Below are positions 1 to 64,000 of a DNA stretch of 64,000 nt, in pieces; positions within the stretch are counted from its first letter, which is position 1; every line of letters begins with the position of its first letter. The DNA comes from Magnetospirillum sp. (GTDB lineage: Bacteria > Pseudomonadota > Alphaproteobacteria > Rhodospirillales > Magnetospirillaceae). Below the pieces are notes generated by a model, which was not told the origin of the DNA, ran no database searches, and saw only the letters and a list, made by a program, of their open reading frames with translations. Location: contig JANQAI010000011.1 of the NCBI GenBank assembly GCA_024707145.1, forward strand, positions 806,001 through 870,000, read 5' to 3'. A program made the position numbers and the translations under genes.

Positions 1-651
1 GGCCTGCCCGCCGGCTTGCCGGCCTTCCTTGCTGAGTTGGCGGCCAACAACGAGCGGGAGTGGTTTGCCGCCCACAAGGCCGAGTATCAGGCGCTGGTGC
101 AGCATCCGCTGCGGCAACTGGTGGCGGCGCTGTCCCCGGCCATGCTGACGATCGATCCCGCCTTCGATACCAATCCCGCCGGCGCGGCGGTGTCGCGCAT
201 CCACCGTGATGTGCGGTTCTCGCGCGACAAATCGCCCTACCGCGTCAACCAGTGGATCTGCTTCAAGCGGCCGGGCGAGGGCTGGCAGGGGCGGCCGGCC
301 TATTTCCTGGAAATCGGCCCCGCCGGCTGGCGCCACGGCATGGGCACCTATGCGGCTCCGCCGTCGGCGATGAAGGAATTGCGCGCCCGCATCGCCGCCC
401 TGCCGGAACGCTTCGCCGCCGCCGTGCGTCCGGCCATGGCGGCCGGCTTCGCGGTGGAGGGCGATGCCTATGCCCGTCCCGGCGTGCCGGCCGGCCTGCC
501 GTCCGAAGTGGAACCGTGGTTCCGCCTGAAAAACGCCTATCTGGTGGACACCCGGCCCCTGGAGCCGCTGCTGTTCAGCCCGGCCCTGGTGGATGATCTG
601 GCGGCCCGCTGGCGGGCCGCCGCGCCGCTGTACCGCTTCCTGTCTAGCTGA
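1..651 (+). CDS. DUF2461 family protein, 5' end outside window
   Basis: The reading frame is open from the first base to a TGA at 649-651, so the true start probably lies upstream. The family (TIGR02453) usually has a short stretch before the segment LAANNEREWF, which appears here near the beginning. Further family features are RIHRDVRFSRDKSPY and the aromatic pair WICFKRPG. The biochemical function of DUF2461 is not established. The 3' end overlaps the convergent DUF815 ATPase gene by 8 bases, so the two are not co-transcribed. Internal TTG or ATG starts are possible but would cut into the conserved N-terminus. Confidence 0.82.
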   Translation, partial: GLPAGLPAFLAELAANNEREWFAAHKAEYQALVQHPLRQLVAALSPAMLTIDPAFDTNPAGAAVSRIHRDVRFSRDKSPYRVNQWICFKRPGEGWQGRPAYFLEIGPAGWRHGMGTYAAPPSAMKELRARIAALPERFAAAVRPAMAAGFAVEGDAYARPGVPAGLPSEVEPWFRLKNAYLVDTRPLEPLLFSPALVDDLAARWRAAAPLYRFLSS

Positions 652-1498
652 GCGGCTTGCCCAGCCGGCCCGCCAGGTCCTGGATGAACTGCCAGGCGAC
701 GCGGCCCGAGCGCGAACCGCGGGTGACCGCCCATTCGTTGGCCTCGGCGCGCAAGGACTCGACCTCGATGGGCAGACCGTAGCGGGCCACGTAGCCCTCG
801 ACGATGTCGAAATAGGTGTCCTGGGCCACGTGGTGGAAGCCCAGCCACAGGCCGAAGCGGTCCGACAGCGAGACCTTCTCCTCCACCGCTTCATGCGGGT
901 TGATGGCGGTGGAGCGCTCGTTCTCGATCATGTCCCGCGACAGCAGGTGACGGCGGTTCGAGGTGGCGTAGAACACCACGTTGGCGGGACGGCCCTCGAT
1001 GCCGCCCTCCAGCACCGCCTTCAGCGACTTGTACGCCTCGTCGGTGCCCTCGAACGACAGGTCGTCGCAAAACAGCAGGCAGCGGCGTTCCGAGCCCTTG
1101 AGGATGCGCAGCAGCCGGGGCAGGGAGGGGATGTCCTCGCGGTGGATTTCCACCAGGGCGAGGCAGCCCGGCCGCTCGGCGTTGAGCAGCGCGTGCACCG
1201 CCTTGACCAGCGAGCTCTTGCCGGTGCCGCGCGCGCCCCACAGCAGGGCGTTGTTGGCGGGCAGGCCGTCGGCGAAGCGCCGCGTGTTGTCCAGCAGCAG
1301 GGCGCGCTGCCGCTCGATGCCCTTCAGCAGGTCCAGTTCCACCCGGTTGACCTGCGGCACCGGCTCCAGGCCGTCCGGATCGGCATGCCAGACGAAGGCG
1401 TCGGCGGCGGCCAGGTCGGTGGAGGCCGAAGGCGGCGGCGCCAGGCGGTCCAGCGCGTCGGCGATGCGGGTGAGCAGGCGAAGGGTGTCGGCGTCCAT
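644..1498 (-). CDS. DUF815 family AAA-type ATPase
   Basis: The 284-residue protein carries a Walker A motif, GARGTGKS, at residues 88-95 and a Walker B-like LLFCDDLSF near 141-149. This fits the DUF815 branch of AAA+ ATPases. A further conserved segment, YATSNRRHLL, resembles sensor 1. ATP binding is well supported; the substrate or partner is not known. The protein has no signal peptide or membrane segment, so it is probably cytoplasmic. The gene is transcribed away from yajC and overlaps the DUF2461 gene tail-to-tail. The ATG at 1498 opens the N-terminal helical region that precedes the ATPase core in relatives. Confidence 0.82.
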   Translation of the reverse strand: MDADTLRLLTRIADALDRLAPPPSASTDLAAADAFVWHADPDGLEPVPQVNRVELDLLKGIERQRALLLDNTRRFADGLPANNALLWGARGTGKSSLVKAVHALLNAERPGCLALVEIHREDIPSLPRLLRILKGSERRCLLFCDDLSFEGTDEAYKSLKAVLEGGIEGRPANVVFYATSNRRHLLSRDMIENERSTAINPHEAVEEKVSLSDRFGLWLGFHHVAQDTYFDIVEGYVARYGLPIEVESLRAEANEWAVTRGSRSGRVAWQFIQDLAGRLGKPLS

Positions 1499-1599
1499 GG
1501 CGGTCCTGGCTGACGAAAGGAATACGGGACCAGAGGGTAGGGGGTACGACGGCGTGCGGCAAGTGCCCTCGCGGCGGAGCTTTTAGTGGGAGTTAAGGT

Positions 1600-1627
1600 T
1601 TGCATCCCCCGGAAGGGCCGCTATATT
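1600..1627 (+). promoter_or_regulatory. Putative sigma-70 promoter of yajC-secDF
   Basis: A TTGCAT hexamer at 1600-1605 and a TATATT hexamer at 1622-1627 are separated by 16 bases. They lie about 40 bases before the yajC ATG, on the side facing away from the divergent ATPase gene. This is a prediction from consensus only. Confidence 0.5.
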
Positions 1628-1665
1628 CCGCAGACTTCTACGCTTTCCATCCCAAGGAGACCTCC

Positions 1666-2022
1666 ATGCTCGTGTCACCCGCCTTTGCTCAGGCCGCCGG
1701 ACAGACCGGTGGCATTGCCGGGGGGATCGAGGCCTTCCTGCCGCTCGTCCTGATCTTCGTGGTGTTCTATTTCCTGATGATCCGTCCGCAGCAGAAGCGG
1801 ATGAAGGCCCACAAGGAAATGCTGAACCAGCTGCGCCGCGGCGATCGCGTGGTGACCTCGGGCGGCATCTTCGGCACCGTCAACAAGGTGGTTGACGACA
1901 AGGAAGTGGTGGTCGAGATCGCCGAGGGCGTGCGCGTGCGCGTGCTGCGCTCCACCATTCAGGACATCGTCTCGAAGACCGAGCCGGTGGCGGCCGAGGC
2001 CGAGAAGCCGGCCGACAAGTAA
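1666..2022 (+). CDS. yajC: Preprotein translocase subunit YajC
   Basis: This 118-residue protein has the YajC layout: a short periplasmic N-terminus, one membrane segment around residues 24-40 (LPLVLIFVVFYFLMI) ending in the hallmark RPQQKRMK, then a cytoplasmic beta-rich domain with GDRVVTSGGIFG. YajC associates with SecD and SecF and helps the SecYEG translocon. The ATG at 1666 was chosen over an upstream TTG at 1600 because it has an AAGGAG ribosome site at 1654-1659 and gives the normal family length. secD and secF follow directly, matching the usual operon. Confidence 0.95.
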   Translation: MLVSPAFAQAAGQTGGIAGGIEAFLPLVLIFVVFYFLMIRPQQKRMKAHKEMLNQLRRGDRVVTSGGIFGTVNKVVDDKEVVVEIAEGVRVRVLRSTIQDIVSKTEPVAAEAEKPADK

Positions 2023-2028
2023 GCCGCG

Positions 2029-2055
2029 TCCGCCCTCGCCGCGGGCGAGGGCGGA
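2029..2055 (+). terminator. Strong hairpin between yajC and secD, possible attenuator
   Basis: Positions 2029-2040 and 2044-2055 form a perfect 12-base-pair GC-rich stem with a GCG loop. A pyrimidine and T-rich stretch (CTTTTCTTTTT) follows about 15 bases later, not immediately. It could act as a partial terminator or an RNA-processing signal that lowers secDF relative to yajC. No test is possible from sequence alone. Confidence 0.5.
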
Positions 2056-2097
2056 ACGCCCCTTCGGCTTTTCTTTTTCCCTCACGACGGGACGGAC

Positions 2098-3666
2098 ATG
2101 GCCCATTTCCCCAAATGGAAGATTATCCTGGTGGCGCTGGTCGGCTTGGCCGGCTTCATCTGGTCGGCACCCAACCTGCTGCCGCGTGAAACCACCGACC
2201 GGATGCCCACATGGCTGCAACCGGTCAGCCTGGGCCTCGACCTGCAGGGCGGTTCCTATCTTCTGTTGGAAGTGGATACCGGTTACGTCGTCAGGGAACA
2301 CCTCTCCTCGCTGGTGGAGTCCATCCGTTCGACCCTGCGCAAGGAGAAGGTCAAGTATGCCGATCTCGGCGTCCAGGGTAAGGATGCGGTGAAGGTCCGC
2401 ATCCTGGAAGCCGCCGACCGCGACCGCATCCGCCCCGAACTGCGCCGCCTGGACCCGCAGGCCGCCTTCGACGTGGCGGATGACGGCACCGTCACCTACC
2501 GCTACGACGAACAGGCCCTGCGCGAGCGCATCAATCAGGCGGTGGACCAGTCGCTGGAGATCGTGCGCCGCCGCATCGATGAGATGGGCACCCGCGAACC
2601 GTCGATCCAGCGCCAGGGCACCGATCGCATCGTCGTGCAGTTGCCCGGTGTCAAGGATCCCGACCATATCAAGACCCTGCTGGGTAAGACCGCCAAGCTG
2701 ACCTTCCACATGGTGGACGACAGCACCAGCCCCGAGGAAGCCCGTGCCGGCCGCCTGCCGCCGGCTTCCATGCTGCTGCCCTCGGTCGAGAGCGAGCGCG
2801 GCTTGCCCGCCGCCTACGTGGTCAGGAAGAGGGTGGAGGTGGGCGGCGACATGCTGACCGACGCCCAGGCCACCTTCCAGGATGGCCGGCCGGTGGTGTC
2901 GTTCAAGTTCTCCGCCGCTGGCGGCAAGAAGTTCGGCGACGCCACGCGGGAGAACGTGGGCAAGCAGTTGGCCATCGTGCTGGACGACAAGGTTATCTCG
3001 GCGCCGCGCGTCAACGAGCCCATCCTGGGCGGGTCGGGCATCATTTCCGGCGGCTTCTCGGTGCAGCAGGCCAAGGATTTGTCGCTGCTGCTGCGCGCTG
3101 GCGCGCTGCCGGCGCCGCTCAACGTGCTGGAGGAGCGCACCGTCGGTCCCGACCTGGGCGCCGATTCCATCAAGGCGGGCGCCATCGCCAGCGGCCTCGG
3201 CCTGATCCTGGTGGTGGCCTTCATGGTCGTCATCTATGGCACCCTGGGCTGGCTGGCCAACGTGGCCCTGGTGCTGAACCTGGTGTTCCTGATGGCGCTG
3301 CTGTCCATGCTGGGGGCCACGCTGACCCTGCCCGGCATTGCCGGCGTGGTGCTGACCATGGGCATGGCGGTGGACGCCAACGTGCTGATCTACGAGCGCA
3401 TGCGCGAGGAAGGCCGCAGCGGCCGGCCGCTGCTGTCGGCGGTTCGGGCCGGCTTCGAGCGCGCCTTCGCCACCATCCTGGACGCGAACCTGACCCACCT
3501 GATCGCGGCGGCGCTGCTCTATGCCTTCGGTACCGGCCCCATCAAGGGCTTCGCCGTCACCCTGGGCATCGGCATTGCGACCTCGCTGTTCACCGCAACC
3601 ATGGTGACCCGCATGATGGTGCATCTGTGGATTGCCGTTCGCCGTCCCAAAGCGCTTCCGCTGTAA
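2098..3666 (+). CDS. secD: Protein translocase subunit SecD
   Basis: SecD is 522 residues here. It has an N-terminal membrane segment (about residues 8-24), the family signature LGLDLQGGSYLL at about 46-55, a large periplasmic domain, and a C-terminal block of five membrane helices (about 360-510) containing AVDANVLIYERMREE. SecDF uses the proton gradient to pull exported proteins to the periplasmic side after SecA-driven translocation. The ATG at 2098 follows the yajC hairpin. secF begins 11 bases after the stop, so the two are co-transcribed and probably translated together. Confidence 0.96.
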   Translation: MAHFPKWKIILVALVGLAGFIWSAPNLLPRETTDRMPTWLQPVSLGLDLQGGSYLLLEVDTGYVVREHLSSLVESIRSTLRKEKVKYADLGVQGKDAVKVRILEAADRDRIRPELRRLDPQAAFDVADDGTVTYRYDEQALRERINQAVDQSLEIVRRRIDEMGTREPSIQRQGTDRIVVQLPGVKDPDHIKTLLGKTAKLTFHMVDDSTSPEEARAGRLPPASMLLPSVESERGLPAAYVVRKRVEVGGDMLTDAQATFQDGRPVVSFKFSAAGGKKFGDATRENVGKQLAIVLDDKVISAPRVNEPILGGSGIISGGFSVQQAKDLSLLLRAGALPAPLNVLEERTVGPDLGADSIKAGAIASGLGLILVVAFMVVIYGTLGWLANVALVLNLVFLMALLSMLGATLTLPGIAGVVLTMGMAVDANVLIYERMREEGRSGRPLLSAVRAGFERAFATILDANLTHLIAAALLYAFGTGPIKGFAVTLGIGIATSLFTATMVTRMMVHLWIAVRRPKALPL

Positions 3667-3677
3667 GGAAAACCGCG

Positions 3678-4625
3678 ATGAACTTCTATTCCCGTTGGGT
3701 CGCCAAGAAGACCCCGAACTACGATTTCATCCGGTTCCGCTATATCGCCTTCGCGATCACCGCCGTGCTGATCTTCGGTTCCATCGGCTCCATGGTGTTC
3801 AAGGGCTTCAATTACGGCATCGACTTCGCCGGCGGCATCCTGGTGGAGGTTCATACCGCCGAGAAGGCGGATTTGGCGGCCATGCGCACCACCGTCGAGC
3901 ACCTGAACCTGGGCGAAGTGTCCCTGCAGGAATTCGGCACCACCGGCCAGGACGTGATGATCCGCGTCCAGCGCCAGGCGGGTGACGAGAAGGCCCAGAT
4001 GGCCGCCCTGGCCAAGGTGAAGGAGGCATTGGGCGCGGGCTATGACTACCGCCGCGTCGAGATCGTCGGCCCCAAGGTGGGCGACGAACTCAAGCGCGAC
4101 GGCGCCCTGGCGGTGGCCCTGGCCGTGCTCGCCATCGCCGCCTATGTGTGGTTCCGCTTCGAGTGGCAATTCGGCGTGGGCGCCCTGGTGGCCATCTTCC
4201 ACGACGTCATCACCACCTTCGGCCTGTTCTCCCTGACCGGGATGGAATTCAACCTGACGGCGGTGGCGGCCATCCTGACCATCGCCGGCTATTCCATCAA
4301 CGACACGGTGGTGATGTACGACCGCGTGCGCGAGAACCTGCGCAAGTACAAGACCATGCCGCTGTACGACATCCTGAACTTGTCGTGCAACCAGACCCTG
4401 GCCCGTACCATCCTGACCGTGGCCACCGTGTTCATCACCGTGGTCTCGCTGCTGACCGTGGGCGGCGACGTGCTGCGCAGCTTCTCCATCGCCATGCTGT
4501 GGGGCCTGGTGGTCGGCACCTTCTCGTCCATTTACGTGGGCATGCCGATCCTGATCTACTTCAACCTGCGCATCGGCAAGGACAAGGAAGGCGAGGGCGG
4601 AGCCGGGGAACCGGCCGCCTCGTAA
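3678..4625 (+). CDS. secF: Protein translocase subunit SecF
   Basis: The 315-residue product has an N-terminal membrane helix (about 22-42), the SecF motif FNYGIDFAGG at 44-53, and a C-terminal domain with five helices including YSINDTVVMYDRVREN. It partners SecD in the proton-driven stage of Sec export. The ATG at 3678 follows AAGGAA and matches the usual N-terminus (MNFYSRW). Longer upstream in-frame starts would overlap secD heavily and are not needed. The next gene, Mth938-like, follows after 47 bases and is often linked to secDF in alphaproteobacteria. Confidence 0.96.
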   Translation: MNFYSRWVAKKTPNYDFIRFRYIAFAITAVLIFGSIGSMVFKGFNYGIDFAGGILVEVHTAEKADLAAMRTTVEHLNLGEVSLQEFGTTGQDVMIRVQRQAGDEKAQMAALAKVKEALGAGYDYRRVEIVGPKVGDELKRDGALAVALAVLAIAAYVWFRFEWQFGVGALVAIFHDVITTFGLFSLTGMEFNLTAVAAILTIAGYSINDTVVMYDRVRENLRKYKTMPLYDILNLSCNQTLARTILTVATVFITVVSLLTVGGDVLRSFSIAMLWGLVVGTFSSIYVGMPILIYFNLRIGKDKEGEGGAGEPAAS

Positions 4626-4672
4626 GCGTTTCGCGGTTGCGGCGGGGGCTGCGGCCCCCCATTTGGTGAGCC

Positions 4673-5047
4673 ATGGACATTACTCCCGTCGTCTCGTCCG
4701 AGAGCCAGCTGATCCACGGTTATGGCGATCTCGGCTTCACCATTACCGGCACCCGCCATGAAGGGTCGGTGCTGGTGCTTCCCACCCGCACGCTGCCCTG
4801 GGCGGCGAAGGCCGTGGCGGAGATCACCGTGGAAAGCCTGCAGCCCCTGCTGGAGGCCGAGCCGCGGCCGGCGGTGCTGCTGCTGGGCTGCGGCAAGGGC
4901 ATGGCGGTGATCCCGCGCGAGATCAAGGCGGCCCTGCGCGCCGCCGGCATGGTGGTGGAACCCATGGATACCGGCGCGGCGTGCCGGACCTACAACGTGC
5001 TGCTGACGGAAGGGCGCGACGTGGCCGCCGCCCTGATTGCGGTCTAG
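4673..5047 (+). CDS. Mth938-like domain protein (DUF498/NDUFAF3 family)
   Basis: The 124-residue protein matches the Mth938/Xcc1710 fold family. It opens with ITGTRHEGSVLVLP, has the central GCGKGM segment, and ends in a GAACRTYNVLLTEGRDVAAALI stretch typical of the family. The human relative NDUFAF3 is an assembly factor of respiratory complex I; whether bacterial members share that job is unproven. No signal peptide or membrane segment is visible. It is probably the last gene of the yajC-secDF unit, ending just before a bidirectional terminator at 5078-5099. Confidence 0.82.
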   Translation: MDITPVVSSESQLIHGYGDLGFTITGTRHEGSVLVLPTRTLPWAAKAVAEITVESLQPLLEAEPRPAVLLLGCGKGMAVIPREIKAALRAAGMVVEPMDTGAACRTYNVLLTEGRDVAAALIAV

Positions 5048-5077
5048 CCCGTTTCCCTTTCCGAGTGCGGCAACAAA

Positions 5078-5099
5078 AAGGGCCCCTCGCGGGGCCCTT
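5078..5099. terminator. Bidirectional Rho-independent terminator
   Basis: A perfect 9-base-pair stem, AAGGGCCCC/GGGGCCCTT, closes a TCGC loop. On the minus strand it is followed by a run of five T, serving pal. On the plus strand it is followed by CTTCTTC, serving the secDF unit. It lies between two convergent genes. Confidence 0.85.
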
Positions 5100-5125
5100 C
5101 TTCGTATCGTCGGTGGCGCGTTGCC

Positions 5126-5657
5126 TTACTGGGCGATGACGCTGACGGCGCGGCGGTTCTTCGACCAAGCGGCTTCGTTGGAGCCGATGGCCTCGGGGCG
5201 CTCCTTGCCGTAGGTGGTGGTCGACAGGCGCGAGGAGGACACGCCCTGGGCGGTCAGGTATTCGCGCACCGACTGGGCGCGGCGGTCGCCGAGGGCCAGG
5301 TTGTACTCGCGGGTGCCGCGCTCGTCGGCATGGCCTTCGATACGCAGCGCGATGGTGGGATAGCGGCGCAGGAACGCCACCTGGCGGTCCAGGGTCTGCT
5401 TGGAATCGGCCGACAGCGACACGCTGTCGGTGGCGAAGTAGACGCGATCGCCCACGCTGGTCTGGAATTCACGCTGCAGCCTGGGCCAGGCGCTCAGCTT
5501 CGGTCAGCGCGCCCGAACCGACGGGGCCGCGGGGCTGCTGGGCGCCCATGGAGGTGCCCGAACCGGACACGCCGCCGGTCTGCTGGGTCTCATCCGAGCA
5601 GGCCGAGATGGCCATCAGGGCGGCCAGGGCGGTGAACGAAACGACGATGCGACGCAT
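5126..5657 (-). CDS. pal: Peptidoglycan-associated lipoprotein Pal, frameshifted in this sequence
   Basis: The N-terminal part (5657 to about 5480) encodes a lipoprotein signal with lipobox ISAC, cysteine at residue 20. The C-terminal part (from about 5478 to 5126) encodes an OmpA-like peptidoglycan-binding domain with GHADERGTREYN and KNRRAVSV. The two are in different frames. On the plus strand, changing CAGCCTG at 5477-5483 to CAGCTG restores one continuous protein of about 176 residues reading AERLAQLQREFQTSVG across the junction. Pal anchors the outer membrane to peptidoglycan through the Tol-Pal system, so a true knockout is unlikely and a sequence error is preferred. No tolB is visible upstream in this window. 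Confidence 0.88.
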
Positions 5658-5730
5658 GGTTTTGTGTTCCCTATGATAGTCTTCTTCCGGCGATTGTGCC
5701 GAAGTCCGGCATCCTGACCGAGGAAGGTGG

Positions 5731-5772
5731 CGAAAATGTGGAACGGCCCCTCCTTTAGGGGGAGAGGCCGTT
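5731..5772 (-). terminator. Terminator downstream of sodB
   Basis: Positions 5742-5753 and 5761-5772 pair as a 12-base stem with one mismatch. On the minus strand the stem is followed by CCACATTTTCG, a short T-tract. It lies between the sodB stop and the pal start, separating the two genes. Confidence 0.6.
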
Positions 5773-5793
5773 GCTTTAACACGAAATCTGGGT

Positions 5794-6390
5794 TCAGCCC
5801 AGGTTCTTCTCGACGAACTCCCAGTTGACCAGATGGTCCAGGAAAGCCTGGACGAAATCCGGACGGCGGTTCTGGTAGTCCAGGTAATAGGCGTGCTCCC
5901 ACACGTCCACGGTCAGCAGGGCCTTCAGACCATGCGCCAGGGGCAGATCAGCATTGCCGGTCTTGGTGATCTTCAGCTTGCCGCCATCCAGCACCAGCCA
6001 GGCCCAGCCGGAACCGAACTGGGTCACGGCGGCATTCTTGAATTCCTCGGCGAATTTCTCGTACGAGCCGAAATCGGCCTCGATCTTGGCCAGCACCTTG
6101 CCGGTGGGCTTGCCGCCGCCACCCTTCTTCATGCAGTTCCAGAAGAAGGTGTGGTTCCACACCTGGGCGGCGTTGTTGAAGATGCCCTGCTTGGCCGGCA
6201 GGTCCTTGGCGGCGGCCAGGATGACCTCCTCCAGCGGCTTGGAGGCCAGATCGGTGTCCTTCACCAGGTTGTTCAGGTTGACCACGTAGGCGTTGTGGTG
6301 CTTGCCGTGGTGGAACTCGAGGGTCTGGGCCGAGATCTGCGGCTCGAGCGCGCTCTTGTCGTAGGGCAGCGGGGGAAGCTCAAAAGCCAT
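5794..6390 (-). CDS. sodB: Superoxide dismutase, iron/manganese family
   Basis: The 198-residue protein converts superoxide to hydrogen peroxide and oxygen. All four metal ligands are visible: H27 in FHHGKHH, H80 in VWNHTFFW, and D162 and H166 in [15 protein letters not shown]. The segment FGSGWAWLV and the overall length fit the iron-type branch, though metal use cannot be fixed from sequence alone. There is no signal peptide, so it is cytoplasmic. The ATG at 6390 is preceded by AAGAGGCAT. The gene stands alone between terminators and the hopanoid genes. Confidence 0.95.
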
Positions 6391-6505
6391 GGGATGCCTC
6401 TTATTGTGAGTGGGCAAGTTTGGAAAAGGTCTAAACACGCCGCTCAAAATAGGTAAGGGGGGCGGCGTTGTGAAGTCCCTAAAATACTTTTGCGCGTCGA
6501 ACGTA

Positions 6506-7711
6506 TCACGCGAACGACAGGTCGTCGCGTCCGACGGCGAGCCGGGCGGCCGCCAAGCCGGAAGCAATAGCCGCTTCCATGGTACAGGGCCAGGGCGAGG
6601 CCATCCAGTCGCCCGCAAGCCATAGCCAGGGAACGTTGGTGACAGGGCCGGGGCGTCGGCGCACCACCTCGGGGGTATGGGCCAGGGTGGCGCGCCGTTC
6701 CTTGATCACCCGGACGGGTGGGACGCGGGCAGGAGCGCGCAGGATGGGCGCGATCTCGGCCCACAGAATCCCGGCCACTTCTTCGGCGGACCGTTCGGCC
6801 AGGCGGTCGGCGGCGGAAACGGTCACCGACACCACATCGTCGCGCACCGACAGCCACTGGCCGGTGCCACCCACCAATCCGAGGAACGGCTGGCCGCCGG
6901 GCAGGGGCACCGGCTGGTCGAGGCGGAAATGGGCATTGACGATGGCGGCGCTGGAAAAGGCCGGCAGGTCGGGCAGCAAGGGGGCGACGGACCAGGGCGG
7001 CAGGGCGAGAATCGCTCGATCACGGCTGCCCAGGGCGATGGCTTCATCATCAAATTCAAGGCTCTGTCGGCCGATCTTCACCAGGCGGCGGCCGAAATTC
7101 AGCTCGGCGCCGAAGGTCGCCAGGGTCGCTTCGGCGGGGGCGGCGAAGACCGCCGACAACCCGCCCGCCGCCACGTAGGGGCGCATGGCGCTCTTGCCGC
7201 CCAGCAGTACCTCGCGCAGCACGGTTCCCAGCAGGCGGGCCGAAGCCCGCTCCGGCGGAGTGTTGAGGATGGCCTCGCACAGCGGCCGCCACAGGGTGCG
7301 GTAGGAGCGGGTGCGGCCGAGGCGGTGATCCACCGTCTGGCATGTGGAGGTCCACGGCAGGCCCAGTGCCAGCAGGGTTTCCACCGCCCCGGCGCTGGGG
7401 CGGCCGGGCAGCACGGTCCAGTGACGCCCGCTGGCGAGGTCGAGGAAGGGAAAGGCCGGTTCCACCGGCGCCAGCGCCTCGATGCCGCCGATGGCGGCGG
7501 CGAACGACAGGGCGTGGCGGTTGGCGCCCAGCAACAGGTGGGTCCCGTTGTCCACCACGCGATCCAGCCGCTGGCAGCGGAACGAGCGGCAGCGGCCGCC
7601 GGCCTGCGGTGCCGCTTCGTGGAGGGCCACCCGCCAGCCGGCCTTGACCCCGCCTAGGGCCGCGGCGAGGCCGGCCAAGCCGGCGCCGACCACATGGAGG
7701 GCCGGGCTCAC
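6506..7711 (-). CDS. hpnE: Hydroxysqualene dehydroxylase HpnE
   Basis: This 401-residue FAD-dependent amine-oxidase-fold protein begins with a dinucleotide-binding motif, [13 protein letters not shown]. It contains GGRCRSF, and near the C-terminus [23 protein letters not shown], which together mark HpnE. HpnE reduces hydroxysqualene to squalene, completing the HpnCDE route to hopanoid precursors. The GTG start at 7711 overlaps the hpnD stop (GTGA), showing translational coupling. The frame stays open upstream to about 8173, but that part is a shadow of hpnD. Confidence 0.92.
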
Positions 7712-8511
7712 GATCCCGCCGCCGCCACGCGCAGGGCGATCCACAGCCGGGCCAGCGGCCCCAGGCGGGGCGGCTGCTCGGGACGGCGCCAGCGATCCTG
7801 GATCAGGCGGGACAGCAGGCGGCGATAGGTGGCCATCATCACCATGGCGGGGAACAGGCGGGCACGGCCCAGCCGGGCCAGCTCGGCCTCGGCCCGTTGG
7901 AAATCCTCCTGCGCCAGTTCGGCCACCATGGCGCAGGCGGCAGGCAGGGCGGGATGGGGCAGCACCGCCTGAGGGGTGTGCACCACCATGCCGGCGGCGT
8001 GCAGCGCCTCGGCCGGCAGGTACAGCCGGCCCAGCCGGGCATCCTCGGCCACGTCGCGCAGGATGTTGGTCAGTTGCAGCGCCTCGCCCAAAGTGACAGC
8101 CAGGTCGCCGGCCTCCGGGCGGCCGAAGATGCGCACGGCCAGCAGCCCCACCGACCCCGCCACCCGGCGGCAATACAGGCGGAGCTCGGTCAGGCGTGGT
8201 GCCGTCAACGGCCCATTGACGTCGCTCTCCATGCCGTCGATCAGCGCTTCCAGCTCGGCGCGGGGCAGATCATAGAGGCGGATGGCCGGGGCCAGGGTGG
8301 CCAGGGTGGGTTCCAGCGCCACTCCGGTCTCGAACAGGGCGGCCACGGCGCCGCGCACCACCGCCAGGCGGGCGCGGCGTTCCTCCACCGAGCCGGGACC
8401 GTCGGCGATGTCGTCGAGCATGCGGCAATAGCCGTACAGGGCGAACATGGCCTCGCGCCGGGGCCGGGGCAGCAGGCGCATGGCCCAATAGAACGAGGAC
8501 CTGCCGCTCAT
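7708..8511 (-). CDS. hpnD: Presqualene diphosphate synthase HpnD
   Basis: HpnD condenses two farnesyl diphosphates to presqualene diphosphate. The 267-residue protein shows both aspartate-rich motifs of the squalene/phytoene synthase family: DDIAD at 33-37 and DVAED at 153-157, with YGYCRMLDD and LTNILRD around them. The ATG at 8511 overlaps the hpnC stop (ATGA) and follows the usual N-terminus MSGRSSFYWAMRLLP. A second upstream ATG at 8529 is less likely. It lies between hpnC and hpnE in one operon. The reading frame runs on through hpnC only because of the hpnC frameshift. Confidence 0.93.
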   Translation of the reverse strand: MSGRSSFYWAMRLLPRPRREAMFALYGYCRMLDDIADGPGSVEERRARLAVVRGAVAALFETGVALEPTLATLAPAIRLYDLPRAELEALIDGMESDVNGPLTAPRLTELRLYCRRVAGSVGLLAVRIFGRPEAGDLAVTLGEALQLTNILRDVAEDARLGRLYLPAEALHAAGMVVHTPQAVLPHPALPAACAMVAELAQEDFQRAEAELARLGRARLFPAMVMMATYRRLLSRLIQDRWRRPEQPPRLGPLARLWIALRVAAAGS

Positions 8512-9360
8512 CCGCGCAATCCGCGCCATAATCCGGCAAGCACGGCGCCGAGGTAATCGCGCGGCGATAGCTTGACCTTGGCCGCCAGCGGGTCGTTCCG
8601 GCGCAGCCGCTCGGACAGCTTTTCCGCCACCACCAGGGTGATGGCCGCCTGCACGCGCAGGCGCCGGTCGCGGATCCGGCCGGGCAGGGGGCTGGCCATG
8701 TCGATCAGGCCGTCCACATGATCCAGGGTGATGTCGAAGACACGGCGCAGGCTCGGGGCCGGTATGGTCGTCGGCCAGGGCGTCGTGGGGCAGCCCGGCC
8801 ATGCGCAGCCAGTCTCGCGGGATGTAGACGCGCCCCAGCGCGCCCAGGTCGTCGCCGCAATCCTGCAGGTGGTTGAGGACCTGAAGGGCGGCGCACAGAG
8901 CGTCGGCGGGGGCGGCCGTGTCGGCAGCCTCGCCGTGCAATTGCAGCAGGAAACGGCCCACCGGCGCCGCCGAGAAGCGGCAGTAATTCATCAGGTCGCC
9001 CCAGTCGCGACAGTGGTTCACCAGGGCGTCGCGGCGGAAGGCCTGCAGCAGCTGGGCGGCGTGGCCGAGCAGCAATCCGTCGCCGTTCACCGCCTCGTGC
9101 AGGGCCAGCGCGGAGTCGGTGCCGGGAGCGTCGCCGTGGCCGGCCAGGGCGGCTTCCAGCGCGTCCAGCTTGGCCAGCTTGATGTCGGCGGGCAGGGCGG
9201 GGTCGTCGGCGATGTCGTCGGCGGTACGGGCGAAGGTATAGAACGCCATCACCTGGCGCCGTACGGCGGCGGGCAAGATCAGGGACGCCACCGGGAAGTT
9301 CTCGTCGGCGGCAGTCTTTCCGGATGTTGCTGGCAAGGCGACAACGGCGGCCCTGGGCAA
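8508..9360 (-). CDS. hpnC: Hydroxysqualene synthase HpnC, frameshifted in this sequence
   Basis: HpnC converts presqualene diphosphate to hydroxysqualene. The N-terminal two thirds has ENFPVAS, the aspartate motif DDIAD at 48-52, and YCRFSAAPVGR. The last third, ending AVLAGLWRGLRG, is in another frame. The shift lies near 8750, where minus-strand GAGCCTGCGC would read GAGCTGCGC after removal of one C, giving continuous ELRRVFDITLDHVDG and a protein of about 283 residues. The TTG start at 9360 is favoured by a GGGAGG ribosome site 5 bases upstream. hpnC heads the hpnCDE operon. Without the repair, the frame reads into hpnD and mimics a 550-residue fusion. Confidence 0.85.
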
Positions 9361-9444
9361 AGGGACCTCCCATTGGTGCGACGCGGGAAAGCGTATATAT
9401 ATGCCACGCCCGGACCGCGCCAGTATAGGGGATTCGCCGTATCC

Positions 9445-10287
9445 ATGACGTCAGACCAGCCCTTGTCCTTCGCCGCGGAAGACGTGCGCCGGCACGACCG
9501 GGAGCGATTCGTCACCGCGTTGTTCGCCCCGGCGGCCCGGCGCGAGGGCTTGCTGGTGCTGTATGCCTTCAACCTGGAACTGGCGCGGGTGCGCGAGAAC
9601 GTGCACGAGGCCATGGCCGGCATGATCCGCCTGCAATGGTGGCGCGAGGTGCTGTCCGGCCGGCGCGACGACGAGGCCGCCCGCCATCCGGTGGCCGGTC
9701 CTCTGCTGGCGCTGGCACGCTCCCGCGATCTTTCCCCGGCTTTGTTCGAGCAGATGCTGACGGCGCGGGAGCTGGACCTGATTCAGGCGCCGTTCGCCAC
9801 CGCCATGGATTTCGCCGCCTATGCCCGCCAGACTTCGGCGGTGTTGTCCGAGCTGGCCGCCGCCACCCTGGGAGCGGGCGACGAGGACAGCCGGGCCGCC
9901 GCCCGCTCCGTCGGCGAGGCCTGGGCGGTCACCGGCCTGCTGCGGGCGGTGCCGGCGCATCTGGCCCAGGGGTGGCTGACCTTGCCCCAGGACGTGCTGC
10001 TCAAGGCCGGCACCTCGCAGGAGGACGCGCTGGCCGGCAAGGCGCCCAAGCCGGCCCTGGCGCAAGCGGTGGCCGAACTGGCGGGGCACGCCCGCGCCGC
10101 CTTGGCCCAGGCCCGCAAGCACAGGCCGGGACGGACCGCTTTGCCGGCCCTGTTGCCCGCCACCTTGGCTTCGGCCCATTTGCGTACGCTGGAGCGGGCG
10201 GGATGGGACGTCTTCGATTCCGCCGTCTCGCGCCCCCGGCCCATGCCCGTGCGCCTGACCGTCAATGCACTGCTGGGACGCTTCTGA
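9445..10287 (+). CDS. Squalene/phytoene synthase-fold protein, NDUFAF6-like
   Basis: This 280-residue protein belongs to the squalene/phytoene synthase superfamily by fold signature (LYAFNLELARVRENV, IRLQWWREVL, VGEAWAVTGLLRAV). However, it lacks the aspartate-rich DDxxD-type motifs seen in its neighbours HpnC and HpnD. That pattern matches NDUFAF6 relatives, which in mitochondria are complex I assembly factors and probably not enzymes. It diverges from hpnC across an 84-base gap. The ATG at 9445 gives the N-terminus MTSDQPLSFAAEDVRRHD. A CDF exporter gene follows 2 bases after its stop. Confidence 0.83.
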   Translation: MTSDQPLSFAAEDVRRHDRERFVTALFAPAARREGLLVLYAFNLELARVRENVHEAMAGMIRLQWWREVLSGRRDDEAARHPVAGPLLALARSRDLSPALFEQMLTARELDLIQAPFATAMDFAAYARQTSAVLSELAAATLGAGDEDSRAAARSVGEAWAVTGLLRAVPAHLAQGWLTLPQDVLLKAGTSQEDALAGKAPKPALAQAVAELAGHARAALAQARKHRPGRTALPALLPATLASAHLRTLERAGWDVFDSAVSRPRPMPVRLTVNALLGRF

Positions 10288-10289
10288 CC

Positions 10290-11234
10290 ATGACCCGCGA
10301 CCATCACCATCACGACCACGATCATGGCCACGATCATGGCGGCCATGGTCACGACCATGCCCATCACCACCACGGCAACGAACGCCGGGTGCTGTGGGCG
10401 CTGCTGCTGACCGGCGGCTTCATGCTGGCCGAGGTGGTGGGGGGCATCGTCTCGGGCTCGCTGGCCCTGCTGGCCGATGCCGGCCATATGCTGACCGACG
10501 CGGCGGCGCTGGCCCTGTCGCTGGCCGCCTTCCGCGCCAGCCGGCGTCCTGAAACGGTTACTCATTCCTACGGCCAGCACCGCTTCCAGGTGCTGGCGGC
10601 CTTCCTCAACGGCGCCGCGCTGATCGGCATCGCCCTGTGGATCACGCTGGAGGCCGTCCAGCGCCTGCTCGCGCCGGTGCCGGTGCTGGGCGGCGCCATG
10701 TTGGTGGTGGCCGGGCTGGGCCTGGCGGTGAACGTGGCCGCCTTCCTGATCCTGCACGGCGGCGACCGCGAGAATTTGAACATGCGCGGTGCCGCCTTGC
10801 ATGTGCTGGGCGACCTGCTGGGGTCGGTCGCCGCCATCGTCGCCGCCGTGGTGATCCTGTTGACGGGCTGGACCCCCATCGACCCCATCCTCTCGGTGCT
10901 GGTGGCCTTGCTGGTGCTGAAGAGCGCCTGGATGCTGCTGTCGCGGTCGTGGCACGTGCTGATGGAGGGGGCGCCCGTCCATATCGACGTGGACGACCTG
11001 GTGGCCGGGCTGTCCGCCCAGGTTCCCGGCGTCGAGGGCATCCACCACGTGCATGTGTGGATGCTGACCCCGGAACAGCCGCTGCTGACGCTGCACGCCA
11101 CCATCGCCGCCGGGGCAGAGCACGACGCCGTGCTGCATGCGTTGCAGGCGCGCCTGTCCGAGCATCACGGACTGCACCACGCCACCATCCAGGTGGAGCG
11201 GGCCGATTGCCCCAATCCGGCGGGCTGCGGTTAG
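10290..11234 (+). CDS. Cation diffusion facilitator, zinc-type exporter
   Basis: The 314-residue protein is a CDF family exporter of the ZitB/CzcD type. Its first 30 residues are a histidine-rich metal-binding tail. The transport site residues are visible as HMLTD (H66, D70) in helix 2 and HVLGD (H171, D175) in helix 5. The C-terminal cytoplasmic domain contains HHVHVWML. Six membrane segments span roughly 34-235. It exports Zn(II) or a related divalent metal in exchange for protons. The ATG at 10290 lies 2 bases after the preceding stop. The 3' end overlaps the convergent Anbu gene by 4 bases. Confidence 0.93.
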   Translation: MTRDHHHHDHDHGHDHGGHGHDHAHHHHGNERRVLWALLLTGGFMLAEVVGGIVSGSLALLADAGHMLTDAAALALSLAAFRASRRPETVTHSYGQHRFQVLAAFLNGAALIGIALWITLEAVQRLLAPVPVLGGAMLVVAGLGLAVNVAAFLILHGGDRENLNMRGAALHVLGDLLGSVAAIVAAVVILLTGWTPIDPILSVLVALLVLKSAWMLLSRSWHVLMEGAPVHIDVDDLVAGLSAQVPGVEGIHHVHVWMLTPEQPLLTLHATIAAGAEHDAVLHALQARLSEHHGLHHATIQVERADCPNPAGCG

Positions 11235-11980
11235 CCACCCCTCTTGTTGATCGCCCAGGGCGGGTCAGGGATGACCTGGAACAGGTTGTTCAGGCCCTGG
11301 CCCCAGCGGGTGCGGATGTCCTCGAAATAGGGGTCGTGATCGTGGATGACGTGGTGGTTGTCCACCGCGAAGCTGTCGCGCTCATAGATCAGCAGGTCGA
11401 TGGGCAGACCCACGGTGACGTTGGATCTGATCGTCGAATCAAGGGATAACAGGGCGCATTTCGCAGCCTGGGTGAGGTCGGTGCGGGTGTTGATGACGCG
11501 GTCGATGATGGGCTTGCCGTACTTGGTCTCGCCGATCTGGAAGTAGGGCGTCTCGGGCGTCGCCTCGATGAAGTTGCCGGCGGCGTAGACCATGAACAGG
11601 CGCGGCGCCTCGCCCTTGATCTGGCCGCCGAGGATCAGCGAGACGTTGAAATCCACGCCGTTCTCCTTCAGCGGCTTGGCGTCGCGCTGGTGGATCTCGC
11701 GTACCGCCTGGCCCACCAAGCTGGCGCAATCGTACAGGGAATCCACCACCAGCATGCTGCGGTGGGGGTTCTCCGAGCGGATATGCTGGTCCAGCACCGC
11801 CACCACCGCCTGGGTGATGGCCAGGTTGCCGGCGCTCATCAGCACCAGCACCCGCTCGCCGTCGCGGCGCCAGATGCGCATCTTGCGGTAGGTCGAGATG
11901 TGGTCGACGCCGGCATTGGTCCGCGAATCCGATGCGAACACCAGGCCCTGGTCCAGGGCCATCGCCACGCAATAGGTCAT
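11231..11980 (-). CDS. Anbu, proteasome-type peptidase
   Basis: Anbu is the proposed ancestral relative of proteasome beta subunits and HslV. The 249-residue product has the Ntn-hydrolase signature at the start: T2 would become the nucleophile after loss of Met1, followed by D18 in FASDSRTNAG and K33 in STYRKMRIW. Other conserved parts are MSAGNLAITQAV and FNVSLILGGQIKGE. Its natural substrate is unknown. It is the last gene of a four-gene minus-strand cluster with ATP-grasp, alpha-E and transglutaminase genes, the standard Anbu context, which suggests processing of a peptide or ligated product. Confidence 0.93.
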   Translation of the reverse strand: MTYCVAMALDQGLVFASDSRTNAGVDHISTYRKMRIWRRDGERVLVLMSAGNLAITQAVVAVLDQHIRSENPHRSMLVVDSLYDCASLVGQAVREIHQRDAKPLKENGVDFNVSLILGGQIKGEAPRLFMVYAAGNFIEATPETPYFQIGETKYGKPIIDRVINTRTDLTQAAKCALLSLDSTIRSNVTVGLPIDLLIYERDSFAVDNHHVIHDHDPYFEDIRTRWGQGLNNLFQVIPDPPWAINKRGG

Positions 11981-11994
11981 CGTTCCCCCCGTCG

Positions 11995-12807
11995 TTACTG
12001 GTCGTTCAAGGCGTCGACCTGAACCTGCACGCTCATGGCTTCGCTGCCGCCGCCCAGGCGCAGGCCGCGCACCGGCGCCGCCCCATGATAGTCGAAGGCC
12101 ACCGCCAGGCGCACATAGGCCGGCGTGGCACTCTGGCGGTTGCTGGGGTCGAAGCTGACCCAGCCAAGATAATCCACCAGCGCCTCCGCCCAGGCATGGG
12201 TGGCCAGATGACGGCCGTCCTCGGCACTGGTGTGAAGATAGCCGCTGACATAGCGCGCGGGAATGCCCCAGGCACGGCAGCAGGCGATGAACAGATGGGC
12301 GTGGTCCTGGCAGACGCCGTTCCTGCGGGCCAGCACCTCGGCGGCGGTTGAATGCACGTCGGTCTCACCCGGCAGGTAAGCCACTTCGTCGTGGATGCCG
12401 GCCATCAGGGCATGCAGGGCGGCCAGCTCGCCCTTGGCGCGATAGCGGGTGAACGGCCCCAGGAAGTCGCGGATGCGCTCGTCGGCGGCCGTCAGGGCGG
12501 TGGGGCGCAAATAGACGTCGGGCGGCAGGCCGTCGGCTTCCAGCGGCACGACGCCATGGGTTTCGACGGTGTCGACCTCGCCGTGGGCGTGGATGCGCAG
12601 GCCCTGGTGCTCGCGGCTCTGCACCACGCAGTGGACATGGTTGCCGAAGGCGTCCCGCCAGGGCGTGGCCCGCCCCGGCACCTCCACGACCCAGCGCAGG
12701 GTGCGTTGGCCGTGGTCGTCGCGCGGGGTCAGGCGGACGTACTGGATGGAATAGGACGTGGGTGCGCTGGTGGCGTACTCCGTCCGATGATCGATCGCCA
12801 GCAGCAT
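11995..12807 (-). CDS. Transglutaminase-like cysteine peptidase of the Anbu cluster
   Basis: The 270-residue protein has an N-terminal beta-rich transglutaminase-associated region and a C-terminal transglutaminase core. The catalytic triad is visible as C166 (RRNGVCQDHAHLF), H204 (ATHAWAEALV) and D220 (WVSFDPSN). Members of this family act as peptidases or amide-forming enzymes, and the exact reaction here is unknown. There is no signal peptide, so it is cytoplasmic like the rest of the cluster. It lies 14 bases upstream of the Anbu start and 7 bases after the alpha-E gene, so all are probably co-transcribed. Confidence 0.92.
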   Translation of the reverse strand: MLLAIDHRTEYATSAPTSYSIQYVRLTPRDDHGQRTLRWVVEVPGRATPWRDAFGNHVHCVVQSREHQGLRIHAHGEVDTVETHGVVPLEADGLPPDVYLRPTALTAADERIRDFLGPFTRYRAKGELAALHALMAGIHDEVAYLPGETDVHSTAAEVLARRNGVCQDHAHLFIACCRAWGIPARYVSGYLHTSAEDGRHLATHAWAEALVDYLGWVSFDPSNRQSATPAYVRLAVAFDYHGAAPVRGLRLGGGSEAMSVQVQVDALNDQ

Positions 12808-12814
12808 GGCACCC

Positions 12815-13738
12815 TCAGGGCAGCATCAGGAAGTCCGCGTGGATCTGCGAGCCCAAGGCGTTGTTGCGAATGATGAACCCTTCGATGAAGCAGTCGAGGC
12901 CTTCCGCCAGCAATTGCTCCAGCCGTCCGTAATGCAGCTGGGCATGGGCGGCGCCGGCCAGGCGGGTGCATTCGGCCACCGGCGAGATGCGGTCCAGGAT
13001 CACCGCCACCGCGTCCAGGCAGGAATGCAGCGAGCGCGGCATGTCGGCGTTCATGATCAGCATCTCGGCGACGCCGGCCGGCGACACGTCCTCGCGGGTG
13101 AGCGCCCGGAAGGATTTGTAGGCCGACACCGATTTCAGCACCGCCGCCCAGTGCAGCTGGTCCGAGGCCGGCACCACGCGGGTTTCGGCGGTGACGCCTT
13201 TCGAGCGGACGCTGAGCAGGCGGGCGGTGTTGTCGGCACGCTCCAGGAAGGTGCCCAGGCGGACGAAGTGGAAGGCCTCGTCGCGCAGCATGGTGCCGTG
13301 GGCGGCGCCGCGCACCGTGTGCGAGCGGTCCTTGACCCACTCGCAGAAGCCGGTCAGGCCCTGCTCGCGCAGCCGGGCGCCGTCGATGGTCTTCACCTCC
13401 AGCCAGGTGGCGTTGATGATCTCCCACAATTCGGTGGGAATGACGCTGCGCACCGCATGGGCGTTCTCGCGGGCGCATTTCCAGCAGCTGTAGATGGAGG
13501 ACGGGTTGGCGCCGTCCAGCACCACCCAGGTGATGACATTGCCGGCGGTGACGCCGCCATAGCGCTCGGCATAGGCCTCGGGCCCGCCGGTGATGGTCAG
13601 CGGCGGCTTCCAGCAGTCGCGCGCGCCGCCGCCGGACAGCGACAGGCGGTTGGCCACGTCGAGGAAGCGCGAGATGTTTTCGGCGCGCTCGATGTTGCGG
13701 CTCATCCAGTACAGGTGGTCGGCGGTCCGGCTCAGCAT
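12815..13738 (-). CDS. Alpha-E domain protein
   Basis: This 307-residue, mostly helical protein matches the alpha-E family (DUF403). It begins MLSRTADHLYWMSRNIERAEN and contains TWLEVKTIDG and FLERADNTARLL. Alpha-E proteins have no assigned catalytic motif. They are consistently found with circularly permuted ATP-grasp ligases and transglutaminases, so a role as partner or carrier is inferred. The ATG at 13738 overlaps the ATP-grasp stop by 7 bases, suggesting translational coupling. The frame stays open upstream into the ATP-grasp gene, but that part is not coding. Confidence 0.9.
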   Translation of the reverse strand: MLSRTADHLYWMSRNIERAENISRFLDVANRLSLSGGGARDCWKPPLTITGGPEAYAERYGGVTAGNVITWVVLDGANPSSIYSCWKCARENAHAVRSVIPTELWEIINATWLEVKTIDGARLREQGLTGFCEWVKDRSHTVRGAAHGTMLRDEAFHFVRLGTFLERADNTARLLSVRSKGVTAETRVVPASDQLHWAAVLKSVSAYKSFRALTREDVSPAGVAEMLIMNADMPRSLHSCLDAVAVILDRISPVAECTRLAGAAHAQLHYGRLEQLLAEGLDCFIEGFIIRNNALGSQIHADFLMLP

Positions 13739-15150
13739 TGGTCGTCCTCCAACACCCAGGTGTCCTTGGTTCCGCCGCCCTGGGAGGAATTGACCACCAG
13801 CGAGCCCTCCTTCAGCGCCACGCGGGTCAGGCCGCCCGGGACCAGCGTGGTGGTCTCGCCCGACAGCACGAAGGGACGCAGGTCCACGTGGCGGGGCACG
13901 ATGCCCTTGTCCACCAGGGTGGGGCAGGTGGACAGCGCCAGCGTGGGCTGGGCGATGTAATTGGCCGGGTTGTCCAGGATGATGGCGCGGAACGCCTCGA
14001 TCTGCTCCTTGGTGGAGGTGGGACCCACCAGCATGCCGTAGCCGCCCGAACCGTGCACTTCCTTGACCACCAGTTCGGGCAGGTGCTCCAGCACGTACTT
14101 GCGGTCGTCCTCGCGTTCCAGCCGCCAGGTGGGCACGTTGGGCAGGATGGGCTCCTCGTCCAGGTAGAACTTGATCATGTCGGGGACGTGGATGTAGGTC
14201 GATTTGTCGTCGGCCACCCCGGTGCCGATGGCGTTGGCCAGGGTGACGCCGCCTTTGGCGTAGACCGACAGCAGGCCGGCCACGCCCAGCGCCGAATCCG
14301 GACGGAAGACCAGCGGATCCAGGAAATCGTCGTCGATGCGGCGGTAGATGACGTCCACCCGCTTGGGGCCCTTGGTGGTGCGCATCCACACCAACCCGTC
14401 GTCCACGAACAGGTCGCGGCCTTCCACCAGTTCGACGCCCATCTGCTCGGCCAGGAAGGCGTGCTCGAAATAGGCGCTGTTGTGATAGCCGGGGGTCAGC
14501 AGCACCACGCAGGGTTCGCCGTCGCAGGCGGGCGGGGCGACGCTGCGCAAGGCCTTCAGCAGCAGGTCGGGATAGTGGTCCACCGGCTTGACCTGGTGGC
14601 GGGCGAACAGATCGGGGAACAGGCGCATCATCATGGCCCGGTCCTCCAGCATGTAGGACACGCCCGACGGGGTGCGCAGGTTGTCCTCCAGCACGTAGAA
14701 CTCGTCGGCACCGGTGCGCACCACGTCGACGCCGGCGATCTGGACGTAGATGTCGCGGGCCACGTCGACGCCCTGCATTTCCGGCTTGTAGGTGCCGTTG
14801 GCCAGCACCTGCTCGCGCGGGATGATGCCGGCCTTCAGGATTTCCTGGCCATGGTAGATGTCGTGGATGAAGGCGTTCAGCGCCTTGACCCGCTGGATGC
14901 AGCCATCGTGGACGCGGGTCCACTCCTTGGCGGTGAGGATACGGGGGATGGGATCGAAGGGGATCAGCCGCTCGGTGCCTTCCTGGTCGCCGTAGACGTT
15001 GAAGGTGATGCCGATGCGGCGGAACAGCTCGTCGGCCTGCTCGTGCTTGCGCGGAAGCAGGTCGGGCGCCGCCGAGAGCAGCCAGTTTTCGTAGGTTCGG
15101 TAAGGCGCGCGTACGGCGCCATCCGGAGCCTTCATCTCGTCGAAAGCCAT
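13732..15150 (-). CDS. Circularly permuted ATP-grasp ligase of the Anbu cluster
   Basis: The 472-residue protein belongs to the circularly permuted ATP-grasp family (COG2308). Recognisable segments include FYVLEDNLRTPSGVSYM, LLTPGYHNSAYFEH, DVIYRRIDDDFLDP, VVKEVHGSGGYGM and VALKEGSLVVNSSQGGG. ATP-grasp enzymes form amide or peptide bonds through an acyl phosphate; the substrate here is not known. It is the first gene of the cluster. The ATG at 15150 has a GGGAGG ribosome site a few bases upstream, which decides it over the longer frame beginning at 15198. It diverges from putA across 187 bases. Confidence 0.93.
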   Translation of the reverse strand: MAFDEMKAPDGAVRAPYRTYENWLLSAAPDLLPRKHEQADELFRRIGITFNVYGDQEGTERLIPFDPIPRILTAKEWTRVHDGCIQRVKALNAFIHDIYHGQEILKAGIIPREQVLANGTYKPEMQGVDVARDIYVQIAGVDVVRTGADEFYVLEDNLRTPSGVSYMLEDRAMMMRLFPDLFARHQVKPVDHYPDLLLKALRSVAPPACDGEPCVVLLTPGYHNSAYFEHAFLAEQMGVELVEGRDLFVDDGLVWMRTTKGPKRVDVIYRRIDDDFLDPLVFRPDSALGVAGLLSVYAKGGVTLANAIGTGVADDKSTYIHVPDMIKFYLDEEPILPNVPTWRLEREDDRKYVLEHLPELVVKEVHGSGGYGMLVGPTSTKEQIEAFRAIILDNPANYIAQPTLALSTCPTLVDKGIVPRHVDLRPFVLSGETTTLVPGGLTRVALKEGSLVVNSSQGGGTKDTWVLEDDQC

Positions 15151-15241
15151 GACCCTCCCTCTGTCGATCGAACCCCGTTTAGAATTAATGCAACTCATGT
15201 GCCGCTTGTCGACCCGTTAATCTCGCCAGTTGCGAGCCACG

Positions 15242-15285
15242 GCTGCCCAAAGCTCGGGCAGGGGAGAGCCCTAATCCTGGGCAGC
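15242..15285 (+). promoter_or_regulatory. Stem-loop in the putA leader
   Basis: GCTGCCCA at 15242-15249 pairs perfectly with TGGGCAGC at 15278-15285. An inner pairing, GGGC/GCCC at 15256-15259 and 15268-15271, is possible. The element sits about 50 bases before the putA start, between divergent genes. It could be a regulatory leader, an attenuator or an operator. No T-tract follows, so a simple terminator is less likely. Confidence 0.4.
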
Positions 15286-15337
15286 TTGCACGATGCCGCG
15301 CCGATGAGCACATCCCACAGAGGCGATGGAGGCTCTC

Positions 15338-18300
15338 ATGCGGATCCCGGTGACGGATGACGGCGGCCCCGACAGGCGGTTCCTGCGCCAAGCCTTGGCC
15401 GCCGACGAGGCTGCCCTGGTGGAGGAGTTGCTGACGCGGGCGCGGCTTGAGCCGGCGCAGGACGAACGGGTGCGCCGCGAGGCGGCGAAGCTGGTGGAAG
15501 AGGCACGGCGGCGCAAATCCAGTGGCGATCTGGATGCCTATCTGCGCGAGTTCCGTCTGTCCACCCAGGAGGGCGTGGTGCTCATGTGCCTGGCCGAGGC
15601 GCTGCTGCGCATCCCCGATGCCGACACCGCCGACCGCCTGATCCGCGACAAGGTGGGCGCGGCCGATTGGGCCAGCCATCTCGGCCGCTCGGATTCGCTG
15701 TTCGTCAACGCCTCCACCTGGGCGCTGATGCTGACCGGGCGGTTGATCCGCCCCGAGGGCGAACCCATGGGCGTGTTCGCCCGCCTGCTGGCCCGTGCCG
15801 GCGAGCCGCTGGTGCGCGAGGCGCTGATCCAGGCGCTGCGCATCATGGGACGCCAGTTCGTGATGGGCCGCACCATCGGCGAAGCGCTGTCGCGGGCGCG
15901 CGAGCAGAAGGCCTATCGCCATTCCTTCGACATGCTGGGCGAGGCCGCGCGTACCGAGGCGGATGCCGAGCGCTATTTCCAGGCCTATGCCGCCGCCATC
16001 GCCGCCATCGGCAAGGCCGGCGAGGGCAGGGGGCCGGTGGCGGGACCGGGCATCTCAATCAAGCTGTCAGCGTTGCACCCCCGTTACGAATTCTCCCAGG
16101 GCGACCGCGTCCGCCGTGAACTGGCGCCGCGGCTGGCGGATTTGTGCCGTTTGGCCGCCTCAGTTGACATCGGGTTGACGGTGGACGCGGAAGAGGCGGA
16201 GCGGCTTGAGCTGTCGCTGGACATCATCGCGGCCGTGGCCGCCGATCCCTCCCTGGCCGGCTGGGACGGCTTCGGCTTGGCGGTGCAGGCTTACCAGAAG
16301 CGGGCGCGGCCGCTGATCGCCTGGCTGGCCGAACTGGCCCGCCGGCATCGGCGCCGGCTGATGGTGCGGCTGGTCAAGGGCGCCTATTGGGACAGCGAGA
16401 TCAAGCGGGCGCAGGAGCGGGGGCTGGCCGGCTATCCGGTGTTCACCCGCAAGGCGGCCACCGATGTGTCCTATTTGGCCTGCGCTCGTGACCTGCTGGC
16501 GGCGGGCGAGGCCTTCTATCCCTGCTTCGCCACCCACAACGCCCAGACGGTGGCGGCGGTCCGCGAACTGGCCGGCGGGCGGCCGGACTGGGAGTACCAA
16601 CGCCTGCACGGCATGGGCGAAGCCTTGTACGATCAGGTGGTGGGCGAGCAGGCCTGCCGGGTCTACGCCCCGGTGGGCAGCCACGAGGACCTGCTGCCCT
16701 ATCTGGTGCGCCGGCTGCTGGAGAACGGCGCCAACACCTCGTTCGTCAACCGGCTGGCTGACGAAGCCGTGCCGGTCGAACGCATCGTCGCCGACCCGGT
16801 GGAGATGCTGGCAGCCCAGCCGGCCAAGGCAAATCCTCGCTTGCCGCTGCCGCCCGCCTTGTTCGAACCGGAGCGTCGCAACTCCCGCGGCTGGGACCTG
16901 TCCGACCCGGTGACGCTGGCGCAGATGAAGTCGTCGGTGGATGTGGCCGAAACCGGCCAGTACTTCGCCACGCCCGTGGTGGGCGGCCACGAAATCCTGG
17001 CCGGCCCGGCCCAGGCGGTGCGCAATCCTGCCAACGGCCGCGACCAGGTGGGCAGCGTCATCTCCGCCACCGCCGAGGATGTGGGACGATCCGTCAATCT
17101 TGCGGTTGACGCGGCCGGGGATTGGGATCGCCGCGGGGCTGCCGCCCGCGCCGCCGTCCTGGAGCGCGCCGCCGACCTGATGGAGGCTCATTCCGCCGAG
17201 TTTCTGGCCCTGCTCATCCGCGAAGCGGGCAAGATCATTCCCGACGCGGTGGCGGAGTTGCGCGAGGCCGTGGATTACCTGCGCTATTACGCCGCCCAGG
17301 GGCGGGCCGGCTTCGCCGCGCCGCTGGCCCTGCCGGGCGTCACCGGCGAAAGCAACGTGCTGGAGCTGCACGGGCGGGGCGTGTTCGCTTGCATCTCGCC
17401 GTGGAACTTCCCGCTGGCCATCTTCACCGGCCAGGTGGCGGCGGCCTTGATGGCGGGCAATGCGGTGGTCGCCAAGCCAGCCGAGCAGACGCCGCTGGTG
17501 GCCGCCCGCGCCGCCGCCCTGCTGCACCGGGCGGGCGTGCCGGGGGAGGTGCTGGCCCTGCTGCCCGGCGACGGTGCGGTGGGGCAGGCCCTGGTGGCCC
17601 ATCCCGCCATCGGCGGAGTGGCCTTCACCGGTTCCACCCAGGTGGCCCGCGCCATCGCTCGCATTCTGGCGGCCAAGGACGGCCCCATCGTCCCGCTGGT
17701 GGCCGAAACCGGCGGCATCAATGCCATGATCGTGGATTCGTCCGCCTTGCCGGAGCAGGTGGTGGCGGATGTGCTGGTTTCGGCGTTCGGCAGTGCGGGG
17801 CAACGCTGCTCGGCGCTGCGCCTGCTGTTCGTGCAGGACGACGTGGCCGACAAGGTGCTGGCCATGCTGGCCGGGGCCATGCGGGAACTGGTGGTGGGCG
17901 ATCCCGCCGACCTGTCCACCGACGTGGGGCCGATCATCGACGCGGCCGCCCGCGAGGCCCTGGACGCCCATGCCGGCAGGCTGGCCCGCGAGGGCCGGCT
18001 GGTGGCGCAGGTGCCGCTGCCCGAATCGACCCGCCACGGCACTTTCTTCGCCCCGCGCGCCTACGAGCTCGACCGCCCGGAATGGCTGGACCGCGAGGTG
18101 TTCGGCCCCTGCCTGCACGTGGTGCGCTACCAGGCCGAGCATCTGGACGGCGTGCTGGACTGGATCGAGGCCGGCGGCTACGGCCTGACACTGGGCATCC
18201 ACTCGCGGCTCGATTCGCTTGTGGAACGAATTCGCCGCCGTGCCCCGGTGGGCAACATCTATGTCAACCGCAGCCAGATCGGCGCAGTGGTTGGGGTGCA

Positions 18301-18451
18301 GCCGTTCGGCGGCGAGGGATTGTCGGGGACCGGGCCCAAGGCCGGCGGTCCCCACACCCTGCTCCGTTTCGCCTGCGAAAGGACCATCACCGTCAACACC
18401 ACCGCGGCCGGCGGCAATGCCGCCCTGCTGGCCATGGGCGAGGAGGGGTGA
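15338..18451 (+). CDS. putA: Bifunctional proline dehydrogenase / P5C dehydrogenase PutA
   Basis: PutA oxidises proline to glutamate in two steps, with FAD and then NAD. The product is 1037 residues. After a helical arm domain, the proline dehydrogenase barrel spans about 170-480 (SIKLSALHPRYE, VRLVKGAYWDSE, FATHNAQT, YAPVGSHEDLLPYLVRRLLENGANTSF). The aldehyde dehydrogenase half follows, with ISPWNFPLAIFTG and the catalytic cysteine in AGQRCSALR near 824. The ATG at 15338 has GGAGG 5 bases upstream; an ATG 12 bases earlier has a weaker site. It lacks the N-terminal ribbon-helix-helix repressor domain of the trifunctional E. coli enzyme, so its control must differ. Confidence 0.96.
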   Translation: MRIPVTDDGGPDRRFLRQALAADEAALVEELLTRARLEPAQDERVRREAAKLVEEARRRKSSGDLDAYLREFRLSTQEGVVLMCLAEALLRIPDADTADRLIRDKVGAADWASHLGRSDSLFVNASTWALMLTGRLIRPEGEPMGVFARLLARAGEPLVREALIQALRIMGRQFVMGRTIGEALSRAREQKAYRHSFDMLGEAARTEADAERYFQAYAAAIAAIGKAGEGRGPVAGPGISIKLSALHPRYEFSQGDRVRRELAPRLADLCRLAASVDIGLTVDAEEAERLELSLDIIAAVAADPSLAGWDGFGLAVQAYQKRARPLIAWLAELARRHRRRLMVRLVKGAYWDSEIKRAQERGLAGYPVFTRKAATDVSYLACARDLLAAGEAFYPCFATHNAQTVAAVRELAGGRPDWEYQRLHGMGEALYDQVVGEQACRVYAPVGSHEDLLPYLVRRLLENGANTSFVNRLADEAVPVERIVADPVEMLAAQPAKANPRLPLPPALFEPERRNSRGWDLSDPVTLAQMKSSVDVAETGQYFATPVVGGHEILAGPAQAVRNPANGRDQVGSVISATAEDVGRSVNLAVDAAGDWDRRGAAARAAVLERAADLMEAHSAEFLALLIREAGKIIPDAVAELREAVDYLRYYAAQGRAGFAAPLALPGVTGESNVLELHGRGVFACISPWNFPLAIFTGQVAAALMAGNAVVAKPAEQTPLVAARAAALLHRAGVPGEVLALLPGDGAVGQALVAHPAIGGVAFTGSTQVARAIARILAAKDGPIVPLVAETGGINAMIVDSSALPEQVVADVLVSAFGSAGQRCSALRLLFVQDDVADKVLAMLAGAMRELVVGDPADLSTDVGPIIDAAAREALDAHAGRLAREGRLVAQVPLPESTRHGTFFAPRAYELDRPEWLDREVFGPCLHVVRYQAEHLDGVLDWIEAGGYGLTLGIHSRLDSLVERIRRRAPVGNIYVNRSQIGAVVGVQPFGGEGLSGTGPKAGGPHTLLRFACERTITVNTTAAGGNAALLAMGEEG

Positions 18452-18466
18452 TGTCAACCGACGGGT

Positions 18467-18661
18467 TTACGCCTTCTGGCAGCCGCAGGTATCAACGCCC
18501 AGGATGGCGTAGCCGGGGCACCAGCCGATGGCGGCGGTCAGCAGCGGCACCACGCCGATATAGCCCCACACGCCCACCATGCCGGTGACGGCCAGGGCGA
18601 TCAGCGCGATACCGACGACGATACGCAGGATGCGGTCGATGCCGCCGATGTTCTTGGTCAT
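18467..18661 (-). CDS. Small DUF2892 inner-membrane protein
   Basis: The 64-residue protein begins MTKNIGGIDRILRIVVG, the DUF2892 signature, and has two hydrophobic segments (about 12-28 and 30-46). It ends with cysteines in GWCPGYAILGVDTCGC. Related domains occur next to rhodanese-like proteins such as YgaP, but this one stands alone. Its function is not established. The ATG at 18661 has GGAGG 7 bases upstream. It follows the Crp/Fnr-type regulator gene on the same strand, with a short inverted repeat in the gap, suggesting control by that regulator. Confidence 0.85.
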   Translation of the reverse strand: MTKNIGGIDRILRIVVGIALIALAVTGMVGVWGYIGVVPLLTAAIGWCPGYAILGVDTCGCQKA

Positions 18662-18719
18662 GATCGGACCTCCAGTGAAAGCACTGGTGCCGGTTTAGCC
18701 CTTTCGGCGGGGGCCGTCC

Positions 18720-18732
18720 GTGACTAGATCAC
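18720..18732. promoter_or_regulatory. Inverted repeat GTGA-N5-TCAC, possible Crp/Fnr operator
   Basis: The 13-base element GTGACTAGATCAC has symmetric GTGA/TCAC ends. It lies between the Crp/Fnr-type regulator gene and the DUF2892 gene it may control. The half-sites resemble Crp-family sites, but the spacing is one base shorter than the classic E. coli Crp site (N6). Confidence 0.35.
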
Positions 18733-18739
18733 AAAACGC

Positions 18740-19402
18740 TCATGAAAGAGTGGACAGCCCGCCCGGGTCCTTCACCTCGATGCGGCCGCGATAGAGGGCG
18801 ACCCAGCCGCGCCGCTCGAATTCCTTGAGCTGCCGGCTGATGACTTCGCGCGCAGTGCCCAGTTCGGTGGCGATGTCCTGGTGGGTGGCGCGGATGCCGT
18901 CGGCGGCATTGGCGCGGGCCCGCAGCCAGCCGGCCAGCCGCATGTCGATGCGGCCGAACGCCACCTCCTGGATCAGCATCAGCAGATCGGAAATGCGGGT
19001 GGCGTAGGCGGAGAACACGAAGTCGCGGAAGCTCTCCGATTTCGCCAGCAAGGTACGGAAAATGGCGGCCGGCAGCACCAGCGCCTTCACCTCGGTTTCG
19101 GCGATGCCCTCGGCGGCGTAATCCTCGCGGGCGATCAGGCAGTTGGTGGTCAGCACGCAGGATTGTCCGCTTTCCACCCGGTAGAGGACGATTTCGCGCC
19201 CGCCTTCCGACACCTTCTGCACCCGAATGGATCCCTCCATCACCAGGACGTAGCTGGAACACTCCGATCCGTCCTGGAACAGCACCGTTCCGGCGGGAAT
19301 GGCGACCACACGGGCGCCGCCCTCCAGCAAGCGGGCGGAGTCGGGATCCAGGCGGGCGAAGAGGGGGAACGAGGCCGAGATTTCTGCGTTCATGTCGGGC
19401 AT
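18740..19402 (-). CDS. Crp/Fnr family transcriptional regulator
   Basis: The 220-residue protein has an N-terminal cyclic-nucleotide-binding-type barrel (about 12-125, with IPAGTVLFQDG and LVMEGSIRVQK). A C-terminal winged helix follows, with recognition segment THQDIATELGTAREVISRQLKEF. Cysteines at 48, 82 and 88 exist, but the N-terminal four-cysteine pattern of oxygen-sensing FNR is missing, so it is not a classic iron-sulfur FNR. The effector is unknown. The likely target is the downstream DUF2892 gene, separated by 78 bases containing an inverted repeat at 18720-18732. It diverges from the lipoprotein gene at 19451. Confidence 0.9.
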   Translation of the reverse strand: MPDMNAEISASFPLFARLDPDSARLLEGGARVVAIPAGTVLFQDGSECSSYVLVMEGSIRVQKVSEGGREIVLYRVESGQSCVLTTNCLIAREDYAAEGIAETEVKALVLPAAIFRTLLAKSESFRDFVFSAYATRISDLLMLIQEVAFGRIDMRLAGWLRARANAADGIRATHQDIATELGTAREVISRQLKEFERRGWVALYRGRIEVKDPGGLSTLS

Positions 19403-19450
19403 ATTGCCTAAGGAGCCACGCCTGTTCCAGCCGCAAACCGAGGGGGATCC

Positions 19451-20393
19451 ATGCGCCGTGCCGCCACATGCCTGCTGCTGGTCGCGGCGCTGGTCGGCTG
19501 CCGCACGCCGGCACCGGCCTCCGACGAGATCCAGGCCGAGCTACGGCCGCTTTCCACCGACGAGCAGCAATCCGCCAGGCTGGGGGCGGTGGAGGTGCTG
19601 TCAATTCATCAGTTGACGAGCGGCCGGCAGTGGTTCGGCGGCATTTCTGGTCTGTCCTATGACGGTCATACGGTGACCGCCATCAACGATGTCGGCCACT
19701 GGCTGCGCTTCCGTATGAAGGTGGACGACAGCGGCCGTCCGGTAGCTTTCGACAAGCTGGAGGTGGAATCGCTGGGCGGCCTGGACGGCAGCAAGGAGGA
19801 CGGCGACGCCGAGGAGCCTGACCGCCATGCCGGACGGCTGGCTGGTCAGTTTCGAGCGCCGCCACCGCATCCTGTTCTACCGCCACGGCCTGTCCGGCAC
19901 GCCGGAGCGCATCGACCTGCCGCAGGGGTTCACCCGCCAGCCCGACAATGGCGGGGTGGAAGCCCTGGTACGGCTGGCCGATGGCCGCCTGCTGATGCTG
20001 TCCGAGGAAGGCGGCTCGGACGACCTGGGATGGGGCTGGATTGGCGAGCCCGGCGCCTGGAAGCGGCTGTCCTATCGCCGTACCGGGCTGTTCCGTCCCA
20101 CCAGCGCCGCAGTACTGCCTAACGGCGACGTGCTGGTGCTGGAGCGCAGTTTCACCCTGGTGGGCGGCGTGGCGAGCCGGCTGGTGCGGCTGAAGGCGGC
20201 CGACCTGCGCCCCGGCGCAGTCCTGGAGGGGACGGAACTGTTCGCCCTGCGGCCGCCGCTGCTGGTGGACAATTACGAGGGACTGACAGTACAGAAGCGG
20301 CGCGACGGGCGTCTGGTCGCGTACATCCTTTCGGACGATAACTTTAATCCGCTCCAGGCCACACTGCTGATGGCAATACTTCTTCCCGACTAA
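19451..20393 (+). CDS. Phytase-type esterase-like lipoprotein, frameshifted in this sequence
   Basis: The N-terminal part has a lipoprotein signal with lipobox LVGC and continues with SGLSYDG and TVTAINDVGHWLRF. The rest, beginning near 19818 with MPDGWLVSFERRHRI, continues in another frame to 20393 and has GVEALVRLADGRLL and VDNYEGLTVQ. Together they match the esterase-like activity of phytase family, a beta-propeller fold. Reading GAGGAGCCTG at 19811-19820 with one C removed gives EELTAMPDGW and a protein of about 313 residues. The substrate is unknown. The lipobox implies export and membrane anchoring. It stands between the divergent Crp/Fnr gene and a sensor kinase gene. Confidence 0.82.
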
Positions 20394-20501
20394 AAGCACA
20401 TATCGTGTAGTTCGTGGGCCATATTGCTGGCATCCCCTGGGGGAGCCTACCTTCGAGGTGTATCTACCCTTCAAGGGCGGCAGACCGTGCGTGATGCGTC
20501 C

Positions 20502-22895
20502 ATGAGTCTTTTCGACACCACCAAAGGCCCATCCAGCGATACGCCATTCCCCGCCGGCGGGGCCCTGACCTCCGGGATGGATGCGCCGCTGCTCGATGAC
20601 GTGCTGGCGGCGGCGGCCGATTGGGTGTGGGAAACCGATGCCCAACTGCGCCTTGTGCGGCTGTCCCCCACCTTTGCCGCGGAAACCGGCATTCCCCCCG
20701 ACGATGTGCTGGGCCACTCGCTGGAATTGTTGCTGCTGCGTTTCCTCATCGATGAAAGTGAGCTGTCCTGCCAGGTCAACGCCCTGCGGGCGCGGGCACC
20801 GTTCCGCAATCTGCGCTTGCGGCTGCTCGATCCCGATGCCCAGCTGACCCGTCACTTCCTGCTGTCGGGCCGGCCGTGGCGCGACGCCCAGGGCAATTTC
20901 GCCGGCTATCGCGGCGTCGGTCTGGAAGTGACCGAGCCGGCGTTGCGCGATGTGCGGGAAAGCGAGAACCGCTTCCGCGCCATCTTCGATCGTGCCGCCC
21001 TGGGCATCGCGGTGGTGCGGCCCGGCGGACACATCAGCCAGGCCAATCCGGCGCTGGAAGCCATGTTCGGCTATTCGGCGGAGGAACTCTCGCATTGCGG
21101 CTTCACCGAGTTGACTCATCCCGAGGACCGCGATGCCGATCGCGACGCCGCCCGCATGCTGCTGCGGCGGGAGGTGGAGAGCTACAGCCGCGAGAACCGC
21201 TATCTCCGCCGCGACGGGTCGTCCTTCTGGGGGCGCATCACCGCGTCGCTGGTGCCTGGCGAGAACGCCTCGCGCTTCACCGTGGTGATGATCGAGGATA
21301 TCGATGACCGCAAGCGGGCCGAAGCCAATCTCAGCCTGTTCCGCAAGGTGATGGACGCGGCCCACGAGGCCATCGCCATCCTCTCGCCGGCGGGCAACAT
21401 CCTCTATGCCAACTCGGCTTACGGCCGGCTGTTCGGCGTGCCGCAGGGCGCGGTGTTCGGCAGCCATTACCGCGCCTATTTCCCTGCCCAGTCCCAGGCC
21501 ATCCTCGACCGCGCGGTTGGTCCGGCGCTGTTGCGCGGGGAAAGCTGGGAAGGGGTGCTGGAGGCCACCGACGCCTCGGAACGGACCTTCCCGCTGTGGC
21601 AGCGGGCGGGTGTGCTCCGCGACGAATACGGGCGGGTGCAGTTCTACTTCGCCTTCATGCACGACAATACCGACCAGCAATTGTTCGAGGACGAACTGTT
21701 CGACGCCAAGGAGGCCGCCGAAGAGGCCAACGTCGCCAAGACCCGCTTCCTGGCCGCCGCCAGCCACGACCTGCGCCAGCCCATGCAGGCTCTGGCCATG
21801 TTCGTGGCGGTGCTGGCCGGGCGCGTGGTCGATCGCGAACAGGGGGTGCTGGTGGCGCGTATCCAGGATTCGGTGACCGCGCTGGAAGGGCTGCTGAACA
21901 GCCTGCTCGACGTCTCCAAGCTGGAGGCGGGGCTGGTGGTGCCGCATCAGGCCGACTTCCCGGTGGCGGCAATGCTGGACCGGCTGGCGGCCGAATTCGA
22001 GCCGCTCTGCGCTGCCGAGGGGTTGAAGCTCACGGTGGTGCCCAGTACCGCCGTGGTGCATAGCGATCCGGCCCTGCTGGAACGCATCCTGCGCAACCTG
22101 CTCAACAACGCGGTGCGCTATACCCATGGCGGGCGCATCCTGTTTGGTGTCCGCCGCCGCGGTCGCGCCATATCCTTCGAGGTATGGGACACCGGCATCG
22201 GCATTCCGCAGGCCGAACTCAAGAATATCTTCCGAGAGTTCCACCAAGTGGGCAACCAGGGGCGCGATCGCCGCCAAGGACTGGGCCTGGGGCTGGCCAT
22301 CGTCGAACGCTTGGCCAACCTGCTGGACCATCCGGTGGCTGTGCAGTCCATCGAGGGCAAGGGGTCGGTGTTCTCGGTGCAGGTGCCGGTGGCGGCGCGC
22401 GCGCCGGCGGCCGTCAGTCCCAGCCAGCTGCAACTGGGGCTGGCGCGCAAGGGCGCCGCCATCCTGGTCATCGATGACGAGCCCGACGTGCGCGAGAGCC
22501 TGGAACTGCTGCTGGAAAGCTGGGGCCACGTCGTGCTGTCGGCCTCCAGCGCCGACGACGCGGTGCGCCGGCTGCAGGGCTGGGGGCGGGTGCCGGAACT
22601 GGTCATCGCCGATTATCGGCTGCAGAACGGCGATACCGGCGGTCAGGCCATTGCCCGGCTGGAGGTACATCTGCGCCCGGTGGCGAAGCTGCCGGCCATC
22701 ATCCTCACCGGCGACACCGCGCCGGAACGGCTGCAGCAGGCCCAGGCGCTCGGGCATGGACTCTTGCACAAGCCGGTGCAGGCCGATGCCCTGCGCCGGG
22801 CCATCGACGAAGCCCTGGCCCGCGGTGCGCGCGCCCATCGCCGCGCGGCGCGGGACGGCAGCAAGGCGGGCGCAAGGAAGTCGAAGGCGTCTTGA
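20502..22895 (+). CDS. PAS-domain hybrid sensor histidine kinase / response regulator
   Basis: The 797-residue protein has three PAS-like sensor domains (about 25-150, 155-280 and 285-405). Next comes a dimerisation domain with the phospho-accepting histidine in AASHDLRQPMQALAMF near 421, then an ATPase domain with NLLNNAVRYT, DTGIGIP and GLGLGLAI. A C-terminal receiver follows (ILVIDDEPDVRES, with the phosphorylated aspartate in VIADYRL near 702). No membrane segment is seen, so it should sense a cytoplasmic signal. No separate DNA-binding partner lies next to it, so it is an orphan. The ATG at 20502 was chosen; a GTG at 20487 in the same frame is also possible. Confidence 0.93.
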   Translation: MSLFDTTKGPSSDTPFPAGGALTSGMDAPLLDDVLAAAADWVWETDAQLRLVRLSPTFAAETGIPPDDVLGHSLELLLLRFLIDESELSCQVNALRARAPFRNLRLRLLDPDAQLTRHFLLSGRPWRDAQGNFAGYRGVGLEVTEPALRDVRESENRFRAIFDRAALGIAVVRPGGHISQANPALEAMFGYSAEELSHCGFTELTHPEDRDADRDAARMLLRREVESYSRENRYLRRDGSSFWGRITASLVPGENASRFTVVMIEDIDDRKRAEANLSLFRKVMDAAHEAIAILSPAGNILYANSAYGRLFGVPQGAVFGSHYRAYFPAQSQAILDRAVGPALLRGESWEGVLEATDASERTFPLWQRAGVLRDEYGRVQFYFAFMHDNTDQQLFEDELFDAKEAAEEANVAKTRFLAAASHDLRQPMQALAMFVAVLAGRVVDREQGVLVARIQDSVTALEGLLNSLLDVSKLEAGLVVPHQADFPVAAMLDRLAAEFEPLCAAEGLKLTVVPSTAVVHSDPALLERILRNLLNNAVRYTHGGRILFGVRRRGRAISFEVWDTGIGIPQAELKNIFREFHQVGNQGRDRRQGLGLGLAIVERLANLLDHPVAVQSIEGKGSVFSVQVPVAARAPAAVSPSQLQLGLARKGAAILVIDDEPDVRESLELLLESWGHVVLSASSADDAVRRLQGWGRVPELVIADYRLQNGDTGGQAIARLEVHLRPVAKLPAIILTGDTAPERLQQAQALGHGLLHKPVQADALRRAIDEALARGARAHRRAARDGSKAGARKSKAS

Positions 22896-22958
22896 TCGCC
22901 GGCCGGCCGGCGCTACGTCAACCGGATTGACATTCCGGTTGCACGACGGAGGCCGCCC

Positions 22959-23819
22959 ATGCCCGATATGCCCGACCAGCTTCCCCCCCAGCATCAGGAT
23001 AGGCAGCCAGGACGGCAGGGGCCGATGGCCCCGAGGCCGCGCTCGGAAATGGCCGATTACCGGGGCAGCGGCAAGCTGTTGGGGCGCGCCGCCATCGTCA
23101 CCGGCGGCGATTCCGGCATCGGGCGCGCCGTCGCCATCGGCTTTGCCAAGGAAGGCGCCGATGTGGCCGTGGTCTATCTGAACGAGCGCGAGGACGCCGA
23201 GGAAACCCGCCGCCACGTGGAGGCGGCGGGGCGCAAATGCCTGCTGGTCGAGGGCGACGTGGGCGACGAGGTGTTCTGCCGCCGGGTGGTGGACGAGGTG
23301 GCGCAGGCCTTTGGCCACCTGGACATCGTGGTGAACAACGCCAGCGAGCAGAGTCCGCAGGAAAAACTGGAGGACATCACCGCCGAGCAGCTGGAGCGAA
23401 CCTTCCGCACCAACATCTTCTCCATGTTCTTCCTGACCAAGGCGGCCTTGCCCCATCTGCGGCCCGGTGCCGCCATCGTCAACACCACCTCCATCACCGC
23501 CTACAAGGGCAATTCCCGGCTGCTGGACTATTCCGCCACCAAGGGCGCCATCGCCGCCTTCACACGCTCACTGTCGCAAAACCTGGCCGAGCGGGAAATC
23601 CGGGTCAACGCGGTGGCGCCGGGTCCCATCTGGACGCCGCTGATCCCGTCCACCTTCAGCGAGGAGCAGGTGGAGAAATTCGGCACCGGCCAGCCGCTGG
23701 GGCGCGTGGGGCAGCCCGACGAGGTGGCGCCGGCCTTCATCTTCCTGGCCTCGGATGACGCCTCCTACATGAGCGGACAAGTGCTTCACCCGAATGGCGG
23801 AGAGGTGGTAAACGGCTAG
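22959..23819 (+). CDS. SDR family NADP-type oxidoreductase, YghA-like
   Basis: This 286-residue short-chain dehydrogenase has the cofactor motif TGGDSGIGRAV, the structural NNAS motif, and the catalytic serine and YSATKGA tyrosine-lysine pair. The long proline-rich N-terminal extension (about 45 residues) before the Rossmann fold resembles the YghA group, whose substrates are poorly defined. The ATG at 22959 has GGAGG 7 bases upstream. It is a single gene between the kinase and a convergent ACT-domain gene. The short AT-rich gap after it (23820-23858) carries a weak TAACAA/TTGTTA inverted repeat that may help end transcription. Confidence 0.92.
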   Translation: MPDMPDQLPPQHQDRQPGRQGPMAPRPRSEMADYRGSGKLLGRAAIVTGGDSGIGRAVAIGFAKEGADVAVVYLNEREDAEETRRHVEAAGRKCLLVEGDVGDEVFCRRVVDEVAQAFGHLDIVVNNASEQSPQEKLEDITAEQLERTFRTNIFSMFFLTKAALPHLRPGAAIVNTTSITAYKGNSRLLDYSATKGAIAAFTRSLSQNLAEREIRVNAVAPGPIWTPLIPSTFSEEQVEKFGTGQPLGRVGQPDEVAPAFIFLASDDASYMSGQVLHPNGGEVVNG

Positions 23820-23858
23820 CTATAACAAATACTTATATTGTGTTGTTAGGGCGATCTG

Positions 23859-24371
23859 TCAGGCTTCATCCACGTGGCAGGACAGGCCCAGTTCCCCGGC
23901 GGTGTTGGCGACCGTGTTCAGGCAGGCTTCGGCGCGCTCGGGGATGGCGACCGCCAGGCGGGTGACGTAGAGGCCCTGCTCGGGCAAGCGGTGGGCATCC
24001 AGGCGGACGATGTTGGCCTTGAACGAACCGAACACCTCGGACAGCCGCGCGATCAGGCCCGGACGGTCGCCGCCCGACAGCACGATGCGGTGACTGATGC
24101 GGCCAAGCGGCCCGGTGGCGGCATCCAGTTCGAACGGCCGCACGCTCACGGTGGCGCCGGCCAGTTCCGGTAGGGCCGCCAGATCGCTTTCCAACTCGGC
24201 GGCGGGAATGCCGGCCGGCAGATCGCATACCGAGGTGAATTCCGCGCCAGTGCCCAGCATGGCAAAGCTGGTGTCGCCCAGGTCCGCCCCTAATTCGAAC
24301 AGGCGGCCGGTGATGGCGGCCACCAGGCCGGTGCGATCGGGGCAGAAGATGGAAATCAGCACGGTGGACAT
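23859..24371 (-). CDS. GcvR-like ACT domain protein
   Basis: The 170-residue protein consists of two ACT domains (about 3-75 and 90-165), beginning with VLISIFCPDRTGLVAAITGRL, the pattern of the glycine cleavage system repressor GcvR and relatives. The second domain has DRPGLIARLSEVF. In E. coli, GcvR binds GcvA and represses gcv genes; no gcvA is seen here, so the regulatory partner is unknown. ACT domains usually bind amino acids. The ATG at 24371 gives MSTVLISIF, the normal start. A longer upstream reading frame is not needed. Confidence 0.82.
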   Translation of the reverse strand: MSTVLISIFCPDRTGLVAAITGRLFELGADLGDTSFAMLGTGAEFTSVCDLPAGIPAAELESDLAALPELAGATVSVRPFELDAATGPLGRISHRIVLSGGDRPGLIARLSEVFGSFKANIVRLDAHRLPEQGLYVTRLAVAIPERAEACLNTVANTAGELGLSCHVDEA

Positions 24372-24529
24372 GGCGGCCTCTCTGATGTGCGGCGCCATGA
24401 TGCGCCCATCCCGGCCATTTGCAACCCTACCCTTGGAAGTCATGCCGACATCGGAATAGGCGTCGCCAGTGGTCCATCCCGACCTAGGTCGGGCGGTGGC
24501 GGCGTCCGGGCAGGGCCATGTGCTGAGGT

Positions 24530-25051
24530 ATGAAAGCAACCGCCGCCCTGGCCGCCCTGTTGGCCGTCGCCGCCTCGCCCGCCCTGGCCGGGGTCGACGA
24601 GATTCGCCTTGGCTTATTCGACCATGACCTCAGTTTCCTTGGCCATGCCAAGGAAGGAGGGGTGGACGTCAATGCCGAGCTGCTGTTCGAATCGCCGGCA
24701 GTCCTGAATGTGCTGTGGAGTCCGCGCCCGCATGTGGGCGTCAGCGTCAACACCCAGGGTGACACCAGCCAGCTCTATGGCGGGCTGAGCTGGACGGTGG
24801 AGCCGGTGCAGCGCCTGTTCCTGGAGATCAGCCTCGGCGGCTCCATCCACAACGGCAAGCTCAGCTATTCGGGCGACGACCGCAAGGAACTGGGCTCGCG
24901 GGTTCTGTTCCGTGAATCCATCTCGCTGGGCTACCGCATCGACGCCCACAATTCCATTTCGGTGACCTTCGACCACGAGAGCAACGCCAACCTGGCCAGC
25001 AACAACGAAGGGCTGAACAACCTGGGCATTCGCTGGGGTTACCGGTTCTGA
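24530..25051 (+). CDS. pagL: Lipid A 3-O-deacylase PagL-type outer membrane protein
   Basis: The 173-residue protein has a signal peptide ending near ALA at 20 and alternating beta strands, ending with an outer-membrane C-terminal pattern (IRWGYRF). The catalytic histidine and serine sit in the conserved FDHESNANL (H149, S151), followed by NNEGLNNLG. PagL removes the 3-position acyl chain of lipid A, changing how the surface is recognised and how permeable it is. The identification rests on motifs; the sequence between them is variable in this family. It lies upstream of a cytochrome c gene and far from the lpx operon. Confidence 0.85.
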   Translation: MKATAALAALLAVAASPALAGVDEIRLGLFDHDLSFLGHAKEGGVDVNAELLFESPAVLNVLWSPRPHVGVSVNTQGDTSQLYGGLSWTVEPVQRLFLEISLGGSIHNGKLSYSGDDRKELGSRVLFRESISLGYRIDAHNSISVTFDHESNANLASNNEGLNNLGIRWGYRF

Positions 25052-25090
25052 ACGGTTTGGCTATACTCCGGCGGCCTGACCGGAGACGCC

Positions 25091-25546
25091 ATGCCCCCCC
25101 GCCGATCCCTTGTCGCCACTGTCCTGCTGGCCATGGCCGCCGCCGGTTCGCTGGCTGGCTGGCTGGTGCCGGGCCGCATGCATCGCATCGACCCCGGCGA
25201 CCCCCGCCAGGTGGCGGAAGGGCGGCGCCTGTATGCGGAGCACTGCGCCCGATGCCACGGTGCCGAGTTGCAGGGCGAGCCCGATTGGCGCGTGCGCAAG
25301 CCGTCCGGCGAATTGCCGGCGCCGCCCCACGATGCCAGCGGCCACACCTGGCACCACAGCGATGAACAGCTTTACGCCATCACCAAGCACGGCATGGCCC
25401 GTTTCGCGCCACCCGACTACAAATCGGCCATGCCGGCCTTCGTCGGCACGCTGTCCGACGGGGAGATCCGCGCGGTGATCGCCTATATCAAGTCCACCTG
25501 GCCCGAGGACCTCCGCCGACGCCAGGAAGCACTGGGGCGCCAATAG
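25091..25546 (+). CDS. Monohaem c-type cytochrome
   Basis: The 151-residue protein has an N-terminal hydrophobic signal or anchor (about 9-26) and one haem c site, CARCH (C52, C55, H56). A likely distal methionine is in SAMPAF. It belongs to the class I cytochrome c group with a single domain. It would act in the periplasm or be anchored to the inner membrane as an electron carrier; its partner enzyme is not visible here. The ATG at 25091 has GGAG 6 bases upstream. The 3' end nearly meets the convergent phosphoesterase gene. Confidence 0.9.
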   Translation: MPPRRSLVATVLLAMAAAGSLAGWLVPGRMHRIDPGDPRQVAEGRRLYAEHCARCHGAELQGEPDWRVRKPSGELPAPPHDASGHTWHHSDEQLYAITKHGMARFAPPDYKSAMPAFVGTLSDGEIRAVIAYIKSTWPEDLRRRQEALGRQ

Positions 25547-25548
25547 CC

Positions 25549-26328
25549 CTATGGCTGGCCCGCCATGCGCCAGCATCCGTCCTGCTTGAGGAAGCGCTGC
25601 CGGTGCACCGGGTGGAAGGCCTCGCCCGACCAGCCGCGCACGTTCACTTCGATCCAGGGCATGTCGACGTGGATGAGGCCGTAGCCGTTGGCATCTTCCC
25701 GCAACCGGGTGGAGCACGCGGTGGAGGCCTGCAGCAGGATGCAGGAATGCTCGTGGGGGCCCGAGATGATCTCCATATGGGCGCGGTGCGCATGGCCGGT
25801 CAGAATCAGGTCGATGCCGCGCTCGGCCAGCGCGTCGTAAGGGTGTCCGGCCTGGGCGGTACGGGGCGGATGGTGCAGGAAGGCCACCTTGCAGGCCGAG
25901 GCCGGGGCGGCGGCAAGCACCTCCTCGACCCGCTCCAGGTGCCGGGAGCGCAGCTTCCCGCTTTTCCAGCGCAGGGGGCGGGTGCTGTCCAGCCCCACCG
26001 CCACCAGCTTGTCGTCGTGCCACAGCGGCCAGTCCGCATGGCCCGGCAGGTGCCGTTCGAACTTGGCGCGGGGCCGGAACAGCCGGTTCAAGGGGCGGTA
26101 GAGCGGTGCAATGTCATGGTTGCCGGGGACCACCAGGGCCGGGGCCGGCAGGCGGTCCAGGAAATCCCGGGCTTCGGCGAACTGGCGGGTCCGCGCCCGC
26201 TGGGTCAGATCGCCGGAGACGATGACCAGATCGGGCCGCTGCCTGGCCAGGTCGCCCAGCAGCGCCTCCACCACGGTGGTATCGGTGCGCCCGAAATGCA
26301 GATCGGAAATGTGGGCGACAACGGGCAA
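25549..26328 (-). CDS. Calcineurin-like metallophosphoesterase
   Basis: The 259-residue protein has the full set of metal-binding motifs in order: ISDLHFGR, VSGDLTQRA, VPGNHDIAP, FLHHPP and LTGHAHRAHM. This fits the calcineurin-like phosphoesterase superfamily of the CpdA/YfcE kind. The substrate could be a cyclic nucleotide, a nucleotide or a lipid phosphate. No signal peptide is visible. It starts 4 bases after the stop of the lipid kinase gene, so the two are co-transcribed. That pairing hints at lipid phosphate metabolism, but this is only inference. Confidence 0.9.
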   Translation of the reverse strand: MPVVAHISDLHFGRTDTTVVEALLGDLARQRPDLVIVSGDLTQRARTRQFAEARDFLDRLPAPALVVPGNHDIAPLYRPLNRLFRPRAKFERHLPGHADWPLWHDDKLVAVGLDSTRPLRWKSGKLRSRHLERVEEVLAAAPASACKVAFLHHPPRTAQAGHPYDALAERGIDLILTGHAHRAHMEIISGPHEHSCILLQASTACSTRLREDANGYGLIHVDMPWIEVNVRGWSGEAFHPVHRQRFLKQDGCWRMAGQP

Positions 26329-26332
26329 CGGA

Positions 26333-27265
26333 TCAGCCCTCGCCGGCCGGCGCGACGGCCGAGGCCGGCATCAGCACGCGCAACGCCTTGGGCCGCAGCC
26401 GGAAGATCAACGGAGAGCGCAGCACGGTGACCTCGCCGTCGAGGGAAACCATCACCCGCCGCTTGCGGCTGATGACGCGTACTTCGTCCGCCTTGAAGGT
26501 CTCCAGCAGGCGGCCGTCGCGCCAATAGCCCGCCAGCGCCCGTAGCGCCAGGCGCAGCAGTCCCAGGCGGGTGCTCACCTTGGCCACGTGCACCACCAGC
26601 TCGCCCCGGTCCAGCGCCTCGCGCGTCAGCGGCAGCGCCTGCTCGTGCCAGGCGTTGTTGGAAATGACCAACAGCGGGGTCGTCACCGTCGTCGTCTGGC
26701 CGTTGACGGACAGGGTCACCCGCACCAGGGGATAGCGGCGGAAGGCGCGCAGGGCGGCCAGGGCGAAGGCCGGCCATTTCTTCAGGCCGCCGCGCTGCTG
26801 CAGCTTGTCGCGGCGGTGGACGATCAGCGGATGCATGCCCAAGCTGGCCCAGATGGCGAAGGGCAGGCCGTTGACCTCGGCCAGGTCGATGGCGGCGGGC
26901 CGACCCTCGGCAAGGACCCTGGCGGCCTGCACCGGGTCCAGCGGCAGGCCGAGGTCCCGCGCCAGCAGGTTCAAGGTTCCCAGCGGCAGGATGCCCAGGG
27001 GCTTGTCCCGGCCCAGCCCGGCCAGGATGGCGGTCAGCGCCGTGCCGTCGCCGCCGCCGCAGATCACCGCGTCCACATCCGTGCGCTGCGCCATGGCGGA
27101 CAGGGTGCCGGCAAGGTCGCGGCGCCCGCACACGGCCACGTCGAGGGTGTGTCCATGCCTGCTCAGGGCCGCGGTGAGGGCCGCAACCGTCGGTTCCAGG
27201 GGCAGGCGGCGGAAAGTGCCGGCGGAGTGGTTGATGACCAGGGCGAGGCGCATGTCAAATGACAT
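26333..27265 (-). CDS. Diacylglycerol kinase family lipid kinase
   Basis: The 310-residue protein has the DAGK catalytic domain with the nucleotide motif GGGDGTALTAIL near 92-103 and LPLGTLNLLARDLGLP near 112-127. A C-terminal beta domain ends near APAGEG. Family members phosphorylate diacylglycerol or related lipids with ATP; the exact lipid is unknown. Two starts fit, ATG at 27265 (MSFDMRL) and ATG at 27253 (MRLALV); both fall inside a perfect 16-base inverted repeat at 27251-27266. The gene diverges from the acyl-CoA synthetase gene. Confidence 0.88.
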   Translation of the reverse strand: MSFDMRLALVINHSAGTFRRLPLEPTVAALTAALSRHGHTLDVAVCGRRDLAGTLSAMAQRTDVDAVICGGGDGTALTAILAGLGRDKPLGILPLGTLNLLARDLGLPLDPVQAARVLAEGRPAAIDLAEVNGLPFAIWASLGMHPLIVHRRDKLQQRGGLKKWPAFALAALRAFRRYPLVRVTLSVNGQTTTVTTPLLVISNNAWHEQALPLTREALDRGELVVHVAKVSTRLGLLRLALRALAGYWRDGRLLETFKADEVRVISRKRRVMVSLDGEVTVLRSPLIFRLRPKALRVLMPASAVAPAGEG

Positions 27266-27295
27266 GTCGCAAAAGTTAGCGCTGTCAACTGTTGA
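27251..27295. promoter_or_regulatory. Two palindromes between divergent lipid genes
   Basis: CATGTCA-AA-TGACATG at 27251-27266 is a perfect inverted repeat covering the kinase start codons. TCAACTGTTGA at 27285-27295 is a second perfect 11-base palindrome. Both lie between the divergent lipid kinase and acyl-CoA synthetase genes and could bind a repressor. The regulator is unknown. Confidence 0.4.
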
Positions 27296-27414
27296 GCACA
27301 TGCGAGGCCATATTGAAAAAGTGCTCCGAGCAAAGCATGCTCTTGCCAACGTCTGCCCGCATTCTAGGGGGCAAGGCGGCACGATGGTGATCGCCCAATG
27401 GGAGGAAGGCGCAT

Positions 27415-29043
27415 ATGCATAACCCGTACGAGCAGAACCTGGACAAGAATCCGGCGAATTTCGTTCCGCTCACTCCTTTGCAATTCCTCGAGCGGGCGGC
27501 GTCCGTCTATCCCAACCGCACCGCGATCATCCATGGCGAGGTCCGCCGCACCTGGGCCGAAACCTACAGGCGCTGCCGCCAACTGGCCTCTGCCCTGGCC
27601 AAGCGCGGCATCGGCGTCGGCGACACCGTCGCCGTGATGGCGCCCAACATCCCCGAGATCTTCGAGGCCCATTTCGGCGTGCCCATGCTGGGCGCCGTGC
27701 TGAATGCGCTCAACATCCGCCTGGACGCCGAGGCGCTGGCGTTCATCCTCGACCACGCCGAGGCCAAGGTGCTGATCACCGACCGCGAATTCTCCGGCGT
27801 GATCAAGAAGGCGCTGGGCATGATCGGCCGCAAGCTGATCGTCATCGACATCGACGATCCCACGGTCAAGGCCGGCGAACTGGTGGGCGAGACCACCTAC
27901 GAGCAGTTCCTCGCCACCGGCGACGCCGACTACCAGTGGCGCTGGCCCTCCGACGAATGGGAGGCCATCACGCTGAACTACACCTCGGGCACCACCGGCA
28001 ACCCCAAGGGCGTGGTCTACAGCCATCGCGGCGCCTACATCAACGCCATCGGCAACGTGGTCACCTGGGGCATGAGCGGCCATCCGGTCTATCTGTGGAC
28101 CCTGCCCATGTTCCACTGCAACGGCTGGTGCTTCCCCTGGACCATCACCGCCCTGGCCGGCACTCATGTGTGCCTGCGCCGCGTGGACGCGGCCAGCATG
28201 TTCGGCGCCATCGCCGAGCATAAGGTGACCCATCTGTGCGGCGCCCCTATCGTCATGGGCATGCTGATCAACGCCTCCGACGCCGATCGCAAGCCGCTGC
28301 CCCACACGGTGGAATTCATGACCGCCGCCGCCCCGCCGCCCGCCGCCGTGATCGGCCGCCTGGAGTCCCAGGGCTTCAAGATCACCCACGTCTACGGCCT
28401 GACCGAGGTCTACGGTCCGTCGACCGTGTGCTCGTGGCACGACGAATGGGATCAGTTGGGACTGGACGAACGCGCCCGCCTGAAGTCGCGCCAGGGCGTG
28501 CGCTACGTCATGCAGGAGGGTCTGATGGTGGCCGATGCGGTGACGCTGGAGCCGGTGCCCCGGGACGGCGTCACCATGGGCGAGGTGTTCTTCCGCGGCA
28601 ACGTGGTGATGAAGGGCTATCTGAAGAACGCCAAGGCCACCGACGAGGCTTTTGGCGGCGGCTGGTTCCACACCGGCGACCTGGGCGTCTGGCATCCCGA
28701 TGGCTATATCGAGTTGAAGGACCGCTCCAAGGACATCATCATCTCGGGCGGCGAGAACATCTCCACCATCGAGGTGGAGGGCGTCCTGTTCCAGCACCCC
28801 GACGTCACCGAGGCGGCGGTGGTCGCCCGCCCCGACGAGAAGTGGGGCGAGACGCCGTGCGCCTTCATCAATCTGAAGGAAGGCTCGACGGCCACCGACA
28901 AGGAGATCATGGCCTTCTGCCGCGAGCGCCTGGCCCACTTCAAGTGCCCGCGCACGGTCGTCTTCGGCCCGCTGCCCAAGACCTCCACCGGCAAGATCCA
29001 GAAGTTCGTCCTGCGCGAAATGGCCAAGAAGCTCAACGGCTAG
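27415..29043 (+). CDS. Acyl-CoA synthetase, AMP-binding
   Basis: The 542-residue enzyme activates a fatty or other carboxylic acid to its CoA thioester through an acyl-AMP. The nucleotide motif NYTSGTTGNPKGV is near 193-205. Further AMP-forming family motifs are YGLTEVYGP, GWFHTGDLGV, and the C-terminal lysine region PKTSTGKIQKF. The sequence resembles medium- or long-chain fatty acyl ligases (the FadD3/AlkK group), but chain length cannot be fixed. No membrane segment is visible. The ATG at 27415 begins MHNPYEQNLDKN, typical for this group. A clear terminator follows at 29064-29094. Confidence 0.93.
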   Translation: MHNPYEQNLDKNPANFVPLTPLQFLERAASVYPNRTAIIHGEVRRTWAETYRRCRQLASALAKRGIGVGDTVAVMAPNIPEIFEAHFGVPMLGAVLNALNIRLDAEALAFILDHAEAKVLITDREFSGVIKKALGMIGRKLIVIDIDDPTVKAGELVGETTYEQFLATGDADYQWRWPSDEWEAITLNYTSGTTGNPKGVVYSHRGAYINAIGNVVTWGMSGHPVYLWTLPMFHCNGWCFPWTITALAGTHVCLRRVDAASMFGAIAEHKVTHLCGAPIVMGMLINASDADRKPLPHTVEFMTAAAPPPAAVIGRLESQGFKITHVYGLTEVYGPSTVCSWHDEWDQLGLDERARLKSRQGVRYVMQEGLMVADAVTLEPVPRDGVTMGEVFFRGNVVMKGYLKNAKATDEAFGGGWFHTGDLGVWHPDGYIELKDRSKDIIISGGENISTIEVEGVLFQHPDVTEAAVVARPDEKWGETPCAFINLKEGSTATDKEIMAFCRERLAHFKCPRTVVFGPLPKTSTGKIQKFVLREMAKKLNG

Positions 29044-29063
29044 GACGGTTCGGTTGATCTGTG

Positions 29064-29094
29064 CGCCCGGGGACGAAATCCCCGGGCGTTTCTT
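29064..29094 (+). terminator. Rho-independent terminator after the acyl-CoA synthetase gene
   Basis: A perfect 10-base-pair stem, CGCCCGGGGA with TCCCCGGGCG, closes a CGAAA loop and is followed by TTTCTTG. It separates the acyl-CoA synthetase from the HD-GYP genes. Confidence 0.85.
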
Positions 29095-29117
29095 GTATAC
29101 CGCGCGCATCTGGATGT

Positions 29118-29131
29118 TTGACCTTTGTCAA
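29118..29131. promoter_or_regulatory. Inverted repeat TTGAC-N4-GTCAA upstream of the first HD-GYP gene
   Basis: TTGAC-CTTT-GTCAA is a perfect 14-base inverted repeat with the size and spacing of Crp/Fnr-family sites (FNR: TTGAT-N4-ATCAA). Its left half could also serve as a -35 hexamer (TTGACC), with a poor -10 17 bases later. It lies 46 bases before the chosen start codon. Confidence 0.4.
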
Positions 29132-29177
29132 GCGGGCGCGCTAACCTCTCCCCGCATTCTTGCAATGGGGGGACGAG

Positions 29178-30308
29178 GTGGCGGAAGCAGCTCGCGTGAC
29201 GCTGCCGCTGATGCAGCGTGGCTTGGCGGAACGCCTGATCTGTCTGCATGACGAGATCAAGGGGGATGAATCGCTGGCTGCGCTCAGCCGCATCGCCGTC
29301 GCCCTATACGACGACAGCACCGATCTGCTGAAGACCTTCATCCATTCGTCCGACGGCGACAGCCCGCTGGAACATACAGTAGCGCGGCTGTCGGAGCTGC
29401 CCACCCTGCAGCAGCTGGCCTGGACTGGGGCGCGGCGCACCATCAACGATCTGGGCGCCGCCGCCGAGGCCGGGCAGGACCAGGCGGTGCGCCTGGTGGC
29501 CTCGGGCTACCGTTCCAGCTACACGGTGCCGATCCAGCACAAAGGCACCTTTTACGGCTTCCTGTTCTTCAACGCCTTCATTCCCAACTTCTTCACCGCT
29601 CCCGTGGTGGCGCGGCTGCGCCCCTATGCCGACCTGATCGCGCTGGCGGTCATGCGCGAACTGGATACCGTGCGCATGATGGCGGCGGCGGTGAAGGTGA
29701 TCCGCTCGGTGAGCTCGGCCCGCGACGAGGAGACCGGCTCCCATCTGGCCCGCATGGCCCGCTATGCCCGGCTGATCGCCGCCAAGGTGGCGCCACGCCA
29801 TGACCTGTCCGACGAGTTCGTGGAATTCGTCTTCCAGTTCGCGCCGCTGCATGACGTGGGCAAGGTGTCGGTGCCCGATTCCATCCTGCTCAAGCCCGGC
29901 CGCCTGACCGCCGAGGAATTCGAGGTCATGAAGACCCATGTGGCCAAGGGCGTGCATATCGTCGACCTGATGATGCAGGACTTCGGCCTGAAGTCCATGC
30001 CGCACTTCGAACTGCTGCGCAATATCGTCGCCTACCACCATGAGGCCCTGGACGGTTCGGGCTATCCGTACGGCCTGGCCGGCGACGCCATTCCGCTGGA
30101 GGCCCGCGTCGCCGCCGTGGCCGACGTGTTCGACGCGCTCACCTCGCAGCGGCCGTACAAGCCGGCCTGGACCAACGAGGACGCCATCGCCCTGCTGCAG
30201 GAGCAGGCCGGTCGCAAGTTCGACGTGGCCTGCGTGGCCGCCCTGGCCGAGGATCCGGCGGCGGTGGCCGACATCCAGTCGCGCTTCAACGAAACCATCT
30301 TCGACTGA
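29178..30308 (+). CDS. HD-GYP domain protein, predicted cyclic-di-GMP phosphodiesterase (first copy)
   Basis: The 376-residue protein has an N-terminal GAF-like sensor region (about 10-165) and a C-terminal HD-GYP domain. The metal-binding HD is in APLHDVGKVSVPD. The GYP-type signature is intact in AYHHEALDGSGYPYGL, followed by VADVFDALTSQRPYK. Such enzymes break cyclic-di-GMP to pGpG or GMP. No receiver or membrane segment is present, so the signal is probably a cytoplasmic ligand. The GTG at 29178 was chosen because GGGGGGA lies just upstream; a TTG at 29160 is an alternative. A close paralogue follows 100 bases later. Confidence 0.88.
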   Translation: MAEAARVTLPLMQRGLAERLICLHDEIKGDESLAALSRIAVALYDDSTDLLKTFIHSSDGDSPLEHTVARLSELPTLQQLAWTGARRTINDLGAAAEAGQDQAVRLVASGYRSSYTVPIQHKGTFYGFLFFNAFIPNFFTAPVVARLRPYADLIALAVMRELDTVRMMAAAVKVIRSVSSARDEETGSHLARMARYARLIAAKVAPRHDLSDEFVEFVFQFAPLHDVGKVSVPDSILLKPGRLTAEEFEVMKTHVAKGVHIVDLMMQDFGLKSMPHFELLRNIVAYHHEALDGSGYPYGLAGDAIPLEARVAAVADVFDALTSQRPYKPAWTNEDAIALLQEQAGRKFDVACVAALAEDPAAVADIQSRFNETIFD

Positions 30309-30331
30309 AGGCGGGGGCCGCTTGGGGAACT

Positions 30332-30360
30332 TTGCGATTTCGGCGTAACAGGATTATCAT
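30332..30360 (+). promoter_or_regulatory. Putative promoter of the second HD-GYP gene
   Basis: TTGCGA at 30332-30337 and TATCAT at 30355-30360 are separated by 17 bases, about 48 bases before the ATG of the second HD-GYP gene. It suggests the second copy can be expressed separately. Consensus-based prediction only. Confidence 0.4.
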
Positions 30361-30408
30361 GTGCGCAAAACGGGGCCGAACCAATGGCCCGAAAGCGGGG
30401 AGAGCGCC

Positions 30409-31560
30409 ATGAGATCCGGGTCGTTGGGGGTGGCGAGACCGTCATCGCCGCCGCAGAACTTCCGTCCGGTTCATCAGGGCCTGGCCGAGCGCCTTGCCTG
30501 TTTCCATGACGAGGTGAAGCGCGACTTCGAGGGCGTCAACCGCATCGCCATCGCCATCTACGATGCCGGCACCGACATCCTGAAGTCGTTCGTGGATTCC
30601 AGCGAGGGCGACAATCCGTTCGAGCATACCGTGGCCCGCCTTGCCGATCTGAAGCCCTTGGCGCAGTTGGCCCGCACCGGTGGGCGGCGGGTGATCAACG
30701 ACCTCGCCAGCCATCCGGCTGGCACACCCGCCCATGTCAGGCGCCTGCTGTCCGCCGGCTATCTGTCCAGTTACACCGTGCCGATCTTCCACAAGGGCAC
30801 CTTCCACGGCTTCATCTTCTTCAATTCGTTCCAGGCCGGCTATTTCAGCCCGGCCGTGGTGCAGCGCCTGCGCACCGTGGCCGAGGTGGTGTCGCTGCAC
30901 ACCATCATGGAACTGGACGCCGTGCGCATGATCCAGGCGGCGGTGGAGACGGTGCGCCAGATTAGCCGCGCCCGCGACGAGGAAACCGGCGCCCATCTGG
31001 AGCGCATGGCCCGCTATGCCCGCCTGATCGCCTTGCGCCTGGCGCCGCGCCGCGGCCTGTCGGATGAATGGGTGGAGTTCCTGTTCCAGTTCGCGCCCCT
31101 GCACGACGTCGGCAAGATCGCCGTTCCCGACCAGATCCTGTTCAAGCCCGGCCGGCTGACGCCCGAGGAATTCACGGTGATGAAGACGCACGTCACCAAG
31201 GGCTGCGAGATCGTCGACACCATGGCGAACACCTTCCGCATCGGCGGCGCGCCCTATGTGCGGGTGCTGCGCAACGTGGTCGCCCACCATCATGAAGCCA
31301 TCGACGGCTCGGGCTATCCCCACGGACTGGTGGGCGAGGAAATCTCGCTGGAGGGGCGCATCACCGCGGTGGCCGACGTGTTCGATGCGCTCACCTCGGT
31401 ACGCCCGTACAAATCGGCCTGGTCGGTGGAGGAAGCGCTGGCCTATCTGGCCGAGCAAGGCGGCCGCAAGTTCGACAAGGACGCGGTGGACATCCTGTGC
31501 AACAGCCAGGCCGCCATCGCCGACATCCAGAGCCAGTTCGCCGAAAGCCAGTTGGATTGA
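30409..31560 (+). CDS. HD-GYP domain protein, predicted cyclic-di-GMP phosphodiesterase (second copy)
   Basis: This 383-residue protein is a tandem paralogue of the preceding gene, sharing the whole layout: QGLAERL at the start, a GAF-like region with SSYTVPI and HKGTF, then the HD-GYP domain with APLHDVGKIAVPD and AHHHEAIDGSGYPHGL. All key residues are present, so cyclic-di-GMP hydrolysis is predicted. Differences concentrate in the N-terminal sensor region, suggesting a different input signal. The ATG at 30409 has GGGGAGAG upstream; a GTG at 30361 would add an unconserved leader. A promoter-like pair lies in the gap. Confidence 0.9.
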   Translation: MRSGSLGVARPSSPPQNFRPVHQGLAERLACFHDEVKRDFEGVNRIAIAIYDAGTDILKSFVDSSEGDNPFEHTVARLADLKPLAQLARTGGRRVINDLASHPAGTPAHVRRLLSAGYLSSYTVPIFHKGTFHGFIFFNSFQAGYFSPAVVQRLRTVAEVVSLHTIMELDAVRMIQAAVETVRQISRARDEETGAHLERMARYARLIALRLAPRRGLSDEWVEFLFQFAPLHDVGKIAVPDQILFKPGRLTPEEFTVMKTHVTKGCEIVDTMANTFRIGGAPYVRVLRNVVAHHHEAIDGSGYPHGLVGEEISLEGRITAVADVFDALTSVRPYKSAWSVEEALAYLAEQGGRKFDKDAVDILCNSQAAIADIQSQFAESQLD

Positions 31561-31614
31561 CCGCGCCTTAACCGCTTCGGGGGTAAAAGGACGTTGTCGG
31601 CAGGGGAGGTCTTC

Positions 31615-32481
31615 ATGCGGCGCGGGTTTGCGGCAGGCTTCGCGGCAGTTCTGGTGCTGGGTGCGGCGGCATGCGCCGAGGCGCGGTCGGCGGCCGATCC
31701 GTGGGCGGCCATCCGCGTTCCGGTGGCCGGCGGTGCCCAGTCCATCGGCTCGCCCGCCGCCGGCTGCATCGCCGGCGCGGTGGCGCTGCCCCAGGACGGC
31801 GAGGGCTATCAGGTGTTGCGGCCGCAGCGCAACCGCTTCTGGGCCCATCCGCGCACTGTCGCCTTTATCCAGTCCCTGGGGCATGCCGCCGCCGCGCAAG
31901 GGTTCGGCCCGTTGCTCATCGGCGACCTGGGCCAGCCACGGGGCGGCCCCATGTCCTTCGGCCACGGCAGCCACCAGAACGGCCTGGACGTGGACATCTG
32001 GTTCCGTCTGTCCGGGCAGCCGCTGGACGAGGAGGGATTGGCCCGCCCCGAGCCGGTTTCCATGGTCAGCGGCACCAAGGTCAATCCGGCCACCTGGACC
32101 GACACCCATCTGCGCCTGCTGAAGCTGGCCGCCGCTTCACCCGAAGTGGACCGCATCTTCGTCAATCCCCCCATCAAGGCCGAGGCCTGCCGCCGGGCGG
32201 GCGGCGACCGCGCGTGGCTGGCCAAGCTGCGCCCGTGGTGGGGGCATGACGAGCATTTCCATGTGCGTCTGTCCTGCACGCCCGGCGACATCGGCTGCGT
32301 TCCACAGGCTCCGGTGCCCGACGGCGACGGCTGCGGCGGTGAGCTGGCCTCATGGAACACCAAGCCGACCCTGTTGCCGGCCGAAGCCAAGGACAAGCCC
32401 AACCATCGTAATCCGGTGCTGCCGCCGGCCTGCGCCGCCATCCTGAGGCAGCCGGGGGTGGTCGAGGCGGGCGTGCGCTGA
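31615..32481 (+). CDS. mepA: Penicillin-insensitive murein endopeptidase MepA
   Basis: MepA cuts the D-Ala-meso-DAP cross-links of peptidoglycan in the periplasm. The 288-residue protein has a signal sequence (about 1-28, possibly ending at AEA). The LAS-peptidase zinc motifs are visible in [13 protein letters not shown] and [12 protein letters not shown]. Several C-terminal cysteines ([15 protein letters not shown]) may form disulfides. The ATG at 31615 was chosen because GGGGAGG lies 5 bases upstream; a TTG at 31594 is possible but weaker. It lies just upstream of the rpsB promoter. Confidence 0.92.
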
Positions 32482-32511
32482 TCGCCGCGCACGGGGAATA
32501 TTCGCTTCCCC

Positions 32512-32540
32512 TTGCCAAAACCGCCGCAAGGCGCTACATA
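32512..32540 (+). promoter_or_regulatory. Putative promoter of rpsB-tsf
   Basis: TTGCCA at 32512-32517 and TACATA at 32535-32540 are separated by exactly 17 bases. They lie about 127 bases before the rpsB ATG, leaving a long leader of the kind often used for ribosomal-protein feedback control. Confidence 0.5.
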
Positions 32541-32666
32541 CCCGGCCACCAATCCACACGCGGGTTCGCGGGTGGCGTGCTTGCGCGCCTTCCGCTTTCC
32601 GGTGTCGAAGGCGACTTCGACCATTGCCCGCGGAGGCTCAACCGGAGAAAAGAAGGAATTCTCTCC

Positions 32667-33458
<792 letters not shown>

Positions 33459-33476
33459 CTTCCGCCTTGCGGAGTG

Positions 33477-33505
33477 AATGGCGGCGACCTGACGTCGCCG
33501 CCATT
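33477..33505 (+). terminator. Hairpin between rpsB and tsf
   Basis: AATGGCGGCGAC at 33477-33488 and GTCGCCGCCATT at 33494-33505 form a perfect 12-base stem with a 5-base loop, followed by TTCTT. It can act as a partial terminator that lowers tsf relative to rpsB, as is known in other bacteria. Confidence 0.7.
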
Positions 33506-33555
33506 TTCTTAAGTTCTTTACGCTTCCAAAGACTTTCACGAAGAGGAAAGATCCA

Positions 33556-34482
33556 ATGGCCGAGATTACCGCTGCGCTTGTCAAGGAGCTGCGCGAGAAG
33601 ACTGGCGCCGGCATGATGGACTGCAAGAAGGCGCTGGGCGAAGTGGCCGGCGACATCGAAGCCGCCGTCGACTGGCTGCGCAAGAAGGGCCTCGCCGCCG
33701 CCGCCAAGAAGGCCGGCCGCGTCGCCGCCGAGGGTCTGGTGGCCGTCGCCGCTGCCGGCACCAAGGGCGTCGCCGTCGAGGTGAACGCCGAGACCGACTT
33801 CGTCGCCCGCAACGACCAGTTCCAGGGCTTCGTTTCCACCTTCGCCCAGGTCGCCCTGGCCCAGGGTGACGACGTGGAGGCCCTGAAGGCCGCCGAGTTC
33901 CCCGGCGCCGGCAAGTCGGTGCAGGAGCAACTGACCGCCCTGATCGCCACCATCGGCGAAAACATGAACATCCGTCGCGCCAAGCGTTTGGAAGTGTCGG
34001 CCGGCGTGGTCGCCTCCTACGTCCACTCGGCCATCGCTCCCGGCCTGGGCAAGATCGGCGTGCTGGTCGCCCTGGAATCCGCTGGCGACGCTGCCAAGCT
34101 GGAGGCCCTGGGCAAGCAGATCGCCATGCATGTGGCCGCCGCCAACCCGCTGTTTCTGGACAGTGCCTCGGTGGACCAGGCCGCCCTCGAGCGCGAGAAG
34201 GCCGTGCTGACCGAGCAGGCCCTGGCTTCCGGCAAGCCGGCCAACGTGGTCGAGAAGATGGTCGAAGGCCGCATCCGCAAGTACTATGAGGAAGTGTGTC
34301 TGCTGGACCAGGTGTTCGTCATCGACCAGGAGAACAAGATCTCCAAGGTGGTCGAGAACGCCGCCAAGGACGTCGGCGCTCCGGTCAAGCTGACCGGCTT
34401 TGCCCGCTTCGCCCTGGGCGAGGGCATCGAGAAGGAAGAGAAGGACTTCGCCGCCGAGGTGGCTGCCCAACTGGGCGGCTGA
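33556..34482 (+). CDS. tsf: Elongation factor Ts
   Basis: EF-Ts exchanges GDP for GTP on EF-Tu. The 308-residue protein has the N-terminal helical domain with [18 protein letters not shown] and the TDFVARN signature, then two core domains and a C-terminal module with [14 protein letters not shown]. The ATG at 33556 has GAGGAAAG upstream. It follows rpsB after a hairpin and ends before its own terminator at 34503-34534. Confidence 0.98.
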
Positions 34483-34502
34483 TCGTCGGCGCGATTGCTT
34501 CG

Positions 34503-34534
34503 GCCGCCGTCCGGGAACCCTCCTGGACGGCGGC
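34503..34534 (+). terminator. Terminator after tsf
   Basis: GCCGCCGTCC at 34503-34512 pairs with GGACGGCGGC at 34525-34534, a perfect 10-base stem followed by TTTCG. It separates rpsB-tsf from the pyrH operon. Confidence 0.7.
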
Positions 34535-34564
34535 TTTCGCCCCTCTGAGGGGGCGAGTTAGGGC

Positions 34565-34592
34565 GAGACAGGCGGGTGGAATGGTGTATGAT
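34565..34592 (+). promoter_or_regulatory. Possible promoter of the pyrH-lpx operon
   Basis: TATGAT at 34587-34592 is a good -10 hexamer; GAGACA 16 bases upstream is a weak -35. It lies about 95 bases before pyrH and after the tsf terminator. Confidence 0.35.
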
Positions 34593-34686
34593 CGCCAACC
34601 GGCCGCCGTCCCCGGCGACATTTTCGTTCTCCCAGGGCGTTCTGTCCGGGAGTTCGGTTCCGGACCATCCAGGCTTTGAGGGCACC

Positions 34687-35412
34687 ATGGCCAGCGATGC
34701 CAAATACCGCCGCGTTCTTCTGAAGATCTCGGGCGAGGGGCTGATGGGCTCCCGCGATTACGGGCTGGACCCGGACACCGTCGACCGCATCGCCCGCGAG
34801 GTGAAGTCGGTGCGCGACCTCGGCGTCGAGGTTTGCTGCGTCGTCGGCGGCGGCAACATCTTCCGCGGCATCTCCGGCGCGGCCAAGGGCATGGAGCGCG
34901 CGGCCGCCGACAACATGGGCATGCTGGCCACCGTCATGAACGCCCTGGCGTTGCAGAACGCCATGGAGGGCATGGGGATCGAGACCCGCGTGCAGTCGGC
35001 CATTCCCATGCCGTCGGTGTGCGAATCCTTCATCCGCCGCCGCGCCATCCGTCACCAGGAAAAGGGGCGGGTGGTGATCTTCGCCGCCGGCACCGGCAAT
35101 CCCTTCTTCACCACCGATACCGCGGCCGCCCTGCGCGCCGTGGAGATGGGCTGTGACGCTCTGTTGAAGGCAAGCCAGGTGGATGGGGTCTATTCCGCCG
35201 ACCCCAAGAAGGTGCCCGACGCCGTGCGCTACGACACTTTGAGCTTCCACGACGTGCTCGCCCGCGACCTGGCGGTGATGGACGCCTCGGCCATCTCGCT
35301 GTGTCGCGAGAATAACGTGCCCATCGTGGTTTTCGACATGCACCAGGATGGCGCCTTCGCCGAGGTCGTTCGCGGCCGTGGGCGCTTCACGATCATCAAG
35401 GAAGGGGGCTGA
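34687..35412 (+). CDS. pyrH: UMP kinase
   Basis: PyrH phosphorylates UMP to UDP with ATP. The 241-residue protein has the amino-acid-kinase-fold signatures [43 protein letters not shown], and [10 protein letters not shown]. The ATG at 34687 matches the family; a longer upstream frame is not conserved. It is the first gene of a long operon extending to the alpha/beta hydrolase at 48319, with frr starting 3 bases after its stop. Confidence 0.97.
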
Positions 35413-35415
35413 CCC

Positions 35416-35985
35416 GTGGCCGTGACCAGTTGGAGCGATCTGAAGAAGGACATTGCCCACCGTATGGACAACACGGTGGAGGTCCTGAAGAAGGAATTCA
35501 CCGGCCTGCGCACCGGCCGTGCCCATGCCAGCCTGCTTGAGCCGGTGATGGTGGAGGCCTATGGCCAGTCCATGCCGCTGACCCAGTGCGCCACCGTCGG
35601 CGTGCCCGAGCCGCGCATGCTGACCGTGCAGGTGTGGGACAAAGGGCAGGTCAAGGCGGTGGAAAAGGCCATCCGCGATTCCGGCCTGGGTCTCAATCCC
35701 ATGGCCGAGGGCCAGATGATCCGGGTGCCGATCCCGCCGCTGAACGAGGAGCGCCGCAAGGAGCTGCAGAAGGTGGCCGGCAAGTACGCCGAGCAGGCCC
35801 GCGTCGCCGTGCGCAACGTGCGCCGCGACGGCATGGACACCTTGAAGAAGCTCGAGAAGGACGGCCACATCTCGGAAGACGAGATCAAGAAGCACGAGAA
35901 GGAAGTCCAGGCTCTCACCGACGACACCATCAAGAAGATCGACGAGACCTTGTCCAACAAGGAAAAGGAAATCCTTCAGGTCTGA
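35416..35985 (+). CDS. frr: Ribosome recycling factor
   Basis: The 189-residue factor splits ribosomes after termination together with EF-G. Conserved parts are [33 protein letters not shown], and [10 protein letters not shown]. The start is GTG at 35416. The stop TGA overlaps the uppS ATG by one base, so the two are translationally coupled. Confidence 0.98.
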
Positions 35986-36728
35986 TGGAGATGGAATCCG
36001 CCGCCACGTCCCATGCCGACCTGCTGCCGCCGCCCGCGCACGTTGCCATCATCATGGATGGCAACGGGCGCTGGGCCAAGGCGCGCGGCCTGCCGCGCAC
36101 CGCCGGCCATAAGCGCGGCGCGGAGGCGGTTCGGCGCACGGTGGAATGCGCGCGGGAAATGGGGGTGTCGTATCTGACCCTCTATGCCTTCTCGTCGGAG
36201 AACTGGAAGCGGCCCCAGGGCGAGGTGACCGACCTCATGGGCCTGCTGCGGCTGTACCTGCGCAACGAAGTGCGCACGCTGCACAAGAACGGCATCCGCC
36301 TCAAGGTGATCGGCGACCGCTCGCGCCTGGGGGCGGATATCGTCGCGCTGATTGAGGAATCCGAAGCCAAGACCGCCGGTAACGCCGCCATGACCCTGGT
36401 CCTGGCGCTGTCCTATGGCGGCCGCCAGGAGATCGTCGAGGCGGCGCGCCGGATCGCGGTCCAGGTGGCCGAAGGGCGGCTTGCCCCGGATCAGGTGGAC
36501 GAGGCGGCGCTGTCGCGCAACCTCTTCACCGAGGGCATGCCCGACCCCGACCTGATCATCCGCACCTCGGGCGAGAAGCGCATTTCCAACTTCCTGCTGT
36601 GGCAATGCGCCTATGCCGAGTTGGTGTTCCTCGACGTCCTCTGGCCCGATTTCGACCGCGAGGACCTGATCGGCGCCATCCGCGATTTCCACGGCCGCGA
36701 GCGTCGTTTCGGCGCTTCGGGCGGCTGA
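35985..36728 (+). CDS. uppS: Undecaprenyl diphosphate synthase (isoprenyl transferase)
   Basis: UppS extends farnesyl diphosphate with isopentenyl units in cis to the C55 lipid carrier used in peptidoglycan and O-antigen synthesis. The 247-residue protein has the signature IIMDGNGRWAKARGLPRTAGH at the start and RTSGEKRISNFLLWQ and FLDVLWPDF at the end. Start ATG at 35985 overlaps frr; a second ATG at 35991 is possible. cdsA follows 5 bases later. Confidence 0.97.
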   Translation: MEMESAATSHADLLPPPAHVAIIMDGNGRWAKARGLPRTAGHKRGAEAVRRTVECAREMGVSYLTLYAFSSENWKRPQGEVTDLMGLLRLYLRNEVRTLHKNGIRLKVIGDRSRLGADIVALIEESEAKTAGNAAMTLVLALSYGGRQEIVEAARRIAVQVAEGRLAPDQVDEAALSRNLFTEGMPDPDLIIRTSGEKRISNFLLWQCAYAELVFLDVLWPDFDREDLIGAIRDFHGRERRFGASGG

Positions 36729-36733
36729 CCGCT

Positions 36734-37525
36734 GTGCTCGGCGCCCGCGTTCTTTCCGCTTTGGTCATGGCTCCTCCGGCGCTGCTGGCTGCCTGGTTGG
36801 GGGGCTACGCATTCGCTGCCTTGGTGCTGGTAGCCACCGGCATCATGTGTTGGGAATGGGAAAGGATCATCACCCAGCGGTTTGGATGGTCGGGGCGTGT
36901 CGCCGCGCTCGGCTGCATGATCGCCGCCGTGCTGGCGGTAGAGCAGCCCGCCTTGGCCCTGCTGCTGGTTGTGGCCGCCGCCCTGGTCGCGGCCGTCCTG
37001 GCGCGCGGCCAGGGCAAGTGTCCGCGCCTGTGGGCCGGCCTGGGGCCGCTCTATGCCGGCCTGCCGGCGGTGGCGCTGGTGTGGCTGCGGGGCGACGGCG
37101 AGGTCGGCCGCCAGACCCTGTTCTGGCTGCTGCTGCTGGTGTGGGCGACGGATATCGGCGCCTACGCGGCCGGGCGCACCATTGGCGGCCCCCTGTTGAT
37201 GCCGGCGGTCAGCCCCAAGAAGACCTGGGCCGGTCTGATCGGCGGCGTGCTTTCGGCCGCGCTGGTGGGCTTGGCTGCCGGCTGGGTGCTCCAGTCGGTC
37301 CATCCGCTGGCCTTGGCGGTGGGCAGCGGCGCGCTGGCGGTGGTCGCCCAGGCCGGCGACCTGGCCGAAAGCTGGGTCAAGCGGCGCTGGGGGGTCAAGG
37401 ATTCCAGCAATATCATCCCCGGGCACGGCGGCGTGCTGGACCGGGTGGACGGCTTGCTGGCGGCGGCCGGCGCGGTGGCGCTGGTATCCTGGGCCACCGG
37501 GACGGCCGTCCTGCAGTGGCAGTGA
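36734..37525 (+). CDS. cdsA: Phosphatidate cytidylyltransferase
   Basis: CdsA makes CDP-diacylglycerol from phosphatidate and CTP, the branch point of phospholipid synthesis. The 263-residue membrane protein has several hydrophobic helices and the family signature [20 protein letters not shown] followed by GVLDRVD, near residues 215-240. The GTG start at 36734 lies 5 bases after the uppS stop and gives [15 protein letters not shown]. It is followed by dxr after 7 bases. Confidence 0.95.
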
Positions 37526-37532
37526 TGGAGGC

Positions 37533-38726
37533 ATGATGATCGGCGCGCGGGAGCATGACGGCCGTCGCGGTATCACCATTCTCGGTTCCACCGGCTCCAT
37601 CGGCCGCAACACGGTGGAATTGGTGGAGGCCCGCTCCGATCTTTATCGCGTCGAGGCGCTGACCGCCAATGGCAGCGTCGACCTGCTGGCCGAACAGGCC
37701 CGGCGGCTGAAGCCTCGCCTTGCCGTGGTCGCGGACGAGGCCGCCTATGATCGGCTCAAGGAGGCCTTGGCCGGCACCGGCATCTCCGTGGCGGCGGGCG
37801 CCACCGCGGTAGTCGAGGCGGCGCAACTGCCGGCCGAATGGGTGATGGCGGCCATCGTCGGCGCCGCGGGGCTAGCGCCCACCCTGGCAGCCGTGCGGCG
37901 TGGTGCGGTGATCGGGCTGGCCAACAAGGAGTGTCTGGTCTGTGCCGGCGCCCTGATGATGGGCGAGGTGGCGGCCCATGGCGCCACGCTGCTGCCGGTG
38001 GATTCCGAACACTCGGCGATCTTCCAGGTGCTGGAATCCGATCAGCCGCAGGCGGTAGAGAAGATCATCCTGACCGCCTCGGGCGGGCCGTTCCGCTGCC
38101 GCACCCTGGCGGAGATGGAGGCGATGACGCCCGAGCAGGCGGTGGCCCATCCCAACTGGTCCATGGGCGCCAAGATCTCGGTGGACTCGGCGACCATGAT
38201 GAACAAGGGGCTCGAACTCATCGAGGCCCACCATCTGTTCTCCATGCCCGAGGACCGCATCGACATCGTCGTCCATCCGCAATCGGTCATCCATTCGCTG
38301 GTGTCCTATGTGGACGGTTCGGTTCTGGCCCAACTGGGCAGCCCGGACATGCGCACCCCCATCGCTTACGCCTTGGGCTGGCCCAGGCGCATCGCCGCCC
38401 CGGCGCCGCGCCTGGACCTGGCCGCCATCGGCCAGTTGACCTTCGAGGCGCCCGATCCCGGGCGCTTTCCGGCGCTTCGCCTGGCGCGGCATGCCTTGCA
38501 AATGGGCGGTTCCGCACCTACTGTCTTGAACGCCGCCAACGAAGAGGCGGTTCAGGCCTTCCTGTCGCGCGGCATCGGTTTCCTCGACATCGCCCGGGTG
38601 GTCGAGCAAACCCTCGATGCCATCGCCCCGACGCCTCCGTCCTCCATCGACGACGTGCTGGCCCAGGACCGGCGGGCGCGGGAATGCGCCCGGAGCTTCA
38701 TCGAACGGGGCCTCGGCTCCCAGTAA
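37533..38726 (+). CDS. dxr: 1-deoxy-D-xylulose 5-phosphate reductoisomerase
   Basis: Dxr (IspC) converts DXP to MEP with NADPH, the committed step of the MEP isoprenoid route that feeds UppS and the hopanoid genes. The 397-residue protein has the cofactor motif [39 protein letters not shown], and the metal and substrate segment [19 protein letters not shown]. The start is ATG at 37533, with a second ATG directly after. It sits between cdsA and rseP. Confidence 0.97.
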
Positions 38727-38736
38727 ACGGACGGAC

Positions 38737-39858
38737 ATGGATTTTCTCGCAGGCATCTGGAACTACGTCGTCGTCTTCCTGATCATCCTGACCGTCGTGG
38801 TCTTCGTCCACGAGGCCGGCCACTATCTGGTCGCCCGCTGGAACGGGGTGAAGGTCGACGTCTTTTCCATCGGCTTCGGGCCGGAGGTGTGGGGATATAC
38901 CGCCAAGTCGGGCACCCGCTGGCGCGTCAGCCTGCTGCCGCTGGGCGGCTATGTGAAGATGTTCGGCGATGCCGACGCGGCCTCGGCCACCGGCGACGAC
39001 CGTCCCATGTCCGAGGCCGAGAAGGCGGTCAGTTTCCGCCATAAGCGGGTGGGGCAACGGGCGGCCATCGTCTTTGCCGGCCCGGCCGCCAACTTCATCT
39101 TCGCCATTGTCGGCATGGCCATGCTGCTGGTGCTGCAAGGCGAGCAGGTGATGGAGCCCGTGGTCGGCCAGGTTCAACCCAACAGTGCCGCCGAGCAGGC
39201 GGGGCTGAGGGCGGGTGACCGGGTGCTGTCCATCAACGGCTCGGCCATCGGCAGTTTTCTGGACATCAAGCGCACGGTGCTTCTGCATATCGAAGAGCCG
39301 CTTACCATTCAATACGAGCGCGAAGGCTCCGTCGCCAGCGTCCTGGTGCGGCCGCGTATCATCGAGGTCAATGGTAAGAAGCAACCGTTGCTGGGCATCG
39401 CCGCCGATGCGACGCGTATTCGTGTGGTCAATTACAACCCCTTGGAGGCGGTCGGGCAGGCTCTACAGAAAACAGAAATAATGGTGACTTCCACCTTCAT
39501 CGGCATTGGCCAGATGATCAACGGCAGCCGCGACAGTGAGGAACTGGGTGGTCCAATTGCCATCGCAAAGGGGGCGGGCGAGGCGGCCCAGGGTGGTTTG
39601 TCCAGCGTCGTTTTCTATACGATCCTGTTGTCGCTCAATCTGGGGCTGATCAACTTGTTTCCTATCCCTGTATTGGATGGCGGCCATTTGCTCTTTTACG
39701 CGGCCGAGGCCATCCTTGGTAGGCCTTTGGGCGAAAAGGCACAAGAATATGGTTTCCGAATCGGCCTGTTTCTGGTATTGGCCTTGATGGTCTTCGCCAC
39801 TCGGAATGACATCGTATCCCTTCCGATGTGGGACGTGGTGAAACGTCTGCTTTCATGA
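38737..39858 (+). CDS. rseP: Site-2 zinc metalloprotease RseP
   Basis: RseP cuts within the membrane and in many bacteria releases envelope-stress sigma factors. The 373-residue protein has the zinc motif HEAGHYLVAR in its first helix, a PDZ domain with AGLRAGDRVLSING, and the C-terminal NLFPIPVLDGGH motif. The ATG at 38737 gives MDFLAGIWNY. Codon use and GC content drop visibly in the last third (about 39420-39858). The gene precedes bamA by 48 bases. Confidence 0.96.
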   Translation: MDFLAGIWNYVVVFLIILTVVVFVHEAGHYLVARWNGVKVDVFSIGFGPEVWGYTAKSGTRWRVSLLPLGGYVKMFGDADAASATGDDRPMSEAEKAVSFRHKRVGQRAAIVFAGPAANFIFAIVGMAMLLVLQGEQVMEPVVGQVQPNSAAEQAGLRAGDRVLSINGSAIGSFLDIKRTVLLHIEEPLTIQYEREGSVASVLVRPRIIEVNGKKQPLLGIAADATRIRVVNYNPLEAVGQALQKTEIMVTSTFIGIGQMINGSRDSEELGGPIAIAKGAGEAAQGGLSSVVFYTILLSLNLGLINLFPIPVLDGGHLLFYAAEAILGRPLGEKAQEYGFRIGLFLVLALMVFATRNDIVSLPMWDVVKRLLS

Positions 39859-39906
39859 TCCGGACCCCGCTTTAGACCGGCGGCCGGAAGTCTCAGGGGG
39901 GCCTTG

Positions 39907-42180
39907 ATGGGGTTCGTGCGTAAGACGGCGTTGGTGGTCGGATTGTTGGCCGCGGCGGCGCCGGCTCTTGCCCAGGACGCGGGGCGGGTGCGCCAGATCG
40001 TGGTGCAGGGGACCCAGCGCATCGAGGTCGAGACCGTCAAGTCCTACATGGCCATCGCCGAAGGCGATCCCTATGACCCTGATCGCGTCGACCGCTCGCT
40101 GAAGACCCTCTACAACACCGGCTTGTTCGCCGATGTCGCCATCCGCCGCGAGGGCGATGTGATGGTGGTGCGCGTGGTGGAAAACCCCATCATCAATCGC
40201 ATCGCGTTCGAGGGCAACAAGCGCATCAAGGAAGAGGAACTGACCCAGGAGACGCAGTTGCGTCCCCGTGTCGTCTACACCCGCACCAAGGTGCAGAGCG
40301 ACGTCAAGCGCATCCTCGACCTGTATCGCCGGAACGGCCGCTTCGGCGCCACCGTCGAACCCAAGATCATTCAGCTGGAGCAGAACCGCGTCGATCTGGT
40401 CTTCGAGATCAGCGAAGGCGAACCCACCTACGTCAAGCGCATCAACTTCGTCGGCAACCACAAATACGACGATAGCCGCCTGCGCGAGGTGCTGATGACC
40501 AAGGAAGAGCGGTGGTACCGCTTCTTCTCCAGCGACGACACCTACGATCCCGATCGCGTCACCTATGACCGCGAGCTGCTCCGCCGCTATTACCTGAAGC
40601 ATGGCTATGCCGACTTCCGCGTGGTGTCGGCCGTGTCCGAGCTGACGCCGGATCGCCAAGGCTTCTTCATCACCTTCACGGTGGAGGAGGGCGGTCGTTA
40701 CAAATTCGGCACGGCGGATTTGAACGTCAATCTCAAGGACCTGAAGGCCGAGGATCTCAAGCCGCTGCTGACCTCGCAGCCGGGCGAATGGTACAACGCC
40801 GACCAGGTGGAAGACATCGTCCAGAAGCTGACCGACGCGCTGGGCTCGAAGGGCTATGCCTTCGTAGACGTCAAGCCGCAGGTCAATCGCGACGTCGACA
40901 ATAAGACCATCAACATCACCTACGACGTGCAGGAAGGTCCGCGCGTCTATGTCGAGCGGATCGACATCACCGGCAACGTGCGCACCCTGGACAGGGTGAT
41001 CCGCCGCGAGTTCAAGCTGGTGGAGGGCGATGCCTTCAACACCGCCAAGCTGCGCCGCTCGCGCCAGCGCATCAAGGACCTGAATTTCTTCGAGAAGGCC
41101 GAGGTCACCAACGTTCCGTCGGAAACCGCTCCCGACCGTACCGTCATCAAGGTGGACGTGCAGGAGAAGTCGACCGGTGAGTTGTCGTTTGGCGTCGGCT
41201 GGTCCACCGTTGCCGGCCCGCTGATCGAAGTCTCCATGCGCGAGCGCAACCTGCTGGGGCGCGGCCAGGACGTGCGCGCCACCGCCTCCATCGGCACCAG
41301 ACAGAACCAGGCGGTGTTCTCGTTCACCGAACCGTACTTCCTGGATCGTGAGCTGTCCGCCGGCTTCGACGTGTTCGCAACCACTCGGAAACTGCAGACG
41401 GAAAGCTCCTACGACGCGTCCTCCGTGGGTACGTCGCTGCGCGCCGGCTACAGCATCCACGAGAACCTGCGCCAGGATTGGAAGTACACCCTCAAGCGCG
41501 ACAAGGTCGACAACGTGGACTATACCGCGTCCCGCTTCATCAAGGAGCAGGAGGGTGTCGCCACCCTGTCGTCGATCCAGCAGACGCTGCTGTGGGACTA
41601 TCGCGATTCCAAGGTGGAGCCCACCGAGGGCTACTTCTTCCGCGTCAACAACGAATTCGCCGGCCTGGGTGGTTCACAGCGCTTCGTGCGAAACAATGTG
41701 GGTGCCGGCCAGTATTTCCCGCTGGATGAGCAGGTTGTCCTCAGCCTGACCGGTAATGCCGGTATCATCACTTCCATCGGCGACGAAAAGATCCGCATCA
41801 CCGAGCGCTACTTCCTGGGCGGCGACACCCTGCGTGGCTTCGCCAATGCCGGCGTCAGCCCTCGCGACAGCGCCTCGGGCGATGCCTTGGGCGGCCTGTG
41901 GCAATACACCGGTACGGCCCAGGTCAAGTTCCCGCTGGGCCTGCCGGACGAGCTTGGCTTCGGCGGCCAGGTGTTCAGCGACTTCGGCGCCATCGGCAAT
42001 ACCGAGGACTACACCGGCGGCGGCATCCAGCAATCCAGCTCCATTCGCGTTTCGGTGGGCGCCGGCGTGACCTGGAAGTCGCCCATGGGCCCTGTGGCCG
42101 TCGACTTGGGAATCCCGATCAAGAAGGAATCTTTCGACGAACGCGAGCTGTTCCGCTTCAACTTCGGCACGAGGTTCTAG
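39907..42180 (+). CDS. bamA: Outer membrane protein assembly factor BamA
   Basis: BamA inserts beta-barrel proteins into the outer membrane. The 757-residue protein has a signal peptide ending ALA near residue 20, five POTRA repeats (about 27-425) and a C-terminal barrel with ERYFLGGDTLRGF and the final FRFNFGTRF. The ATG at 39907 is preferred to a TTG three bases earlier. skp follows directly, one base after the stop. Confidence 0.97.
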   Translation: MGFVRKTALVVGLLAAAAPALAQDAGRVRQIVVQGTQRIEVETVKSYMAIAEGDPYDPDRVDRSLKTLYNTGLFADVAIRREGDVMVVRVVENPIINRIAFEGNKRIKEEELTQETQLRPRVVYTRTKVQSDVKRILDLYRRNGRFGATVEPKIIQLEQNRVDLVFEISEGEPTYVKRINFVGNHKYDDSRLREVLMTKEERWYRFFSSDDTYDPDRVTYDRELLRRYYLKHGYADFRVVSAVSELTPDRQGFFITFTVEEGGRYKFGTADLNVNLKDLKAEDLKPLLTSQPGEWYNADQVEDIVQKLTDALGSKGYAFVDVKPQVNRDVDNKTINITYDVQEGPRVYVERIDITGNVRTLDRVIRREFKLVEGDAFNTAKLRRSRQRIKDLNFFEKAEVTNVPSETAPDRTVIKVDVQEKSTGELSFGVGWSTVAGPLIEVSMRERNLLGRGQDVRATASIGTRQNQAVFSFTEPYFLDRELSAGFDVFATTRKLQTESSYDASSVGTSLRAGYSIHENLRQDWKYTLKRDKVDNVDYTASRFIKEQEGVATLSSIQQTLLWDYRDSKVEPTEGYFFRVNNEFAGLGGSQRFVRNNVGAGQYFPLDEQVVLSLTGNAGIITSIGDEKIRITERYFLGGDTLRGFANAGVSPRDSASGDALGGLWQYTGTAQVKFPLGLPDELGFGGQVFSDFGAIGNTEDYTGGGIQQSSSIRVSVGAGVTWKSPMGPVAVDLGIPIKKESFDERELFRFNFGTRF

Positions 42181-42181
42181 G

Positions 42182-42799
42182 ATGATCGCCAGGGTGCGCG
42201 CCCGCCTCGGGTGGGCCGTGCTGGCCGTGCATTTGGCCTTTGCCGGCAGCGCCATGGCCGAGTCCGCTCCAGCCAAGCTGCCGGCGGTGTCCGTCATGGT
42301 GGTGGACGTGCAGGCCGCCTTGCAGCAATCCCTGGCGGCCAAGGGGATCCGTGCGCAGCGCGATCAGTATCTGCAGACCTTTCAGGGCGAACTGGACGGC
42401 AATCGCGCCTCCCTGAAGGAAATGGAAGCCGATCTGGTCAAGCAGAAGAGCACCATGGCGCCCGAAGCCTGGCAGCAGAAGGCGCGCTCGTTCGAGCAGC
42501 AGGTGTTCGAATTCAACCAACGTTTCCAGCGCAACAACCAGGCTGTGGAGAAGTCTTTCCGCACCGCCATGGGGGCGCTGTCCGACGCGCTGGCTCAGGT
42601 GACCGAGGAACTGGCCGGCGAAATGGGCGCCAATCTGGTGTTGCCCAAGTCGCAGATCTTCTTACATGACCCGCGCATGGAAATGACGCAGCAGGTGGTC
42701 GAGCGCCTGAACAAGAAGTATCCCTCGGTGCCTTTCCCCGCTCCGACGATCGAAGGCGCGACGCCGCCCAAATCTCCGCCCTCCGCCAAGAAGAAGTAG
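42182..42799 (+). CDS. skp: Periplasmic chaperone Skp/OmpH
   Basis: Skp carries unfolded outer membrane proteins across the periplasm to BamA. The 205-residue protein has a signal peptide ending near SAMA, a short beta segment VVDVQAALQQS, and long coiled-coil arms (about 55-150) rich in K, E and Q. A proline-rich tail follows. Identity rests on family layout and the bamA-skp-lpxD order. The start is ATG at 42182, and lpxD follows 3 bases later. Confidence 0.9.
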   Translation: MIARVRARLGWAVLAVHLAFAGSAMAESAPAKLPAVSVMVVDVQAALQQSLAAKGIRAQRDQYLQTFQGELDGNRASLKEMEADLVKQKSTMAPEAWQQKARSFEQQVFEFNQRFQRNNQAVEKSFRTAMGALSDALAQVTEELAGEMGANLVLPKSQIFLHDPRMEMTQQVVERLNKKYPSVPFPAPTIEGATPPKSPPSAKKK

Positions 42800-42802
42800 C
42801 CT

Positions 42803-43822
42803 ATGGCAGATTCCCGTTTCTTCTCCGTCGCCGGCCCGTTCACGCTGGCGCGTCTGGCAGAAATTTCCGGGGCTGAGTTGGCGCCAGGCGCCGATCCGGC
42901 CGCCGAGTTCGACGACGTGGCCGCGCTGGACCAGGCCGGCGCGCGCGAGGTGAGCTTCCTCGACAATCGCAAGTACCTGCCGGCCTTCGCGGCCAGCAAG
43001 GCGGGAGCCGTCATCATCCATCCGGACATGGCCGATCGGGCGCCTGCCGGCATGGCGCTGCTGCTGAGCAAGGATCCGTATCGCGCCTACGCCAAGGTGG
43101 CCCAGGCCTTCTACCCGCGTCCCGCCGTCGAGCCTTGGGTGGCGCCGACCGCCTTCATCGATCCCGCGGCGAAGGTGGGCGAGGGCTGCCGCATCGAGCA
43201 TGGCGCCGTCGTCTATGCCGGTGCGGAAGTGGGCGCGCGCTGCCATATCGGCGCCAATGCGGTCATCGGCGCCGGGGTGGTGCTGGGCGACGACTGCCTT
43301 ATCGGCGCCAACGCGACGGTGCAGTTCGCCGTGGTGGGGCGCAACGTCAACGTTTATCCCGGTGCCCGTATCGGCCAAGACGGCTTCGGCTTCGCCATGG
43401 GGCCCCAGGGACACCTGAAGGTGCCCCAGTTGGGCCGGGTGATCATCGGCGACAACGTGGAAATCGGCGCCAATACCACCATCGACCGGGGTGCCGGGCC
43501 GGATACGGTGATCGGTTCCGGATGCATGATTGATAATCTGGTCCAGATTGGGCACAACGTCCAACTGGGGCGGGGCTGCGTCATCGTGGCGCAGGTGGGC
43601 ATATCCGGATCGACCAGGTTGGGTGATTTCGCCGCTGCCGGCGGCCAAGCCGGCTTTGCCGGCCACCTGACCATCGGCATGGGCGCGCGCGTCGCCGCCC
43701 AGGCCGGTGTCGTCAAGGATGTGGGCCCGGGCGAAACCGTCGGCGGCACGCCGGCGGTGCCGCAAATGGAATGGCTGCGTCAATCGGCGGCGCTCAGCAA
43801 GCTGGTTCGGCGCAAGGGGTGA
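42803..43822 (+). CDS. lpxD: UDP-3-O-(3-hydroxyacyl)glucosamine N-acyltransferase
   Basis: LpxD adds the second acyl chain in lipid A synthesis. The 339-residue protein has an N-terminal uridine-binding domain followed by a left-handed beta helix of hexapeptide repeats (about 110-300), with [22 protein letters not shown]. The ATG at 42803 lies 3 bases after skp. It begins the lipid A block lpxD-fabZ-lpxA-lpxI-lpxB. Confidence 0.97.
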
Positions 43823-43886
43823 CGCACTGACGGCCGGGGCGGCCGCCGTCAGGCGGCTCCGCGAGGCAGAGAGGGCAAGGATTAAG

Positions 43887-44348
43887 ATGACTGTGGTGAG
43901 CGAGGCCGGAAAGGATATCGATATCAACAGGATCATGCAGATGATCCCGCATCGCTATCCGTTCCTCATGGTGGACAAGGTGGTCAACGTCATCCCCGGC
44001 GAAAGCGCCGTGGGCGTGAAGAACGTCACCATCAACGAACCGTTTTTCCAGGGCCATTTCCCGCAACGCCCGGTGATGCCCGGCGTGCTGATCATCGAGG
44101 CCATGGCGCAGACCGCCGCCGTCCTGGTGGTGGAGACTCTGGGGCCGTCCTCCGAGGGCAAGCTGGTCTATTTCATGAGTGTGGATTCGGCCCGTTTCCG
44201 CAAGCCGGTGGGCCCGGGCGACACCCTGGCCATCCATGTGGTCAAGGAACGCTCGCGCGGTAACGTGTGGAAGTTCCGCGCCGAGGCCAAGGTCGGTGAG
44301 ACCCTGATGGCCGAAGCTACCTATGCCGCCATGATCCTGGACGACTGA
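43887..44348 (+). CDS. fabZ: 3-hydroxyacyl-ACP dehydratase FabZ
   Basis: FabZ dehydrates 3-hydroxyacyl-ACP in fatty acid synthesis and competes with LpxA for the same substrate, which explains its place here. The 153-residue hot-dog-fold protein has HRYPFLMVDKV and GHFPQRPVMPGVLIIEAMAQ with the catalytic histidine and glutamate. The ATG at 43887 follows GGCAAGGATT. The stop overlaps the lpxA start by one base. Confidence 0.97.
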   Translation: MTVVSEAGKDIDINRIMQMIPHRYPFLMVDKVVNVIPGESAVGVKNVTINEPFFQGHFPQRPVMPGVLIIEAMAQTAAVLVVETLGPSSEGKLVYFMSVDSARFRKPVGPGDTLAIHVVKERSRGNVWKFRAEAKVGETLMAEATYAAMILDD

Positions 44349-45148
44349 TGCCCAATATTCATCCCACTGCTCTCGTCGATTCCAAGGCCCGCGTCGCCGA
44401 CACCGCCACGATCGGCCCGTTCTGCGTGGTTGGTCCCGACGTGGAACTGGCCGACCGCGTCGAACTGCTGTCCCACGTGGTGGTCGCCGGCATCACCAGC
44501 ATAGGCGAGGGAACGCGCATCTTCCCCTTTGCCTCCATCGGCCACCAGCCGCAGGACCTGAAGTACAAGGGCGAGCCGTCCTCGCTGACCATCGGCCGGA
44601 ACTGCCAAATCCGCGAGCACGTCACCATGAACCCGGGCACCGAAGGCGGCGGCATGGTAACGAAGGTCGGCGACAATTGCCTGTTCATGGCCAGCGCCCA
44701 TGTGGCGCATGACTGCATCCTCGGCAACAACGTCATCATGGCCAACAACGCCACCCTGGCCGGCCACGTGGTGGTGGGCGACTTCGCCTTCCTGGGCGGC
44801 CTGTCGGCGGTGCACCAGTTCGTGCGCATCGGCAAGCACGCCATGATCGGCGGCATGTCCGGCGTCGAGGCCGACGTCATTCCGTTCGGCATCGTCATCG
44901 GCAACCGCGCCCACCTGAACGGCCTGAACATCGTCGGGCTGAAGCGGCGCGGTTTCTCGCGCGAGGACATCCACACCCTGCGCAACGCCTACCGCCTGCT
45001 GTTCGCCCCCGAGGGCACCCTGCAGGAGCGCGTCGAGGACGTGGCCGAGCAGTACAAGGCCAATGCCGCGGTGATGGAGGTGGTGGAGTTCATCCGTGCC
45101 GATTCGTCGCGCCAGTTGTGCACGCCCGGCTTCCAGGATGACAAGTAA
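44348..45148 (+). CDS. lpxA: Acyl-ACP:UDP-N-acetylglucosamine O-acyltransferase
   Basis: LpxA performs the first step of lipid A synthesis. The 266-residue protein is a hexapeptide-repeat beta helix starting MPNIHPTALVDSKARV, with MNPGTEGGG and the catalytic histidine in SAHVAHDCILG. Its ATG overlaps the fabZ stop, and its own end overlaps lpxI by 11 bases. This shows tight coupling within the operon. Confidence 0.97.
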   Translation: MPNIHPTALVDSKARVADTATIGPFCVVGPDVELADRVELLSHVVVAGITSIGEGTRIFPFASIGHQPQDLKYKGEPSSLTIGRNCQIREHVTMNPGTEGGGMVTKVGDNCLFMASAHVAHDCILGNNVIMANNATLAGHVVVGDFAFLGGLSAVHQFVRIGKHAMIGGMSGVEADVIPFGIVIGNRAHLNGLNIVGLKRRGFSREDIHTLRNAYRLLFAPEGTLQERVEDVAEQYKANAAVMEVVEFIRADSSRQLCTPGFQDDK

Positions 45149-45965
45149 ACTGGGCATCGTGGCCGGCGGCGGCGAGTTCCCCGGACTCGTCATCGCCGCC
45201 TGCTGCGCCCAGGGACGGCCGTTCCATGTGCTGGCCCTGAGCGGCCATGCCGATCCGGCAGTGATCGGCGATGCCCCGGCCGACTGGATCCGGCTGGGCG
45301 AGGCCGGCACCGGCTTCCAGAGGCTCAAGCAGGCCGGTGTGGCCGAGGTGGTGATGATCGGTCCGGTCCGCCGCCCCACCCTGCGCGAACTCGCGCCCGA
45401 TTTCCGCACCACCCGCTTCTTCGCCAAGGTCGGCCTGAAGGCCTTGGGCGACGACGGCCTGCTGCGGGCCGTGGCCCGTGAGATCGAGGAGGAAGGCTTC
45501 CGCCTGGTGGGTATCGATGACGTGCTGGCCGATTGCCTGGCGGTTGCCGGCCCCTATGGCACCGTCGCTCCGGACGATCAGGCGCAGGCCGATATCCAGC
45601 GGGGCGTCCAGGTGGCCAAGGGCATCGGCGCGCTCGACGTGGGGCAGGCGGTGGTGGTTCAGCAAGGTATCGTGCTGGGCGTCGAGGCCATCGAAGGGAC
45701 CGACCAGTTGCTGCGCCGCTGCGGACCACTGCGCCGCGAAGGTCCCGGCGGCGTGCTGGTGAAAATGAAGAAGCCGGGCCAGGACCGCCGGCTGGACCTG
45801 CCCACCATCGGTGCCGCCACCCTGCGCGAGGCCGCCGCCGCCGGTCTGCGCGGCATTGCCGTCGAGGCCGGTGGAGCGCTGGTGCTGGGGCGCGAGGCGG
45901 TAACCACCGAGGCCGATCGTCTTGGCCTGTTCATCATCGGCGTTGCCGCCGAAGCCGGCGGGTGA
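45138..45965 (+). CDS. lpxI: UDP-2,3-diacylglucosamine pyrophosphatase LpxI
   Basis: LpxI splits UDP-2,3-diacylglucosamine to lipid X and UMP. It is the alphaproteobacterial, structurally unrelated replacement of LpxH. The 275-residue protein begins MTSKLGIVAGGGEFP and contains EGTDQLLRRCGPLRREGPGGVLVK and KPGQDRRLDLPTIG, the DUF1009 signatures. The ATG at 45138 lies inside the end of lpxA. lpxB starts 4 bases after its stop. Confidence 0.93.
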   Translation: MTSKLGIVAGGGEFPGLVIAACCAQGRPFHVLALSGHADPAVIGDAPADWIRLGEAGTGFQRLKQAGVAEVVMIGPVRRPTLRELAPDFRTTRFFAKVGLKALGDDGLLRAVAREIEEEGFRLVGIDDVLADCLAVAGPYGTVAPDDQAQADIQRGVQVAKGIGALDVGQAVVVQQGIVLGVEAIEGTDQLLRRCGPLRREGPGGVLVKMKKPGQDRRLDLPTIGAATLREAAAAGLRGIAVEAGGALVLGREAVTTEADRLGLFIIGVAAEAGG

Positions 45966-45969
45966 GCCC

Positions 45970-47136
45970 ATGCTGATCTACGTCATCGCCGGCGAACCCT
46001 CGGGCGACCTGCTGGGCGGCCGGCTGATGGCCGGTCTGAAGGCGCGCACCAGCGGCGACATCCGCTTCGCCGGCATCGGCGGCGAGGCCATGCGGGCCGA
46101 GGGGCTGGACAGCCTGTTCCCCATGGCCGAGCTGACGGTCATGGGCCTGGTCGAGGTGCTGCCGCGCATCCCCCGCATCCTGCGGCGCGTCCGTGAAACC
46201 CTGGCCGACATCGAGGCGAAGAGGCCGGACGCCATCGTCACCATCGATTCGTGGGGCTTCACCGGCCGCATCCAGAAGGGCTGCCAGCAGCGTTTCCCCG
46301 ACCTGCCGCGCATCCATTACGTGGCGCCCATGGTGTGGGCGTGGAAGCCCGAACGGACGAAGAAGCTGGCCGCGGTGCTGGACCTGTTGATGACCCTGCT
46401 GCCGTTCGAGCCGCCCTGGTTCGAGAAGGAGGGGCTGCGCTCGGTCCATGTGGGGCACCCGGTGATCGAGAGCGGGGCGGAGAAGGGGGACGGCGCTGCC
46501 TTCCGTGCCCGCCATGGCATTGTTCCCGACGCCAAGGTGCTGGTGGCGCTGCCCGGCAGCCGGCAGTCCGAGACCGGCCGGCTGCTTCCCGTCTTCGCCG
46601 ACACGCTGGCGCGCCTGGCGCGCAGCCATCCTGACCTCGTTGTGGTGGTCCCCACCGTGGAAACGGTGGCGGAAAAGGTGAGGGCCGCGGTGGCCCGCTG
46701 GCCGCTGCGCACCGTCGTCATCGACAACCGCGCCGAAAAATACGACGCCTTCGCCGCCGGCACCGCCGCCCTGGCCGCGTCGGGCACGGTGGCGCTGGAA
46801 CTGGCCTTGGCGGGGTTGCCCTCCATCATCACCTACAGGGTTTCGCCATTGACCGCCTTCGTCGCCCGCAACTTCATGGGCTTCCAGATCAAGTGGGCGA
46901 CGCTGGCCAACATGGTCATGGACCGCGCGGTGATGCCGGAATTCCTGCAGGAGGAGTGCCGGGCGGACCTCATCGCTCCGGCATTGGCGGCGCTGCTGGA
47001 CGATGCCGAAAACCGCGCCGCCCGGCGGGCGGAGATGGGCGAGGCCATGGCCCGGCTGGGCTATGGCGGCCCCAGCCCCAGCGACCGCGCCGCCGCCACC
47101 GTCTTGGACACCATCGCCGAAAGGAGGACGCCATGA
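45970..47136 (+). CDS. lpxB: Lipid A disaccharide synthase
   Basis: LpxB joins lipid X and UDP-diacylglucosamine into the lipid A disaccharide. The 388-residue GT-B glycosyltransferase has YVIAGEPSGDLLGGRLM at the start, HYVAPMVWAWKPER in the middle, and SGTVALELALAGLP near the nucleotide site. The start is ATG at 45970. Its stop overlaps the gloA ATG by 4 bases (ATGA), so gloA is read from the same message. Confidence 0.97.
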   Translation: MLIYVIAGEPSGDLLGGRLMAGLKARTSGDIRFAGIGGEAMRAEGLDSLFPMAELTVMGLVEVLPRIPRILRRVRETLADIEAKRPDAIVTIDSWGFTGRIQKGCQQRFPDLPRIHYVAPMVWAWKPERTKKLAAVLDLLMTLLPFEPPWFEKEGLRSVHVGHPVIESGAEKGDGAAFRARHGIVPDAKVLVALPGSRQSETGRLLPVFADTLARLARSHPDLVVVVPTVETVAEKVRAAVARWPLRTVVIDNRAEKYDAFAAGTAALAASGTVALELALAGLPSIITYRVSPLTAFVARNFMGFQIKWATLANMVMDRAVMPEFLQEECRADLIAPALAALLDDAENRAARRAEMGEAMARLGYGGPSPSDRAAATVLDTIAERRTP

Positions 47137-47525
47137 GCTGGCGCATGCTGCACACCATGATCCGGGTCGGCAATCTGGACCATTCCATCGACTTCTACAC
47201 CCGCCTGCTGGGCATGACGCTGTTGCGTCGCCAGGACTATCCCGACGGCCGCTTCACCCTGGCCTTCGTCGGCTATGGCGACGAGGCCGCCAACACGGTG
47301 ATCGAGCTGACGCATAATTGGGACACCGAGGCCTATGACTTGGGCAATGGCTTCGGGCACATCGCGCTCGGCGTGCCGGATATTTACGCCGCCTGCGAGA
47401 CGCTGGCGGCCAATGGTGCCAAGATCACCCGTCCGCCAGGGCCGATGAAGCATGGCAGCACCGTGATCGCCTTCATCGAGGACCCGGACGGCTACAAGGT
47501 GGAGCTGATCCAGACCAAGGGGTAG
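47133..47525 (+). CDS. gloA: Lactoylglutathione lyase (glyoxalase I)
   Basis: GloA turns the methylglyoxal-glutathione adduct into S-lactoylglutathione. The 130-residue protein has all four metal ligands: H7, E58, H76 and E124, in the spacing of the nickel-type E. coli enzyme. Other signatures are DFYTRLLGMTLLRR and FIEDPDGYKVELI. The ATG at 47133 has AAGGAGG upstream inside lpxB. Confidence 0.95.
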   Translation: MSWRMLHTMIRVGNLDHSIDFYTRLLGMTLLRRQDYPDGRFTLAFVGYGDEAANTVIELTHNWDTEAYDLGNGFGHIALGVPDIYAACETLAANGAKITRPPGPMKHGSTVIAFIEDPDGYKVELIQTKG

Positions 47526-47527
47526 GC

Positions 47528-48319
47528 ATGGAACGGGAAATCCTCTGGTCCGGTGAGGACAGCGCGCGTCCACCTCTGCTGTTCATCCATGGCTCCTATT
47601 GCGGGGCCTGGATTTGGGCCGAGCATTTCCTGCCCTATTTTGCCGCCAAGGGGTGGCGTTGCGCCGCCCTTTCGCTGCGCGGTCATGGCGGCAGCGACGG
47701 CCGGGAGCGGCTGGATTCCTTCGGGCTGGACGATTACATCGCCGATGTGGCCTGGGCGGCCGAGCAATTGCCCCGGCCGCCGGTGGTGATCGGCCATTCG
47801 CTGGGGGGCATGGTGGCGCAGCGCTTCGCCTGCCGCCGTCCGGTGGCCGGGCTGGTCATGCTGGCCTCCGTCGGTCCCAATGGCCTGGGCGCCGCCTTCA
47901 CCCATATGGCACTGCGCCATCCCGACCTGCTGTGGCAATTGGGGCGGCTACAGACCGTCGGCCCCGAGGGGGTGGATTACGACGTGGTGCGGCGCGGCCT
48001 GTTCTCGTCGGATTTTCCCGTCGAGGAAAGCGATCGCTACGCCGCACTGTTCCAGCGCGAGTCGCAGCACGCCGCCAACGAACTGCTGCTGCCGCAATGG
48101 TTCCACCTGATGCCGCGCCCGGCCGTTCCGGCCCTGGTCGTGGGCGGCGACCGCGACGCCTTCATCCCCTATGGCGACTTGGCCCTGGCCGCCACCTACT
48201 GGGCGGCGGAAATGACCGTACTGGCCGGTGCCCCCCACGTGTTCATGCTGGACAGCCTGTGGGAGAGCGCGGCGGAAGTCCTGCGGCGCTGGCTGGAGCG
48301 GCAGTACCTCCCGGCTTGA
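47528..48319 (+). CDS. Alpha/beta hydrolase
   Basis: The 263-residue protein has the alpha/beta hydrolase fold. The nucleophile is S91 in VIGHSLGGMVAQ, the likely acid lies in VVGGDRDAFIPY, and the histidine lies in GAPHVFML. The oxyanion segment is FIHGSYCGAW. The substrate is unknown. It starts 2 bases after gloA and is the last gene of the operon. A hairpin at 48340-48366 follows. Confidence 0.88.
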   Translation: MEREILWSGEDSARPPLLFIHGSYCGAWIWAEHFLPYFAAKGWRCAALSLRGHGGSDGRERLDSFGLDDYIADVAWAAEQLPRPPVVIGHSLGGMVAQRFACRRPVAGLVMLASVGPNGLGAAFTHMALRHPDLLWQLGRLQTVGPEGVDYDVVRRGLFSSDFPVEESDRYAALFQRESQHAANELLLPQWFHLMPRPAVPALVVGGDRDAFIPYGDLALAATYWAAEMTVLAGAPHVFMLDSLWESAAEVLRRWLERQYLPA

Positions 48320-48339
48320 GAACTTATACCGCCCGGCCG

Positions 48340-48366
48340 ATGAACTGACCCGTTGGGCCAGTTCAT
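48340..48366. terminator. Hairpin between convergent hydrolase and trmFO genes
   Basis: Positions 48340-48351 and 48355-48366 form a 12-base stem with one A-C mismatch and a GTT loop. A second inverted repeat, CCGGTCGGC at 48403-48411 and GCCGACCGG at 48441-48449, lies nearby. Neither has a good T-tract. Their position between convergent genes suggests termination. Confidence 0.45.
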
Positions 48367-48451
48367 GCCGAGACGGTGAGGCTCAAGCGCCGCTCGGGCT
48401 TGCCGGTCGGCTGGCGCGCCTTCGGCGAGTCAAATCAATGGCCGACCGGTA

Positions 48452-49815
48452 TTATTCCGCCGCCCGTCCCAGGATGCCGTCGGCCTGCGCCAGCCAGGCG
48501 GGCAGGGCGGCGCGGGCGCGTTCGCTGTAGAGCTTCTTGCGGTCGCGTCCCTTGACCCGCTTGCCCCGTTCGTCCCGTTCGGGTGCCGGCGGGAACAGGC
48601 CGAAATTGATGTTCATGGGCTGGTAGGTCTCGGCATGGGCGCCGCCGGTCACATGGGCCAGCATCGCCCCCAGAGCGGTGACGTCGGGGGTGGGGGCAGA
48701 GCGGTGCCCAGCCGCTCGGCGGCGGCGAAGCGGCCGGCCAGCAGGCCGATGGCGGTGCTTTCCACATAACCCTCACAGCCGGTGATCTGCCCGGCCAGCC
48801 GCAGGCGGGGCTGCGCCTTGAGCGTCAGGTCGGGCGCGAGCACGCGTGGGCCGTTGACGAAGGTGTTGCGGTGGACGCCGCCCAGGCGGGCGAACTCGGC
48901 GTTCTCCAGACCCGGGATCATGCGGAAGACGCGAGTCTGCTCGCCGTGGCGCAGCTTGGTCTGGAAGCCCACCATGTTGTAGAGGGTGCCCAGCGCGTTG
49001 TCCTGGCGCAGCTGGATCACCGCATAGGGCTTGGGGCCATGGGGATTGGTCAACCCCACCGGCTTGCCCGGCCCGTAGGCCAAGGTTTCGCGGCCGCGTT
49101 CCGCCATCACTTCGATAGGCAGGCAGCCTTCGAAATAGGGGACGTCCTTTTCCCACTCGTGGAAAGGCACCTTCTCGCCGGCCAGCAGGGCGTCGATGAA
49201 AGCGTAGTATTGGTCCTTGGTCAGCGGGCAGTTGATGTAATCCGAGCCCTCACCCTTGTCGTAGCGCGACTGGAACCAGGCCTTGCCGAAGTCGATGCTG
49301 TCCTTGGTGACGATGGGGGCGATGGCGTCGAAGAAGGACAGCGAGTCCTCGCCGGTCAGGGTGCGGATGGCCTCGGCCAGGGGCGGCGAGGTGAGCGGTC
49401 CGGTGGCGATCACCACCGAATCCCACTCCTCGGGCGGCAGGCCGGCGATCTCCTCGCGCAGGATGGTGATATTGGGCTGCCCCGCCAATTCGCGCTCCAC
49501 CATGACGGAGAACCCGTCGCGGTCCACCGCCAGGGCGCCGCCGGCGGGGACCTTGCAGGCATCGGCCGCGCGCAGGATCAGGGAATCGGCCCGGCGCAGC
49601 TCTTCATGCAGCAGGCCCACCGCATTGTAATCGGCGTCGTCGGAGCGCAACGAGTTGGAGCAGACCAACTCGGCCAATCCCTGGCTCTGGTGGGCCGGCG
49701 TGGTGCGGTGGGGGCGCATCTCGTGCAGGACCACGGGAACGCCGGAACGGGCGAGCTGCCAGGCGGCTTCGCAGCCGGCCAGCCCGCCGCCAATGACATG
49801 GACGGTGCGGATCAT
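48452..49815 (-). CDS. trmFO: tRNA uridine-54 C5-methyltransferase TrmFO, frameshifted in this sequence
   Basis: TrmFO uses methylenetetrahydrofolate and FAD to make 5-methyluridine at tRNA position 54. The main part has [19 protein letters not shown], the cysteine in [11 protein letters not shown], and [12 protein letters not shown]. The C-terminal part ([17 protein letters not shown] to 48452) is in another frame. The shift lies in the C-rich run near 48680-48700 on the minus strand, where one extra C would join them into about 454 residues. The ATG at 49815 gives the usual start; an ATG at 49827 adds four residues. It is a single gene, convergent with the preceding operon. Confidence 0.87.
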
Positions 49816-49832
49816 GGCCCAGGACATAAGCC

Positions 49833-50654
49833 GTGGCGCGTTTCCTGTCCAGCATCTTGGCCTGGCTTCCGCTTGATTGGCGGCGGCGGCGCGCCACATT
49901 TGCTTCGACCATGCATGCCTTGCTCGACCTGATCGGCAGGTGGCTCAGTTCAAGGTGCGCCGTCGGCCAGCCGCGGCGGGCCATGCGCCTGAACGGGTTC
50001 GACTTCGCCGGGTCTTCGCGCCCGCGCTACCTGCGCGGCGGCGACTATCACGACATCTTCGTGCCGCCCGACCGGGCCAGCATGGCGGTGGCCGTGGGCG
50101 ACGTCGCCGGGCATGACGCCCTGGCCGCCCATCTGATGCGGCTGGCCGGCGCTCTGCTCAAGCGGCGGCAGGCCGTGCCCGGCGAACTGGCGGAACTGAT
50201 GGAGGGGGTCAACAGGGAACTGATGCCCCGCATGCGGGCCGGCCGGTTCATGACCCTGTTCCTGGCGGTGATGGTGGCGGGAGACCGCTCCATCCACTGG
50301 GTCAGCGCCGGCCACGGGCCGGTGCTGGCCTACGATCCGGAGGCCGACAGCTTCGCCGAGGTTCCCGGCCAGGACATCCCGTTGGGGATCGACCCTGACT
50401 GGCGCTACCACGAGATGGACCATGTGGGGTGGTCGGCCGGAGCGCTGCTGGTGGTGGCCACCGATGGAATCTGGGAGCAGCGCAACAAGCAGGGCGAGAT
50501 GTACGGACGCAAGCGCCTGATGCGGGCGGTGCGGACCATGCGGGAGGCCCCGGCGGCGGCCATCGTGGCGGCGGTGGAAGCCGATGTGGATGCTTTCCGC
50601 CAGGGCGTGCCGCCAGGTGACGACGCCACCCTGGTGGTGGTGAAGGCGATCTAG
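49833..50654 (+). CDS. PP2C-type (SpoIIE/RsbU-like) serine phosphatase
   Basis: The 273-residue protein has the PPM-type phosphatase motifs: [44 protein letters not shown] and GDDATLVVV. The metal-binding aspartates are present, so activity is predicted. Such proteins usually dephosphorylate an anti-sigma antagonist or a similar partner; no such partner is encoded nearby. There is no sensor domain, only a short N-terminal stretch. The GTG at 49833 is one option; an ATG at 49911 (MHALLDLIG) would shorten it by 26 residues without touching the core. Confidence 0.86.
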
Positions 50655-50755
50655 CCTTTTCGGCCATAGGCCCATCGGAAAGGCCATTTCTTCCAGCCGC
50701 GTCTTGGGGTATAAGCAAGCACCGCACCACCCAATCGAGTGGGAAAAACACTACC

Positions 50756-51160
50756 ATGGCCAAGAAGTATTATGTCGTGGGCGGCGAGTACGCCGACACC
50801 GGCTTCACGCAGATCGCCGCCGGACACAAGGAAGAGCGTTTCGGTCCGTTCGACGAGCACGAGGCGCATGTGTGCTGGCGCGCCTTGACCGGCAAGACCG
50901 TGGACAACGCCATGATCCGCTATTTCATCCGCTCCGATGACAATTCGGCGAGCGAGGAGTGGTTCGTGGTGGGCGGCGAGTATGCCGATACCTCCTTCGA
51001 GGTGATCGCCGTCGGCAAGCAGCTGGAGAGCTATGGTCCGTTCGGCCGCCAGGATGCCCTGAACAAGTGGCGCGAGCTGACCGGTAAGACGGTGGACAAC
51101 GCCATGGTGCGTTACGACCTGTGCTCCGCCGCCGAGCTCCTGACCCGTAAGGCAGGCTGA
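50756..51160 (+). CDS. DUF4170 protein with two tandem repeats
   Basis: The 134-residue protein consists of two copies of the DUF4170 domain: residues 1-65 and about 69-134. Each has a VVGGEYADT opening, a GPF turn, and a TGKTVDNAM-[IV]-RY ending. Single-domain relatives of about 75 residues are known in alphaproteobacteria; their role is unknown. No signal peptide, membrane segment or metal motif is visible. A TATAAG at 50710-50715 may be the -10 element of its promoter. The [2Fe-2S] gene follows after a structured gap. Confidence 0.82.
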   Translation: MAKKYYVVGGEYADTGFTQIAAGHKEERFGPFDEHEAHVCWRALTGKTVDNAMIRYFIRSDDNSASEEWFVVGGEYADTSFEVIAVGKQLESYGPFGRQDALNKWRELTGKTVDNAMVRYDLCSAAELLTRKAG

Positions 51161-51169
51161 AAAGACAGG

Positions 51170-51256
51170 CGTTTCAGCCAATTGCCCTATCTTTTATAAG
51201 GGCTCTAGATTTGCGCTGCAAAAGGGGTATCTCCGTTTACAGGAATTGCTGAAACG
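51170..51256 (+). promoter_or_regulatory. Long-range inverted repeat forming a structured leader before the [2Fe-2S] gene
   Basis: CGTTTCAGC-C-AATT at 51170-51183 pairs with AATTGCTGAAACG at 51244-51256, a 13-base stem with one bulged base. Inside are two smaller hairpins, GCCCT/AGGGC (about 51184-51203) and TTGC/GCAA (51211-51221). Together they resemble a three-way-junction RNA. The 3' arm ends directly before the GGAGG ribosome site of the next gene, so folding could affect translation. Confidence 0.4.
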
Positions 51257-51265
51257 GAGGGCCCC

Positions 51266-51583
51266 ATGGCGCCCAAGTACCACGCCTTCGTCTGCACCAC
51301 CAGCCGCCCGGCCGGTCATCCCCGCGGCTGCTGCACCTCGAAGGGTGGCGGCCAGCCGCTGTACGACCGGCTGCTGCAGAAATTCCAGCAGGGAATGCTG
51401 TGGGAAAAGGGCGTCAGCATCGCCCAGGCCAGCTGTCTCGGTACCTGCAATGCAGGGCCGGTGATGGTGGTCTATCCCGACAACGTCTGGTATCAGATCA
51501 AGACCGCCGAGGATATCGACGAGATCGTCGCCTCGCATTTCGGTCAGGGCAAGCCGGTGGAGCGTCTGGTCTTCAATCCGTAA
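51266..51583 (+). CDS. Thioredoxin-like [2Fe-2S] ferredoxin domain protein
   Basis: The 105-residue protein has the cysteine pattern of thioredoxin-like [2Fe-2S] ferredoxins: C10, then C22/C23, and C57 with C61 (CLGTC). The GCC pair leaves one cysteine to spare. It would carry electrons or act in assembly; the partner enzyme is not visible. The ATG at 51266 has GGAGGG upstream. It is a short single gene ending just before the convergent CULT gene. Confidence 0.88.
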   Translation: MAPKYHAFVCTTSRPAGHPRGCCTSKGGGQPLYDRLLQKFQQGMLWEKGVSIAQASCLGTCNAGPVMVVYPDNVWYQIKTAEDIDEIVASHFGQGKPVERLVFNP

Positions 51584-51599
51584 GGCCGTTCGACCGGGC

Positions 51600-51974
51600 C
51601 TAGCCCGGCCGTTCCACCAGCATGGGGCGGATCAGGCCGAAGAACACCGCCGGCGCGCCGGAACCCTCGTACATCCAGCCCACATGGGCGCCGCAGCTCT
51701 TGCACAGGGCGATGCGCCAGGTGAAGCCCCGGAACCAGGTGAACTGGTCCGAGGCGTTGCCGACGCCGATGGCGCCCGGCGCATCCTTGAAGCAGACGAC
51801 ACGGAACAGCACGCCGGCGGGATTGAACACCACGTGCTCATGCTCGCCGTTCATGCGGATGCCCAGGTTGCCCCGCGTCATGTAGGCGCCGCAGCAGGCG
51901 CAGTAATAGGCGACGCCGCCCGGCCGTTCCTCCCCGTCGATGTGGGTGATCAGGTCGGCGGCGTCGCGCGGCAT
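51600..51974 (-). CDS. Single-domain CULT (cereblon-type) protein, MsCI4-like
   Basis: The 124-residue protein is a stand-alone CULT domain, the fold that binds thalidomide in human cereblon. Zinc ligands are C25, C28, C91 and C94 (CACCG and CKSCG). The three aromatic-cage tryptophans are W80, W86 and W100, matching W79, W85 and W99 of MsCI4 from Magnetospirillum gryphiswaldense. GEHEHVVFNPAG is also shared. Bacterial CULT proteins bind uridine-like and imide compounds; their biological role is unknown. The ATG at 51974 starts 4 bases after the parvulin stop, with no clear ribosome site, so it is probably translated by coupling. Confidence 0.9.
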   Translation of the reverse strand: MPRDAADLITHIDGEERPGGVAYYCACCGAYMTRGNLGIRMNGEHEHVVFNPAGVLFRVVCFKDAPGAIGVGNASDQFTWFRGFTWRIALCKSCGAHVGWMYEGSGAPAVFFGLIRPMLVERPG

Positions 51975-51978
51975 GGGG

Positions 51979-52299
51979 TCAGCCCGTCCGCTGGATCAGG
52001 TGGTAGCCGAACGGCGTCTCGATGACCTCCGAGACCTCGCCCGGCTGCAGGGCGAAAGCGGCCTGGTCGAATTCGCGCACCATGGCGCCCTTGCCGAAGA
52101 AGCCCAGGTCGCCGCCTTCCTCGCCCGAGGGACAGTCCGAGTGCTGGCGCGCCAACTCGCCGAAATCGGCGCCGTTGGCCAGTTCGGCCTTCATGGCGGT
52201 GATGCCCTCCAGCGCCTCGGTCTTGGTGCGCGTGGCCGTCGAGCGCATGGAGCCCTGGTACATGAGCAGAATGTGCGAGGCGCGGATTTGCGACGCCAT
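51979..52299 (-). CDS. Parvulin-type peptidylprolyl isomerase
   Basis: The 106-residue protein is a minimal single-domain parvulin. It has ASHILLMYQGS, ANGADFGELARQHSDCPS, GGDLGFFGKGAMVREFDQAAF, and the C-terminal ETPFGYHLIQ. It speeds cis-trans isomerisation at prolines. It has no signal peptide, so it is cytoplasmic, unlike SurA or PrsA. The ATG at 52299 has GGGAGG 7 bases upstream. The CULT protein gene follows directly on the same transcript. The frame stays open upstream to 53223 but only as a shadow of the next gene. Confidence 0.93.
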   Translation of the reverse strand: MASQIRASHILLMYQGSMRSTATRTKTEALEGITAMKAELANGADFGELARQHSDCPSGEEGGDLGFFGKGAMVREFDQAAFALQPGEVSEVIETPFGYHLIQRTG

Positions 52300-52373
52300 G
52301 GAGAACCTCCCGTTAACGCTATGAACGAAAGCGCGACCATAACAGGCCACGGGGGAGGGCTGTCGATGCCAAA

Positions 52374-53165
52374 TTATCCGGCCAGCAGGTGGATCAGGAT
52401 GGCGGCGGTGACCGAGACGTTGAGGGACTGGACACGGCCCGAGCCGGGCAGGGTGGCCACTTCCTCGCAGGCGGCCAGGGTGGCCGGCGGCAGGCCTTCC
52501 TCCTCGTTGCCCAGCACGATGGCTAGAGGGCGGTCGCCCTTGGTCATCACCTGGGCCAGCGGCCGGTGGGCGCCCAGGGCGGTGCCGACCACCCGGTAGA
52601 ACGGCCGCAGCCGCTTGAGCTCCAGGGCCAGATTGCGCACCCGCACCACCTCGACCCATTCCAGCCCGCCCTCGGCGACTCGGAAGGCGGCCTCCGAGGG
52701 CAGGGCCTGGCCGGGATGGTCGGAAACCAGCAGGCGTTCCAGGCCGAAGAAAGCCATGGTGCGGGCGATGGCACCCAGGTTGTGGGGATTGCCGACGCCG
52801 TCCAGGATGACCAGCGGCTGTCCGCGCTTGGCCCATGTCTTGGCCTGTTCGGCATCGAAGGCGGGCACCGGCTTGGGGTGGGCGACGGCGACGATGCCGC
52901 CGTGCAGGGGGCTGCCGGCGATCTTCGTCAACTCGTCGGTTGTCACCAGACGGTAGGGCTTGCGGCCGGCAGCCAGCAGCTTGCAGAACTCGCCCGTCTG
53001 CGGTCTGGTGCGGTCGTCGAAGAACAGCCGCAGCACCCGCCCCGGGTCGTGGGCGAACAGCGCCTGCACCGCCGGCAGTCCGGCGACCTTCTCGGTCTCT
53101 TCCTGGAGTGGGCGGCGCGGCGGCTGGCCATGCTGCGGCTTGTGCGGGCGGGGAGGTCGTGCCAT
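52374..53165 (-). CDS. TrmH/SpoU-family RNA 2'-O-ribose methyltransferase
   Basis: The enzyme methylates ribose of rRNA or tRNA with S-adenosylmethionine using the trefoil-knot SPOUT fold. Signatures are [29 protein letters not shown] and [15 protein letters not shown]. An N-terminal substrate-binding domain (about 20-95) precedes it. The exact nucleotide is not known. The ATG at 53165 gives 263 residues; an ATG at 53177 adds four. Both starts lie near the divergent pseudouridine synthase start. Confidence 0.9.
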
Positions 53166-53167
53166 GG

Positions 53168-53761
53168 ATGACTGCATTCGATATTGGAGCGAGTGTTTTG
53201 CCCCGCCTGATCCTGTTCAACAAGCCCTATGACGTGCTGACCCAATTCACCGACCGCGAGGGCGGGCGGCAAACGCTCAAGGATTTCGTTCCGGTGCCGG
53301 ATGTTTATCCTGCCGGCCGGCTGGATCGCGATTCCGAAGGGCTGGTGGTGTTGACCGATGATGGCGGCCTGATCGCCCGCATCGCCAGTCCCCGCCACAA
53401 GCTGCCCAAGACCTACTGGGCCCAGGTCGAGGGCGTGCCGACCGAGGAGGCGTTGGAGCGGCTGCGCAACGGCGTGGTGCTGAACGACGGGCCGACCTTG
53501 CCGGCGGGGGCGCGGCTGATGGACGAGCCGGCCGGGCTGTGGCCACGCAACCCGCCCATCCGCTGGCGCGCCAACATTCCCACCCGCTGGATCGAACTGA
53601 CCCTGCGCGAGGGGCGTAACCGCCAAGTCCGCCGCATGACGGCGGCGGTGGGCTTTCCCACGCTCAGGCTGGTCCGCTGGGCGGTGGGGGATTGGACGGT
53701 GGAGGGACTGGCGCCGGGAGAATGGCGCGCGGTGGCGGCGCCGACGGGGCGCCGCCGCTAA
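53168..53761 (+). CDS. rRNA large-subunit pseudouridine synthase, RluE-like
   Basis: The 197-residue enzyme makes pseudouridine in 23S rRNA. It belongs to the RsuA/RluE group, lacking an S4 domain. The catalytic aspartate is in [15 protein letters not shown], and other signatures are [11 protein letters not shown] and [17 protein letters not shown]. The ATG at 53168 was chosen; a TTG at 53198 is possible. It starts immediately next to the divergent methyltransferase gene, so both probably share a regulatory region inside their coding starts. Confidence 0.88.
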
Positions 53762-53944
53762 TCAGCGCTTGGCGGGGAAGCCGAGGGAATGGGCCTTCAG
53801 GCCGGCGGTGGCGGCGCGGGTCATGGCCACGCCCATGGCGAAATGGGTCGACAGGTAGGGGCTGGTCTTCACTTGGCGGGTGCCTTCGGCCCGCTCTTCG
53901 TTCATGGCTTCGTCGATCTCGCGGAGTTCGGCCGGCCCCAGCAT
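53762..53944 (-). CDS. Small hypothetical protein of 60 residues
   Basis: I do not recognise this protein. It begins MLGPAELREIDEAMNEER and ends LGFPAKR, mostly charged and helical in prediction, with no signal or membrane segment. The case for a gene is contextual: AAAGGGA lies about 8 bases before the ATG, and a good minus-strand promoter pair lies at 54024-54053 in an AT-rich leader. The stop abuts the pseudouridine synthase stop (convergent). It could also be a leader ORF or a spurious frame. Confidence 0.5.
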   Translation of the reverse strand: MLGPAELREIDEAMNEERAEGTRQVKTSPYLSTHFAMGVAMTRAATAGLKAHSLGFPAKR

Positions 53945-54023
53945 GGCGAATATCCCTTTCTACCCTGAAGTGAGGAGCGAGGCTGGAAATAATATTTCCG
54001 CTTCGCCGCACGTTGTAGAAAGC

Positions 54024-54053
54024 TTATTACCCCACTCTGTCATCGCAATGCAA
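54024..54053 (-). promoter_or_regulatory. Putative promoter for the 60-residue gene
   Basis: On the minus strand TTGCAT (54053-54048) and TAATAA (54029-54024) are 18 bases apart. They lie in a locally AT-rich stretch (about 53950-54090) that stands out from its GC-rich surroundings, about 80 bases before the small gene's ATG. Confidence 0.45.
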
Positions 54054-54141
54054 CAAGTTTTAGATCGAACGGGGGAGGGTATATCCTACGTTTGGGGGGA
54101 GAGGATGGCCTTCCCTCCCGTGGCTTTCACGGTGTCGTGGC

Positions 54142-56985
<2,844 letters not shown>

Positions 56986-57082
56986 CGGCCGTTCGTCCCT
57001 GTTCCTGCGAGAGGCGGGGATGTTAGAGGCATTTCAGTCCGGATTAAAGGCCAAGGGTGAAAATGATGCGCCGGGCCGGCGC

Positions 57083-58597
57083 TCATCCCTCGCGGTAGAC
57101 CAGCAGGACCACGCCCACCAGGGCGAAGGCCGTCGGCCAGAGGCGGGCGGCGAGGGGGCGGGCGGCCTCGTCGGCGGCCAGTTCGATCCATCGGCCGGCG
57201 CCGGCGATCAGCCCGAGGATGGCGATGGTCATGTGCGACAGATGGATGAGCAGGGCGTCCACGCCCTGGGAGTTCGGGTGGCCGTGGGTCAGCAGCAGCA
57301 ATCCGCCCAGACCACAGGATGCGGGAAAGACCAGGGCAGGACCCAGGCGCCGCAGCTTCCCGGTCTGCACCGCCCATTCTATCAGGGCGAAGGCGGCCAC
57401 CAGCAGGGCGGCCAGCCGGTGTTGCGGCACCTCCACGTCGCCGGGTTTCCCCCAGAAGCCGTAAGGCCCCAACGGCCAGGAATCCGGGTCCGACAGCAGC
57501 GGGATACCCAAGGCGATGGCGAGGAAGAGCAACGGCCAATGCCGGGCCCAGCGGAAGCCGGGCAAGGGGCGCAGCAGGGCCAGGATACCCATGGCCAACA
57601 CCACCAGGCCGGCCCAATGATGGGTCATCTCGGCCCAGGCCCGATCCTCGGGCGAGCCCGGCTGGGTCGGCATCGGGGCGGTGAAGCGCGGCCAACGCTC
57701 GGGCAGCAGACGCGACAGCATATCCGCCGGGGCTGCCACTTGCTCGGGCGTGGCGGCCGGCGGCGGCTGTGCCGACAACGAGGCGGCGATCATCAGGACC
57801 GCCAGACCAATGCCCAGTTCGGCGACGGCGAAAGCGCGCAGCCGCCGCAGAGGAGCTGGCTGATCCAGGCACGGCCCGGCGCGGAAATTACCCAGACCCA
57901 ACAGCAGCAGGATCCCCAGGAGCGCCATCTTGACGAGGGCCATGGCGCCGAAATCCGTGCCGATCATCGCCTGCCACGAGCCCACATGGACGATGGCCAA
58001 GGCCACGGCGGACAAGGCCAATACGGCCACGGCTACCATCGCCATGGCGGAAAAGCGCCGGCACAGGGCAATACGCCCCCTGCCGCCGGGCGCGCGGGCC
58101 AGGGCTGCCAGCAGAAAGGGGATGCCCCCAAGCCAGAGGCCCGCCGCCATCTGATGGACGAAATCGGCGGCCATCAGCGGCAGGCGTCCCTCCACGCGCG
58201 AAGCGCCGTGGCCGCCGGCCACGGAGAACGCAACCGCCGCCATGGCCGCCATCGCGGCCAGCCAGGGCATCCTGCGAGCCGCGCAGGGCAGGCAGAAGAA
58301 TGCGGTGACCAAGGCGGCGGCGGCCACTAGTCCGAGATGGCGGACGAAGTCGGCGCCGATGGCCTCGCCGAAGCTCAGATCCAGGTTCGACATTAGATTG
58401 GCGATCAGCGCCCACAGGCTGGCGAGAGCCATGGCGGCGGTTCCCAGGGCCGCCAGCCCGGCCCATTTCAGCGTGTCGGCCTTCGCCAGTTTGCCGCCCA
58501 GCGGAGCCACCAGGACGGCGAAGGCGGCTCCGCCGACCATCCCGCTCTGGAACGCCAGCATCAGGCCGCGCAGGAGCGGGGCAAGGAAGTCCCCCAT
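57083..58597 (-). CDS. copD: Copper resistance D family membrane protein
   Basis: The 504-residue protein has about a dozen hydrophobic helices and the CopD domain with ADFVHQMAAGLWLGGIPFLL, including a histidine likely to contact copper. A second membrane half contains EMTHHWAGLV and HLSHMTIAI. CopD is thought to move copper across the inner membrane together with periplasmic CopC. It follows copC after 4 bases on the same transcript. No cytochrome oxidase genes are nearby, so its role in copper supply versus tolerance is open. Confidence 0.88.
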   Translation of the reverse strand: MGDFLAPLLRGLMLAFQSGMVGGAAFAVLVAPLGGKLAKADTLKWAGLAALGTAAMALASLWALIANLMSNLDLSFGEAIGADFVRHLGLVAAAALVTAFFCLPCAARRMPWLAAMAAMAAVAFSVAGGHGASRVEGRLPLMAADFVHQMAAGLWLGGIPFLLAALARAPGGRGRIALCRRFSAMAMVAVAVLALSAVALAIVHVGSWQAMIGTDFGAMALVKMALLGILLLLGLGNFRAGPCLDQPAPLRRLRAFAVAELGIGLAVLMIAASLSAQPPPAATPEQVAAPADMLSRLLPERWPRFTAPMPTQPGSPEDRAWAEMTHHWAGLVVLAMGILALLRPLPGFRWARHWPLLFLAIALGIPLLSDPDSWPLGPYGFWGKPGDVEVPQHRLAALLVAAFALIEWAVQTGKLRRLGPALVFPASCGLGGLLLLTHGHPNSQGVDALLIHLSHMTIAILGLIAGAGRWIELAADEAARPLAARLWPTAFALVGVVLLVYREG

Positions 58598-58601
58598 GTG
58601 C

Positions 58602-58964
58602 TTAGGGGCCGGTGGCGGTGAAGGCGATGGTGCCGGAGGTCAGGTGCCCATCCACCGACAGGACGGTGTAGCGCAATTGGCAGGGACCGGGCGGTACCGC
58701 GTCGACGGTGGCCGCCAGGACTTCCGCCGTCGCACCGGCCTTGACTGCCAGGGTCCGCGACTGGCCGCCAGGCAGGGTCAAGGTCACTCGCGACCGGTTG
58801 GCATCGATCCGGCCGCTGAAACGCAGTTCCACGGGGAAGCCGCTAACCGGCACGCTGCCGTTTTGCGGCGGAGTGGAACCGGTGAGAGCCGCGTGGGCGA
58901 GCGCAGTCCCAGGCACTCCGGCGCAGGCAAGGCAGGCAAGGAGGAGGGAGCGGCGGTTCAGCAT
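58602..58964 (-). CDS. copC: Periplasmic copper-binding protein CopC
   Basis: The 120-residue protein has a signal peptide ending near ALA (about 23) and a small beta-sandwich CopC domain starting HAALTGSTPPQNG. The N-terminal histidine of the mature protein is the likely copper(II) ligand. It closes with DGHLTSGTIAFTATGP. The ATG at 58964 follows the family; a longer upstream frame from 59021 is unlikely. It is co-transcribed with copD and separated from ssb by the terminator at 59050-59080. Confidence 0.9.
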   Translation of the reverse strand: MLNRRSLLLACLACAGVPGTALAHAALTGSTPPQNGSVPVSGFPVELRFSGRIDANRSRVTLTLPGGQSRTLAVKAGATAEVLAATVDAVPPGPCQLRYTVLSVDGHLTSGTIAFTATGP

Positions 58965-59049
58965 GGTCGTCAGGTCCTTCGGTGTAGCGTGCTGCTTGCG
59001 GGCAGATGGGACGCTGGGCACGAGATGAAAAGGTTATCGGCGGCGCGGC

Positions 59050-59080
59050 AAAAATAAAACGGCCAGGGAAACCCTGGCCG
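59050..59080 (-). terminator. Rho-independent terminator of ssb
   Basis: CGGCCAGGG at 59060-59068 pairs with CCCTGGCCG at 59072-59080 around an AAA loop. On the minus strand the stem is followed by a T-rich run (TTTTATTTTT), a textbook terminator. Confidence 0.9.
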
Positions 59081-59110
59081 CTTCGCTGTCCGATCGGCTG
59101 CGAGGCCGGA

Positions 59111-59653
59111 TCAGAACGGAATGTCGTCGTCGAGATCCGGCGGCGGCTCCCAGCCGGAACCGCCACCCGAGCGCTGGCCGCCACCGCCGCCACCACCACC
59201 GGGCTGGCCACCGCCGCCCGAGCGCTGGCCACCGCCATAGCCGCCACCACCGTAGCCGCCACCCGCGCCACCGCCGAAATCGTCGCCGCCACCGCCTTCA
59301 CCGCGGCCACCCAGCAGGGTCAGCTCACCCTTGAAGCGGCCGATCACCACTTCGGTGGAATAGCGCTCCTGGCCCTGCTGGTCGGTCCACTTGCGGGTCT
59401 GCAACGCCCCTTCCACGTAGACCGAGCTGCCCTTCTTGAGGAAGCGCTCGGCCACGTCGGCCAGATTGGGGTTGAAGATCACCACACGATGCCACTCGGT
59501 CTTTTCCTTGCGTTCACCGCTCGACCGGTCCTTCCAGGTTTCGGACGTGGCGATGGAAAGGTTGACGATCTTCGAGCCGTCCTGCGAGGTACGCACCTCG
59601 GGATCGCGCCCCAGATTGCCGACCAGAATGACCTTATTGACGGAACCAGCCAT
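59111..59653 (-). CDS. ssb: Single-stranded DNA-binding protein
   Basis: SSB coats single-stranded DNA in replication and repair. The 180-residue protein has an OB fold (about 3-110; [16 protein letters not shown]), a glycine-rich linker with repeated [10 protein letters not shown]-type blocks (about 112-165) and the acidic tail DDDIPF that binds partner proteins. The ATG at 59653 has no near alternatives. It lies between copC and the peptidase gene, all on the minus strand, with gyrA divergent beyond the peptidase gene. Confidence 0.97.
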
Positions 59654-59721
59654 TGTCCCGGCGCTCCTTGAAACGTTACGAGCCGGGACTGTAGCCGAAC
59701 CGCTGGCGGCTGGAAAGCGGG

Positions 59722-60588
59722 TTAGTTGGAGGGAGGCATCCCGGCCCGGCGGCCGCGGGCGGGCCGGGGTTGCGGGACGGGAATGGGGGGCTGCGACGCC
59801 GCCAATTCGCCGCGGATGTGGTCCAGGGCGGCATGGGCGACCGAGGGATCGGCGGACACGGCGGCGGCGGCCAGGAACGCATCGGCGGCACCGCGGGCGT
59901 CACCCAGCAGGTAAAGGCTGGAGCCCAGCCCCATCAGCGAATCCGGCTCGTTGGGCCATGCCGCCAGGGCGGCGTCATAGGCCAGCACCGCCTCCCAGTA
60001 ACGCCCGGAGCGCTGGAGGTTGTAGGCCGCTTTGACGTAATCCTCGCGTCGCGCCGCCGCCGGCAACTCGCCCGGCTTCAGCACCACCAGCCCCCACTGG
60101 TCGGCGTCGCTCCACAGGCGCTCGAACAGCCGCAGCGAGACGCGTCTGGCCGCCTGGTCGCCGCCATGGACCACCACTTCGCCGCGCGTCTGGTTGAAGC
60201 CGATGGCGACCACGCAATTCCACAGCGGCCGGCTGTCCACTCCCAGGTTCTGCAAGATGATCACCGGATGGCCGGCGGCCAGTTCGGTCAACATGGCGGG
60301 CGTGCCGGTGACGGGGTAGGCGAGACGGCCGTAGCGGTTGGCGGCTTCGGCCAGCATGCGGCGCGGGTCGCGGACGAGGACGAATTGCCCCTCCAGCGCC
60401 GCCGGCCGGATATCCAGGCCGCTCCACCCCAGCACCGACGCCATGGCGGCGGGACCGCACTGGAAGCTCTCCTGCGGGTAGAACGGCACGTCGGCGACCC
60501 GGACATTGCCCTCGGTTCCGCCGGAGGGCCACGGGCCGGCGCACCCCGCCAGCAATCCCACGCAGAGAAGGACCTGCATCGCCCGCAT
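59722..60588 (-). CDS. PA2778-family C39-like cysteine peptidase lipoprotein with TPR-like tail
   Basis: The 288-residue protein has a lipoprotein signal (lipobox LAGC, C16), a C39-like peptidase core with catalytic cysteine C44 in [11 protein letters not shown] and a histidine in EVVVHGGDQ, then a C-terminal TPR-like helical region (about 190-265) ending in a proline- and arginine-rich tail. This layout fits the PA2778 family, found with a small partner protein in other bacteria, though no partner is seen here. The target is unknown. The ATG at 60588 gives the lipoprotein signal. Confidence 0.82.
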
Positions 60589-60773
60589 GGTTGCGACCTT
60601 TCCCACGCTTGTGTTCAGATACCCCACTCTACGCCGCTCCGGCCGCGCGGCCGCGTGCCCGGACGGAACGTCGACGGGAGCATAGGGGGGTGCCGTTCGG
60701 GGGGTGTCCGAAGAGCGCGCCGCTCGCGAAAAATGCTGAAAGATGCGGGCAGGTGGTTCAGCCGCCCTCGCAG

Positions 60774-60802
60774 TTGTCGCACTGCACGATATCTGGTAGC
60801 GT
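60774..60802 (+). promoter_or_regulatory. Putative promoter of gyrA
   Basis: TTGTCG at 60774-60779 and TAGCGT at 60797-60802 are separated by exactly 17 bases, 67 bases before the gyrA TTG start. The gap 60589-60868 contains nothing else I can identify. Confidence 0.45.
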
Positions 60803-60868
60803 GCGCCACCGTGGCAGCCTTGCCATCCCCAAATTCTGGTTTTTCTGAAGACCAACGGGAAGATTTCG

Positions 60869-63551
60869 TTGACCACACCTCCTTCGACGCCTCAGTTCGA
60901 CATCTCTCCGGTCACCATCGAAGAGGAGATGCGCCGCTCGTATCTCGATTATGCCATGAGCGTGATCGTCAGCCGCGCCCTCCCGGACGTCCGCGACGGT
61001 CTCAAGCCGGTGCACCGGCGCATCCTGTATGCGATGAAGGAAAGCGGCTACGACTACAACAAGCCGTTCCGCAAGTCGGCGCGCATCGTCGGCGACGTCA
61101 TGGGTAAGTACCACCCCCATGGCGACGCCGCCATTTACGACGCCATGGTGCGCATGGCACAGAATTTCTCCATGCGCCTGCCGCTCATCGACGGCCAGGG
61201 CAATTTCGGTTCCATGGACGGCGACCCGGCGGCGGCCATGCGCTACACCGAGGCCCGCATGGCCCGGTCGGCGCATTTCCTGATCGAGGACATCGACAAG
61301 GAAACCGTCGATTTCCAGCCCAACTACGACGATTCCACCGTCGAGCCCAGCGTGCTGCCCGCACGTTATCCCAACCTGCTGGTCAATGGCGCCGGCGGCA
61401 TCGCCGTGGGTATGGCCACCAACATCCCGCCCCATAACCTGGGCGAGGTGATCGACGCCTGCTGCGCCTATATCGACCATCCGGACATCACCCCGGAGCA
61501 GTTGATGGAACTGGTGCCCGGCCCGGACTTTCCCACCGGCGGCATCATCCTGGGCCGCTCAGGCATCCGCTCGGCCTACACCACCGGCCGCGGCTCCGTT
61601 GTCATGCGTGGCCGCTGCCAGGTGGAGGAGATCCGCAAGGACCGCGAGGCCATCGTCATCACCGAGGTGCCCTACCAGGTGAACAAGGCGCGCATGCTCG
61701 AACAGATCGCCGAGCTGGTGCGCGACAAGAAGATCGAAGGCGTGGCCGACCTGCGCGACGAATCCGACCGCGAGGGCGTGCGCGTGGTGGTGGAGATCAA
61801 GCGCGACGCCATCGCCGACGTGGTGCTGGCCCAGCTCTACAAGTTCACCCCGCTGCAGACCTCGTTCGGCGTCAACGCGCTGGCGCTCAATGGCGGTCGC
61901 CCGCAGATGATGCCGCTCAAGGAGATCATCTCGGCCTTCGTCGCATTCCGCGAAGAGGTGATCACCCGCCGCACCATCTACGAGCCTGGGCAAGGCGCGC
62001 GAGCGCGCCCATGTGTTGGCCGGCCTAGCCATCGCCGTGGCCAACATCGACGAGGTCATCGCGCTGATCCGCAGGGCGCCCGATCCGCAGACCGCGCGCG
62101 AGGAACTGATGGCGCGCGCATGGCCGGCGCTGGATGTGGAGCCGCTGATCCGCCTGATCGACGAGCCCGGCCGGGCCATCGTCGACGGCAAGTACCAGCT
62201 GTCCGAGGCCCAGGCCAAGGCCATCCTGGACCTGCGCCTGCACCGCCTGACCGGGCTGGAACGCGACAAGATCGGCGACGAGCTGAAGGAAATCGGCGCG
62301 CAGATCAAGGAGTTCCTGGAAATCCTGTCGTCGCGTCCGAAGCTTCTGGAAGTGCTGCGCGGCGAATTGCTGGAAATCCGCAACCAGTTCGCCACTCCCC
62401 GGCGCACGACCATCGAGGAGAGCGAGTTCGAGGCCGATATCGAGGACCTGATCGCCCGCGAGGACATGGTGGTGACGGTGACCAACACCGGCTACATCAA
62501 GCGGGTGCCGCTCTCCACCTATCGTGCCCAGAAGCGCGGCGGCAAGGGCCGCTCGGGCATGACCATGAAGGACGAGGACTTCATCAGCCAGGTGTTCGTG
62601 GCCAACACCCACACGCCCATGCTGTTCTTCTCGTCCACCGGCCAGGCCTACAAGCTCAAGGTCTACCGTCTGCCCCTGGGCACGCCCCAGGCCAAGGGCA
62701 AGGCCATGGTCAACATCCTGCCGCTGGACGAGGGCGAGACCATCTCGACGGTCATGCCCATGCCCGAGGACGAGAGCACCTGGTCCGAACTGAACGTCAT
62801 GTTCGCCACCTCGGTGGGCGACGTGCGCCGCAACCAGCTGTCCGATTTCGTCGACATCCGCGCCAACGGCAAGATCGCCATGAAGCTGGGCGAGGGCGAG
62901 CGCCTCATCGCCGTGCGCACCTGCTCGGAAAGCGACGACGTTCTGCTGGCCACCCGCATGGGCAAGGCCATCCGCTTCCCGGTCGGCGACGTGCGCGTAT
63001 TCAAGGGGCGTGACTCCACCGGCGTGCGCGGCATTCGCCTGGACGGCGACGAGGTCATCTCCATGTCCATCCTGCGCCATGTGGACTTCGACATGGAAAC
63101 CCGCGACGCCTATCAGCGCGGCGAACTGTCGGGCCCCGAGGCCGAGGCCATGTCTGCCAACGAGGAGATCATCCTCACCGTCACCCAGAACGGCTACGGC
63201 AAGCGCACCTCGGCCTACGAATACCGCATTACCGGCCGGGGCGGCCAGGGCATCGCCAACATCGACCTGACCGACAAGAACGGTCCGGTGGTGGCTTCGT
63301 TCCCGGTCAACCATGAGGACGAGATCATGCTGGTGTCGGACGGCGGCAAGCTGATCCGCATGCCGGTGGACGACATCCGTGTCTGCGGCCGCAAAACCCA
63401 GGGCGTCATGCTGTTCCGCACCGCCGACGGCGAGCGCGTGGTTTCGGTGGCCCGCCTGTGCGACATCAACGGCGGCAATGACGAAGCCGACGAACTGGAC
63501 GGCGAAGAGGGCGATTTGGACAGCAACTCACCCGGAGGGGACAATGAGTGA
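60869..63551 (+). CDS. gyrA: DNA gyrase subunit A, frameshifted in this sequence
   Basis: GyrA cuts and rejoins DNA in the gyrase complex. The N-terminal half has [14 protein letters not shown] (quinolone region, A87) and catalytic Y126 in AAMRYTEAR. The C-terminal half, with beta-pinwheel repeats such as [10 protein letters not shown], is in another frame. At 61981-61990, CGAGCCTGGG read as CGAGCTGGG restores continuity ([22 protein letters not shown]) and a protein of about 893 residues. As gyrA is essential, a sequence error is likely. The TTG start at 60869 has ACGGGAAG 6 bases upstream. Its end overlaps coaD by 8 bases. Confidence 0.93.
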
Positions 63552-64000
63552 GCGTGTCGGCCTGTATCCCGGGACTTTCGATCCCATCACCAACGGGCAC
63601 CTGGACATCGTCACCCGTGCTGCCAAGGTTGTTGACCGTCTGATCGTGGCGGTGGCCGGCAATGCCGGCAAGGGACCGCTGTTCACGCTGGAGGAGCGGG
63701 TGGCCCTGGTCCGCGAGGACTTGGCGGAGCGGGCCCCGGGGCTCAACATCGAAGTCCGTTCGTTCGACACGCTGCTGGTGGATTTCACCCGCCAGTGCGG
63801 CGCCCATGTGATCATCCGGGGCCTGCGGGCGGTGTCCGACTTCGAATACGAGTTCCAGATGGCCGGCATGAACGCCCGGCTGTCGCCCGACATCGAAACC
63901 ATGTTCCTGATGGCGTCCGAGCGCTGCCAGTTCATCTCGTCGCGCTTCGTCAAGGAAATCGGCCGCCTGGGCGGCGATATCTCATCCTTCGTCAGCCCGC
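63544..64000 (+). CDS. coaD: Phosphopantetheine adenylyltransferase, 3' end outside window
   Basis: CoaD transfers AMP to 4'-phosphopantetheine in coenzyme A synthesis. The visible 152 residues contain the nucleotide-binding GLYPGTFDPITNGHLDI at the start and SERCQFISSRFVKEI near the end of the window, so only a short tail is missing. The ATG at 63544 lies inside the end of gyrA (8-base overlap, ATGAGTGA), indicating one transcript. Confidence 0.96.
   Translation, partial: MSERVGLYPGTFDPITNGHLDIVTRAAKVVDRLIVAVAGNAGKGPLFTLEERVALVREDLAERAPGLNIEVRSFDTLLVDFTRQCGAHVIIRGLRAVSDFEYEFQMAGMNARLSPDIETMFLMASERCQFISSRFVKEIGRLGGDISSFVSP

What the first reader, a model, noticed from the sequence alone, without database searches (positions are those of the whole stretch)
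51600..52299. Cereblon-type CULT protein translationally coupled to a cytoplasmic parvulin
A single-domain CULT protein with all zinc cysteines and the three cage tryptophans starts 4 bases after the stop of a minimal parvulin, on one transcript. The biological role of bacterial CULT proteins is unknown. A conserved link to a prolyl isomerase would suggest work on peptide or protein substrates with cyclic imide, proline or damaged C-terminal features. Human cereblon recognises C-terminal cyclic imides arising from asparagine or glutamine cleavage, so a bacterial damage-sensing or folding pair is conceivable. This functional link is inference.
Basis: partly seen in the sequence, partly recalled or inferred. 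Interest (0 to 1): 0.72.

Follow-up and report, generated by a model that had tools for sequence, protein, structure and literature searches.

The report
Bacterial cereblon-like gene beside prolyl isomerase
The window carries a cousin of the well-studied bacterial stand-in for human cereblon, the thalidomide target, right behind a small protein-folding gene; the pairing is real but mostly reflects a gene order inherited in one bacterial family, not a dedicated partnership.

Summary
On the minus strand, a 124-aa single-domain CULT protein (51600-51974) starts 4 nt after the stop of a 106-aa parvulin (51979-52299). It is a relative of MsCI4, the Magnetospirillum gryphiswaldense protein used as a crystallographic surrogate for human cereblon: E 4e-34, model within 0.9 A, four zinc Cys and three cage Trp kept.

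The adjacency is not unique to this strain, but it belongs to one lineage. Of 82 CULT-bearing genomes among 317 of the order, 21 carry this parvulin within 7 kb: 19 of 20 in the window's family and 2 of 2 in a second family; none of the other 60 was seen linked. In the window's family the genes sit in a conserved block (uvrA-rlmB-parvulin-[slot]-ferredoxin-DUF4170-trmFO). The parvulin keeps that block where CULT is absent, PPK2 separates the two in six genomes, and the convergent ferredoxin is as tight a neighbour of CULT as the parvulin. At 67 other named loci no neighbour recurs broadly.

Conclusion: a new member of a known family in a syntenic slot, plausibly co-transcribed, with little evidence for a dedicated pair. 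MsCI4's own gene follows a tandem double parvulin; I found this in no paper searched, and it is directly testable.

The parts
51600..51974 (-). Single-domain CULT protein, 124 aa, MsCI4-type (zinc C25 C28 C91 C94; aromatic cage W80 W86 W100 with Y102)
51979..52299 (-). Minimal, apparently cytoplasmic parvulin (PpiC/Pin1-type PPIase domain), 106 aa
51975..51978 (-). 4-nt intergenic gap (CCCC) between the parvulin stop TGA and the CULT ATG
52374..53177 (-). SpoU/RlmB-like RNA methyltransferase, upstream member of the conserved block (below NCBIfam's RlmB cut-off)
51266..51583 (+). Thioredoxin-like 2Fe-2S ferredoxin, convergent neighbour of CULT, other flank of the slot (below curated cut-offs)
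50756..51160 (+). DUF4170 protein with two matched stretches, block member
48649..49899 (-). GidA-family protein, most likely TrmFO, block member
   Evidence: TrmFO name is inference
54142..56985 (-). UvrA, far end of the block

Best explanation
The CULT gene is a relative of MsCI4: a stand-alone beta-tent domain pinned by one zinc, whose three-Trp cage binds a ring with an imide face (shown in the literature for MsCI4 with thalidomide, uridine and deoxyuridine; inferred here). It most likely works as a small cytoplasmic reader that folds around an imide-bearing ligand, either a uracil-type metabolite or a cyclic-imide end on a damaged peptide (inferred). The parvulin is a separate general PPIase that belongs to a conserved housekeeping block. 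CULT sits in a variable slot of that block next to it, so the two are probably co-transcribed in this strain by position, not because they act as a dedicated pair.
For: Family identity; 79 of 80 named bacterial loci keep all four Cys and three Trp. Linkage by lineage: 19 of 20 CULT+ genomes in family f1 and 2 of 2 in f25 linked within 7 kb, 0 of 60 others seen linked, though 34 of those 60 carry the parvulin (input). Block kept without CULT: 9 of 12 fetched CULT-less parvulin loci. Slot holds other genes: PPK2 between parvulin and CULT in six genomes, UPF0114 in four of them, an EAL protein in G021; nucleoside deoxyribosyltransferase in G002 and CULT-less G010. The convergent ferredoxin lies within 170 nt of CULT in 12 of 17 f1 loci where both were found (16, the window), against 10 of the same 17 for the parvulin within 500 nt. 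Among 119 called neighbours from 67 named loci without the parvulin, the commonest Pfam family matches 10 and Rotamase is not among the 25 families shown.
Against: In f25 (G060, G143) the parvulin stays the neighbour of CULT, 0.5-0.9 kb away and divergent, although the block markers were not found around it (L085 holds only 6.4 kb); plain block synteny does not explain that. Co-occurrence of the two genes exceeds chance when kinship is ignored (55 of 82 CULT+ against 101 of 235 CULT- genomes have the parvulin, p 2e-4). Matched stretches only 7-9 nt apart recur in five f1 genomes (G000, G005, G006, G008, G009). Fragmented assemblies may hide links in other families. The ligand and role of any bacterial CULT are not shown by anything here.
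Confidence: 0.72

Rival explanations
1. Dedicated pair: in Magnetospirillaceae and f25 the parvulin and CULT work on the same substrates, for example CULT captures proteins or peptides with a cyclic imide at a damaged C terminus and the parvulin refolds or presents them.
For: Linkage in 21 of 22 CULT+ genomes of f1 and f25, with an orientation change in f25; 4-nt gap in the window; six genomes incl. the MsCI4-type G008 have a tandem two-domain parvulin beside CULT (Pfam on G008).
Against: No linkage seen in 60 other CULT+ genomes although 34 of them have the parvulin; the parvulin is present without CULT in 18 f1 genomes; PPK2 inserted between them in six genomes; CULT truncated beside an intact parvulin in G002.
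Confidence: 0.15
2. Folding helper: the parvulin assists folding of CULT itself, isomerising the conserved Asn51-Pro52 bond; MsCI4 is known to be partly unfolded without ligand.
For: Asn51 in 80 of 80 and Pro52 in 77 of 80 named loci; about a third of MsCI4 folds only on ligand binding (PMC4449219, abstract and passages).
Against: CULT is kept in 27 of 82 genomes without this parvulin at E 1e-25; [quoted passage not shown] that this was without its parvulin is inferred.
Confidence: 0.05
3. A narrower form of the best explanation: CULT handles small molecules only (uracil, uridine or similar rings) with no protein partner or substrate; the parvulin is irrelevant.
For: MsCI4 binds uridine and deoxyuridine like thalidomide (PMC4449219, PMC4287342, passages); contexts of CULT vary by clade.
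Against: I saw no pyrimidine gene recur beside CULT; the nucleoside deoxyribosyltransferase near CULT in G002 also sits in the slot of CULT-less G010. The authors of MsCI4 report no biological context for uridine recognition (PMC4449219, passage).
Confidence: 0.3

Closest known systems
MsCI4 (MGR_0879, cereblon isoform 4 of Magnetospirillum gryphiswaldense; PDB 4v2y and about 60 entries)
   Same: Same single-domain architecture, zinc and cage residues, fold (0.9 A); the near-identical G008 copy (121 of 124) lies in the same block and also follows a parvulin directly
   Different: 49% identity over 106 residues to the G008 copy; there the parvulin is a tandem two-domain protein, in the window a single domain
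Human cereblon thalidomide-binding domain
   Same: CULT fold, zinc and Trp cage
   Different: The window protein has no LON domain or DDB1-binding part; 24-26% identity in the structural alignments
Pin1-type parvulins (plant Pin1At 1j6y, human Pin1 domain)
   Same: Among the best PDB sequence matches; the SHIL, SDC and H-I/L stretches align with 1j6y
   Different: No WW domain; in the alignment to 1j6y two of three loop basic residues are Met, so phospho-Ser/Thr-Pro preference is doubtful (role of these residues recalled)

Membership tests
CULT domain family | Two CxxC pairs for one structural zinc | tested here: met
   C25, C28, C91, C94; zinc itself not observed
CULT domain family | Three-tryptophan aromatic cage | tested here: met
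   W80, W86, W100 align with MsCI4 W79, W85, W99
CULT domain family | Beta-tent fold | tested here: met
   Predicted model pLDDT 86.7; rmsd 0.9 A to 4v2y and 5amh
CULT domain family | Binds thalidomide, uridine or another imide ring | not testable with these tools
   Inferred from MsCI4
Cereblon proper | LON domain and DDB1-binding region with C-terminal CULT | tested here: not met
   The ORF holds CULT alone, 124 aa
Parvulin PPIase (PF00639/PF13616) | Rotamase domain | tested here: met
   7e-27 and 1e-26, nearly the full profile
Pin1 (phospho-specific) | WW domain and basic phosphate-binding triad | tested here: not met
   106 aa, domain only; triad mostly replaced in the alignment to 1j6y (triad recalled)
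Dedicated parvulin-CULT gene pair | Adjacency conserved beyond one lineage | tested here: inconclusive
   Linked in 2 of 15 CULT-bearing families of the order, opposite orientation in the second; 0 of 60 other CULT+ genomes seen linked
Dedicated parvulin-CULT gene pair | Gained and lost together | tested here: not met
   18 f1 genomes with parvulin and no CULT, G002 with truncated CULT, 27 CULT genomes without this parvulin at E 1e-25
Dedicated parvulin-CULT gene pair | Co-transcription and interaction | not testable with these tools
   Only the 4-nt gap and orientation speak for one transcript

The most novel reading that the evidence does not exclude
In Magnetospirillaceae and one further family, CULT and an adjacent (in the MsCI4 clade duplicated) parvulin form a bacterial quality-control pair for proteins with cyclic-imide or otherwise damaged ends, an ancestral counterpart of what cereblon does with ubiquitin.
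Probability: 0.13. Interest if true: 0.75.

Novelty: new member of a known kind. Interest (0 to 1): 0.3.

Why it matters
MsCI4 is behind about 60 PDB entries, many of them complexes with cereblon ligands, and the papers read give no bacterial role for it. Knowing that its gene, like the one here, sits in a fixed block behind a parvulin gives a cheap genetic test of that role in its own organism. The survey also shows what not to over-read: here the parvulin looks like inherited context, and I found no neighbour of CULT shared across bacteria.

Tried and rejected
Considered and set aside: (1) CULT fused to another domain: long open frames in L151-L155 and L119 run upstream of the domain without a plausible extra domain and look like noncoding reading of GC-rich DNA, judged by eye. 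(2) CULT in viruses: 43 pattern matches in viral contigs, none a relative. (3) A common neighbour other than the parvulin: clade-specific only (HemD 7, tetrapyrrole methylase 6, EngA GTPase 5, PlsY 4 of 119; Rdx/SelW-like next to CULT in 7 loci). My gene calls for this tally were a rough composition score, so some neighbours are missed or false. (4) Co-evolution by trees (30 CULT and 39 parvulin rows, short proteins, many open forks): the main clades agree, but the window's CULT pairs with G021 (96/88) while its parvulin groups with G003 and G001, which lack CULT (96/81). This could mean different histories of the two genes; I do not rest on it. (5) RNA elements at 50000-54000: none in Rfam at gathering scores. 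(6) Literature: searches; the only paper with parvulin and cereblon (PMC13029591, listing and start of abstract) is about PIN1 degraders. PMC4287342, PMC4449219 and PMC8900816 were seen as passages only.

Failed steps: one search printed nothing (shell pipe), redone; one search failed on an import, redone.

Full report
What is there. On the minus strand, 52299-51979 encodes a 106-aa parvulin and 51974-51600 a 124-aa CULT protein; between the TGA of the first and the ATG of the second lie four bases. The parvulin matches Pfam Rotamase over nearly the whole profile (7e-27), and its best match among solved structures is plant Pin1At 1j6y, with PrsA and human Pin1 domains next; it has no WW domain and no visible leader. 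The CULT protein matches MsCI4, cereblon isoform 4 of M. gryphiswaldense, at 4e-34, and human cereblon at up to 3e-10. It keeps the two CxxC pairs and three cage Trp; these are kept in 79 of 80 named bacterial CULT loci, the exception being L110 with Cys in place of the third Trp. An AlphaFold model (mean pLDDT 86.7, residues 3-18 unreliable) lies 0.9 A from MsCI4-thalidomide 4v2y and 5amh.

Is the adjacency conserved? I searched 317 genomes of the order for CULT (82 positive at E 1e-10) and for the parvulin (156 positive at E 1e-25); 55 have both. By place on the same contig, the window's family f1 has 20 CULT+ genomes: 10 with the parvulin within 500 nt on the same strand (matched stretches 7-368 nt apart), 7 at 0.6-1.8 kb (one of them G002 with a truncated CULT), 2 at 4.9 and 6.6 kb, and G022 without the parvulin. 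Family f25 has 2 CULT+ genomes, both with the parvulin 0.5-0.9 kb away on the other strand. Of the other 60 CULT+ genomes, in 13 families, 34 have the parvulin; none was seen linked (the three on one contig are 221-888 kb apart; the rest lie on different contigs, and for three the place was not printed). Draft assemblies could hide some links. In a named set from GTDB contigs (the best 80 of 268, overlapping the f1 genomes), 13 of 80 loci have the parvulin within the DNA held, up to 10 kb each side; some loci are cut short by contig ends.

The MsCI4 gene itself. G008, same genus as the window, has a CULT 121 of 124 identical to the PDB MsCI4 sequence, so it is M. gryphiswaldense or very near it. 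The gene directly follows a parvulin ORF with two Rotamase domains. The same tandem parvulin lies next to CULT in G005, G006, G009, G011 and G012. In the CULT family paper (PMC4287342; passages seen) a term count found no occurrence of parvulin, isomerase or operon, and a full-text search for parvulin plus cereblon found one unrelated paper. So I found no report of this neighbourhood; the library holds open-access papers only.

Why the link is probably positional. Markers from the window mapped onto f1 loci show an old block: uvrA, rlmB-like methylase, parvulin, slot, 2Fe-2S ferredoxin, DUF4170, trmFO-like, lpxB (UvrA and LpxB confirmed). Of 12 fetched loci with the parvulin and no CULT, 9 keep ferredoxin, DUF4170 or trmFO on the far side of the slot (G003, G004, G007, G010, G013, G014, G015, G016, G019); in G001 the contig ends at the parvulin, and G027 and G052 (the latter from another family) show no other marker. 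A search for CULT remnants found none in the slot of these 12 (weak hits lie elsewhere). The slot also takes other genes: PPK2 between parvulin and CULT in six genomes (G018, G029, G034, G150, G153, G156), with UPF0114 after it in four of them, an EAL protein in G021, and a nucleoside deoxyribosyltransferase in G002 and in CULT-less G010. In G002 CULT is cut off after about residue 75 and runs into a phage-type integrase gene, while the parvulin is intact. As a control neighbour, the convergent ferredoxin, which cannot share a transcript with CULT, lies within 170 nt of it in 12 of 17 f1 loci where both were found (the window and 16 loci), against 10 of those 17 for the parvulin within 500 nt.

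Outside these families. For the 67 named loci without the parvulin I took the nearest called genes on each side (119 proteins; rough gene calls) and scanned them. No family recurs broadly: AAA_22 10, HemD 7, tetrapyrrole methylase 6, EngA GTPase 5; Rotamase is not among the 25 of 142 families listed. Recurring neighbours follow clades, such as Rdx/SelW-like genes in seven Rhodospirillales-type or proteobacterial loci and a HemD-type gene in seven loci, six of them named Desulfobulbus or Desulfobulbaceae. This is what a stand-alone gene in varied contexts looks like.

What speaks for a link. f25 keeps the two genes as divergent neighbours without the block markers. Co-occurrence exceeds chance if kinship is ignored: overall 55 of 82 against 101 of 235 (p 2e-4), in f1 19 of 20 against 18 of 35 (p 9e-4), outside f1 and f25 34 of 60 against 82 of 199 (p 0.04; this split assumes 3 f25 genomes in the set). 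These are not corrected for descent. A dedicated pair is therefore not excluded; I give it about 0.15.

How it most likely works. Shown elsewhere for MsCI4 (PMC4449219, PMC4287342, passages): the cage binds thalidomide, uridine and deoxyuridine, and about a third of the domain folds only on binding. Inferred here: the window protein does the same and serves as a small cytoplasmic reader of an imide-bearing ring, whether a uracil-type metabolite or a cyclic-imide peptide end. That human cereblon reads C-terminal cyclic imides is recalled, not read here. The parvulin probably acts as a general prolyl isomerase; two of three loop basic residues of Pin1-type enzymes are Met in the alignment to 1j6y, so phospho-specificity is doubtful.

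Verdict. A correct observation and a new member of a known family, with a functional link that the survey weakens. Its best use is as a test bed: M. gryphiswaldense can show whether CULT and parvulin share anything.

Noticed in passing
L071, L078, L079, L086, L087, L093, L094: A gene about 0.3-0.4 kb downstream of CULT clusters across these seven loci; the three copies scanned are Rdx family (SelW-like), and PlsY lies upstream in the two scanned.
   Followed up: partly
L035 (G002) 7216-8977: CULT truncated near residue 75 and running into a phage-type integrase gene, after a nucleoside deoxyribosyltransferase; a VapBC-like pair (by eye) follows.
   Followed up: partly
L016, L012, L014, L009, L013, L015 (genus g1): Tandem two-domain parvulin, seen in 6 genomes of the MsCI4 clade; the second domains form one clade in the tree.
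   Followed up: partly
L084, L091, L097, L098, L102, L109, L112: CULT follows a HemD/tetrapyrrole-methylase-type gene in these loci, six of them Desulfobulbus or Desulfobulbaceae by name.
   Followed up: no
window 50756-51160: DUF4170 protein with two matched stretches of the domain in tandem, conserved beside the ferredoxin in the block.
   Followed up: no
L110 10001-10294: CULT of a MAG labelled Caenispirillum bisanense has Cys in place of the third cage Trp.
   Followed up: no
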